Shown here: positions 1-54,592 of the stretch, piece after piece
How positions within the stretch are numbered: the stretch's first letter is position 1
Layout of the letters: every line of letters begins with the position of its first letter
Source of the DNA: Basidiobolus heterosporus B8920
Taxonomy: Eukaryota > Basidiobolomycota > Basidiobolomycetes > Basidiobolales > Basidiobolaceae
DNA length: 54,592 nucleotides
Direction: 5' to 3'
Assembly (NCBI GenBank): GCA_000697455.1
Contig: JNET01034446.1
Location: 1-54,592, forward strand
Position numbers and translations under genes: made by a program
Notes under the pieces: generated by a model
The model's input: only the letters and a program-made list of their open reading frames with translations
What the model was told of the DNA's origin: nothing
The model's database searches: none

Positions 1-117
1 GATACCCCAATTGATTCCATTTCATCAACTAAAGTTGTGATTCTGTTTATCAAGGATTTTATGTCTTCTCTAGCATGCATCTTGGTGTTAAAGAATTTTC
101 TTCTCAAACACACTTGT

Positions 118-388
118 AGACTTATTCAATGTAAAGTTGACTTTTATTCTTTTGTCAAGAAGTAAACAAAGCAGCCTGTAGAGTGTACTAAGGAAGGTCC
201 CAGGAACATGTGTGTAAAATTTGGGGTCATTTGGACATGTTTGAGAAAGTCAAGTATTGTGGGTACTTCTAAGTTAGTGAAAAATATTCTAAGTAAAACC
301 CAAGTGTGAATTTTGGGTGAGAGGAATTTGCTAAGTAAATTTAAGAAGGGTGAGATCAAGTAAGAATAAATAGGTGATAAATTTTGTG
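118..388 (-). mobile_element. Copia LTR fragment (family 1), reverse orientation
   Basis: About 270 bp match, in reverse, the long terminal repeat seen intact at 638-985 and 45798-46146. Shared blocks include 'tttggggtcatttggacatg' and 'tattctaagtaaaaccc'. The fragment ends near 388, where the LTR 5' terminus would lie. Positions 1-117 show nothing I recognise. CpG is virtually absent. Confidence 0.75.
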
Positions 389-534
389 AATATCAAGAGC
401 CATTAGCTAGTGGGAAATTTGAATATATGAGAAACACTTAGGATATGTTTGTATGAATATTTAGCAAGTGGGAGTGTTGAAATTCACATAATTTAGCACC
501 TAATTGTTATTATCAAACTTAATCTCATTCTTAT
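389..534 (+). mobile_element. Copia polyprotein tail plus truncated LTR
   Basis: The segment starts with a decayed copy of the last codons of a copia RNase H region, similar to the better copy at 546-620. It continues through a purine-rich tract (gtgggag) into an LTR that begins tgttgaaat at 475. This LTR is cut at about 534, where a second polyprotein tail begins. The junction looks like an internal deletion or template switch between two related elements. Confidence 0.65.
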
Positions 535-985
535 TATACTTAGCAATTTCCCTAACCAAACCATTAGCTAGAGAGAAATTTGAATATTTAAGAAATCACT
601 TAGGATTAGTGCGTATGAATATTTAGTTGAGTGGGAGTGTTGAAATGCACATAATTTAGCACCTAATTATTCAAACCTGGTCTCATACTTACTATATTTA
701 CTTAGCAATTTCCTCTCACCCAAAACTCATACTTGGGTTTTACTTAGAATATTTTTCACTAACTTAGAAGTACCCACAATACTTGACTTTCTCAAACATG
801 TCCAAATGACCCCAAACTTTGCACACATGTTGCTGGACCTTCCTTAGCACATTCAACACATTACTTTGCTTACTTCTCAACAAAAGTGTAAAGCCAACTT
901 TACATCCAATAAATCTCTAAGTGAAAACCACATAATCTTCTAATTCTCCAAGTCACTTCCAGTAGCTCCCAGAATGTCACAACCA
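535..985 (+). mobile_element. Copia polyprotein C-terminus, polypurine tract and LTR
   Basis: Positions 535-620 translate to the classic copia ending: TKPLA, then EKFEYLRNHLGL, and a stop. The purine tract gtgggag follows, and the LTR starts at 638 (TGTTGAAAT) and runs about 347 bp to near 985 (cacaac). The order RNase H end, polypurine tract, 3' LTR is textbook Ty1/copia, so this is the 3' end of a plus-oriented element whose body is lost. Only one or two CpG occur in the first kilobase of the window. Confidence 0.8.
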
Positions 986-1183
986 GATCTTGTTTCCATA
1001 TATGAACTTAGGTAACTTCCATAAGTTTAAATATTTTCAAGACAAGGAAAATCTTCAAAGCACTAACAATCTAATTACATGATCAGTAGTTGAGGATAAG
1101 AGCCACACTCAGGGATTCTTGAGTGCTTGTCCGTACCTTGAATAGGATGATTTATTTACAATGGAAAGGAGGTACATTTCATC

Positions 1184-1801
1184 TTACACACACCCAAGCT
1201 TACCGATTCCTAGTAAACAGTCCATGGTAGTAGGCTTTTCACGAAGACTTTGTTGGTCAGATGATTGTGGTCTACTGATAGGTGTTGGTTTATACTTTGT
1301 AGAATATGTTGTGTAGGAAGTGGGATAGGTGGTTGTCCAAGTGGTAGTGTAAGACCACTTTCTTGACTTCTTCTTTCTATCCTCGTTTCCGTCTTTGACA
1401 CTGTTGGCGTAGTCATCGTACTTTAACTTTTGTCGATATTTTCTCCCACCCTTGGGTCTGGATTTTCTTGGATATTCCTCGATTTCTGGGTCAGTAGATG
1501 GAAGTTTTTGATCATAGCTATAATATTCATCATCAACATCTTCCTCGATAATTTCTTTGACTGTGGAGGACTTCCTTGAGGATGGCTTTTCTCTGCCGAG
1601 TAATCCAAGACTCAATTCTGAACCTAGGAGTCCATCGGATTGGTCGCCAGAATCACCAATGATTGGTAAAGATTTCAGAAGTCCTTGATGTAAGGAATCT
1701 ACGTCTTTAATCACATCCTTATTCTCCTCACTCGACTCGGCACTCACACGAATATGAGCCAGAAATAGAGAGCCAAAGGCCAACAAAAAGAGCGAGTGCA
1801 T
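1184..1801 (-). CDS. Small secreted protein, unknown function
   Basis: A single exon encodes 205 residues. The N-terminus (MHSLFLLAFGSLFLAHIRVSA) is a good signal peptide, cleaved probably around residue 21. The mature part is low-complexity: an acidic stretch with EEDVDDEYYSYD, a basic middle with dibasic or tribasic clusters (RKYRQK, RKKKSRK) that could be Kex2-type processing sites, a Thr/Tyr-rich block around residues 150-170, and a short tail with the only two cysteines (DCLLGIGKLGC). I recognise no domain. It lies next to the left retroelement cluster. It could be a cell-wall or secreted effector-like protein, but that is inference from composition and signal peptide only. Confidence 0.6.
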   Translation of the reverse strand: MHSLFLLAFGSLFLAHIRVSAESSEENKDVIKDVDSLHQGLLKSLPIIGDSGDQSDGLLGSELSLGLLGREKPSSRKSSTVKEIIEEDVDDEYYSYDQKLPSTDPEIEEYPRKSRPKGGRKYRQKLKYDDYANSVKDGNEDRKKKSRKWSYTTTWTTTYPTSYTTYSTKYKPTPISRPQSSDQQSLREKPTTMDCLLGIGKLGCV

Positions 1802-2259
1802 CTTTCGATGGTTAGTAAAGTTATGTTACGGTTACGGTTACGGTTAAAGCTAAGGTTAGATAGAGGCAGTTTTAATGGTGCCTGCTACCTAGACTCTATC
1901 CGTTTAATCGGTTTTTATATGCTGTGACGGAGAAAATCGTGATGGGGAAAGGCCGGCTGTAGCCTCGGAATATTTTCTCTGTAGTAAATGGGATTGTTGC
2001 TGAGGATAATCCAGCAGCTAATACAAATGATACACGCTGAATATATGTTAAATACACGCTGGATACATGTTGTATACACGCTAGATACATCCCAATACTA
2101 ATGCTACACACTCGATTCACTTGTGTCTGTCGTCGTTTATTACAATTGAATAGAATAGGGAACAGAATAAGATCGTTTGAGGCCCACCAGATGCCAGTTA
2201 TCCTTTACACTAGATATATACAAGCACCTCTATGTATGGTTACTCTATAAGGGAAGTAT
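1802..2259. repeat. Intergenic 458 bp with two short tandem repeats
   Basis: Upstream of the secreted-protein gene a TTACGG-type hexamer repeats about four times at 1826-1850, grading into gctaaggttag. Further on, a 22-bp unit beginning tacacgct occurs three times with mismatches at 2031, 2053 and 2075. No gene is visible. Confidence 0.6.
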
Positions 2260-4194
2260 CTATTGTTTTGGTTGGCTGTTCTTCTGGCTCAATGCCAAAT
2301 GGAAACTGCCAGTAGTTTCGGTTTTAAGGATTTCACGGAGTGCCATTGTAGCATATTGACTGGAACTCAAGGAGAATGAGACACGAAGAGCCAGACGTTC
2401 GCCATCTGCCTCGCCGGTGGGCTGCTGTACGCCTGCCAAGATATCCAGATCGGTTTGAGAGAGCGTAGCGTCAGGGTCAGAGTATCTCAATGTCTGCCAA
2501 GAAACGTTTTCGGGCTTAACCATGAACTTGCGGTAGGATCCAGGAAGGGAGAATTCTCTAAAAAGGTAAGCCATGGTTAGTGGGTGATCATCGCAGCAGT
2601 CGATCCAATGCTCTACTTACTTGACGTTTCTGCGCATATCCTTGGGGTCGAGTCCGTCTTGGCTCATGAGTTCGTGGTACTTGCTACCAATTTCATTCTC
2701 GGGGTACACCACATCGAATCCTGGCAGTGGAAGCACAACATCATAGATAGTGTATTGGGACAGGTCATCCGAGGTCAGTACTTTGACTGCCACGGCATGG
2801 CTGGACTCCTCATCCAACTCCTCAACTTCCCGCAGCTCGGTTTCGTTGGCCAGAACAAGATCCCCAATAACAGGCTTATCAGAGCCATAGCGCTGAATTC
2901 TTTGGGAGACCATGTGGTTCCAGACATAAGATTGATACGCGTGAACATACATCATTCGTAGATTGCGGGGAATCATCTTGATAGCACCCAGGAAATCCCG
3001 TTGCTGTCCACTCTTGGCGAATGTTGAGAGGATGTGGGTCTCTGCAACACATTTCCTGGGAAATACCTCGAGCGCCTTCTTGGGATCATGGTTTTGAGCC
3101 CATTCTTTACGGGCCTCTGCGATATCCCCGTTCTCGCCTTCACGAGGCATAAGGATAAGGTCAACCGCCTGCTCCCATTGTCCAAGTAGCATGGCCTTGC
3201 CTATGGTGTGTGTGGGGGCTCCACTAGAGCCAAATCTCTGCATGCCAAAGTAATTGATGAAGCCTTTATCCTTGATCGTGGTCACTGCTTTATCTATGAT
3301 CTCCTCGGACTCAACGACGACATCTCTGAGAACGATGGAGAAATGGTTTCCCTTCAAGTCTCCAAGGTCAAGTTTACTTTTGCAGTAGCCGAAGTTTCCA
3401 AGCTGCATGCCACGAAGGCGTTTGTTCAACCCAGACAGTCTCTCAGGTTTGACATGGTAGGCCGTGACCCATTGTGCGGTGATGCCACGTTTATCCTTGG
3501 TTCCGGCATAGGAAAAGATTTTCGAACTCATTTTCATGATTTTGGAGAGCATATTCACAGCCTCCATGGTGTCTTTATTTTCTTTGTGAAGTACAAATCG
3601 ACAAAAATCTCCTTCGGCAACATTCCAGTCATTTCTTTTCCGTTGGAATTTCTTATCTCTTCTGTCAACACCCTCAGCGACGTATCTGACTTTGATGCAT
3701 CCCTCCGAAGCCTCCGTGACTAATTTTCGGTCAAAAGCATTTTTGAAAAACCTATGAATCTCGGTTCTTTTCTCCTTATCATCGATGGCCTCGATTAAAA
3801 CATGCTGAGGCTCTTCACCCTTGGTTTCGAGTAATTTTTGAATTGCTTGGGGGGTTTCAAGGTTGCCGAGTAAGTTAGCTAAGCTAGAAACACTGTCTTC
3901 AACGGACAGCAAAGGGACTTCCTCTTTGGGAGGTTCCAGAGGGGTGCTCTTGGGAATCGAGAAATCAGTCAAGTGGACTACGTTACCATCTTGGTCGATC
4001 TCGTTAACCAAGAAATCTGAATAACGTTGTTTTATGATGGCTGAGAAACCTGGAATGGTTGCGTTCACATATTCGGTGATGCCGACGGCTTTTTCACCCC
4101 ATGGTGTACTATGGTTCTGAATCTCAATCTTGGGGGATTGTTCTGTCTCCTGCTCTACCTCTACTTTAATACGTTTTGCTGGAGGAGAGCTCAT
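2260..4194 (-). CDS. PUS7: tRNA/snRNA/mRNA pseudouridine synthase, TruD/Pus7 family
   Basis: Pus7 converts uridine to pseudouridine in tRNAs, U2 snRNA and mRNAs. The exons are 4194-2621 and 2557-2260, with a 63-nt intron (gtaagt...ctaac...ttttag), giving 623 residues, close to family size. The catalytic-Asp region reads YAGTKDKRGITAQWVT. The TruD signature INYFGMQRFG and the N-terminal motif PGFSAIIKQRYSDFLVNEID are also present. The start (MSSPPAKRIKVE) contains a Myc-like nuclear localisation signal. The insertion domain before the C-terminal catalytic half matches eukaryotic Pus7 rather than bacterial TruD. It is divergent from the spectraplakin-like gene, with which it shares a 622-bp promoter region. 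A + strand open frame at 3208-3723 is only its antisense shadow. Confidence 0.93.
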
Positions 4195-4816
4195 GACAGT
4201 ATGAATATGAAAAGTTGAGAGTAAACTTCTCTATTGTTCACCACCGTAGGAATTGTATGGTAAACCGACGTTGTATTTTTTTTTCTTAATTGTTCACGTA
4301 TTCCTAGCTTTATTCTGGAATAGATCCATCCCGTAGTTGGAGAAATATCAATAATGGATGGAGAAAGCTATCCAATCAGTAAATCATCCCAACCTCACAA
4401 CTAGGCAAAAAGGGGTGTGAAAGGGGAAAGCAGGAGGAGAAAATCCTCTACAAATGGTGGCTTTGAAAAAATCTGGGATGAGGGAAGGTGCTTGATGTGT
4501 GAAATAGAGTTCGATTCAATTGATGATATTTCTTAAATTACCTTAATTTCTTCATTGATGCTCATTCGTTTATTGGTGGGAGACTAACCGGCATCGAGAT
4601 TGGAGGTTACAGTCGAAGTGTATACCACCAACAGTTGACCTAGAAGCATATACTGCGTAGTGTTGTGTTGTGCCGAAATTCAAGGATTACTCTTACTTTT
4701 TTAGCTCACCGTTAAGAAACCATACTGTTGCTGGTTAAATTGTACTCCTTTAAATAGCCTAAGACGTTGGGAAGACACCAATAATTTTTCTATTTGGAAC
4801 GTGAAGGTGTTTTTCT
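4195..4816. promoter_or_regulatory. Divergent promoter region with a CCAAT box
   Basis: This 622-bp region separates the divergent PUS7 and CH-GAS2 genes. It holds a perfect CCAATCA at 4372-4378, the consensus for the fungal HAP/CCAAT-binding complex. No gene is seen. Function is inferred from the motif and position only. Confidence 0.4.
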
Positions 4817-7800
4817 ATGTCGTGGACCACCCTTAGAAGAAGCCTATCTGCATATCGCTCGCCCACTCGTTCGTCCACCTCCACTGGTTCCGAATACAAT
4901 GAGTCCGATTACAATGACGAGAAGATTCGAGAGCTTGCCTTTACTTACGAAGAGATTCAAAAGAAAACCTTTACCAAATGGATCAACTCACAGTTAGTAG
5001 ACGAAGAGGACCAGGTCGTTTCTATCGATTTAGACCTTAGAGATGGAAAATTATTACTTAAACTACTAGAAACTCTTTCTAAACAATCTCTTCCTAAACC
5101 AGAGAAGCTGTCCATGCGCATTCACTACATGTCTAACGTGTCAAAAGCTTTGCAATTTTTGGAAAAAAATCTAGGAGAATCTCTATCGAACATTGGTAGT
5201 GAAGACATCGTAGACGGAAACACTAAGCTGACGTTAGGGCTTATATGGCTTTTGATTCTGAAGTTTCAAATTCAACAAGTAGACAAGGAAGAGTTGATAC
5301 ACTCTTTAGAGATGAATTTTGAGGAGCTTCCTGGAGATACGGACAGATCGGTGAATAGGCGTTCTGTTGGCCTTCTTTTTATTTACCATCTTACTAATTG
5401 ATTTTAAGAAGAACAAAGGTGGCTCTTTAAGCCTTCCTGCCACGCTGAACAAAAAATCCTCTTGGAGTGATTTGGTGAGCAAGAAAGATATCAAAGGATC
5501 ACTTCTCTTATGGGTACAGAACCAACTGGCTATATTTGGTGAGTTGGCCCCATTGGTGAAAGACTTTCATCGATCTTGGAAGAACGGCGCAGCCTTCTCG
5601 GCTCTCATCAATCGACATGACCCTAGACTGATAGCTCATCCAGAAGTGGTTCAAACCCGAGTGGAAAGAGGAAAAGAGGAGTGGAAAAACATTTTGAACG
5701 ATGCCTTTCTAGTTGCCAACGAGGCTATGGGAATCCCGTTTTTGCTGGATGCCGAGGATATTGTTAATGTAGATTTACCCGACGAAAAGTCGATAATGAC
5801 CTATGTATCGGAATATTACAAAGTCATGTCAAAGAAGCAGAAAGATGAGGAATACTGTGGAATGGTCGAGACCGCACGCAAGGAACTTGATCTGGAGCGG
5901 AACCGAAAGAAGGCGGAGGAGCAAGCAAAGGAGGCTGTATCAGTTGCAGATGAGCTTCTCTTGACGATCCAGAAATCTCTAAACTCACTGCCGGACGTCT
6001 CGGATTTCGAGACAGAATTAGAACGACTTTCATTAGGAAGTTTCTGGGCCTCGCTAGCCTCATTTGAGGATGTGGCTTCGGAATTATCAGAGAGTGTCAA
6101 ACACTTTCAAGCAGGTGCACAAAAAATCATTCAAGGCGATGATTTACTTGCGGAAACATCGAAAGGCCTTCTTCAAGAGAAGCTTTCAAATGTACTAGAC
6201 CATCATGAGCGCCTCTGCAGTGAGGCCGCTGAACGCACTCAGTTATGTAAGATGCTTCAAGCGGTTGTCGATAAACAGGAGGAAATCCACGTCTTCGAGA
6301 AAGCAACTGATGAGCTTTTAGGTGATGTGCACAAACTTATCGACCTACGATTGTCTGGTGGGGTTAGAAAAGACCGGTCTTCTTTGTTGGTAAGCATCAC
6401 CCACGATATTGACGAGCTAGAGCAATCAGTGGCAATGATATGTAATGAGATGCCCAACCCGTCGCCAAAATATCTACTCGATGCTAAAGAGGCATTGATT
6501 ACTGCGGTTTCAGATACGAAAGCGTTGATCATTGCAGAAGATAGCCGATTCAAGCAAGAGAAGTCGGCGGAGGATTTTCAAACTCGGTACTCGACGCTGA
6601 CTTCGAAGTTCAGTGAAGGCATCTCAAAAATCACCGAAATTGAAGAATCCATTCTAGCGTGCGTGGATGATTTTGGAAAATACAAGACGGTGCTCTCTGA
6701 ACAAAAGGCACTGCTAAAAAGCTCTTCTAGTTCGTTGAAAGCCAGAGAGCTAGAGCTTGAAACATTGAATCAGACTGCCTTGACGATGACTAAAGATGAG
6801 CCAACGATTCCGAAGCTCATGGACATGGCGCAAGATCTAGCCCAGCAATGGCACAAAAAGCTAGAGATATTAAGCAACGAAACGCATCAATTTGATGAGC
6901 TGTTCAAATACCTTCAAATTGAAAAGTTGATACGAAGCAAATTGACTTCAATCAAGGCTTCCATAGATGGCTGGGATGACGATAGCGCTGAGCACACGAT
7001 GATACAGACCGGTAATGGTCTTCGTTTGCTACGCAAAAAATTCGATGACATGGCCCCCATCTATTCGCACATCCGCCTTACTCAAGAGCGCCATGCTGAA
7101 CTGAAGCTATTCCTGGAGGAAAACGAGCAACTTTACGAGAGAAAATGGGGGGAACTAAGTCAGAAGAGAACTCCTACACGTTGGCAGGACACCGCAAAGG
7201 ATGTCGAGAGTGTCTTGGAGAATCTACGTTCGACTTTGTCAGCTCGAATCTCGGTTCATGGTCTGACCTGTACTCCAGAGCAGCATTCTAGTCTAATCGA
7301 AGAGATCGACAAATTCGACAAAGAGATCCAGAATTTTGAGAAGACCACCTGGGAGCCATTTGAGGAGCAAACCAACGAACGTCTGGGTGAAAGTACGCCT
7401 GGAATATGCGCCATCATCGAAAATATTCACCAGGTTCTGCTAGGCTCATGGATCGAAGTCCAAGAAAGTTTAGAAAGGCGAAAACGCGAAATTAGACTCA
7501 TATCTCGAGGATTCGAGTTCGCAAAGCAAGCCAACGAGCTTGAATGCAAAATGAAGGACACCAATCTTTTAGCAAGGAAGATCCTGGATGATGAAGTGAT
7601 CAAAGGCGAAACCGAGGCTCAATTAGATTTGTTCAAGTGCGAGATTGACGACCTGAGCTTAAAATATGAGGAGCTCTTTGATTCTGAAGATGAGACTTAT
7701 GTAAAAAGACTGACTGAACTTGAGAACATCTACGAGACAACCAGAAGCAATTTAATTGAGTCACAGAAAGAAAATAATTCAAGGGCTTGGTGGCTACAGG

Positions 7801-10800
7801 CTGAAGCAGCGAAAATACGGATCGAAAAGTTCAAGCATGAGATTCAATTAGTTCCATCCGAGGTAAAGGATTACGAGACAAAGCTGGAAGTCGACACGCA
7901 CTTGAAAAATACGCTGCAAACCACCCAACGCTTAGAGGAATTCGAGAAGAAGGATGTAGCGTCGCTCACTCACTCCAAGAATTGTCTGGACTCTTTGGCG
8001 GACGAAGAAAAACCTGAGGACTCAGAAAAGATAGTATCAGATTATGAAGGCATTCTATCTAGCATATCCCAATTAAGGCAAACGATAAGTAACTCTCGTG
8101 AACTGTTGACCATTCTACTTGATGTACTTCCTTTACTAGCCGATCTAAAGGCCTTGAGCGAAAAGCTTACTACCAAAAAGGCGGAAGCAAGAGAGTTACA
8201 GTCCGATGCCAAATGGACTTCAGAGATGGACGATATCTCTCAACTCTTACCAAGATACACAGCTTTGGACGAAGAGCTTACAGGGATCAAAGAAACCCAG
8301 CTCATTCCGCAATCCCAATCCATTTCGCCAGTGATTGAATTACTTCAAAGCTCCTCACTTCCTGGCCTTGTACAAGTAAAAGAAGAAATACTAAAGAAAC
8401 GAGATCTGGCCTTGTCGCTATATGATGGTCTAGGTAGCATGATGGAGAACATTGAACTCACCATCGGGCAAACAACAGCAGTTGTCAAGTTTATGGCTTC
8501 AGCAACGGAGCTGGAGAGGGGTGTCATTGAAGCCAAGCTTCTTATTGATAAATCTTTGAACGATCATGAGGAAAACAGTACAACCATCGATGAGAAATTA
8601 AAAGCGCTCAAGGAGAAATTGGAGTCGACTCACATCCAAGTGCACAGTATTCCTGAGATGGTGGAGTTTTTAGATGGAAATGAGGTTAGTGAATCTAGCT
8701 CAAAAGCGCTCCAAGCAGCCATCTCTCGTTACCAAAATCTAGCTGATTCAATCCAGTCCGTGCTCGAAGGATTTTCCAAGCAAAAACACAATCAGCAACA
8801 AGCAGCAATCCATGGCGCTTATATGGAAACTTACGTTCACCTTGTAGCTTGGATTAAAGAAAAAGAGCACGAGCTACGCGCCTTGTGTCCTGCAAGCGAC
8901 GTCGAACCGCTGGAAACGCAATGTGACAATGTCATCTCTATAGTTGATGATATTCCTAGTCACGAATCTGCGTATACATCACTTCACAATCTTCATCTGA
9001 AGCTCAAAGAGAACGCCAAAGAGCCAGATGCTTTAAAGCAGTTGCAAACGATTGACTCATGTGAAGAGGAGATTGGTAAATCTTGGGAAAATCTCAAGGA
9101 ACTTGCTTCGAACTCATTAGACAGGACGAGGTCAGCGTTAGCGTCTGCTCGTTATTTAAAGAGCGCACAGAATTTACTTTTAACTCTGGACCAGATTCAG
9201 AAAGAGATCGAGTCAACCGATCCGGCCAAAGTTGAAAACGATGTTGTGTTGAAATGGCGCTCTCAGCTGGAAGCCATAGAGCAAGATTCCTCTAATCAGT
9301 TCCAAACAGTAAGTGAATGTTACATATCTGAACATAAAAGCAGTGTTCGCAAACAACACGAGGATATCGAGAAAATTTTGGATCTAGCGAAAGTACAACT
9401 CGCAAAGTTTGTTTCTAGCATCAAGAGTTCTAGACTTTTGGCAGTTTACCTCGACGATGTGGAGGATTTCCGAACTACTCTTGTCGAGCGCAATCAAGAA
9501 ATCTCGGCTATTCGAAGTACTCATAGCAAGATGGACGGAGATTCTTTAGAGAAAGACGAATCTCAACTAAACAGTTTCATTCTTGCCTATACGAAACTGG
9601 AATCTGACCTGAGGATGTGTACAGCCCGTCATGACCATCTCCGCGAATATTACTTCACAATCTTGGCCCAATCCCCGGATGCCACTGACAAAATCAGCCA
9701 AAGCCAAGATCAAATTGAGTCTGAGTGGGCTCGGCTTTCAAGTGCATATCACACAATGAAAGATGAGGTGGAATTTCTTCGTCTCTATGTTCAATGGCAC
9801 CAGCAGTTGAGGGATGCTGAACTGCTTTCAAGCTCTCTTGTTAGCAGAACTCAATTACCTGCTGATATTGACTCGATTGACTTGCAACATGAGATCGACT
9901 ACTTGGAGAAAGGTCTAAGCAAGTGTCGAGGAATTCTTGGCTTCACTGAGCACCCAGACTGGTTGTCGCCGCCAAAGGGCCAACTAGATAACATCAGTGC
10001 TCTCAAAAACATGTATTCTTCTGTCCAAGTAAAGCTAGAAGCGTTGGAAATGGCCCCCTACAATATCAGAAAGCGCTTTGTTGGTAGCAGCCTAGAGTCT
10101 ATTCAGCAACAGCTGGTGATTCTCCAGGAAGAGGTCGATGGCATGAAGAATTGTAGCGAACAGGAGCTTAAAGAGGCTGAGATCACCCTGCGAAATGGAA
10201 TAATGAACAGGATCCAACAGCTAGATCCAATACTTGCCTCATCACAAGACTTGAGCAAAGAATTTCAAGATCAACGAAATGTCACAGAGGCTCAAGTTAA
10301 AGCGTTACTCACTACTATGGACGAGCTTAAGAGCTGGTCTTCCCATGCCCAAGAATTTCATCTTCTGGTAGATAGGATCGATAACGCCATGGGCTCTTTA
10401 CTGGATCTGGTGGACCAGAATCCCGGGGAAGGAGGAGCTTCTGCGTATTCCATTAGCAAGCAACTGGAATCCTCGTTCAACTCTCTTTCAAGGAGGATTC
10501 CCAAAGCTATTGAAAAAGCCAAATCCCTGGCCGATGGGCTCAATGATTGGAGCGTCACGGAACGACTGAAAATCTTACCAGAGCAATGGGAGGAAATGAA
10601 GAGTCTTGTTGTTCAACGACTTCAGGATCTTCACGAGTTGGCCAAAAGAAAAATCTCCCGATCAAGCCTGATACCTACACCCACCGAGAGACGCTCCCTC
10701 TCTCCCTCAAGATCCATTTCACCATCTACTGCCTCAAGATCCCGGTCGGCCACCCCCCAATCTGTATGGAGGCCTACCAGCCCAATGTCCGGTAGTTATA

Positions 10801-11457
10801 TGAGACCCACATTAGCATCATTATCAAGAGTGTCTGCAGCAAATCAGCCACTCAAGTCACCACGCAAGTCCTCATCCCCTTTACCAAAACCTACCCAAAC
10901 AAAGCGTAAGGTACAGGCGCGCATCAACACCTGGAACACAGCACGTCCGATTCCCAAAAGAATGGTGCCTACCTCACCCAACAATTACATCCCAGACCCC
11001 AAGGACCCACTTGACGTGGAAGTGGGAAGAATCGTCAACAACTGTCCTCTCAAAATCAAAATAGCGAAAGCTAATGAAAATGGACGCTATTGGATCGGTG
11101 AAATTGATCCCAAGCTTTGTTATTGTCGAATTTTGAACAGCAAGATGGTGATGGTGCGCGTAGGGGGCGGATGGGCTGAGCTTTCTAGGTAAGTTTTTTT
11201 CTGGTTTGATGTGTGTACAGCTCTCGAACTAATTTCATTTGGTATGCAACTGTCAAGATATTTATCGGGTAAGTCCTATTGTATTCCAGCACATTGCATC
11301 CTAACATATTGTATCCTAACCCTCATCTGCTAATCTGGCTCTATCTCTAGATCACTCTTCTTTTGAGCGCAAGTTTATACCAGTCGGGTTTGAATCACCT
11401 GAAGTTCTCCAGAGCGAGCCCACTGTCACTGGCAATGGCAAGGAGGCCAAAGCATAA
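4817..11457 (+). CDS. Spectraplakin-like actin/microtubule linker (CH-CH-rod-GAS2)
   Basis: Exons 4817-5350, 5409-11188, 11258-11268 (11-nt microexon) and 11351-11457 give 2,143 residues. Two calponin-homology domains (about 45-152 and 205-315; DLRDGKLLLKLLE and SWKNGAAFSALINRHDP) form a type 1/2 actin-binding pair. A long helical rod of spectrin-like repeats (about 330-1920) follows. A Ser/Arg/Pro-rich basic segment contains SLIP at 1931-1934, an SxIP-type EB1-binding motif. The GAS2 microtubule-binding domain is at about 2040-2110 (YWIG, LCYCRIL, MVMVRVGGGWAELSR). This order is that of animal spectraplakins, so the protein likely links actin filaments to microtubules in the cortex or at plus ends. 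Start: first ATG before the CH domain. Its tandem neighbour is a shorter paralogue. Confidence 0.88.
10665..10676 (+). other. SxIP (SLIP) EB1-binding motif codons
   Basis: The codons agc ctg ata cct encode S-L-I-P, preceded by basic and serine residues (KRKISRS) and followed by TPTERRSLSPSRS. The S/T-x-I-P tetrapeptide in a basic, serine-rich, unstructured context is the established ligand for the EB1-family EBH domain. The downstream paralogue at 12043-15431 lacks it. Confidence 0.6.
11258..11268 (+). other. 11-nt coding microexon in the GAS2 domain
   Basis: Sequence atatttatcgg, flanked by ag on the left and gtaagt on the right. It completes an Arg codon, encodes Tyr-Leu-Ser and gives the first base of an Asp codon, restoring the reading RYLSDH after GGGWAELS. 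The paralogue has a microexon of identical length and phase at 15024-15034. Confidence 0.8.
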
Positions 11458-12042
11458 TTCCAACTCAAGCACTACCCTACCTCCACAATAATAATCACAT
11501 CCATAGTTTAATTAAAGTGCTACCACCCCTAACCCTATTATTTACACTCATTGTATATAATAATATGCATATTCCAAGCGTGTTTTCTTTTGGCTGATCA
11601 ATTCACATGTTGTCATCGTTTCCAGTGGCTCATCTCAGATTGTTTGGTGCCACACCAAATCCGGCTTAATAATAACAAATATGCTATTCTATTGAAATCT
11701 ATTTTAAGCGCTGTCAATCACATCCGCACTACTTGTATTGTGGTAACGACTGTCTGTATCCTGCACCTAAATCTTTCTCCCTTCTCCCTATAGCCCCTCT
11801 ATTCCAACATACGAGCATTTTTGTCAGTCTTGAGTTTTACATTGTATACCAAGGTCTATAGAAGAATCCAAACAGCACTCCCATAGAGGTAGTGGCTTTA
11901 TTAGAGTTTTGGCTTGGAGACAAATAAGATACATACGATCTAGCCAACTCATTGAGGCACAAAGGTCTTGATTTACTACAACCACGAATACTCCCCCATT
12001 CCTTGTAAATTCTGTTTCTTTTTCTGCTGATATTAGTATTCT
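11458..12042. other. Intergenic 585 bp
   Basis: AT-rich spacer between the two tandem GAS2 genes. A short telomere-like ccctaaccct lies at about 11527-11536, in what is probably the 3' UTR of the first gene. No gene or clear promoter motif is seen. Confidence 0.5.
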
Positions 12043-15000
12043 ATGACATTATTTACTGAAACATACCCGCTATCACTTCCCGAAGCAAACACTCATGAGT
12101 CTGCACAATTGTTACGCTGTGTAGATTCTACTACTGGTGAAGTAGAAGAAGCCGTTGCACAATTGTCAGGATTCCTAGGGTCTTTGCGAGGGAATTCTTA
12201 TACCCGAGAGTACTTGTTGAAGTTAGCTGAGCGCTTTCACGAAGACTCTTTTGTGAATAATAACACTCTCGTCCCTGCCAAAACCAATCATCTTTCAGTC
12301 AACCGGACGGAAATTAGTGATCATCTGAATAGTCTAAAAGATACTCTTCCCCAATACCGTCAGGGACTTGATAGTAACACTTCCTCAGCAGTATTTTTGG
12401 GTCATATCAATCAGCTTTTCTCTCTCGCTCAAGATTATCATAGAGATATAGATGAGGCTGAACCCACCCAAGTCCAGGATGAGAAGATATCTGCCTGGAA
12501 AAACGATATAGACAACCTGGAGAATACAGTATTGACTGATCTACTCAGTGAAATGAGTACATGCGTGAGCGATCTTGAGCATGACCGTAAATTGTTAAAA
12601 GATCATCAAGATGATATTGAAAGAAAGGTGGAAGACATCAAGAATCTCCTGAACGACAAATTGAAACAAATCACAGAGGTGAGAATGAAGAAGGCTTTCT
12701 TTGATGATGCCGTTCAGTTCCAAAGCTTATTGAAGGAAGCAACCGAATCCATGCTTGAGGTAAAGAAGATATCTGGTGTGATGAGAGGTCAAGATAGATG
12801 TGAGGATGAAGAAAACCTTGAGAAAATTAAAGGTGCTCTTCACACGCTTCAAGACTCTCTGCTTAGCCACGAGACTCGTTTGGAGGCAGTTCATGAACAC
12901 AAAGATTTACTACTCTCAAAATTACCTGAAACGTCAGATGAGGTTTCTGTATACATGAACAATGTTGAGAGTAGTTGGAAAGCATTCGTAAATTTCTGTC
13001 ACGACCAAGAGGACGATGTCAAGTCTATAGAGCATTGGTTATATCTTCACACTCACCTTGAAGAAGTCACCCAGCATTTAAATCTAGCAGAAAAAAAGAT
13101 TGATGCGGCACCCACACTTTCGCTAGCCAATCTACCCCAGGCCATTCACGAAACCGAGGATTTACTTTCTCAATCTTTGCTGCTTTTAGAACAGATTCAA
13201 GCTACAGACTTAGGGGAGATGTCAGTAGAGAATGAGGCCAATCAAAAGGCATTTGTCCACAGACAATCTAATCTTGATGACCGTCTGTCGACACTTCGTA
13301 ACACCCATGACGTCGGTAAATCCAAGATCATTCAGACTGCCTTTGATAAAGAAGTGGAAAGCGTACGTTTAGCCAGTGCTAACGAAAAAGAGAAGATTCA
13401 GCAGCGACAAAGGGTACTTAGGGAGCAGTTCCTTCCTGAAGGTGAGCTCGGTTCCCTCAAAACCCTCATCAAAACCGGTCAAGAGTCGCTATCAAGCAGC
13501 GTCGATATTCTTGGTCAACTGCAGCAAGACTGGGCCAGTATACAGGAGATCGTACATGAGCTAGCCAACGATGGCATCCCTAGCACAAATGTTGATACAA
13601 TTCTTGAGGGTCTGGATTCCGCTATTGGCGCGGAGAACCAGCAACTTCATGTCTACAAGAATATAATCACTCACATCCAAGCAGCAAGTAACATTGAGGC
13701 AGTAACCAACGAGCTGATCGCTGACATACTGGAAATTCGAATTGCAACTGACAAAAATTTCCTCACTCCTATCGAAGAGAAGGCCACCGATATTGAGAAG
13801 CGAGCTAACAGTCTCCATGACTTCAATGATCTCACCGCAGCCACCCTAAAGGAGATTCAAGAAGCAAGTGCTGAGGATACTTTGAGTAGCGACGAGGTTC
13901 GCACATTTACAGATGCCATCTTAAATCTCAAGGATAAGACCAATCAGGAGTGGGACGCTATGACTACCTTTTTGAGCAACAAGAAGCACATCATGACTGA
14001 ATATAAAGATGTGCTCTCTGCGTTAGATATGGCCAAAGCCAAGCTCAACAAAATGGGCAATCCCGAGGAGATAGGCCGAATAGTAGATCCTGAAAAGGAG
14101 CTCGCTGCTATTGAGGCTGATATTGAGCAGAAGATCAAGCCAGCAATCGCTACCGTCTCGCAAATGCTCACAGACTTCGCAGACATTGATCCATCTATGG
14201 AGGCATCCCGACCTGTGCTTTACAATAAGCTAGAGGAGCTCGACCAATTGGTCCAGAGTAAACGCAGTCAAGTAGGCAAGGCCCACGAGTTCCATGCCCT
14301 TGCTGATGAGGTAGATAGACTGATGGGTAGGATGCTGGAGATTCACGACGCTACAAACGATGAATCATTCAGTTACGAAGCAGCCCTTCATCACTTGGAA
14401 TCGAACTTTATCGCGCTTGCGCCGGACATTGTAAAAACTATCGAGAAGGCTCATGCTATTGCCATGGAGCTAGACGACTGGCGAGTCATTGCTAGATGGA
14501 ATGTTTTGCCAGAGCAGTGGGAAGAATTGCGCAGCCTACTTTCCAAAAAGAAAAAAGAGCTTTTGGATGCCTACAAGAAGGCCAGTGTATCAACCAGAAG
14601 GAGAGCATCTCAATCTACTCCTTCAAGATCTACTACACCGCTCTCTCGATCTGGAACACCTAGTAGATCCCTTTCGCGAATGTCGGCATCTGGTGGTCGT
14701 TTTAGCCGATTACGCATCAGTCCCAAAGAAGCGCCGATTTCACCAAACACATATACCTTCAACCCTAAAGATCAGCTCGACTCAGAAATCGGACGTATTG
14801 TTAACAACTGTCCGCTACGGGTGAAAATATCCAAGGCAAACGATCCAAACAAATACTGGATCGGCGAATCCCTCTGCTACTGCCGAATCCTGGCTAGTAA
14901 GATGGTCATGGTCCGCGTTGGTGGTGGTTGGTGCGAGCTCTCTCGGTAAATTTATGTATGATTGCTGATTTTCATTGGTACAGTGTTACTCACGCTTTAA

Positions 15001-15431
15001 ACCTCCTTTCTGGCCTACTGTAGTTATCTGCTAGGTAATGCGCTTTATCTTCGCTTTCTTTATGCCTTCTATTATAACTCACCCATTTCGGTATAGATCA
15101 CAACACGGAGCTGAACAGTGACGTCATTGAATTAGGTGGTGAGAGGATCAATCTCAATCTAAATCTGAAAACTCCCAAGCAACGGAGAGCGGTAAGTTGG
15201 TCGGTTAATAGCCCACCTTCAACCACGAGTACACCAACCACCACCCCTGGTCGGTATACTCCCAATCGTCAAACACCGAGCCGTCAAAGCCAGCGGCAAG
15301 CCCCAGGACGTCTCACCCCTGGACAACAGATATCACCAAACAGCTTACATAAGCTTACGATAGGTCGCAAGGTAGAAGGAACCAAGAGCCCTTCACCACG
15401 CAAGATACCCAGTTTAAGTCAGGCGCCATGA
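12043..15431 (+). CDS. Rod-GAS2 domain protein, paralogue lacking CH domains
   Basis: Exons 12043-14945, 15024-15034 (11-nt microexon) and 15097-15431 give 1,082 residues. A helical, spectrin-like rod (about 20-840) is followed by a Ser/Thr/Arg-rich hinge. A GAS2 domain at about 905-975 reads IGRIVNNCPLRVKISKAN, YWIG, LCYCRIL, MVMVRVGGGWCELSR. A 110-residue basic S/T/P-rich tail carries repeated TPxR/Q blocks. The sequence before the GAS2 domain (LPEQWEE, HxLxDEVDRLMG) parallels the upstream gene, showing common descent. No CH domain is encoded in the 585 bp upstream, so this copy should bind microtubules but not actin through CH. It also lacks the SxIP motif. Start: first in-frame ATG. Confidence 0.85.
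15024..15034 (+). other. 11-nt coding microexon, paralogous to 11258-11268
   Basis: Sequence ttatctgctag, preceded by ctgtag and followed by gtaatg. It completes Arg, encodes Tyr-Leu-Leu and starts the Asp codon (RYLLDH). Length, phase and protein position are identical to the upstream gene. Confidence 0.8.
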
Positions 15432-16105
15432 TTTACTATATAAAATATATATCTACGAAGTACACTAACCTCCAGTAACCATCTTAAAATCAAACGTAAT
15501 TACTCCCTGTCATCCCGTGTTTTCTCTATGTTACATCCTATACTACACTCTTTGTTACGCTACCTGTGAAATAAACGTAACCCTAACCCTACGCACCCTA
15601 CGCCATACAACAGACGTAATCATTAATCAGGAGTCATGAGAACAAAGAAATAGCGGTAGGCAGTATGGGCAGTGTGGGCAGTGTGAGCAGTATAATACAT
15701 ACAATACATATAGCTTCTAGATTGACTTCCAAAGTGTCTAACCATATAAGGACATCGATCACCAATTGCTGTCCCTGCTCATCCGTACCCCTTTGACTAG
15801 AACAAATTATCGAGAAATCTATCACCAGGATCGTCTGAAAAATGGTGCAAGTTACGCAATACTCATTGATTGCTATACTTCCAATAAATCAATTAATTCC
15901 ATCTAACCCATACTGATAACCATTGTCAAAATGCCATAAACAGATCCCAGTGAGGTAATATCCTGATTTAAATATAGCTATTCCATTGATAAACTGTCTA
16001 GTGTCACCGTTTCAGTTACCTCACCAACTTGTCCCTTATTCCTAACATTGTAGCTTTAATTCCCAAGTTTCTTTGAATTTTGTTACTGTACACACCTTGG
16101 GAAAT
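15432..16105. other. Intergenic 674 bp with telomere-like and 9-bp repeats
   Basis: Contains aaccctaaccct at 15579-15590 and three to four copies of a 9-bp unit (gggcagtgt) at about 15664-15690. No gene is seen. Most of it probably serves as the promoter of the V-ATPase gene starting at 16106. Confidence 0.5.
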
Positions 16106-19100
16106 ATGGATACTCATTATTTCCCAGCTATGAGTAGACGTTCACCGTCTAGTCTATTCCGTTCTGAGGACATGTCTCTCGTTCAGTTATTTATCCCAAC
16201 CGAAGTAGCACGTCCAACAGTCTCACATTTAGGTGAACTTGGAGTAATCCAATTTCGTGACGTAAGAAAGAGAACTTATGTACCTTCTGTACTTTAACAG
16301 CTCTAACGGTTGTTTTCTGACATCAGTTAAACTCTGAAACCACTACGTTTCAACGTGCTTTTGTTAATGAGATTAGAAGATTGGACGAAATTGAGAGGAA
16401 AATATGTATGTATTTCGGACTTTTACTCTTCTTAGTCTACCCTTCCTAATCCAAATTCTTAGTTGCCATTATTAAACAAAGTGAGAAGCAGCTTGTTAAG
16501 CCTCGCGCCTTTTCTACAGACGGGCATTTAAGCAGACCACAGGCTGCACGCGAGATCGATGAGCTGGAAGAAACGGTGAACCAGCATGAACAACGTTTAG
16601 CACAAATGAATAGTTCCTATGAGTCTTTGCAGAAAAGGCTCATGGAGATGACTGAAGTCAAGCATATCCTTCAACAAGCTACAACCTTCTTTCGTGAAGT
16701 ATGTGCGCCTTGAAACCACTGACTCTGCCAGAAATATATTAACCTATTCAATCGAAGGCAGAGACTCACCAAGAGCAAATTAGCCGAAGCTCCTTTGATG
16801 ACTCGGCCCCACTCCTTCAAGCACAGGATATAGAAGTTGGTGGCTCAGAAGGAGTCGCACACGTAAATATTGGGTAAGCAATGCCCTATAGATGCATTTA
16901 GAATACAAGACTTATCCTGTTAACGTTGGCTAGCTTTATTGCCGGGGTCATTCCAAGACATAGAATTCACATCTTCGAAAGAGTTTTGTGGAGAGCGTTA
17001 CGCGGAAACTTATATATGCACTGGGGAGAAATCGAAGAAGCCATCATAGACCCGGAAACACAAGAGCATATCGATAAGAACGTATTCATCATTTTTGCTC
17101 ATGGTCAAGAGATTCTTGCTAAGATCAAGAGGGTTTCTGAATCAATGAATGCCACTTTGTATCCCATTGAAGAGAGCGTTGAAGATAGACGTGCACATGC
17201 GATAGACGTGGCAAGCAAAATTGAAGATTTGAATAATGTAAGTGCTAAGGCCCATCGATGGCCTTCGTACATGTTCTTACACTTGTTGTTTAGGTGTTAT
17301 ACAATATCAACCAGACTCGACGAACAGAACTCGTTGCTGCCTCCGATAATCTAATGTCTTGGCTGGTTACAATCAAAAAGGAAAAGGCGATTTACGACGT
17401 CATGAACCGGTTTATCTACGACGCCAACCGTAAATGCTTGATTGCGGAAGGGTGGTGTCCTACAAATGAGATCGATCGTATTCAATTTGTCATTCGCAGT
17501 GACTCGGTAAACGTGTAATATATGGAATATCTGCTAATTGATATGGCATTAACTGTTTGGAGTAGGCGCAGTCGGGATCTAATATCAGCTCTATTCTAAC
17601 CGAGCTTCATACCACCAAAGAGCCTCCAACATTCCATCGGACCAACAAGTTTACTGAAGGATTTCAAGGTATTGTGGATGCATACGGCGTTGCGAAATAC
17701 AAGGAAGTAAACCCTGGTCTCTTTACCGTGATTACTTTCCCTTTTCTCTTTGCCGTCATGTTTGGGGACTTTGGGCATGGTTTGATTATGACCACGTTTG
17801 CTCTGTGGATGTGTCTTAAGGAACGCAAGTTGCAAAAAGCTGGGGGTGGAGAGGTATGCGTGTTTGCTAGCTACTACGATTGGGCAGGCTCTTAACCTTC
17901 TTTTCCCAGATCTTTGGCATGATGTTTTCAGGCCGTTACATTATACTTCTCATGGGGCTCTTCTCCATGTTCACTGGTCTTATATACAACGATATGTTCT
18001 CCAAAAGCTTGTATCTCTTCCGCTCAGGTTGGGAGTTTCCTAACCCTACCACCGCAGGACAGCCTGTTGTGGCCACTAAAGTTGGCGTCTACCCTTTCGG
18101 TCTCGATCCGGTAAACAACCCAATTCCAAGTATGCTCTTGAACCTATACTTAATCTTTTTGTACAGGCTTGGCATGGAAGCGACAACTACCTGATTTTCA
18201 CCAATTCGTACAAAATGAAAATGTCGGTCATCTTCGGTGTGGCTCAGGTAATCTTCCTACAAGACATTATCACCCTTTCTGCTGCCTAACACACCCCAAC
18301 AGATGACCTTCGGAATCGTGTTGACTGTATTCAACTATAAGTACTTCAAGAGGGAGTACAGCATATGGGCCGAGTTTTTGCCACAGGTTCTTTTCATGGA
18401 GTGTATATTTGGCTATCTCGTGCTCACCATCTTGTACAAATGGTCAATTGATTGGTTTGCCACGGATTCTAATGGCTTGCCTCTATACAAAACACCACCT
18501 GGACTGCTAAATATGCTGATTTACATGTTTTTGAATCCAGGCCATGTCGAACCCGAGGATCAACTCTATCCTGGACAGGTAGGCTTCAGGGAGTCTTTAG
18601 TTAAGTTCCATGGCTTATTGTCTTTCTGTAGGGAATTTTCCAAGCATTTCTTTTGCTTGTGGCTTTTGTGTGCGTCCCTTGGATGCTTTGTGCTAAGCCA
18701 TACATTTTAAAGAAAGAACACGACAGAATCATTGATGCAGGCTACACTACCGTTGGAACTCAGAGTCACGACAATGAAAGTTATGATGGACATTTGAATG
18801 AAGAATCCGAGTCCCACGACGTTGGTTGCTTTAAATTCGTTGCCACCGAATGAATGTTCACTAACGTTTACTTCGAAGGATTTTGATTTTGGGGATATTG
18901 TTATCCATCAAGTGATTCACACCATTGAGTTCTGTCTAGGATGTATTTCCAATACCGCATCCTACCTACGGTTATGGGCGCTTAGCTTGGCCCATGCACG
19001 TAAGTAATCCAGAGATTGTGTTTGATGAACTTTGCTTAGAATACTACTTACATCCATGTGATAGAACTTTCCGAGGTTCTCTGGAGTATGACCCTAGATT

Positions 19101-19403
19101 TATGCTTTACCCTAAACCCAAGCATACGGCCCCTGGGGATATTGGTTGGCTTTAGTGTTTGGTTTATTTTAACAGTTAGCATCCTTTTGATCATGGAGGG
19201 ACTGTCAGCTTTCCTTCATGCGCTACGACTACACTGGTATGCCAGTTCAACTTGATGTTAGTGTGTGTTCATGAGCTAACTACTCCCTGCCCTTCTCTCT
19301 TCCTTTCTCTAGGGTGGAGTTCAATAACAAATTTTACGAAGGCACCGGTACCTTGTTCGAACCGTTTTCTTTCAAGGTTGTTCTTGAAGAGGATAGTGAA
19401 TAA
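16106..19403 (+). CDS. V-ATPase V0 subunit a, copy A (13 introns)
   Basis: Subunit a is the membrane stator of the vacuolar proton pump and supplies the half-channels for protons. Fourteen exons: 16106-16261, 16327-16405, 16463-16698, 16758-16873, 16934-17237, 17294-17506, 17566-17853, 17910-18110, 18167-18247, 18303-18578, 18632-18820, 18879-18999, 19065-19236, 19313-19403. All phases fit, giving 840 residues, the usual length. Landmarks are [46 protein letters not shown] and [12 protein letters not shown], with the essential transport Arg at 744. One intron (18821-18878) uses a GTTGGT donor. The single-frame pieces look broken in isolation, but splicing gives an intact protein. It is the first of a tandem pair. 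Vph1-like or Stv1-like localisation cannot be told from sequence alone. Confidence 0.9.
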
Positions 19404-20062
19404 CTACCCATCCGATTCATCCAACGCTTCCAATCCGAATAAACCAAGTTGATATTTGTATTTAAGATAGATAGATAAGATGAATGGCAAGACGGTTAGA
19501 AAGATCTTTAACATGATTATGACCAAATAAAATATTATTAACCCTACTTACGCTCATCCTACCCACGCTTAATCCACGTTATGAATCAACCCAAATTGTC
19601 AACCATCGCTATCGCTTTAGTGACGAGTTCGGCTAATCTAGCTACCGCAGGTGATAGATGATTTGACCCCATAACCCTAACCCTAATCATCTACCAAATC
19701 TAGTGCGTAATATTATATTCGTGTAACATCATTTGCTTATACTTCCTGATTGGCCAAATACCAAACACTCCCATGTTCCGTTACTTTCATGACAATAATT
19801 ACAACAATCCAACCAAATTAAAAATAAGGAATGCGTTAATGCTCATTAAATGCTAATCTAGTGAGCTATAACCCTGAATCTTTGACCCTTGTCTGTCATC
19901 ATCATTTTTTACCTGCTTTTTACCTGCTCCCTGCGCCGCTTAAATCTTCCAATCTTTCTGCTACGTTAGCTATTCGGAAGTCTTCGTTAGCCTTAAACTA
20001 CTCTATATTCACCGACACTTTATATTCTTTGAAGAGTTGCGCTTTCTGTGTCAATAGTTTTC
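19404..20062. other. Intergenic 659 bp
   Basis: AT-rich spacer between tandem V-ATPase copies A and B. It contains the telomere-like aaccctaaccctaa at 19673-19686, downstream of copy A. No gene is seen. Confidence 0.5.
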
Positions 20063-22905
20063 ATGACTTCTCCAATTCGCAGTAGAGCGGCGCCAAGATC
20101 GCCCTCTACACTCTTCCGCTCAGAGGACATGTCCCTCGTACAGCTCTTCATTCCTGCCGAAGTAGCTCAGTCTACAGTTTCTCGTCTTGGAGAACTTGGT
20201 GCTATTCAATTTAGAGACGTATGTAACACACATCTATATCATTATTTCTTTGTGTTCCAACTAATTATTCGGTTTCTTTTCTTCAGCTCAATTCTGATAC
20301 TACCACTTTCCAAAGAGCTTTTGTTAAAGAAATCAGAAAGTTGGATGATATCGAAAGAAAATTACGTATGTCTTCGAAGATATGCCTTCATTGAATTGAT
20401 TTCACTAATGCAAGTTATAGGTTTCTTGTCTCATCAATGTGAAAAGTTACAACTTCCCATTCAGCCTCCCGCTTCTGGAAAGTACCTTTCTAGACCGAGA
20501 GCTCCTCAAGAAATTGTCGATCTAGAGGAGACTGTTTTCCAACAAGAGGGACGGGTTCTTCAGATGAACAGCTCGCACGAGACTTTGCAAAAAAGATTGA
20601 CCGAGTTAGTTGAAATCAAACATATCGTTCAACAAACTAACAAATTTTTCCGTGAGGTGTGTGTTTTCCAACTCTCTAATTGATTTAGACATTTCACTGA
20701 TGTTCTCTTGTGGTATAAATTAGGGTGAAGATCATACTGAGCAAATTCGTCGTAATTCTGTTGATGAATCCTCAGCTCTACTTCAGCCTGATGTTGAAAC
20801 TGGACCTACCAATGAACTTCAACATCCTAACGTTGGGTATGTGTGGTAGTGACTATCAGAATCCTACTTTCTTTGATCCTAATATTGTCATTTCGTGGTT
20901 TAGTTTTGTTTCCGGTGTCATCGCTAGAAGTAAAATCAACGTTTTCGAGAGAATTTTGTGGAGAGCTCTTCGTGGTAACCTTTACATGAACTATGCCGAA
21001 ATTCAAGATCCGTTGATAGATCCTGAAACAGACGATTCTGTTGAGAAAAACGTCTTTATTATTTTCGCTCACGGTCAAGAGATTCTCAACAAGATTCGTA
21101 GAGTATCGGAATCTATGGGTGCTACTCTTTATAGTATTGAGGAGAATCCTGAAGATAGACGTGCCCGCGCGCTTGACGTTGCTAACAAAATTGAGGACTT
21201 GAACAATGTAATAATCTATTTCAAGTGTGTCATTAAGCGTCCATCCCCTAAACTCGTTTATTTCCTATTCTAGGTTCTTTATAATATTAATCAAACTCGT
21301 CGTGCCGAGCTTATCAAAGTTGCCGAGAATTTAGCTACTTGGATGACTGTCGTCAAGAAAGAAAAGGCCGTTTATGACACCATGAACAGATTCATATACG
21401 ACTCCAACCGGAAATGTCTGATTGCCGAAGGGTGGTGTCCAAGTGGCTCTATCGATGAGGTCCAAGAGGTCCTGCGCGCAGATTCGACTCAATCAGGCGG
21501 TAATGTCGGTTCGGTTCTTACCGAATTGCATACCACTAGAGAACCACCCACCTATCACCGTACCAACAAGTTTACTGAAGGTTTCCAGAATATCGTGGAT
21601 GCTTATGGTGTAGCTCGTTACAAGGAAGTCAACCCTGGTCTCTTCACCATCATTACTTTCCCATTTTTGTTCGCGGTCATGTTCGGTGATCTGGGACATG
21701 GTATGATCATGACCTGTTTTGGTCTTTACTTATGCCTTAACGAAAAGAAGCTCAAATCATTCGACGGCGGTGAAATGTTCGGCATGGTATTTGGTGGGCG
21801 CTATCTAATTCTTCTTATGGGTTTCTTTTCCATGTTTACTGGATTGATCTACAACGATATTTTCTCGCAAAGTCTGTCCATCTTCCAATCTGGATGGGTG
21901 TTCCCCACCCCAGTTGCAAACCAGACCACCGAAGCAATTTCCGTTGGAGTTTATCCGTTTGGGCTTGATCCGGCTTGGCATGGTACCGATAACTTCCTGA
22001 TCTTTACCAACTCATACAAGATGAAGATGTCCGTTATCTTCGGCATTTGTCAGATGACTTTGGGTATCATCTTGACAATTTACAATTACAAGCACTTCAA
22101 TAAGGAATTTAGTATTTGGGCTGAGTTCGTGCCTCAGATTCTGTTCTTAGAGTCCATTTTCGGCTACCTCGTTATCACCATCATTTACAAGTGGAGTATC
22201 GATTGGTTTGCTACTGATGCCAACGGTGTCCCTCTCCATAACAGTCCACCAAGTCTCTTGAATATGCTGATTTACATGTTCCTAAGCCCAGGAAACGTAG
22301 AACCTAAAGATCAACTTTTCGCAGGACAAGGCCAACTACAATTCTCACTCCTCATCATAGCACTTATCTGCGTCCCATGGATGCTTCTCACCAAGCCCTA
22401 TATATTGAAGAGAGAGCATGATAAGATCGTCGCTGCCGGATACGCCCCTGTTCAAGGTAACGATAGAGAATCTGAAGCTGAAGCTGACGGAAACGATGAT
22501 GGGGACAAGGATGGCCATGATGATTACGATTTTGGTGAAATCATGGTACACCAGGCTATTCACACCATCGAGTTCTGCTTGAATTGTATCTCCAACACAG
22601 CATCCTACTTGCGTCTGTGGGCCCTTTCGCTAGCACATGCTCAATTATCTGAGGTTCTCTGGGACATGACTTTGGTTCCTTCATACATGTTGCCAGCATC
22701 ATTCCTTCCAATCAGCTTGACCATCGGTTTTGCCGTATGGTTTTCGCTCACTGTTAGTATTCTACTTTGTATGGAAGGCCTTTCTGCGTTTTTGCACGCT
22801 CTTCGTCTACATTGGGTTGAGTTCAATGGTAAGTTTTACCAAGGAACTGGTGAGCAATTTGAACCTTTTTCGTTCAAAAGTGTTCTGGAGAACTCCAATG
22901 AATAA
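20063..22905 (+). CDS. V-ATPase V0 subunit a, copy B (5 introns)
   Basis: Exons 20063-20218, 20287-20365, 20421-20656, 20724-20836, 20904-21207 and 21274-22905 give 839 residues. The first five introns sit at the same positions and phases as in copy A (exon sizes 156, 79, 236, 113 versus 116, and 304 nt). The last exon is a fusion of what are exons 6-14 in copy A. Motifs match copy A, including [14 protein letters not shown] and [19 protein letters not shown] (essential Arg at 743), with an acidic cytosolic loop (ESEAEADGNDDGDKDGHDD) before the last membrane helices. Start: first ATG, MTSPIRSRAAPRSPS. Copies A and B are the closest pair by position and gene structure. Confidence 0.93.
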
Positions 22906-23356
22906 TCTAAACACTATCCATCCCAACAGTAGTTTACCCAAGAATCTGGTGTAAACCCTGTTTACTATTCCCGTACTTTAGCTCCTTTTTTACCTTTGCC
23001 CTTGCCCCTACCCCTACTCACCTAACTACCTTACTTTTACCCTCGCCTTCCATTCACCTCACCGAGAGTTTTTTTATGATACGAACAGATTTGCGAGATA
23101 GCATTTCACGACTTACGATTGCTACTTGGGATCATACAACATAAATAAAGTTGCTTTCTAATTAAGTCAAATTGTACTTGGCGATTTTTTCTAGTTATCT
23201 TTGAGTAACGATATTAGATAATCGAATGATTGATGAATAAATATCCGTAAATGTTGGGAAGGGAAAAATCGCTCATAGTACTACGATCACAATACAATCA
23301 TACAATCATAATCCTAATCCCAATCCCATACTATTGTTGACTTTACTGGTACAAGT
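22906..23356. other. Intergenic 451 bp
   Basis: Contains a pyrimidine-rich stretch (about 22985-23050, many ccct/cct runs) downstream of V-ATPase copy B, then AT-rich sequence before GWT1. No gene is seen. Confidence 0.45.
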
Positions 23357-25159
23357 ATGGACACAGAAGACTATCGTGAAGCCAAGATCCAGTGGGTTAC
23401 GGGACAAACCGGCTCCACCATTTCAGAAATCAATGCGGTGATTTTGGTAAACTTGGTAAGTTCCTTTAAAGTAATAACTGAGTAACTAACTTCCCTTCCC
23501 AAGTTAACTTTTCACCCATTCAGTGCGCCTTTTTCTTATGGACTTGTTGTCAAAGGTTCGGTTTCCCTAGAGCACATACACCTTTAACTCACTGGTTTAG
23601 CTGGGAGTTTTTCCTTTTCCCCTTGGTCTCACTTGTGTCACAAACGTTTACGCAAGGGAATAAATTCCTTATCCCTGGACTGTTACTTACAAGCATCGGT
23701 GTGTACGTTAAGGCAAAAAAAGAGAACCTTACCTCGAACCCTACCTCTCCTTCTCCAGATGTCTCCGAAGAGGTGTACAAAAAAAGTCTTACCCCTAACA
23801 AGATCTCCCGAAAATCATACATCAGCGTTTATCGTGCACTCATGATGCTTCTTACTTGTGTCGCGATCTTGGCTGTTGATTTTCCTATCTTTCCTAGACG
23901 CTTCGCTAAGGTGGAAACGTTTGGTACTTCTTTGGTAAGAAAGTATTTTTGATATTTTAAAGGGTCTCTTTTACCTTCTTCTATTCTTCTTGTTTGGTTA
24001 ACTCGATAGGATTTAGATGGATTTGGGGGTTGGATCGTTTGTATTTTCTGCTGGAGTAGTCGCGGCTAAACATACTTTACCCGAATTTACGGGTAAACGG
24101 GGATCATTTTTGAAAGAGATGCAGAAATCTTTGAAGAGTGCGTTCCCATTGTTGGTCCTTGGTTTCGCTAGACTTTTGATGGTGAAAGGCATCGAATATC
24201 AGGTATTTTGGACGATCTTTGATGGATTCTTCTTGAATTGATCTTACTCTCCTTTACGCTTTTCTAGGAACATGTCACTGAGTACGGGGTCCATTGGAAT
24301 TTCTTTGTCACCCTTGGATTCTTGCCAATCTTTGTGACCCTCAGTAGAGGGTTGGCGAAAGGAGCCCGTTTTGCTGGCCCGCTTATCATTCTTGGTAGGG
24401 AAGATCGGGGAGTAACCATGGTTGTTCGTGACTAACATGATTGAAATAGGTTACCAGGTGGCCCTGTGGTATGGTGTGGAAGATTTTATCCTTAACGCAC
24501 CGCGAGTGGATCTCTTGAGCATGAACCGAGAGGGGGTGTTTAGCTTCTTGGGTAGTGATTGATGAGTGCTTTATCGTGCGACACATGGGATATTAACCTT
24601 ATCTCTCTATCTATAGGCTATCTGTCTATCTTCCTTGTGGGCTTGGAAACTGGATCCATCGTTCTTCCAGATCCACCCACCTACAAACAACGTCAAAAGC
24701 AACCGATGGTGCTGTTGATCGCTGCGGTGGTTATGTGGACTTTGTTCCATGTGGTTAGAGGATTCCTCGAAATCGAGGTTTCCAGACGAATGGTTGGATT
24801 TATTCTATGGGAACATACTTTGAATTACTCTAGTAATAACCTACTTTAATTAGGCTAACCTCCCGTATGTGCTCTGGGTGGTGGCGTTCAATCTAACCCT
24901 GGTGTTGGTTATCATGTCCATTGAACGTTGCATTAATCCTAATGTGTTGAGTCCAGAGGTTCCTGAACTTCTGGCCAGTTTGAACCAGAACGGATTGACA
25001 GTGTTCCTAGTGGCCAATGTTCTTACGGGATTGATCAATCTTTCCATGCGAACTATCTACACCGCACCATGGCTGTCGTTCGTCGTGTGTAGTGGTTATT
25101 TATTGGTGATATGTGCTGTTGCGGTCTGGATGAAATTGAATGGTCTACGTCTTCGATAA
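23357..25159 (+). CDS. GWT1: GPI-anchor inositol acyltransferase, GWT1/PIG-W family
   Basis: Gwt1 acylates the inositol of GlcN-PI in the endoplasmic reticulum during GPI-anchor synthesis and is the target of the antifungal manogepix. Seven exons: 23357-23455, 23524-23934, 24017-24202, 24268-24394, 24450-24551, 24617-24792, 24854-25159, giving 468 residues, normal for the family. The N-terminus has the family motif [10 protein letters not shown] multi-pass membrane profile follows, with [32 protein letters not shown] and [16 protein letters not shown], and the C-terminal [17 protein letters not shown]. The sixth intron uses a GTTGGA donor, supported by the conserved RRMANLPY junction. The start was chosen because [15 protein letters not shown] aligns with the family N-terminus. 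Confidence 0.93.
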
Positions 25160-25279
25160 ATTCTTCACTTTCACATCCTACTTTATTAAACATGGGATTT
25201 ATTTTACGGGTTTATTTTACTAAATGTCTTTGTACAAGCGATTGAGGATTAATTGGGGATCTTCACGTAAGTCGTGGGC

Positions 25280-25640
25280 TCAACACTGTTCTCTTGAGTT
25301 TCTGGAGGAGAGGAGAAATGGGTTGAGTTATTGAGGCAGTGCTGGGTTATACTATTTGACTAGTGACATACCTGGCATATTGGCTGCTAGAAATACACTT
25401 TTCCAGTTGTTCATGACTTGCGCAACTACTGTGTTATGAAGGTTGGTTAGAAACCAAAGTTTTCGACGGACAAAGGTTGCTCTTACCGGTGTACCCGCGG
25501 TTCATCTCATCCATACGGTAGCATAGTTCCGTGAACTGCAAATCTAGTTTGTGCGACAAATCACAGATGTATCGTAGGTTTTGATACTCAGTCTTTTTCT
25601 CTTCCACTTGGGCTCGTAAATTCGTTGTAGCGTTCGACAT
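25280..25640 (-). CDS. DAD2: DASH complex subunit Dad2 (kinetochore-microtubule coupler)
   Basis: DASH/Dam1 forms rings on spindle microtubules and tethers kinetochores. The exons are 25640-25487, 25429-25372 and 25301-25280, giving 77 residues; the last exon codes for only seven residues and part of an eighth. The protein is one small helical domain: QVEEKKTEYQNLRYICDLSH, then YRMDEMN, then VVAQVMNNWKSVFLAA, which matches the Dad2 pattern of a heptad helix, a short loop and an alanine-rich 'VA..L.NW..V.RA' helix. It is short but comparable to small fungal Dad2 proteins. It is divergent from the pseudokinase gene at 26039. The identification rests on pattern recall; the exact 3' end is less certain than the first two exons. 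Confidence 0.75.
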
Positions 25641-26038
25641 ACTTTGAGACAGTACAGCTTGACTGGATGGTAGTATTTGTGAATAGGTTCGAAGTAAACA
25701 AACCTGTTGATTGGTGGGTGGCCATCTTACTGGATCATTCGGATCGGATCTTATTAGTGCAGTTTTAATCGGGATGTATAAATCAACCTTTTATCAACTC
25801 GACCGCTTTGGGTAAGTGACTGGGTAATGATGAATGAGACTGGTTTCAGCATGTGTAGTTAGTATGCGAACTCAGGGGAATGCTCACTGTTGAAGACGTG
25901 AGAATCTTGCTTGTCTCTTGTTGTGCGGTTTGACCACTCCTAAAAAAATAGGAAGCCGCGGAACTGAGCTGAAAATAGAGCTTCTTTGAACTATCCTCAC
26001 TTCCTTGTCTAGGCTTTTCATAATTGAAGAAGGCCAAA
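25641..26038. promoter_or_regulatory. Divergent promoter between DAD2 and pseudokinase gene
   Basis: This 398-bp spacer between two divergent start codons should hold both promoters. I see no clear TATA or CCAAT element and no additional gene. Confidence 0.4.
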
Positions 26039-27681
26039 ATGTCACTTCAAGTCAAACCTCTTTCTTCCCCGGAGAAATATGATAAGGTTTCCCCACCCAA
26101 TTCCCTTGATAACCCATACCCACTCTCTATGAAGAAAACCCAAAAAGCCACTACTTCCAAAGGACTAAGGCTTTCCACCAAATTATTCTCACGACTACAA
26201 ATATCCAGTTTAAGTGAAGCACCTAATATCGTTGGTAGTCCACTTCACTATGCTAAATATGAAAAGAAATTCATTTGTTTCACTCCATAGAAGCCCCATC
26301 CAAAACCCAAAAAACGAAAGTTAGACAAGCCAAAGAACGTAGAGACCGAAGAAAAGAAAAGAAGGAAGAGTATGTGGCCCGTTTCTGCTTAACTAATTGA
26401 AAGGGAGTTTTCTTGGTTGACTCTCTACCCTTCTAGAATGTCAAGACTTTGGACTACCTACAAATACACGTTTGCAAAAGAGAAAAAACAAAAGAAGTCG
26501 AAGCAATAATGATAAAGAGACTGAGGATCTACTGGCTTTACATTGGTTGTCTTTGTCCTCTGAACGCTCACTTGGCACTCAAACCCATTCGACAACTACA
26601 GAGGATAAGCATAAAAGTATGATAAAGAGTCATTTAACTTCGGATAGAAAAGGCAAAGGCAGGATGCGTTGGTTCAAAGAGAAACCTGACGACTGGTACA
26701 AACTAGGTCAGGAGATTCGAGGTTGCTCGTCAACTGATATATCGTACAGTCAGGTTGCCCTCAAGCTGAGAGAGTTAGGAGCTCAGAAGAACATCAAATT
26801 CTACAGTGTGGGGGAGATCCCAGTGAACAAGGGCAACACTGTTAACATATTTTATGATGATCCGGCAATTAGTATGGACTCCATACTAGTGGAATTGGTA
26901 TGTTTGATTAGCCTAAAAGGCGCAAAACGAATAGCCAAAGTCATTTCAGTTCTAGAGGATGAGTGGGGACATCTCATTGGACTGACTATGGTTAGATACC
27001 AAATGACCCTGGAAGAATATCTTCAGGTTGAGCGAAGAGTTACGGCGCGACAAAAGTATAAATTAATCAAGGACATGGTTGCTGCTGTTAAAGTGCTTCA
27101 TGATCAAGGGATTGCACACTGCAGCCTATCTGATGCCAATTTCATGGTAAATGAAGTGGACGGGATACTGCTAAAGGATTATTCCCCGCGCCCTAGAGCC
27201 ACGCTGGTCAACTATAAAAAAGCTCGCTTCATCAGAAATGATTTGAGTCTTGATGAACAGTTTCTATTTCGCAAGAGCCACCTCCCTGATCCTGACCAGG
27301 CCCCCACGGGAAGCAGGTATGGTTTGTTGTGATTCCATAATTGAACTACTTGTAACGCTTTATACATGATTGGACTTCGTGGCCGTTAGCAAAGATAACT
27401 CTACCGCTGAAGATATCAACTCTCTAGGAAGGCTAATATGGTACGCAATGAAGCTGCAAAAGCCTGGGGGAAATCCAGAATCAAGCCAAATAACTGAAGA
27501 TAGTTATCGACTTCGAACCGAGATTTACTGGGCTTTTCCTGGAATCAAATGTCGGGAATTGTTGGTTGGGTGCTTGTTGACCGAGGGCACTGGCCGCTGG
27601 AATATCAATAGGTTAAGCCAGTTCATTTGCAGTAAGAGAAACCGGAGTCAGTTAATTATGGAGCTTGACGGGGAGTTCTAG
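26039..27681 (+). CDS. Short pseudokinase-like protein
   Basis: Exons 26039-26230, 26291-26369, 26437-27316 and 27390-27681 give 480 residues. An alternative pairing (donors at 26235 and 26381) gives 485. The N-terminus is basic and lysine-rich, probably nuclear. Residues about 195-480 resemble a protein kinase: YKLIKDMVAAVKVLHDQGIA leads into the catalytic loop, but HRD is HCS (about 318-320), DFG is NYK (about 349-351) and no ATP-binding Lys or glycine loop is evident. The C-lobe (EDINSLGRLIWYA, then RTEIYWAFPGIKCRELLVGCL) is recognisable. Catalysis is therefore unlikely. It is a tail-to-tail paralogue of the large gene at 27866-32988, from which only the kinase part is shared. Start: first ATG, MSLQVKPLSSPEK. 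Confidence 0.72.
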
Positions 27682-27865
27682 AGGATGCATTATTCTATGT
27701 GCCATTTTGTGTATTTATTCATCGGGTCTTTGTGATGAGTGTGTGTAAGTGTATGTGTGCGTGTGCGTGTGCGTGAAGAGAAAATCTGAATAAACTAAAT
27801 CCAGCCCCCAACTCTAGAAAGTTATAAAGTATGCTAGACAAAGTAACCCTGCCCTTGAAGCCAAT

Positions 27866-30800
27866 CTACATAAGAGGTCTGCTGAAACTACTCGCAAGCT
27901 CCGAAATTATTTGTTTTCGATTTTGTTGATTCCAAATCCATTCAGAAAGCTGGCCAATACTCCAACGATCATCGGCACGAACACTAAGACAACCAAATAT
28001 TAACTCGCGGCATTTGCTGCCTGAGATGGCCTTACAGATCTCAGTACGAAGACGACGTTCATCACTAGCTATTTGGCGTAAACCTACAATGTCGTCTTCA
28101 AAGACACCACCCCAAGGGTTTTGCTGCGTAGAAATTCGCCAAAGCAGAACTCCAAGTGAGTACATATCCTCGGCAAATGGGTCAATGCTGTGAGGTAATA
28201 GGTCGGTGTCTTGTTTACTTCTTGGAAGAGTTTCAATAGATCTAGAGGAAAGCTAAGGATTAATCCCAAGTGGTCTGGGCTTCGATCTAGTAACACATTA
28301 CCTATAGTATTTGTAGTCGTGGTCAGGGGAAACTCGGATTCTAGGTAGAAGCCACTCTTCCTCGGGTTCTAGTAGATTCACGCGCCATTGTTGAATATCC
28401 TCTTTTCGGGTAAATCGAGCCTTTCTGAAATCGATTAGAACGACCTTGGGTCTAGGTGTACCGTCCTTGAGAAAGACTCCCTCTATCTCATTGACCATAA
28501 CATTGACTTCTGACAAGTTGCGATGGGATATTCCTTGATCATGCAGCGCCTTCACAGCAGCAATCAAATCACGCATCAGTTTGTACTTTTGATGTGGCGA
28601 AATAACACTGTGATTGTGAAGGTATTGCTTTAACGTTTTTTGATAACGATTCATAATCAATCCCACCGGGCTACCATTCTTGCTTTCTAAGATCGTACGG
28701 ATTTCACCGACACGCTTTACTCCTCGAAGTTTCAATAGACATGCGAGCTCTGTTAGCCGGCTTTCGGCTAATTCTGACTCCATATTATTGTAGAATTGAA
28801 TTACTGTTGAAGGATCACTCGCGTTGATGTGAACATTTTTGGAACATCCTACAACATAGTTTTGCGATAAGCTTTGTGATATACTTTCATCAAGGTGTCT
28901 AAAGCTAACACCGAGACTTAGCCCCGCTTCCTTAATTCTGAGGTAAATAACTCTTGCTTCTTGTGGCAATTGGCTCTTGTCGAGGGCCTCAATATCCCTC
29001 TCCGTCAACCTTGTTGAGTCTCTGGAAGCTTGCACATTCTTCTGGATTTGGCTAATCAGCTCCTTAAAGGATGCTTGCTCTGCAATAACATTAAATGTAT
29101 TCTCAACACATTCTTCCAATTGAGAAAATGTTGCATCGCGGGCACTACTAGGGACATCCTCCTCAGAGTTTTCTTCCGTGTCTGTAGACTCATCAAGAAT
29201 TTGTAGCTTAGCTGCGCTTCTTTTGGTGTTTAAGGTATTGCCGAGGTGATTAGTACTTGGACTCTTTTTAGCTTTTCTTGCTTTCGTGGCTGGAGTATTC
29301 TCCGACGTTGGCTGTAACACGATTTTGGTCGGATCTCGTATGATTTCTGAATGTCTCTTCTCAACTATATCCGGGTCCCAATGATTCTCCGTGTTCAAAA
29401 TAATCCGTGCCAACTGATCCTCGCCTAGAGTACGCGGATCATACTTGACTGGTCGAAACGGTTTAAGGAGATATAAAGTGCGGAACTTATTGGATACCTC
29501 GGCATCAAATTTGAATGCTTTCAACACCACTACTTTGATCCAAGATTTCATGGAGTCCAGTGACTGTAATATCTCCACGTCTTCTATGTCGTGCCTCTTT
29601 CCAATAGGTTTCGTTACAAAACAGTCAGCTTGCAACCGAACATTACCTTTGGCCGAAGCTGGACTTTTCCTAACATTTGTGAATACCAATAGAAACCCAC
29701 TCCGAGCATCCCTGGTTAATTCCAATGCTGTTCGGTTGTGTGACACGAAAACTCGAAGCACTGTAGGGAGTAAGCCATTTGTTGGAGTAGTAAGCACATC
29801 AGGAGTAACCCCAAAACTCTCAAAAAATGGGTAATGCACTGAGGCACAAACTTCTTTCTCCAACAATCCACGGCTGCTACGAGCTACCTCTTCAGGTGTG
29901 GCGAGTTTTACAATGTAAAAGGTACTTTCATCCGTACATTCCAAGCTTCTAGCTGTATTCACCAATTCCTCAGCTGAAAATGGAGAAATTTCTTGGTTCT
30001 CTTGTTGATCAGCTTCTTCTGGTGGATGACTTCGCATATCCCACGCAAGACTTTCGAATAGATGAACAAATTCCTTGGAGATACGATAAATTTCATTTGT
30101 ATTATCATAGCTCACCCTAACTGCCTCAGCCACTCTCTTTAGATCATCTATGAATTCGCTGAACGTGTTGTACCTGCCATGCCAAAGCTTTCGCTCCACA
30201 ATCGCAAGATTCAACCCTCCTGGTGGTGGTTCATAGAGATGGATAGTCCCACATGGCGAAATGAAGGCTCGGCTCAATGCTGTTGCAAATAGCCGGTCTA
30301 AAATGTATGTTGCTTTGCGAAAAACACTTGGTTCAGGGAATTTCATTGGATTGGACGTCACCTCTACATCTAAAGACATCTGCTCGGATCCTTTCAAAGT
30401 GGATAAATCTTTATCGCAGACTTCCGATGTGTCCACAGACATTGAGGAGTCTACCTGCTCGGGTGTCACTTTTAACAGTGAAGAGCACACATTTTTAGAA
30501 TCCTCCATACTAGAAGCTATCGATTCCGTTTCTAGAGAGGAGACTGCTATAGGGTTTCGAATATCCATCTCATGAGCTGAGCTCTTACTTTCCAACGATT
30601 GCAAGGTTTCAGTATCACTCCCGACAAAGTTCGGAGATACGGATGTTGAGTTCTCTTGGATTATTTGATTATCAGTACTTGTGTAATACTCTTTCGATAT
30701 TTTCGAAGTGGTGAGACTCTCGGAATTTTGTGTAGATGGCGAGTGGCTACTAAAAAAGGTTGACGAGGCGATCTCAAGCCTCTCGTGTGATTTATGCATA

Positions 30801-32988
30801 TCAGCATGTGATACCATCTGAAGCTCTTGAGTAGCCTCCATCAAATTCGTATCTTGTATGTTATCTTCTGTTGTAGGCTCATGGATCTGACTCGTCAATG
30901 GAATGCTTTCCGTATGTGTCTTGATGTTAGATATAGCATCCTGAGCTTTGGGTACCGTCTTCTCATCAGAGTTACTGTAGACTGCCTCTTTTTCTGTATG
31001 CAAATTTTTAATCAAAGGTTAGGGTCGTGAAGTTGAATGTAACAACAAACCGCTTTGCTCACCAGAAGCTCTGTTTAACTCGTACTCAGGTAGATCAGGC
31101 ATTGTGACTAGCATATCTTCGCTCGCTTTGGATTTGGCTTTAGCTAAAGGAGCATGCACGTCTATGATTTCGGGTGGTGTGGTTACAATGGGTCTACTGT
31201 CCAACTCTTTTACTTTTTGCATTCCCGTGGTGGCGGACGCAACACCATCAATATCAGTTTCTTGTAAACCTATCAAGTCGTGAGAGATATCAACTGCTCT
31301 AAGCCCATGTATCGTGCTATTGATCGGTGCTAAGTCTCCATCCTTCAACTTTTCCACGAAAGCATCTGTCTGCACGGTATCTATCTCCTCAAAGTTGTGA
31401 GACTTAATTTCGGAAGGTATCTCAACTACACGTTTGATGGTGCTTGGGATTGGTGTCTTTATCTCTTGGATCGAGGTTTTGCCATGCTCAGCAACCTCAT
31501 TCTCATGTAATTGTATACTATTTGTATCCTCGTGTTTTTGAGCGGCGGATTTATATGAGGAAACATTTACGATCTTTGATATTGTAACTTCAGGCAGCAG
31601 AGCAGTCGTATTTTTGATGAGTGCCATGTCGCCTTCTTGATCTTCAAACATCGTTTCCAACTTATTAGCTTTTTGAACTAGATGACTTAGAGACATACAT
31701 TTATAACCGACGACTAAACAAGAAAAGTCAAATACCTTTTTTTTTCTTTTTCTTTTTCTTCTTTTTGTCTTCCTTCTCTTGCTCTTGCTTCTTATCTTCC
31801 TTCTTTGTCTTCTCCTTCTGCTTTGTCTCCTCCTGTCCCTTGTTTTTCTTCTTTTTCTTTTTCCTTGGCTCCTCAAGATCGGCTACTGTATCTTTCGTCG
31901 TTTTGAAGTCCTCACTAACGTGCATTTCTTTGGCTCTTCGTTTCTTGGATTTCTTAACTGAAGCTATACTATTTTCGGGGATCACAAGGTGAGAGTCGGT
32001 ACTTTTATTTTTGTTGTTCAGCTTCGTCTTGAGGATGTCTTTTTCACCAGTGCTATTTAAGTGAAGTGCACTCTGATGAACAGATTTCTTTGGCTTCCCT
32101 CCATAAGAAGTCGAAGGGCTATTCTGGGTATGCTGTGCATCAGCTGGTTGGAATTTTGAGGTTGTCGATGGGGATTGTTTCAAAAGGGACTGGGCTAGCT
32201 TCGTTTTGGCTTGAATATTTTTGTTAGATTGACTGGTCTTAGCTATCGCTTTAGGGGCCGCTGATCTGACGTTGGAATATTTTTCTTTTCCTTTGCCCAA
32301 ATCTGGATCCTCTGATTTTGAATATCTGTGCAGTAGATGCTGCGATGTTTTAGCAATGATCTTCTGATTGACAGCAGAATCAATGGTTTCGTCTAGAAAA
32401 CTTGCATCAAGACTGGAAATATCTAATGTATCTGCACCCTTCTTAACCCCGCTGTCGTGCTTCAACACGCCAATTTTTGTCTTTCTTGACTTGAGCTTTA
32501 TTTTCTTCTTCGGAATATCAAGCTGACCATTGCCTTGAGAGACAGCTACGTGTAGAGAGGTCTTTTGCATTTCTAGAAATTAGAGAATCTAAGTAAATTT
32601 AGGGTAACTAATCCCTAAACATTCAAATGAAATACCTTGCATGTTTGCTTTGTGAAGGTTCTCTTTCTTCTTCTGTGAAGTGTTTACTTTATTTTTGGAA
32701 ACGAGTTTTGGACTTGTACGGATCACTCCTCGTTTCTCAAAAAGCTGTCTTTTAGATAATGGTAATGTTCCTAGAATAGCTGAGAAACCTTTCTCTGAAC
32801 TACGAGATTTTCGGGGAGTGAGTTGAATTTCATCGGAAGAAGCGACTTTGCCACGGACAACACCTAAGGTTGAGGGAGGGAGAGAGTGAGTGAAACTGGC
32901 CGAAACGAATATACCGACATACTCTGAGATGTAAAAAGAAACGTCACTTACCGTCGTCTTGTGCAGATTCCTTTATCTTCTTGGACAT
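27866..32988 (-). CDS. Large bromodomain-like plus pseudokinase protein
   Basis: Exons 32988-32952, 32863-32636, 32572-31736, 31677-31063, 30993-28302 and 28241-27866 join in frame to 1,594 residues. The N-terminal third is basic and lysine-rich, ending in a (K)n run near 360. An acidic Ser/Thr-rich linker follows. Residues about 801-890 read like a bromodomain: NLAIVERKLWHGRYNTFSEF, then IDDLKRVAEAV, then IYRISKEFVHLFES. The WPF shelf is missing and YN is replaced by YD-N. The C-terminal kinase-like domain (about 1305-1594) has HRN for HRD (about 1396) and DFR for DFG (about 1427), but keeps the loop Asn and the C-lobe (EDMYSLGVLLWRI, DDRWSIGQLSEW). It is probably a nuclear scaffold or reader with a weak or dead kinase. 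I know of no named family with this order. Confidence 0.75.
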
Positions 32989-33727
32989 AGATCATTCACT
33001 ATCCAGTTAATATAATAGCATGAATCAAAGAGAGTAGAAAGGTATATTGCGCTATACTAGATTAAACTGATAGATAGAATATACTGGATTGAGGCTAAAT
33101 TACAATTACTTGAGGCAGTTATTAATTGGATGACTTGGTATAAATAGAGAATTCATCAGGGAAGCATCGGTCAACAATTCAGTTAATCAAGGAATTAAGC
33201 TAAACCGGATAATCACATATCTTTATACCAACTACTCAACACAAAACTAAATACATGTAACTCCAAACGAATATAATGAAGAGGACTCGGAGGTTTAGTG
33301 TATACATACATGGAACGTTGTATTGTCAGCATATATATATATGTATATAGAATGTATTGTCAGCTCGCTGAACGGACGAGGGCTTTCCCGAAAAATCTCC
33401 GATCAACGTACACTGACTGCTTTTTCATCATTGGTAATAGCATTGACTCATGCTCGATAATCCAAAGCCGATACTCCTTAACAGCAACAACTTAATCTGA
33501 CAATAGATGCAAGATCTTGGGTTTCCTGCATATAGGCTAAGAATTAGAGGTTGTGGCAAACAAATACCCTTAAGGTGGAGCCAATCACGCTTGTCCTCCA
33601 TTAGAGAAGCGCATGGCTTATATATCCTCTACTTGTGTATCTCAACCTGCCCCTTCTCTATCTTTTTTGCTTCCTGAATTGCGGAGGACATCAGCCTTTG
33701 TTAGACTTGTTAATAATCTCATTAGCC
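32989..33727. promoter_or_regulatory. Divergent promoter with CCAAT and TATA-like sites
   Basis: This 739-bp spacer lies between the large bromodomain-like gene and V-ATPase copy C. A CCAATCA at 33591-33597 is about 130 bp before the copy C start codon and is followed by tatatat near 33618. A (ta)n stretch lies at about 33330-33348. No gene is seen. Confidence 0.4.
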
Positions 33728-36235
33728 ATGGCTCCTTCAACACTATTTCGTTCAGAAGAGATGTCTCTTATCCAACTCTTTATCCCCAGTGAAGTGGCCC
33801 GTATAGCCGTTTCCCATCTAGGCGAAAAGGGGCTCGTTCAGTTCCGTGATCTCAACCCGAGTCTAAGTTCGTTCCAACGCTCTTTTATCTCGGAAATCAA
33901 GAAATTGGACGACCTCGAACGCCAACTACGGCTTCTATCCGAAGAGGCTGAAAAGCAGGGAATTCCTATCTCTACGTGTGACTTGGATAGCCCTGAGATC
34001 TCTCGTATTCATTCTATGAGAGAAATTGATGAACTTCATGAAACTCTGAATGACAGTGAGCAGATGCTGCTTCAATTGAATTCCTCCTATGATCTACTGC
34101 AGAAACAATATTTTGGATTGATTGAGCAATATTCCATTCTACAAGAATCCAGCATCTTCTTTCAAGAAGACAGATTCCAAGAAAATGAAAGGATTCCTTC
34201 CTATGTCGATACTTCCCAGCTACTTCCCCCCACTGATATCGAGCCTGGAGTTGATGCCCTAGACAACAACCATTCCAACGTAGGTTATGTTACTGGTGTT
34301 ATATCTCGACGGAAATTTAACACCTTCGAGAGAATCCTATGGAGGAGTTTACGGGGTAATCTTTACATGAAGTATAGTGAGATTCAAGAGCCCATGTGGG
34401 ACCCCTACACTAGTAATTTACTTGAGAAGAACGCTTTTGTAATTTTCTCTCATGGACAAGAACTTTTGGGGAAAATCAGGAAAACTGCCGAAGCAATGGG
34501 TGCCTCTTTGTACTCCATTGATGATACTGTTGAGGCAAGAAATGCTACAGCCCTTCGTATTTCTGCTAGAATCGAAGACATAAAAACTATTATGGATACC
34601 AACACCCGGACTTGTCGCGCCGAGCTTATGAAAATCTCAGCTAACCTTCCTACATGGTTCACCATTGTCAAGAAAGAAAAAGCTCTTTATTACGTTATGA
34701 ACTTATTCAACTATGATCGAAGCCGTAAATGCCTGATTGCAGAAGGCTGGTGTCCTACGAGTGAACTGAAAGCTTTGCAATTCGCACTTCAAGAGTCTTC
34801 CGAAAATGCAGGAACTTCTGTGTCTCCCATCATGACCGAGCTACAAACCAAAAAAATACCACCTACATTCCATCGCGTTAACAAGTTTTCGGCTGGTTTT
34901 CAAAACATCGTAGACGCATATGGTGTAGCAAGATATAGAGAAGTCAATCCCGGTCTTTTCACCATCATAACTTTCCCTTTTCTGTTTGCAGTTATGTTTG
35001 GTGATCTGGGCCACGGAGTCCTTCTAAGTGCATTCGCCGGTTGGATGTGTTATAAAGAAAGGTCTTTGAGAAAATTCGATGGTGGCGAAATGTTTGCCAT
35101 GTTGTTTAATGGTCGATATATCATTCTCCTGATGGGGCTTTTCTCCATCTACACAGGTCTGATCTATAATGACATCTTCTCCCGAGGTATGTCACTTTCC
35201 AAATCTAGCTGGGAATGGCCCACTCCCACTGCACTGAGGCAGCCTATTGATGCTAAGCATGTTGGAGGAACTTATCTCTTTGGTCTGGATCATGCATGGC
35301 ATCACACTGACAACTTCCTACTCTTCACTAATTCATATAAAATGAAGATGTCGGTCATCTTGGGAGTCTTACAAATGTCCTTGGGGATTATCCTTAACAT
35401 ATTCAATTATGTCAACTTCGATCATGCCTTCGCTATTTGGGCCGAATTCGTTCCTCAAATACTCTTTTTGGAATGTATCTTTGGATATCTAAGTGTGACC
35501 ATTATTTATAAATGGTTGACAGATTGGAGCACTAGTTCAATTAGTCCTCCCAGCTTGTTGAATATGCTTATCTACATGTTTCTAAGCCCTGGATCGGTTG
35601 AAACGGCGAATTCATTGTACCCGGGCCAGGGTACTGTTCAGCTGGTTCTCATCGGTATTGCGGTTATTTGCATTCCATGGATGCTTTTAGCAAAGCCCTT
35701 CGTGCTCAAAAAAAGGCACGCTATTAAGATTCGAAGCGGATATGTAGCAAGCGAGCCAGTCAAACCAGATAATCTTCCGAAGACTGTTGGCGAAGACGGC
35801 TCTGAAGTTACGAGTCAAATTTTTACGGATGAGCTTGAGGAGGAAGAAGAATTCGACTTTGGCGAAATAATGATTCATCAGGTCATTCATACAATTGAGT
35901 TTTGTTTGAACTGTATCTCCAATACGGCATCTTATTTACGTCTTTGGGCACTCTCTCTTGCACATGCTCAGCTCTCCGCAGTGCTTTGGGAGATGATATT
36001 GCAGCTTTGTTACTCGATGGCATTCCCCTTGAACATTATTAGTATATTTGTTGGTTTTACTATTTGGTTTGTTCTTACTATAGGCATCCTATTGATTATG
36101 GAGGGTCTTTCCGCCTTTCTTCACGCTTTACGCCTTCACTGGGTTGAGTTTAATGGAAAGTTTTACCAAGGGTCAGGGTATAAATTCGAGCCCTTCTCGT
36201 ACAAAATGTTGTTCAGTAACTCTGGAGAAGACTAG
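33728..36235 (+). CDS. V-ATPase V0 subunit a, copy C (intronless)
   Basis: A single uninterrupted exon encodes 835 residues with the full subunit a layout: N-terminal FRSEEMSLIQLFIP, cytosolic helical arm, [33 protein letters not shown], eight or so membrane segments and [15 protein letters not shown] with the essential Arg at 738. It is more divergent than copies A and B. It lacks a short luminal stretch (WSTSSISPPSLLNM instead of the longer loop with TDxNG), and its acidic cytosolic loop has a different sequence (TDELEEEEEFDFGE). The lack of any intron, where its relatives have 13 and 5, suggests retroposition or complete cDNA-driven intron loss. It remains fully open, so it is not a pseudogene. 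Start: the ATG directly before APSTLFRSEEM. Confidence 0.93.
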   Translation: MAPSTLFRSEEMSLIQLFIPSEVARIAVSHLGEKGLVQFRDLNPSLSSFQRSFISEIKKLDDLERQLRLLSEEAEKQGIPISTCDLDSPEISRIHSMREIDELHETLNDSEQMLLQLNSSYDLLQKQYFGLIEQYSILQESSIFFQEDRFQENERIPSYVDTSQLLPPTDIEPGVDALDNNHSNVGYVTGVISRRKFNTFERILWRSLRGNLYMKYSEIQEPMWDPYTSNLLEKNAFVIFSHGQELLGKIRKTAEAMGASLYSIDDTVEARNATALRISARIEDIKTIMDTNTRTCRAELMKISANLPTWFTIVKKEKALYYVMNLFNYDRSRKCLIAEGWCPTSELKALQFALQESSENAGTSVSPIMTELQTKKIPPTFHRVNKFSAGFQNIVDAYGVARYREVNPGLFTIITFPFLFAVMFGDLGHGVLLSAFAGWMCYKERSLRKFDGGEMFAMLFNGRYIILLMGLFSIYTGLIYNDIFSRGMSLSKSSWEWPTPTALRQPIDAKHVGGTYLFGLDHAWHHTDNFLLFTNSYKMKMSVILGVLQMSLGIILNIFNYVNFDHAFAIWAEFVPQILFLECIFGYLSVTIIYKWLTDWSTSSISPPSLLNMLIYMFLSPGSVETANSLYPGQGTVQLVLIGIAVICIPWMLLAKPFVLKKRHAIKIRSGYVASEPVKPDNLPKTVGEDGSEVTSQIFTDELEEEEEFDFGEIMIHQVIHTIEFCLNCISNTASYLRLWALSLAHAQLSAVLWEMILQLCYSMAFPLNIISIFVGFTIWFVLTIGILLIMEGLSAFLHALRLHWVEFNGKFYQGSGYKFEPFSYKMLFSNSGED

Positions 36236-36512
36236 ACTATTTCAGGATGTTTCCTCAGTTTTATTCTTGAGACCCTCGTACTACTATCATCTTATACCAA
36301 TATCATTGTTAGTCTCGATACCGTAATAAAGAGCTACACTCCCCTAATTAATCTGCGATTAGTTAGGGCAACGAGAAGAGGAAACATTGTAGATTAGTGC
36401 AAGATAATCTGGTAAGTAATCAACTACCGGCATTATTTAATTAAATATAATAATCGATTGAAAAGAATGAAATGGGTATTAGGGGTATGCGTGCTATTAC
36501 TAATCATGATGT

Positions 36513-37484
36513 CTAATAGTAAAGGCCGTCATCGCCTAAACATTCAGGTACAGTAACAACCTTATATCCGGCCTCCTGGACGATATCAATGATGTCACCT
36601 GCAACACCAATTGTGCTAGCCTGAATATCGTGTTGCAGGGAAAGGATGGAGGATGACTCTACAGATGCAGTAGACAAATAGGTTCTGTAAGCTTCGAGGG
36701 TTTGCTGGCCGTCCTTGGTTTCCCAGTCAAGAGTGTCGAGGTTCCAATAGATAACCTTGTACCCGAGGCTTCCTAACACGGATAGAGTTTGGTCGCTAAC
36801 TGCGCCATATGGAGGACGCATGTATTGTGGTCTCTTGCCAATGACGTTGAAGATGGCATCGGAGGTATTCTTCATCTGTAGGGCAACATCATCATCAGAA
36901 AGTTTGCTGAGGTCAGGGTGATTCCAGGTGTGGGAAGCGATGTGATGTCCAGCATCAAAAGCATTCTTCAATGTTTCCGCATTTTCCGGCTCGGAAAGTT
37001 GTTCGCCGATGACAAAGAAGGTAACTTTGACCTCCTTTTCGGCTAGGGTGGCAAGTAAATCCTTAGTGATGCTAATTGGTCCATCATCAAAGGTAATTGC
37101 CGCGGTACCAGGAACAACACAGTTGTCGATGAGACGGCCCAGGGGTACAGTTCCATTGGTGGCTTGGCCAAGGGAACTGTCAACATTCACAGCCCCACAG
37201 TTGGATTGACAAGCATCGACGCAGTGCTCGGCAGTTTTACCACACCTTCAATAGAATGTCAGTAAAGAATGATAATTAATGGCCGTGCTAGATACTTACC
37301 ATCCATATGTCGAGCAGCAGTATCCAGCGGGGCAAGCTTGGGTGGCACTACAGGTCCACTGGTTATCATCGGAGACGGCAGATGGACTGGGAGAGGTTGC
37401 TGAACTTGTTTCTGAGGTCTGCGCGTTGATAGAACATGCAAGTCCTACTAAGGTAATCAACAAAGACTGGCTCAAAAACTTCAT
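36513..37484 (-). CDS. Secreted chitin deacetylase with chitin-binding module
   Basis: This enzyme converts chitin to chitosan in the wall or periplasm. The exons are 37484-37300 and 37245-36513, giving 305 residues. A signal peptide (about 1-21, MKFLSQSLLITLVGLACSIN) and a Ser/Thr linker precede a hevein-type CBM18 (about 43-79, CPAGYCCSTYGWCG). The NodB/CE4 deacetylase domain follows with all five motifs: TFDDGP (113-118), HTWNHP (167-172), RPPYG (205-209), DTLDW (232-236) and LQHD (265-268). Metal-binding Asp and His residues and the catalytic base are intact, so it should be active. An upstream in-frame ATG at 37523 exists, but a TATAAAA lies only about 10 bp before it, and the signal peptide begins at the later ATG, so 37484 is preferred. 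Confidence 0.92.
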
Positions 37485-37530
37485 GTTGAAGAAGGAATAG
37501 ATCGATGACTTCTTTGTTCGCATTGCCTAG

Positions 37531-37539
37531 TTTTTATAA
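37531..37539 (-). promoter_or_regulatory. TATA box of the chitin deacetylase gene
   Basis: On the minus strand the sequence reads ttataaaaac, about 50 bp upstream of the chosen ATG at 37484. Its position decides between two in-frame start codons. The 607 bp from 37485 to 38091 holds no gene. Confidence 0.55.
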
Positions 37540-38091
37540 CATCGAGTGGGAACCACCCTTATACACATCAGAATTTAATTAATTGTTCAGCGCCGTGTAT
37601 CACCGCTCTCACATTCATCAATTTATCTCGGCCATTTCCTTGACTTTCTTCATTTCTTATTTTAATGCAAGCTCATAATAGATAGATCATTGTTGTTTCT
37701 GAAAGATGTAATTAGGGTCACATACTATTGCATGCATAACTGTTGCTTGTCTACTAGATTAGCCAGACCATTTGAGTAGTACCGATCTTTCAACAAGCTT
37801 ATACCAATTAACCCTTCTGTTATTAATGATTTAATGCTACACTAAAACAAAAAACGTGCCTTGATTAACTCTTTCTGGAAGTAGTGGTTTTACAGGCTCC
37901 CCCTAACCTATCATTAGACACCTACATCGCGCTACACAGCATTCCCTAGTGTTATCCTTCATGCCAGTGTCGTGTTCACAATTTATATTTGGTTAATACT
38001 AGGATTAAGTACCACTTGCACAACTTCAATTTAACGAGCGCCCAGTACTATAATTTTCATTCAATTCATTTTATTTACAAATTCACCTAAT

Positions 38092-39719
38092 TTACTTGTG
38101 TTCAAGGATCGAATTGGCAGCCTGCTGTCCTGCAATACGACCATAGACAACACATTCTAGGAGAGAGTTTCCTGCAAGCCGGTTCTTCCCATGCACTCCA
38201 CCAGTGACTTCTCCAGCCCCGAACAAATTCAGGATGGGTTGGTCCTTGGAATTCAGCACTTGCGTATTCTCATTGATCTTCACTCCACCCATGGTATAGT
38301 GGATGGATGGGGTTACGACCGCCCAGTAGTATGGTTCCTCTGGTTGAGCAAGCATTTTCTCGGGAAACACCTTCTTTCCGAATTCGTCTTGCTTAGCACC
38401 TGAAGCACAAGCATCGTAGTCCTGGAAAGTGGAGTACAAAACACTTCGGTCTACGGCAAGTTTTGAAGCAAGTTCGTCAAAGTTGCTTGCTTGATGGAAC
38501 AACCCACGTTTCGCATAGAATCCAATGGTAGCTGGGTCATACGCTTGTACTGCTCTCTCTGATAATATAAGAAAAGATGCTGCCTTCAAAGATAATTCAT
38601 CAAATCCTTTAGGGTGTGCCATGAGTTGCTTTCCAGCGAATTCAAACATCCTCTGGGTCACGTAGTCGCGTGGCCCAAGTTCATTAGCAAAACGCTTTCC
38701 TTCGCTGTTTACGAGAACACCACCATGTCCGCGCAAAGCTTCGGGGGCTAGGAATTTGGTTGGGTTACTTGGGTCCTCCAAATGTACATACCCGGTGGGA
38801 TGCACTTGTACTTGCTCCATGAGAGTGAGGGCAGCGCCAACAGAGGGATCCCGCGCCAATTTAACTCCATCTCCTTGAGCCCAGGGACCATTAGTAGTAG
38901 GAAGCCCAATCACATGAGGAGCGAATTCTTGGACAAGCGACTGGGATTTATCCTCTGTCAAAGCGCTAGCTCCAAACCCTCCTGAACATAGAATAACTGC
39001 ATCACTCAAAATCTCTCCGACTTCCTCAGTGCCATCCTCACGCTTCTTCAATACTTTGACTCCAGTCACCATCCCATGGGAATTGGTTAGGAGCTTGGAA
39101 ACCACACTCGAGGTTTGAATCGTGATCTTCCCCTCAGACTTCTGTACTTCTGAGGTGATGTAATTACTCAATGTCTGGATTAGGCCAAACCCAACGGGCA
39201 TAGGGGGTGCACCAGGTGCCTTAGGAGCAAGTCTATGTGTACGAGGCTTACTGTGTCCACCACACTGAGATAAAACAGTTAGTTTGATAGAGGGATCGAA
39301 GGTTCCCAGCCATTCAACTGCCTCTTTACTCTTTTCAGTCAACACTCTAACAAGCTCAGGTACTGATAGATTACCTCCGGAAAGCTCAGTATCCTTAAAT
39401 ACACATAAATTAGTATTGTTTGTAGCAATTAAATAAGGAAGACTATAGGTAATCTACTGACTCTGAAAAATTCTTCTACACTATCTTCAATTCCCGAGGA
39501 TTTTTGTGGCGCTGTTGGCGTTCCGTTGATTCCGCTAGTAGCTTTAGCAGAGTTCCCGCCAAGTCGAGCCTCTTTCTCTAACAAACATACGTTGACGCCT
39601 TTTCTGTAAGCCTCAATGGCGGCGCACAAACCAGCCAAGCCCCCGCCCACCACAACAACTGACGGAGTTGGAAGTCGTCTAAACAAACTAGAGACGATCC
39701 CGGGAGTGTTATGCATCAT
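38092..39719 (-). CDS. FRD1: FAD-dependent soluble fumarate reductase
   Basis: The FRD1/OSM1 family reduces fumarate to succinate with reduced FAD, re-oxidising flavins and supporting redox balance and oxidative protein folding under low oxygen. Exons 39719-39462 and 39393-38092 (donor GTCAGT) give 519 residues. The Rossmann FAD-binding motif VVVVGGGLAGLCAAIEA is at about 21-37, followed by the GGNSAKATSGING loop. The capping and active-site region reads LVNSEGKRFANELGPRDYVT, and the C-terminal FAD contacts are HYTMGGVKIN and GAGEVTGGVHGKNRLAGNSL. A short N-terminus with two arginines (SSLFRR) before the FAD fold is compatible with weak mitochondrial targeting; whether this is the Frd1-like (cytosolic) or Osm1-like form is undecided. 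No cytochrome domain is fused. Confidence 0.9.
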
Positions 39720-40377
39720 AAATAAAATAACGAGAGGTTTTTGATATAGGAATCAACCGTAAGGCAAAAAGTATTTATATTGTAACATAGCGGTTCTAGA
39801 ACTTCCAGCACAACTAAACTTCACCCACTGCCAGTTCTTCGTTTGGCCTAGAACTTGTATTGATCTACGTTCATCACGAGTCCACCAAGTTCCAATCGTA
39901 ATAATACATTACGTATCTCAACCCAGAACTAGGCTGGTGGGTAAAAATCATCGCCCTTGGTAAATTTTTAGATTAGTTGGATAGTGCTTATATGTACATA
40001 TATATTTTTTATTTCTAATCAATTTGCTGATTCCTACAGAATACCTCAATTATCTTAGTTAAAAATAAGCGCAATTTGTACTAATCCATACCAACATAGA
40101 TGCTAAATTATCGACTAGAGTGATCAGTTTAATATAGATAAATACAATATGTACAGTAATATCAAATTCTTGATATCTGCGAGCTTGAAACCGAGACTTT
40201 AGTATTAGCTACCGTGGAGCTGGAATCATTTGCAATATCCCAATGTCAAGTTTCATCTCATCATAATATGCTTTAGGAGCTCTATAGGTCAGTTTTTAAT
40301 CTGAATAGTGAAAATAATGTTATTGCTTGTGACTTTGGCTACTAAGAAGTTGTATTTTCACTTAGTGAATTGTTATG
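39720..40377. other. AT-rich non-coding spacer
   Basis: Upstream region of the fumarate reductase gene, grading into repeat-rich DNA. The last ordinary CpG density is seen around 40,200; beyond this CpG nearly disappears. No gene is seen. Confidence 0.5.
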
Positions 40378-40460
40378 TTGAAGAAAGTATTTATGCCTTT
40401 GGTTAGAACTAAATGGAACCTATTGCATACTACTTTAGCAACTAGAAGATATTATATAAC
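40378..40460 (-). mobile_element. Copia LTR fragment, family 2, reverse orientation
   Basis: It matches in reverse the central block of the family 2 LTR found at 50730-51073 (tttacttagttctagcac... ctctagagtagtatg). It forms an inverted pair with the fragment at 40579-40791. Confidence 0.5.
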
Positions 40461-40578
40461 ATGTCTAAAGGCTGGAACTGTTTCCTCCCTCTTTTCATGA
40501 AGTAGAACTAGTTACATCCTGTATGATCATCAATACATGTAATAAAATGTCTTTTCTGTTGAAATGTGCATATGTAAA

Positions 40579-40791
40579 TGTTGGATTTATGAGCAATCTC
40601 AAATATGTTAAAATGATCTGAAACCTTTATAGTATACTTTTAGAGCCCTGTAGAATAGTAGGTATTGGTTTATTTAGTTCTCACCAAAGGTATGTATACT
40701 TTTCTTTATTGCAATAAAACATTAAGTGAATGTTTAAGAACTTCTTAATATTCCAAGTTGTGACCTATATCACTATGTTCACTTTCAACTG
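40579..40791 (+). mobile_element. Copia LTR fragment, family 2
   Basis: It shares gttggatttatgag, 'tagagccctgtagaatagta' and the terminal ttcactttcaac with the family 2 LTRs at 44307-44649, 46335-46506 and 50730-51073. Confidence 0.6.
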
Positions 40792-41737
40792 ACTATGAGC
40801 ACTATTGCTGTTCTGTAAAGATTTTCAAGAAAAAGCACTACCAGTATCATTGCAGGTATTGTAAAGTTTGCTAAAGGTGACTGTTTTTTGTGAAAATATA
40901 CAATGCAAAGGATGTCCAAAGATAGGAAACTTTGCAATATTGTCTCAGGGGAAGAAGTAATGCCAAATACATCCCCTAAGGCTATAACAAGGTCTACAAA
41001 GGCAGGAAGGCAAGCAACTGCTATTATCTTCTTGATTTCAACTCAAAAGCCATTATTCCATATTTACCTAATATACTCTTCTGCCAAGGCTATTGAAGAA
41101 TATCTATAAGGTTAAAAATCTATGCAATAGGCTATTTCTGTTTTCTTTTAAAAAGAAATCCAGCAACTTGATGGTTACACAAATTGATTGCCAGCTATTA
41201 GTGCCCCTCTAAGTGAAGATGACATATTTATGGCATTGCTGACTAGTCTATCAAAGTAGCATGAAAATCATATTGTGTGTTTGGAATTCAGAACTGAACA
41301 CTTAACTTTGGAATTTGCAATACAAGATCAACATATGAAGAAGTGAGAAGCACAAATGATGATGAAGTGCTGATGCAAGTATATTATTTGGGGCTCACAA
41401 CCATGCTCAAGCAAGCTTTTTGAACAGGAACTAACTAAAGACATCTAGATAGACCAGCCAGATGGATTTGTGAATCTAGAGTGTCCAATAATGGCTTGCA
41501 TACTGAAGTAAACTTTATATGACTTTAAACATTCCTCAAAAGCTTGGAATAGAAAGAAAGATGTGTATTTGAAGAGTTTTCAGCTCCAAAAGGGTAAGCA
41601 TATTATAGTCCCCATTATATGCCAGGAAAGACAGGTGTTGTACTGTTGGCCATATGTGTGGGTAATCTTTAATTGCTATCACTAATTTCCAAGTAATGGA
41701 GGAGACTAAATCAGGCAAATATGCCCTTTTTGTAATT

Positions 41738-41911
41738 TTGGGAGTTATCAAAAGTGATTTGAATCATTAGAAGAATGCAAGGCTTTCACCTAAAGATGGC
41801 TTTAATGTAAAGTTAACTTTAATAGATTTTCAAGATGTAAATGGGCAATTTGTAGAATATGTTGAAGAAGGTCCCAGCAGAATGCATGCATGGTTTGGGG
41901 CCATTTGTGTA
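41738..41911 (-). mobile_element. Copia LTR fragment, family 1, reverse orientation
   Basis: Reads as the reverse of the LTR 3' half (gggagttat..aagtgattt, aatgtaaagtta, aaggtccc, tttggggccattt). It is directly followed by a forward copy, making an inverted pair. The preceding stretch 40792-41737 holds no recognisable gene and is CpG-free. Confidence 0.6.
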
Positions 41912-42258
41912 AGTATTTGCATAACTTAGCACTTGATCACTAATACTTGATCTTACCCTTGTTACATTCACTTATCAATCTCCTTTCACTCAAAGCCTAC
42001 ACTTTAGTTTTACTTGGATATATTTTCACTAACTTGCAAGTACACAGAATACTTAACTTTTTTAAATATGCCCAAGTAGCACCAAACTTGGCACACATGC
42101 TCCTGGAAACTTCCTTAACACATTCAACATGTGACCTTGTTTACTTCTTGACTAAAGTATAAATGGCAATTTTGTTCTAAATAAGTCTCCAACTGAAGCC
42201 AAATATTCTTCTATCTCTCCAGATCACTTCTAATAGCTCCTAGAGTCATATAACAGTT
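41912..42258 (+). mobile_element. Copia LTR, family 1, forward orientation
   Basis: Nearly full-length (about 345 bp) degraded family 1 LTR: acttagcac near the start, ttttacttggatatattttc, cacacatgctcctgg, and agctcctagagtcatataac at the end. No clear target-site duplication was found. Confidence 0.65.
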
Positions 42259-42282
42259 TGAAACAAGGGGAAAGTTAGGAAT

Positions 42283-42420
42283 TATGGGTACTTCTAAGAC
42301 AGTAAGAGTATTCCGAGTAAAACCCAAATAAGAATGCTGAGTGCAAGGAAATTGGTAAGTATTATAAGGCTATATTGTGGTATGAGTCATTGGGCTCTAA
42401 ATTGTGAGGATTTCAGTACC
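42283..42420 (-). mobile_element. Copia LTR fragment, family 1, reverse orientation
   Basis: Contains 'gggtacttctaagacagtaa' and gagtaaaacccaa, which match the reverse LTR 5' half. It stands opposite to the LTR immediately to the left. Confidence 0.55.
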
Positions 42421-42524
42421 TGTATTCAAGTAAATATTTTTGAAAGTGAAAATAGGGATATTGGAAGTTACTTTGGATATTATGAGGAAATCATGATACT
42501 TTAACATGATGTGTTATTGTAATA

Positions 42525-42690
42525 AAGAGTTGTATTTATGCCTTTTGCTAGGGCTAAATAAGAAAGCTACATGATGCTACTCTTGAGACTTCTAGGAACA
42601 CACTATAGAGGTTCCAGCTCATTTGGACACATTTAAAATTTCTCATGAATTCAACATCTGATAATTATGTAATTAATCATAAGTGACCTC
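42525..42690 (-). mobile_element. Copia LTR fragment, family 2, reverse orientation
   Basis: Matches the reverse of the 44440-44560 part of the family 2 LTR (agctcatttgga, atttctcatgaattcaac). Heavily decayed. Confidence 0.5.
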
Positions 42691-43129
42691 CTACATCTCA
42701 GCTGTTAACTCTATAAGTACTTGGTAGCTACATTAGCTTATATCCAATAAATGCTCATACAAGGTAATCAGGGATAATATCTTAAATATTCAAGTTTCCC
42801 TCTAGCTAATGGTTTGGTAAAAATATTTACATACATTTGCTTGGTAGGACAGTACACCAAGTCTACTAACATATTTTTTACAGGCTCACTGATAGATTAA
42901 AGCTCAATATGTATATGGTTAATTGTGGCAAGAAGAGTTGGATTTTGATCTATTTCAATTGAATCTTGATTTTCTTGAAATATTGTAATATGTGAGTTCT
43001 GAGAATATCTCAGGTCTTTTAGTAGGCTTCTTAGCTACATTGCTTTCTTTTCAGCTTTGCAAGCAGCCATTTACCATACATTGGTAATGCAATGGTAAAA
43101 GTATGTTGTTTCAATATTCCAAGAATTTG

Positions 43130-43430
43130 TTCTAGCAAGGTATGTCCAGTTGTGGATCTTCTGTATTCCATATCCAGCTGCTAATTGGCATCAGAGTATT
43201 GTAGGAGATCATACTCTGATCCAAAATAATTATACTTTGAGCAAAGATCACAGATCCATTTAAGTATCTAAAAATTAAGTAAACTGCCGTGATTTGATCA
43301 AATCCATGATCTTGAAGATATTGGTTGACAACTTGCACTGGGTATGCAGTATCTGGACATGTTCCAACCATGATATATGTTAGACCACTAACCATAGATT
43401 GACAAGGAGTATGCAAGGCTTTCAAATGAA
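43130..43430 (-). pseudogene. Copia reverse transcriptase/RNase H remnant
   Basis: On the minus strand about 97 codons read like the region between copia RT and RNase H: YIMVGTCPDTAYPVQVVNQY, TAVYLIFRYLNG and, after a short gap, SSWIWNTEDPQ, which stands where DADWAxDxEDRRS is expected. It lacks the RT catalytic YxDD part and the rest of pol, so it is a fragment. Its orientation is opposite to the RNase H remnant at 44960-45449, so at least two insertions contributed. Confidence 0.7.
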
Positions 43431-44306
43431 TCTAAGTGTGCTGGATTTGAGTAATTTTGGATCAAGTCAAGGCTTGCCACTATTTAGGCTGATACTTACT
43501 TCCATTCTTCCATATTAGATCTTCTAAGTATATCCTGAACAGGTTTAGATTGGCTCAAGGTTACAGTTTAGGTAGTTCTCTCTACATTTATCTGTACTTC
43601 AAGATGTTATATTGTAATTGGTGCAAAGTCCCACATGTTATAACATGACAGGTTCAATGTGTATAGGGTTGCTTAATGGGTGCAATAACCTCTCTTGAAG
43701 CAGGTGAAGCTTGTGCTGAGTAGATGTTGGGAATACTGAGGTTACATAGTATAAAACAAGTAAGGCAAATGCAATAATTTGGAGTAGTACTAATAATAGG
43801 GCTACCAATGTTAATACTAATAATGGAAATAAGATATTGTCACTAGTTGTAATAGGATGAGACAATCATAAAATAACACAAGATATACAGGATTCAGTAT
43901 GTTTGTGGGCATTCTTTATACCCCACAGAAACATCAATTCTGTTAGAATGGTCTTCTTGAGCTTGAAAACTAGGCTTTACTTAGTTTCTTTGATTACTTA
44001 CAAATCATTAATAGCTACTACAAGGTATTTGAGATATAGGGCTAGCAAGACTGGAGCTATTGAATCTAGCCTATTACAGCTACTATACTCAGTTTTGCTC
44101 TCTTGAAGTTGCCATGTTTACAAATACAAGTCTATCTTGCAATCCAAGCTCCAAGTGATTGTCTTCAGCCATACAGATTTTCTAGAGCTTGTCAGCTTTC
44201 TGAGGATATGTTGTATCAACAAACCCATCTGGCTGGTCCATTTGGAGGTACTCAGCTGGTTCTGTGACAAAAGGTGCAGTTTAACATTGATTAGGTATTA
44301 GGTAAC

Positions 44307-44649
44307 TGTTGAAATTGAGTTAGCCTAGCACCCAGTAGCACATGAATAGGTATATAAGTTACATCATGTGGTTATGAGATAATTATCAATGTGCAAATCC
44401 ATAGGTTGTCTTGCATCAATTACAATGATATGAAATGTTGGATTTATGAGAAATATCAAACATTTCCAAATGAGCTCAAACTGCTGTAGTATGCTCCTAG
44501 AAACCTCTAGGGTGGTACTTTAGAGCTTCTATACTTTGCTATAACAAAAGGTATAAGTACCTTACTTCATTACTATAAACATTGATTATAGTGTAGCAAC
44601 TGCTTATTATCCAAAGTCACTTCCAATACCATAATTCTGATTTCCAACA
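44307..44649 (+). mobile_element. Solo copia LTR, family 2, with target-site duplication
   Basis: 343 bp bounded by TGTTG and CAACA. The flanking 5 bp are gtaac on the left and gcaac on the right, a one-mismatch target-site duplication. No coding sequence is attached, so it is a solo LTR left by recombination between two LTRs of one element. Confidence 0.7.
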
Positions 44650-44959
44650 GCAACTGGTTGAAGCCAAGCTTGATTTTCATTGAGTGTATGATTTTTCTTG
44701 AACCTTACAGATCTCTAAGACTTTACATGAGTGCATTCCAGGGTCTCTTTTATGGCTTGTGGCTCCCTAATTTGGGCAGCACTGGTGCAGGCCCAATTTG
44801 ACACTCATTGATATAGCAACCAAGGTTATATATGATCCAATTTGATTGTCTACTGTGGTAAATTGGGATCAAAGCTTCTATCATTGTATTGAGTACTTTG
44901 GAGGCCTCAACTGTGGTTGCAGGGTACATAACATCACGTTGTTCTTAATTTTGATGCTT

Positions 44960-45449
44960 TACTCAGCACTGAAGATTAGTTTTGTAATGGTTGATTTCTG
45001 AACGTCAACAACAGGTTACTTCTCTCTATGCTGTGTTCAATCAATCTATTGGAACTCAAAGCAATAACCCACTGTCACACTATCCACTATTAGCATAAGG
45101 AATATGGCCACCTTTGAAGCAATAAAGGAGGCATTGTGGCTGGGAGAAATACACAAATACTGAGGCTAAATTCAAAATCCTCCAATAATACATTGAAAAT
45201 AGTCACAGAGCATTCAGTCAGCCTAAAGTCCAGAATTTCCTGGCAAAGTAAGTACAAGGATATTGAGCATCATCAACAGAAAAGCTATAAAAATAATGTG
45301 GTGGACTTGGTTTATGGTCCAACTGAACAGATGGCAGTAGATATCTTAACCAAACCATTTGATAAAGAGAAATCCAAATACTGGATGCTGCATGATACAA
45401 AACAGCCTAAGATTAGTTTGTATAAATATTTAGTCAAGTGGGGGTATTA
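44960..45449 (+). pseudogene. Copia RNase H and polyprotein C-terminus, frameshifted
   Basis: Remnants in several frames: QQQVTSL (for the K-Q-x-V-x-L-S-T motif) near 45010, FEAIKEALWLGEI near 45115, and then an open stretch at about 45245-45449 with KYKDIEHHQQ, VDLVYGPTEQMAVDILTKPF and the final KYLVKWGY. The last stretch is diagnostic for the end of Ty1/copia Pol. It is followed directly by a purine tract (caagtggggg) and an LTR. Frameshifts and stops show it is dead. Confidence 0.8.
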
Positions 45450-46326
45450 AAGTTCATACAATTTGGAGCCAAGTTACTCATACTAGATCCTATCCTTATG
45501 ATACTTACTACTCAGTCTCCTTGCCCTCAAAAGTCACACTTAGGTTTACATAAATACTCTCACTAACCTAGAAGCACTCAGAATACTTGACTTTTTCAAC
45601 ATGCCCAATTGACACCAAGATGTGCATGCATGCTCCTGGGACCTTTCTTCATGAGTTCTGCCCCCATGAAAAGTTGAAAAGGCTGTAATTCCCCCTTATT
45701 TTTACTGGTTTCTAGGTGGTATTCTACCAATAACTTGCTGGTACTACACACAGAATCTAAGATTTTCATTTTCTGATGGTATTCTGGTGGTATTTAGTGT
45801 TGTGAGATTCTGGGAGTTATTGGAAGTGATTTGGAGAGTTAGAAGAATATGTGTTTTTCACTTATTGATTTATTGAATGTAAAGTTAGCATTTATACTTT
45901 TGTCAAGAAGTAAACAAAGCAACATGTAGAATATGCTAAGGAAGGTCCCAGGAACATGTGTGCAAAGTTTGGGGTCATTTGGACATGTTTGAAAAAGTCA
46001 AGTATTCTGGGTACTTCTAAGTTAGTGAAAAATATTCTAAGTAAAACCCAAGTGCAAATTTTGGGTGAGAGGAAATTGCTAAGTAAATATAATAAGGATG
46101 AGATCAAGTATGAGTAATTAGGTGCTAAATTATGTGAATCTCAACATTTAGACCCCCAAGGTTGGTGTTCAGCTGGTGTTTTGCTGGTACTCCCATATTC
46201 CATTTTTCATAGGGTGCACATTATTTTGACTACTTCTTGACAAAAGAATTAATGTCAACTCTACTTTAAATAAATCAACACGTGGAAACCACAAATCCCA
46301 CCAGTAACTCCCAGAACTTCACAACT
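45445..46326 (+). mobile_element. Copia 3' LTR interrupted by a younger LTR
   Basis: Two halves, 45445-45797 and 46152-46326, together form the LTR following the polyprotein tail. It starts tattaaagttc (a decayed TGTTGAAATTC) and ends cttcacaac. It includes TATA-like and poly-A-type segments. The insertion at 45798-46146 splits it. Confidence 0.7.
45798..46146 (-). mobile_element. Solo copia LTR, family 1, nested, perfect 5-bp TSD
   Basis: 349 bp bounded by TGTTG...CAACA, in reverse orientation relative to the host LTR. The target-site duplication is exact: tttag at 45793-45797 and again at 46147-46151. This is the best-preserved family 1 LTR in the window and defines the family ends. Confidence 0.9.
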
Positions 46327-46334
46327 GATACCTC

Positions 46335-46506
46335 TACAGTATGTTCAAAGAGTTCTTTACAGTAGTACATTATAGTCACTTCATTGAGTCCCAACTGAAG
46401 GTATAAAAACCTTTATTTACACCAATAAAATATAAAATGAAAGCACTAGAGCTTTTTCTTGATATCTAAGGCCACTTTCAGTACCGCAATACTCACTTTC
46501 AGTAGT
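46335..46506 (+). mobile_element. Copia LTR fragment, family 2
   Basis: Contains tacagtagtacattatagtc and the terminal block ggccactttcagtaccgcaa, matching the 3' halves of the other family 2 LTRs. A reversed LTR 5' end (aagctaactaaatttcaaca) occurs further right near 46668-46687. Confidence 0.5.
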
Positions 46507-46699
46507 TTTATCTTAATTGAGTATGTTCAAGATTTCTTGCAAAATCTAACATTTATATGCTGAAATGATTAGTCAAACAATGACCTTACATATTTTCAAC
46601 TTTACCAAATATTTCATCAATATAAGGTTTAAGCTATTTACCTGAAAATACAAATAATAAGGTGCTAAGCTAACTAAATTTCAACAACACCAGCAAAAG

Positions 46700-47026
46700 T
46701 ATGATAGTTGCTTCACATCCAAGGTTACTTTCAATGTCATAAGAGTGATCTAAGCGATCCACAATAAATTGGAAATTGGAGCACGGAGTAATTGGCCTGA
46801 AACCAAAACAATATAAACAAATTAGGTTAGCACGATCAGCAGGGATAACCAGTAGACTGCCTGTAAGAAATCCTAGGATAAGTTAATCCAGATTTGTTTA
46901 GTAATATTAATATATAGAAAGACTCTGGATGGCCAGACATGATTAACACGTGTTCCTTCGGAGATAGGCAACATCACCCGAAACTAGAATTTCTTGGTAA
47001 CAGATAAGCCATATTTTTCGTACAAG
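46700..47026. other. Non-coding spacer, CpG returns
   Basis: AT-rich sequence in which CpG reappears (for example near 46755, 46781 and 46830), marking the edge of the CpG-poor repeat block. No gene is seen. Confidence 0.45.
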
Positions 47027-47070
47027 ATGGATTATTCTGCGTGACAAGATGAATTATTCTGCGTGACACA
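47027..47070. repeat. 22-bp direct duplication
   Basis: caagatggattattctgcgt(ga) is followed immediately by a copy with one substitution. The stretch from 47071 to 47774 holds no gene I can support. Confidence 0.7.
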
Positions 47071-47774
47071 TCCAAACTACTTGAGTAGGGCTTGAAAAAG
47101 ACCATGTAAAAATAAACAATCACTCCCAAGGATTGCTGGTATATTCAAGAATCGTACGGGTAACTGAATTTGAAAGATACTATTGGCTATCTGAGGCTCC
47201 TAAGAAGCTAATCTTTCATCATCCTCGACGGTGTATATCGTATTTTCCACAATTGCGGAATGGATTTCCGTGCACTGTTATTTGGAGAGAAAACTTTGAC
47301 CACCTAGCACACCCACAATTAAGCAATGTCAGGCGTGCATATTTTTATAGCTATTTGTTTTTCGCAATACTGGACTGTGTTGCCGTACCTTGCTGATATA
47401 TTTAACTCGAAAAACAATGGAAACTCCCTCGAAGTTATAAAGCCACAAGAACATCGCTCCGAAGACTGTACCTAATGTTCGTAAACATTACTTGCGTAAT
47501 TATGTGGAAAATTCTGGGGAAGGCCTATGCACTAGAATTGATATAATCAAGTAACTTTTGACATGAACCACCTTGCATTTTATTAATGTTTCATATGTAT
47601 CAACCCTAGCAGTATACGAGTAGTTAAGTATCGAGTGAACTTTGGAGAAAACACAAATGTCTCCTGAAGTATTTATAAACAGTAGGCTCATGGTTAGCTA
47701 ATTTTCCTGGTATATAGTGGGAGGTTTTTCGGGTCCAGGATTAGGGGATTCTACGAAAAAATAAGCTATTGACA

Positions 47775-47851
47775 CTACGGATTCTACGGTAAATGGATCC
47801 TACGGTAAATGGATCTACGGTAAATGGATCCTACGGTAAATAGTATGCTGT
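47775..47851. repeat. Short tandem repeat downstream of MFS gene
   Basis: Four to five copies of a unit of about 17 bp with core ctacggtaaatggatc, slightly variable, ending about 40 bp before the MFS stop codon (on the transporter's 3' side). Confidence 0.85.
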
Positions 47852-47891
47852 CGACATATGGACTCTACAGCAGAGTCGTGATTTGAACAAC

Positions 47892-49750
47892 TCATACACT
47901 GTTGTGTTTTTGTATCCTTATGTTTTTTATCCCCCAGGAGAATAGGAAGGCTGTACCAGATATAACTACGGCAATAATGAAGATAGTACGTAGTACATTC
48001 ACATAAACGTCCATCACTACTCTTTGTTCGTCAGCTGGTAAGGTGCGAATAAATCCGAAATCAGCCACAGCCTCTTGGATTGGGATGTCAAAACTCAGAT
48101 TCGCGAGCCCAGTGGTCAGTTTGTTGTTAAACACTGCACCAAAAGCTGCGATGCCTATTACAGCGCCAATGGATCGGAAGAAGGCTAATAATGCAGTAAC
48201 CACGCCCATATCTTTATCGCTAACCGCTGATTGCCCAGCAAAGATCAAAGTTTGTATATAACAACCAGCTCCAGTTCCTAAAATCAACATGAAGCCGATT
48301 TGTTCGCCATGACTTGTGTCTGCATTCCACATAACTAACAGACCAGCTCCAACTGTCATAATTGCTGATCCGATCCAGCACCAAATAACAACTATTCCAG
48401 TTTTCGAAATAGTCAATCCGGAGATAATACTAAAGACTGATGCCGCAAGCAACATGGGCAACATCTCAATCCCTGAGGTAGTAGCAGAATCTCCACGAAC
48501 AATCTGGAAGTACATGGGGATGTAGTAGATCAATCCGAAGAACGCCATTCCGAAGAAGAACGCCGTGATAAAAGTGAATATAAGGGTGCGCATGGTAAGC
48601 AGCTGATAAGGAATTATTGGTTCTGCGGCATATCGGTATTCGACAATGACAAATGCCACCAAGAGTACTCCTGCCACGCAATAGAGGGAAATAACTACAG
48701 GAGAGCCCCAGGGATACTGATTTCCTCCCCACTGTGTCGGCAATAGTAGAGTAATAATAAAGGCCAAAAGGAGCACCGTACCAAGAAAGTCAATTCGCTT
48801 TATCTTTTCCTTGAATGAGCCACCTTCTGTGGGAAGGTGAAGGAAGAAAAAGACAATGATAACAGTAAGAGCGCCAAATGGCAAGTTCACATAGAATGAC
48901 CATCTTTAGAGATAGGAATAAATGAATGAGCCATCATTTGCCAGTAGAAATAGCACGACGAAAAGGCAACATACCTCCAGGTAGTGTCATCAGTAAAAAC
49001 ACCGCCCAACAGAGGACCTAGAACCGAAGAGATACCGTACTGGAGAGAGGGAAGCTTTAGTGCTTAATGCTGTGATTGGTCTATAGATTCTATTGTGCAT
49101 ACCATTGCTCCGATAAATCCTTGATACTTTCCACGCTCACGGAGTGGCACAATCTCAGTGATGATGATGAATACCATTCCTTGGACTTTCAAAAAATTGG
49201 TAAGTTATTGAAGGGACAAGACCGGGTGGACTCTTGGGATAGTTACTTACTTCCAGCACCACCGATCCCGGCAATAGCTCTAGCTACAATCAGCATAGTC
49301 ATGCTCTGCGATGCGCCACATAGCGCACTACCAACTTCGAAGATAATGATGGCAAAGAGGAAAGCTGACTTGCGACCAAAGATATCTGAGAACTAGAACT
49401 AAGTATTAGCTTCCAGTGGAGCACCGCTAGCGTTGGCCAATTCTTACCTTTCCGTAGAGTGGCTCACAAGCGGTAGAAGTTAGCATGTATGAGGTGGCCA
49501 CCCAAGATATTTGACCCAAAGCGCCAAAATCTGAGGCAATGCTTGGTAAAGCAGTTGATACAATGGTCTGATCAAGGCCAGCAAGAAGGATAGCCATGGC
49601 AAGGCCTACAAAGATTAGCAGAAGCTTAGTGGAAGTCAATGGAACAGGGTCGTTGGGGAGTTCGTCTTTCATTGCTTCGGAAATAGCGCGGTTTTTTTCT
49701 AAATCATCCAGTTTATAGTTTGGAGAATCGCAAGAGGGTTGGCTGCTCAT
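47892..49750 (-). CDS. MFS multidrug-type transporter (DHA2, 14 TMS)
   Basis: Proton antiporter of the major facilitator superfamily, drug:H+ antiporter-2 group; substrates are usually toxins, drugs or secondary metabolites. Exons 49750-49448, 49392-49251, 49179-49103, 49039-48975 and 48903-47892 give 532 residues. After a hydrophilic acidic N-terminus (about 40 residues), TM1 carries LAGLDQTIVSTALPSIASDF, the group signature. The A-like loop reads SDIFGRKSAF, TM4 has ITEIVPLRERGKYQG, and motif C is SSVLGPLLGGVFTDD followed by WRWSFYVNLPFG. About 14 membrane segments are visible. It is intact despite sitting alone between retroelement blocks. It could act in efflux of a host or competitor toxin; the substrate is not predictable. 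Confidence 0.9.
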
Positions 49751-49790
49751 TGTATATAGGTTGTAATGATGCTTACAGGTCTAATGAGTA

Positions 49791-49800
49791 GCTTATATAC
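49791..49800 (-). promoter_or_regulatory. TATA box of the MFS gene
   Basis: Minus-strand gtatataagc, about 41-50 bp upstream of the MFS start codon. Beyond it, 49801-50729 shows no gene or recognisable repeat. Confidence 0.5.
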
Positions 49801-50729
49801 AGATTAGCACGCGGATGGGTTTCCGACTCAGTAAAGAGCCTAATGAAGCCACCATCGAGACAAGACCAAAGATGATTTCCAGTTAGGGTTTTCGGTGAAA
49901 TATCCAAACTAATTCTCTGAACTGCGGAAATCTGAGATTCCGATTTTTCCTGGATAGCTGTGTTAAGAAGTCATTGATCACTTTTGGAAAATATCGTGAA
50001 TGAAATAGGTGTTCCAGCAATTTGTTGTTGGATGTGCATGATCCAGATGAAATAATTTAAATCTCGGAATATCATCCGAATCATTTTATCATAGATTACC
50101 TTTTGGAACAACCATATCAATTCTTGACCAAACTATTGCCCAGAAAACAGCTGGATCTAAGCAATATAATACTGACTAATGATCATTTTCGGTTGAAGTA
50201 CTTATAACCTGAGGGATTTCCGGGATTTTATACTAAGGTTGACCACATCGGGTTAGCCCAAACACTTTACCATATGCCCCTAATTTACAGGAGGTAAAGC
50301 TGTTGAAGTGGTGGGAGGAAGACCACCAGCAGGTGTAATCTTTATTTATCACAATTTACGAGTCAAGTTATTGGTCGAACCTCTCAACAACACTATACAA
50401 GAACTTACTATTCTGATAAAGATATGTAGCATTGAGCCAAAGCTCAGTAGCTAAAGAAAACAGATTGAGTGCTGAGGGGGAATAGCACATGGTATTGATA
50501 GAACATCAATAACATGTACAACTGAATGGATATGTGATTTAACTAAGAGAAGTAAAGGTGTATGTTGTCTTGTTTGATTCTGCCACAGATTAGTCTAATA
50601 CTCTGGGTAGACTTCTTTAGGTTTCTCAGCAGGCCTTACAGAGGAAGCAAATCTCTCATTGAAACTCAGTTGAACAGTCTGTTTCAACATGACATGCGGT
50701 TAGCCTATGAGAGTTTGTAGTCAAAGCAA

Positions 50730-51073
50730 TGTTGAGATTTAGTTGATTTAGCACCTAAATATTCACACAATTTGATATGTGACAGTCATGATATGTTTAT
50801 GGGATATTTGCCATAGTTCTATTGTGTAAGATGATTTTAGATTAAATCCAGATTATATAAGTGTTTGATTAATGAAAAGTCTTCATGTGAAATGAGCTGG
50901 AGCTTCTACAGTAGCTTTTTAGAGCCCTCTAGAGTAGTATGTAATCAATCATTTACTTAGTTCTAGCACAAGGTGTAAATATTTTTCTTTATCAAAATAA
51001 GCAAGCAAGTGAAAGTAGAGTATCTGCTTGATGTCCAAAGCCATTCTCAGTATCACTATTTTCATTTTTGACA
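50730..51073 (+). mobile_element. Copia LTR, family 2
   Basis: About 344 bp, from tgttgagatttag to tttttgaca, with the family block 'tagagccctctagagtagta' and ccattctcagtatcac. No target-site duplication is evident. CpG is almost absent from about 50,400 to 52,400. Confidence 0.6.
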
Positions 51074-51453
51074 AAATTGGCCCTTTTTTCCTGCATTCTT
51101 GATCACTAGTAAAACTTCATCATGAAATTAGCATTTGATTCATTTCTCACTATGAAAAATCAACCTGCAGATAACTACTTTAGAGGAATTAAATTCCTAC
51201 TATGTGATTGATTTGCTACCCCTGTAGTAACTCAATGCCATAACCCACAAGCCTTTTTCCATATATCACTCATTTTGTCTTATTTCTCATTAGATTTTAG
51301 TTGCAATACCATGTGAACTTCCCCTAGAACAGAAACTGATTTATTGTGTATGCTGTACTACACATTTAACTCTAAGAGTATTCACTACTCCATCAATAAT
51401 CAAGTGGATACATCATTTATTCAGTGATCTGTTAGATATCCAGCAGTGCTATA

Positions 51454-52230
51454 TCACTTTTCATTCATCTCCTTGGTAAACTCCATGACTAATGCTTCCT
51501 GAGATGAGAGTCTAGTCATCTTCCAAAGATAAGCATCATATACCTCTGTTCCTATTGTCCCAGACTTTTCTTGAACATATGTTATAATTGCATATAGGCT
51601 CACATTACTCTCAGCAATGTGAACTGGATGTATCAAACTAAGAGCACAGGAAACTACTTCATAGGTATTTAATAAGCTTGGTACCTGAGTAACAAACATA
51701 TTTATGGATCTTCAAGAGCTTCGGCCTTATTAGTCTCCCAGTGAGGCTTTGGCTTTCAATAGTATAAGCTACTCAGGCTACTGTAGGTGTTTGATGAGCT
51801 GGTTAATATCTTGTTTTCAAGATTTTGTTGAAGCACTTTAGTAAGTGAATGCAGCAGTGTTTGAAGATAAGTCAGAGATTCAAAAATTGCTTCAAGTCTA
51901 TCCTTACCTGCTCATGTCTTGTGGTCAAACATACTGAGCTGCACTTTTATTGCATTGAGCCATCTGTCATAATCCCTGCTGTTAAAGTCTCTACATCTCA
52001 CTGCATGATTGAGAATCCTAATGGCTGCTTGTGTGTTTAGACTACTCTTCCCCATAGGCAATAAATGTGAGTTTTTCATAGTAGTATTGGCAATTACAAA
52101 GGGTGTATTACCACTTAATTCCTGAATACTTATGTCTTCTGGTTCACTTAAGCTCACTAATACTATGATTAATCTTTCAAAGCTTTTGTCAAGCACACTT
52201 TTACACCATTGCTGTTTCTGCACTTTTAGG
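51454..52230 (-). pseudogene. Possible LTR-retroelement gag remnant
   Basis: Two decayed open stretches on the minus strand. The upstream one has FNSRDYDRWLNAIKVQLSMF, similar in spirit to the 'NY..W...M...L' core of copia-type Gag. The downstream one is helical and ends KEMNEK. Stops and shifts lie between them. The surrounding DNA is CpG-free like the copia remnants. The assignment is tentative. Confidence 0.35.
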
Positions 52231-52794
52231 ATCTAGTATGATATCAGATTCAATGCAACAAAAGTCTAACTGGATGTGTATGATGGCCAGTTACAGGCAC
52301 TTGATGATATACTGGCTTTACTTGCAGGATTATTGACCTGCTATTAGCCATTTTTGCACTTGCTAACCAAAGTTCATCAATAAAACCTTGTCAAACAGAA
52401 TGAGAGCTTGCTGGTCATCTCATGATCACATGTCAGTACTGTGGTTCCGCTGATCCAAATAGGTGGGAGAGCCTGGTCAGATCAACGTACCTTGTTCTCA
52501 GTAACTCCAATAGAAGGTAGTAGTGTGAACTTGCAGAAGGATGAGTAATTTCTTTTTCCAATAAACAGACCCTCTTTCTTTATTATCATTTCTTCTTCTT
52601 ATACAATTCTTCACTAAATATTCATGTATATCATTGTACATAATAAGTAAAGATAATATGAGCAATATAGAGGTGTGATAAACAACAAGATATATAACGA
52701 TTTAGTATGGGATAAGATGATTGTTTTGAGAACGCAATTGAGGATTAGAGTAAGGGTTAGATCAAAAATCTAATATGAGAATAACTACCATAGT
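52231..52794. other. Non-coding, repeat-derived spacer
   Basis: Low-complexity AT-rich DNA between the gag-like remnant and the gypsy-associated region. A telomere-like taagggttag occurs at about 52750. No gene is seen. Confidence 0.4.
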
Positions 52795-53977
52795 GAAAAA
52801 AGGGGACTGATACACTTTGAATACTCACATATTTCCCGGGGGTTATAATCGGACTTTGCCCTTGAAGTTCTTCAGTGCAAGGTTGCTTCACCTGGGTCAA
52901 TATCAGCAATTCTACATGGGGCATCTTCATAAAACCATTGTCAATTATCCACAGCCAGTGGATCATGTTGGTGTTCCCAATACCAAGCAAGGGCAGATTG
53001 TGGTGTTGCATTATCTACTTTAGGGATATTATCAATGGTGCCAAATAGCTGACAAACCATGGGGTTCTCCTTCGGGTTTTCCATGTTTTTGGCAAATGAA
53101 AATAAATGTAGAAGAGCAATGAAATCCTGTTTCTTAACCTTATATATACTCTCAGGGCAGGTTTCCTCATATTCAACATTATTACTGGGGCATGTTAGAA
53201 GAGTGTGTAAACGCGGTTGGCAGTCATATGCTGGTGATAATGCGATTTCAACTTGTCAGACACATAGTCAAGTTCTTGCATGGAAATAGTAGTGCTGTTT
53301 AGTTGTTGTTTGACATGTCCTGCAGTTTCTACTGGATCTTTAGCAGCTCCTTTGGCTTCCTTCAAATGCTCTTTCTACTCACCATGAAGTTGTCCAATGG
53401 CAAACCACTGTAATAACTGGAGGATGGCAATACAATTGATTGCTTGTGCTAATCTTCCTGTGTACTTGATCCTTTCGTGTATTTGTTCCAACAAGTTTCC
53501 TTCTTGAAAATGAGGCTCTAACTGTTCTCATATCTTGTTCAGGAGTCCTTCTATAGGTACGTCACTTTCCGGTTGTCTTGCAACTTGAACTAAGTCTGCA
53601 TATATCTCAATCACTGCAGTACCAACTAAGGGAAGGTGGGACACAAAACAAGACCGGTCTCTTGGTCTTGTTAGAGCCCTACAGTTAATTCCTTGGGTCT
53701 TCCGTCGTGCTGTATCATGGGGCAAGATGGGTATAAAGGCAGCTTCCTTTTCTTTAATAATTATACCACCTCCCCTCATGTGATACAGGGTCATCTCCGG
53801 TTGTATCTCTAAACTTTGGATTGGAGTTGATAAACTATCTTGTCCTCTATTTAATGTTACTCTTAACATCCAGATAGCCTGTGCAAACAGTTCTTCATGA
53901 GTCACGGTTGATTGTTGCAATATTTGTAACTGGCAAATCATGGCTCTAAGTACTTCTGGATTGGTCTCCATTTCCAA
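52795..53977 (-). pseudogene. Decayed extra ORF downstream of a gypsy integrase
   Basis: On the minus strand a reading frame of about 390 codons is interrupted by a handful of stops. The first 149 codons are open (NPEVLRAMICQLQILQQS near the start, IEGLLNKI before the stop), and the same frame continues past the stop (EQLEPHFQEG, YTGRLAQAINCIAILQ, SMQELDYVSDKLKSHYHQ). Composition is coding-like, helical and CpG-normal. I do not recognise the protein. It could be Gag of a second element or an additional third ORF of the gypsy element whose integrase lies just upstream on the same strand. Confidence 0.45.
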
Positions 53978-54209
53978 GTGGTCTTCTGGATCAACACTGG
54001 TAGATTGAGGCCTACTAGGGGGCGTAGTCTCTCTGTTCTTTGACTATTATTTTCGCTCAAATTTCCTTCATTCATTTCTGGTTTTGCCTATTGGGGCAAG
54101 ATCCAGAACGAAATCTGTTCGCCCTTAACTACCAAATTTTCCACTGTAATAAACTTTGCTATCCCTATTAATCACAGTCCTCATCTGTTCTGTTTTGCCT
54201 ACAGATTGG

Positions 54210-54592
54210 TTAAGTTTTTGATTCTGTGATGATTGGAGAATCATCATAGAAGGGTTTTTGATGCTGTATAGCCACGTTATCAATGATCTTATCACTTGAA
54301 GCGATAGAATATTTGGGTCCCTTTGTTATACTTTCGATGGTGAATGGTCCAATCCAACGGGGTGTAAATCGTGGTCGGAACTTCAATCCTCCAGCAGTTT
54401 GGTCATACCAGACTTTATCTCCTGGTTTCCATTTCAGCCTTTCTTGTATTTAAGTATGGTGAGGAGGGGTTAGGTTTTGCTTGCTATGCTCAAATACCTT
54501 TACGTATAAATGTGCAATCTGTTGTATTAACGATTCCATGTAATTCTTATGTGTACTGAGTGGCACGTTTTGACAAATCATCTTGATTTTGT
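54210..54592 (-). pseudogene. Ty3/gypsy integrase C-terminal part (cut by window end)
   Basis: Minus-strand translation gives WKPGDKVWYDQTAGG, FRPRFTPRWIGPFTI and then QHQKPFYDD before a stop at 54210. This is the C-terminal GPY/F-type module of Ty3/gypsy integrases, where W-x-G-P-F is the hallmark. One in-frame TAA lies just before the module, so the copy is probably dead or has a single C-to-T change. The catalytic core and the rest of pol would be beyond position 54592. CpG frequency here is ordinary, suggesting a younger insertion than the copia debris. Confidence 0.8.

What the first reader, a model, noticed from the sequence alone, without database searches (positions are those of the whole stretch)
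27866..32988. Bromodomain-like module joined to a pseudokinase in one 1,594-residue protein
Six exons join in frame. Residues about 801-890 follow the bromodomain helix pattern (NLAIVERKL..G.YNTFSEF..D, then Y....IYRISKEF..LFE), with the WPF shelf lost and the acetyl-lysine Asn replaced or shifted (YDN). The C-terminus is a kinase fold with HRN and DFR instead of HRD and DFG. Apart from TAF1 and claims for BRD proteins, bromodomain-kinase pairings are rare, and a reader plus dead kinase in fungi is not a family I know. The Lys-rich N-terminus suggests nuclear or chromatin location.
Basis: partly seen in the sequence, partly recalled or inferred. Interest (0 to 1): 0.82.

Follow-up and report, generated by a model that had tools for sequence, protein, structure and literature searches.

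The report
Fungal bromodomain protein with degenerate kinase
A gene in a Basidiobolus-like fungus makes one protein that joins a chromatin-reader-type domain to a damaged protein kinase; it belongs to an apparently undescribed family of fungal bromodomain kinases in which the key ATP-site lysine seems to have moved, as in WNK kinases.

Summary
Six minus-strand exons (32988-27866) join to 1,594 aa; exon 5 alone carries the bromodomain-like part and the kinase as far as DFR, so the pairing does not rest on splicing. AlphaFold2 with a 67-row alignment gives bromodomain helices at 794-894 and a kinase N-lobe and catalytic loop. A profile of four Basidiobolus-type bromodomains finds mainly bromodomains in the PDB, weakly (best 6e-4). 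A middle domain (930-1081) has no PDB sequence match.
It is not a one-off: the same order occurs in a paralogue here, two Basidiobolus ranarum proteins and 62 of 68 further protein clusters, the named ones all Mortierellaceae. There the bromodomain keeps its Asn and the kinase HRD/DFG. Family-wide the beta-3 'VAIK' Lys is Gln and an invariant Lys sits in the Gly-rich loop, a WNK-like arrangement (inferred). In the gene of the finding the Asn column is Tyr and HRD/DFG are HRN/DFR; HRN is shared with its B. ranarum sister. Best reading: a chromatin-bound pseudokinase partner of intact paralogues. Ten paper searches, several with capped lists, listed no paper on the family.

The parts
27866..32988 (-). 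Gene A: six exons (32988-32952, 32863-32636, 32572-31736, 31677-31063, 30993-28302, 28241-27866), 1,594 aa
   Evidence: Exon join without stop; the intron-3 acceptor is ambiguous outside the folded domains (1,591-1,606 aa)
28302..30993 (-). Exon 5: single open frame carrying bromodomain, middle domain, linker and kinase as far as DFR
30029..30331 (-). Bromodomain-like domain, residues 794-894; Asn column = Tyr868, then Asp869-Asn870
   Evidence: PF00439 20.2 bits; four main helices, ten-residue pLDDT means 87-93 except two blocks of 64 in the ZA loop; profile A6 vs PDB gives mainly bromodomains
29468..29923 (-). Unannotated middle domain, residues 930-1081, motif RHDI at 1039-1042
   Evidence: 51.6 bits to a profile of 67 relatives; pLDDT block means 48-94; no PDB sequence match at E<=10; no Pfam family matched by more than 1 of 10 members at E<=1
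28302..28888 (-). Kinase domain, exon-5 part (residues 1275-1469): N-lobe, catalytic loop, activation segment
27866..28241 (-). Kinase domain, exon-6 part (residues 1470-1594): C-lobe
   Evidence: 50% identical to paralogue C over 323 residues of the kinase
28838..28840 (-). Lys1291 in the Gly-rich loop (G-C-S-K-N-V-H), candidate WNK-like ATP-site lysine
   Evidence: K in 69 of 69 readable relatives; lies just before strand beta-2 in the model, in a block of mean pLDDT 65
28796..28798 (-). Gln1305 at the beta-3 'VAIK' lysine position
   Evidence: Q in 69 of 69 readable relatives; inside strand 518-522 of the model
28517..28525 (-). HRN (1396-1398) in place of HRD
   Evidence: sequence; shared with P0002
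28424..28432 (-). DFR (1427-1429) in place of DFG; seen in this gene only among the rows read
   Evidence: sequence
26039..27684 (+). Gene B, convergent neighbour: kinase-only relative, no bromodomain found, more degenerate (HCS, NYK, Tyr in the Gly-loop Lys column); 5' exons uncertain
   Evidence: PF00069 30.3 bits, cut-off 31.7

Best explanation
The gene encodes a member of a fungal family of probably chromatin-associated bromodomain kinases: a long N-terminal part without known domains, one bromodomain, an unannotated alpha/beta middle domain, a disordered linker and a C-terminal protein kinase. In the Basidiobolus lineage the gene duplicated. Some copies (C here, P0001 in B. ranarum) keep HRD. 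The lineage of gene A and P0002 carries HRN, and A also DFR, and most likely works as a pseudokinase: it still folds, may still bind nucleotide, and acts as scaffold or allosteric partner of the intact paralogues. Shown: gene structure from sequence, domain order, homology, conservation and loss of motifs. Predicted: the folds. Inferred: nuclear location, chromatin binding, WNK-like catalysis, pseudokinase partnership.
For: One exon carries both domains. Co-linear 1,430-aa paralogue C with HRD/DFG: 50% identity over 323 kinase residues, 41% over bromodomain plus middle domain, with an intron inside the same Arg codon of the kinase in A and C. P0001 (partial record) and P0002 of B. ranarum are co-linear. 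62 of 68 clusters carry a kinase and a PF00439 domain. P0003 bromodomain PF00439 E 3.6e-10. Gly-loop Lys 69/69, Gln at beta-3 69/69, alpha-C Glu 69/69, HRD Asp 64/65, DFG Gly 65/65, bromodomain Asn 66/68 among the 70 database proteins, gaps left out. A and P0002, both HRN, are sisters with 100/98 support, and A keeps 69-73% identity to P0002 in each of the three domains. Model: bromodomain helices and kinase fold.
Against: No expression, binding or activity data. A second Lys, three residues after the beta-3 Gln, is also invariant in the relatives (69 of 69) though Asn in A, so the WNK-like reading is not the only one. The catalytic-loop Lys position is Ser in 65 of 66 readable rows. Pairing of A with C is a guess. 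Against a bromodomain-only profile of the non-Basidiobolus rows A scores 14.9 bits and C and P0002 are not listed. HRN in A and P0002 could have arisen twice. The genome held is 8.1 Mb in 428 contigs and may be incomplete.
Confidence: 0.55

Rival explanations
1. Gene A (like B) is a decaying duplicate on its way to a pseudogene, with no function of its own.
For: Two catalytic changes in A; a more degenerate kinase-only relative lies next to it; two V-ATPase subunit genes lie on either side.
Against: Intact 1,594-codon frame with GT-AG introns; 65-73% identity to P0001 and P0002 in each of the three domains; HRN is shared with its B. ranarum sister.
Confidence: 0.15
2. The kinase of A is still active despite HRN/DFR, at a low level, in the way some 'pseudokinases' later proved active.
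For: Asp1427, Asn1403, alpha-C Glu1321 and the Gly-loop Lys1291 are kept; PMC4718504 (passages read) names active kinases that lack canonical residues, such as WNK, PRPK and Haspin.
Against: Loss of the HRD Asp and of the DFG Gly together.
Confidence: 0.12
3. The bromodomain-like module of the Basidiobolus-type members is a pure protein-protein module with no acetyl-lysine binding; its role is dimerisation or docking of the kinase. (Compatible with the best explanation for gene A.)
For: The Asn column is Tyr in A, C, P0001 and P0002, the BC region reads YDD or YDN, and the ZA loop is two residues shorter than in P0003.
Against: Some bromodomains without the Asn bind ligands (recalled, not tested here); the fold appears kept.
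Confidence: 0.5
4. The lysine that serves ATP is the conserved Lys three residues after the beta-3 Gln, not the Gly-loop Lys, so the kinase is not WNK-like.
For: Lys at this position in 69 of 69 readable relatives and in C.
Against: It falls just after the modelled beta-3 strand (518-522) and only 13 residues before the alpha-C Glu; A has Asn there but keeps the Gly-loop Lys.
Confidence: 0.3

Closest known systems
WNK kinases
   Same: No Lys at the beta-3 'VAIK' site; a Lys in the Gly-rich loop/beta-2, as described for WNK1 Lys233 (PMC4718504 and PMC6215617, passages)
   Different: Gln at the beta-3 site, Ser at the catalytic-loop Lys position, bromodomain and middle domain attached; the PDB rows shown by sequence are led by TTK, ULK1, RIPK1 and BRSK2, and WNK is not among those 60 rows each
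TAF1 (TFIID subunit 1)
   Same: Bromodomain and claimed kinase activity in one chromatin protein (PMC9138534, passages)
   Different: [quoted passage not shown] here there is one bromodomain and one protein-kinase fold
Canonical bromodomains (TIF1-alpha/TRIM24, BPTF, MLL1)
   Same: Bromodomain helices; the family profile hits TIF1-alpha at E 2.4e-12; the Basidiobolus-type profile hits a putative bromodomain protein (9tsm, 6e-4) and MLL1 (2.1e-3)
   Different: Basidiobolus-type members lack the acetyl-lysine Asn and any WPF; the other relatives keep the Asn
FunK1 / Pkinase_fungal (PF17667; the name FunK1 is recalled)
   Same: Fungal kinases; the catalytic-loop exon of C scores 25.3 bits against a cut-off of 24.1
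   Different: Only a stretch of about 50-60 residues around the catalytic loop matches; A, P0001, P0002 and P0003 score below the cut-off
Linnemannia elongata BGZ90_010128 (P0003) and other Mortierellaceae proteins
   Same: Same order of bromodomain, middle domain and kinase
   Different: Intact bromodomain Asn, HRD and DFG; public names such as 'Receptor-interacting serine/threonine-protein kinase 1' look like automatic labels (inference)

Membership tests
Bromodomain (PF00439) | Profile match over the curated cut-off | tested here: inconclusive
   A 20.2 and 21.4 bits on two lengths of the protein (cut-off 21.7), C 22.0; 23.3 bits for A's stretch in the genome search; P0003 40.1
Bromodomain (PF00439) | Four-helix arrangement (Z, A, B, C) | tested here: met
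   Four main helices at 794-894 in the predicted model, with profile matches to solved bromodomains; bundle handedness was not measured
Bromodomain (PF00439) | Acetyl-lysine-anchoring Asn | tested here: not met
   Tyr868 in A; also Tyr in C, P0001, P0002; Asn in 66 of 68 readable relatives
Protein kinase (PF00069) | Profile match and kinase fold | tested here: met
   [not shown]
Active protein kinase | HRD Asp and DFG motif | tested here: not met
   HRN, DFR in A; HRD, DFG in C
Active protein kinase | Phosphotransfer activity | not testable with these tools
   Needs purified protein
WNK | Beta-3 Lys absent, Lys in Gly-rich loop/beta-2 | tested here: met
   K 69/69 and Q 69/69, strand positions; by sequence and predicted strands only, contact with the alpha-C Glu not measured; another invariant Lys lies at Q+3
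WNK | Closest relationship to WNK sequences | tested here: inconclusive
   WNK not among the rows shown; those lists show 60 of 1,200 and 60 of 847 matches
TAF1 | Tandem bromodomains plus acetyltransferase domain | tested here: not met
   Pfam scans of A in three overlapping parts and of whole P0001-P0003 show one bromodomain and a kinase, no acetyltransferase
FunK1 (PF17667) | Profile match over cut-off along the domain | tested here: not met
   19.2 bits for A against 24.1; the C exon reaches 25.3 over 60 residues only

The most novel reading that the evidence does not exclude
Probability: 0.3. Interest if true: 0.8.

Novelty: new variant of a known kind. Interest (0 to 1): 0.6.

Why it matters
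A protein kinase physically joined to a single bromodomain would couple acetyl-lysine reading directly to phosphorylation, something mostly claimed for TAF1 and BET proteins and disputed there (recalled). A second lineage with the ATP-site lysine in the Gly-rich loop would let the WNK arrangement, and its proposed halide sensing, be tested in another kinase. The HRD and HRN paralogues of the Basidiobolus lineage give a natural kinase-pseudokinase comparison.

Tried and rejected
Chance open frame or chimaeric gene model: rejected, because exon 5 alone carries both domains, and paralogue C and the relatives repeat the order.

'Unique to this genome': rejected. In some searches only the 7,998 and 7,993 candidates sharing most words were scored, and only proteins of 0.55-1.75 times the query length were considered, so 68 is a lower bound and absence from other fungi is not shown.

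Viral origin: the viral-contig scan with A1 (two peptide patterns, 48 stretches) gave no relative; tblastn of P0001 in the phage records gave no match.

Single-sequence fold of P0039: mean pLDDT 35.6, unusable. Submitting it without an alignment was my oversight and cost one of two jobs, so the middle domain could not be folded and searched alone. The Foldseek list (50 rows shown, led by CK2) and the VIA list are filled by the kinase and barely test the rest; nothing is claimed about the middle domain's fold being new. The 'viral' structure library was not searched.

HMM-HMM alignment of the family N-lobe to canonical N-lobes of this genome: only 6 short N-lobes were recovered and the alignment covered alpha-C only (E 0.54), so it neither supports nor opposes the beta-3 register. 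In one search the five alignments shown (all TTK) place the Gly-loop Lys at the third-Gly position but put gaps around the beta-3 Gln. For P0001 the PF07714 match (1023-1158 to 26-161) fits Gln1031 at the Lys position as I recall it, while the PF00069 match starts after it (1034 to 34) and would be one residue off if extended.

NCBIfam: weak hits to bacterial kinases (best 44.5 bits against a cut-off of 460) and to Bud32 (17.4 against 125); none over its cut-off.

Bromodomain-only profile of the non-Basidiobolus rows (66 of 68) against the Basidiobolus-type proteins: A 14.9 bits (best stretch only 8.9), P0001 17.1, none for C and P0002; bromodomain plus middle domain together 69-91 bits for A, C, P0001 and P0002. 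0 of 1,000 shuffled sequences were listed. Those E-values refer to this small set.

Paper searches (listed of found): (0 of 0; 15 of 17; 4 of 4; 10 of 12; 12 of 659; 20 of 106; 10 of 33; 10 of 32; 8 of 24), 87 (9 of 9). None of the listed titles or abstract starts describes this family. Only listings were seen, except for passages of PMC10593226, PMC4718504, PMC6215617 and PMC9138534. The library is open-access papers only.

Rows dropped: alignment A4 for the model used 66 of the 70 P proteins (P0004, P0037, P0049, P0056 left out); the tree used 23 of 73 sequences (18 of the 68 non-Basidiobolus rows) and is midpoint rooted; gene B has a very long branch (4.11) and the tool warns that gC joins the long Mortierellaceae branch.
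Full report
Observation. The window is a whole contig (C362) of an assembly held as 8.14 Mb in 428 contigs, which may be incomplete, so counts of relatives in this genome are lower bounds. On the minus strand, six exons with GT-AG introns join to a 1,594-residue protein. Of 20 splice combinations tried, three stay open to the stop at 27866, and these differ only in the intron-3 acceptor (1,591, 1,594, 1,606 aa). Exon 5 (30993-28302) is one open frame, residues 574 to 1469, and contains the bromodomain-like part, a middle domain and the kinase as far as DFR. The joining of the two domains therefore does not depend on splicing.

Relatives. Searches of the genome with the bromodomain part and with the kinase part found two more relatives. 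C (contig C407, 5805-1029 minus, 1,430 aa in my model, with one acceptor chosen among several) is co-linear with A: 50% identity over 323 kinase residues and 41% over bromodomain plus middle domain. Its kinase has HRD and DFG. An intron lies inside the same Arg codon of the kinase in A and C. B (window 26039-27684, plus strand, convergent with A) is kinase-only as far as found, with HCS and NYK. The protein database holds two co-linear B. ranarum proteins, P0001 (partial) and P0002, and, through an alignment search, Linnemannia elongata P0003 (1,387 aa; PF00439 E 3.6e-10) and P0004. A search with P0003 gave 68 clusters, P0003 and P0004 among them, 62 of them with both a kinase and PF00439 in their precomputed domains. 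The named ones belong to genera that the NCBI taxonomy lists under Mortierellaceae; two (P0037, P0067) are unnamed. In the tree A is sister to P0002 with 100/98 support, then P0001, so the host is Basidiobolus or a near relative (inference).

Active sites. In an alignment of the 70 database proteins with A, B and C, gaps left out: Gly-loop Lys K in 69 of 69, also A (Lys1291) and C, but Tyr in B (alignment of B uncertain there). Beta-3 'VAIK' Lys site Gln in 69 of 69, also A (Gln1305) and C. Alpha-C Glu in 69 of 69, also A, B and C. HRD Asp in 64 of 65 (P0002 is Asn); A is Asn, B Ser, C Asp. DFG Gly in 65 of 65; A is Arg, B Lys, C Gly. DFG Phe is Tyr in P0001, P0002 and B. The catalytic-loop Lys position is Ser in 65 of 66 rows and in A, B and C, and the Lys three residues after the beta-3 Gln is K in 69 of 69 and in C but Asn in A. 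The bromodomain Asn is N in 66 of 68 rows and Tyr in P0001, P0002, A and C. In the model, Lys1291 comes directly before strand beta-2 (block pLDDT 65), and Gln1305 lies in strand beta-3. For P0001 the PF07714 match puts Gln1031 at profile position 34 if ungapped; that this is the VAIK Lys is recalled, and the PF00069 match starts after that point and would be one residue off.

WNK comparison. PMC4718504 (passages) states that in WNK1 the missing beta-3 lysine is replaced by Lys233 from beta-2 and that this arrangement was proposed to allow halide binding; PMC6215617 (passages) places the WNK lysine on the Gly-rich loop. The fungal family shows the same two features in every readable database row. 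It is not shown to be a WNK: WNK is not among the PDB rows displayed, and those lists were cut. So it may work like a WNK; membership is undecided. A rival reading uses the Lys at Q+3; it falls after the modelled strand and is absent in A.

How it most likely works. Shown: domain order, homology, conservation. Predicted: folds. Inferred: the Mortierellaceae members read acetyl-lysine through the bromodomain and phosphorylate nearby chromatin or transcription proteins. The A/P0002 lineage carries HRN, so it is most likely a pseudokinase that keeps nucleotide-pocket residues (in A: Lys1291, Glu1321, Asn1403, Asp1427) and regulates or scaffolds an intact paralogue such as C. The DFR change was seen only in A and rests on one assembly; an assembly error cannot be excluded. 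A does not look like simple decay: it keeps 69-73% identity to P0002 in each domain and an intact frame.

Novelty. The Pfam pairing is already visible in precomputed domain lists of Mortierellaceae proteins. Ten searches of the open-access library (several lists capped) listed no paper about such a family. TAF1 combines bromodomains and claimed kinase activity but with a different build (PMC9138534, passages). I rate this a new variant of a known kind: known domains in an apparently undescribed family, with a WNK-like twist and an unannotated domain.

Noticed in passing
window 26039-27684 (+): Kinase-only relative (gene B) convergent with gene A, with HCS and NYK in place of HRD and DFG and Tyr in the Gly-loop Lys column; very long branch in the tree.
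   Followed up: partly
window 21274-22905 (+) and 33605-36235 (+): Two V-ATPase 116-kDa (subunit a) genes flank the region, PF01496 816 and 1,037 bits; a local duplication may have shaped the A/B neighbourhood.
   Followed up: partly
window 23482-25159 (+): GWT1-family gene split by short introns (PF06423 in the two pieces scanned).
   Followed up: no
window 25437-25790 (-): Small frame resembling DASH complex subunit Dad2 (PF08654, 25.1 bits, cut-off 26.9).
   Followed up: no
window 29468-29923 (-), and the same region of P0001-P0003: Conserved middle domain with a KP.G..HD..V motif, shared by Basidiobolus-type and Mortierellaceae proteins, without PDB sequence match or consistent Pfam match.
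   Followed up: partly
P0004, P0067, P0069, P0070 (database proteins): Family members with a bromodomain but no kinase Pfam hit. P0067, P0069 and P0070 still align in the kinase N-lobe but have no HRD, so they look cut short; P0004 has no kinase part at all. Gene-model ends, splice variants and true losses were not separated.
   Followed up: partly
G000 contigs C422:25086-25244 and C52:7780-8101: Two further bromodomain places in this genome (59.2 bits; 42.7 and 24.3 bits in two pieces), not examined.
   Followed up: no
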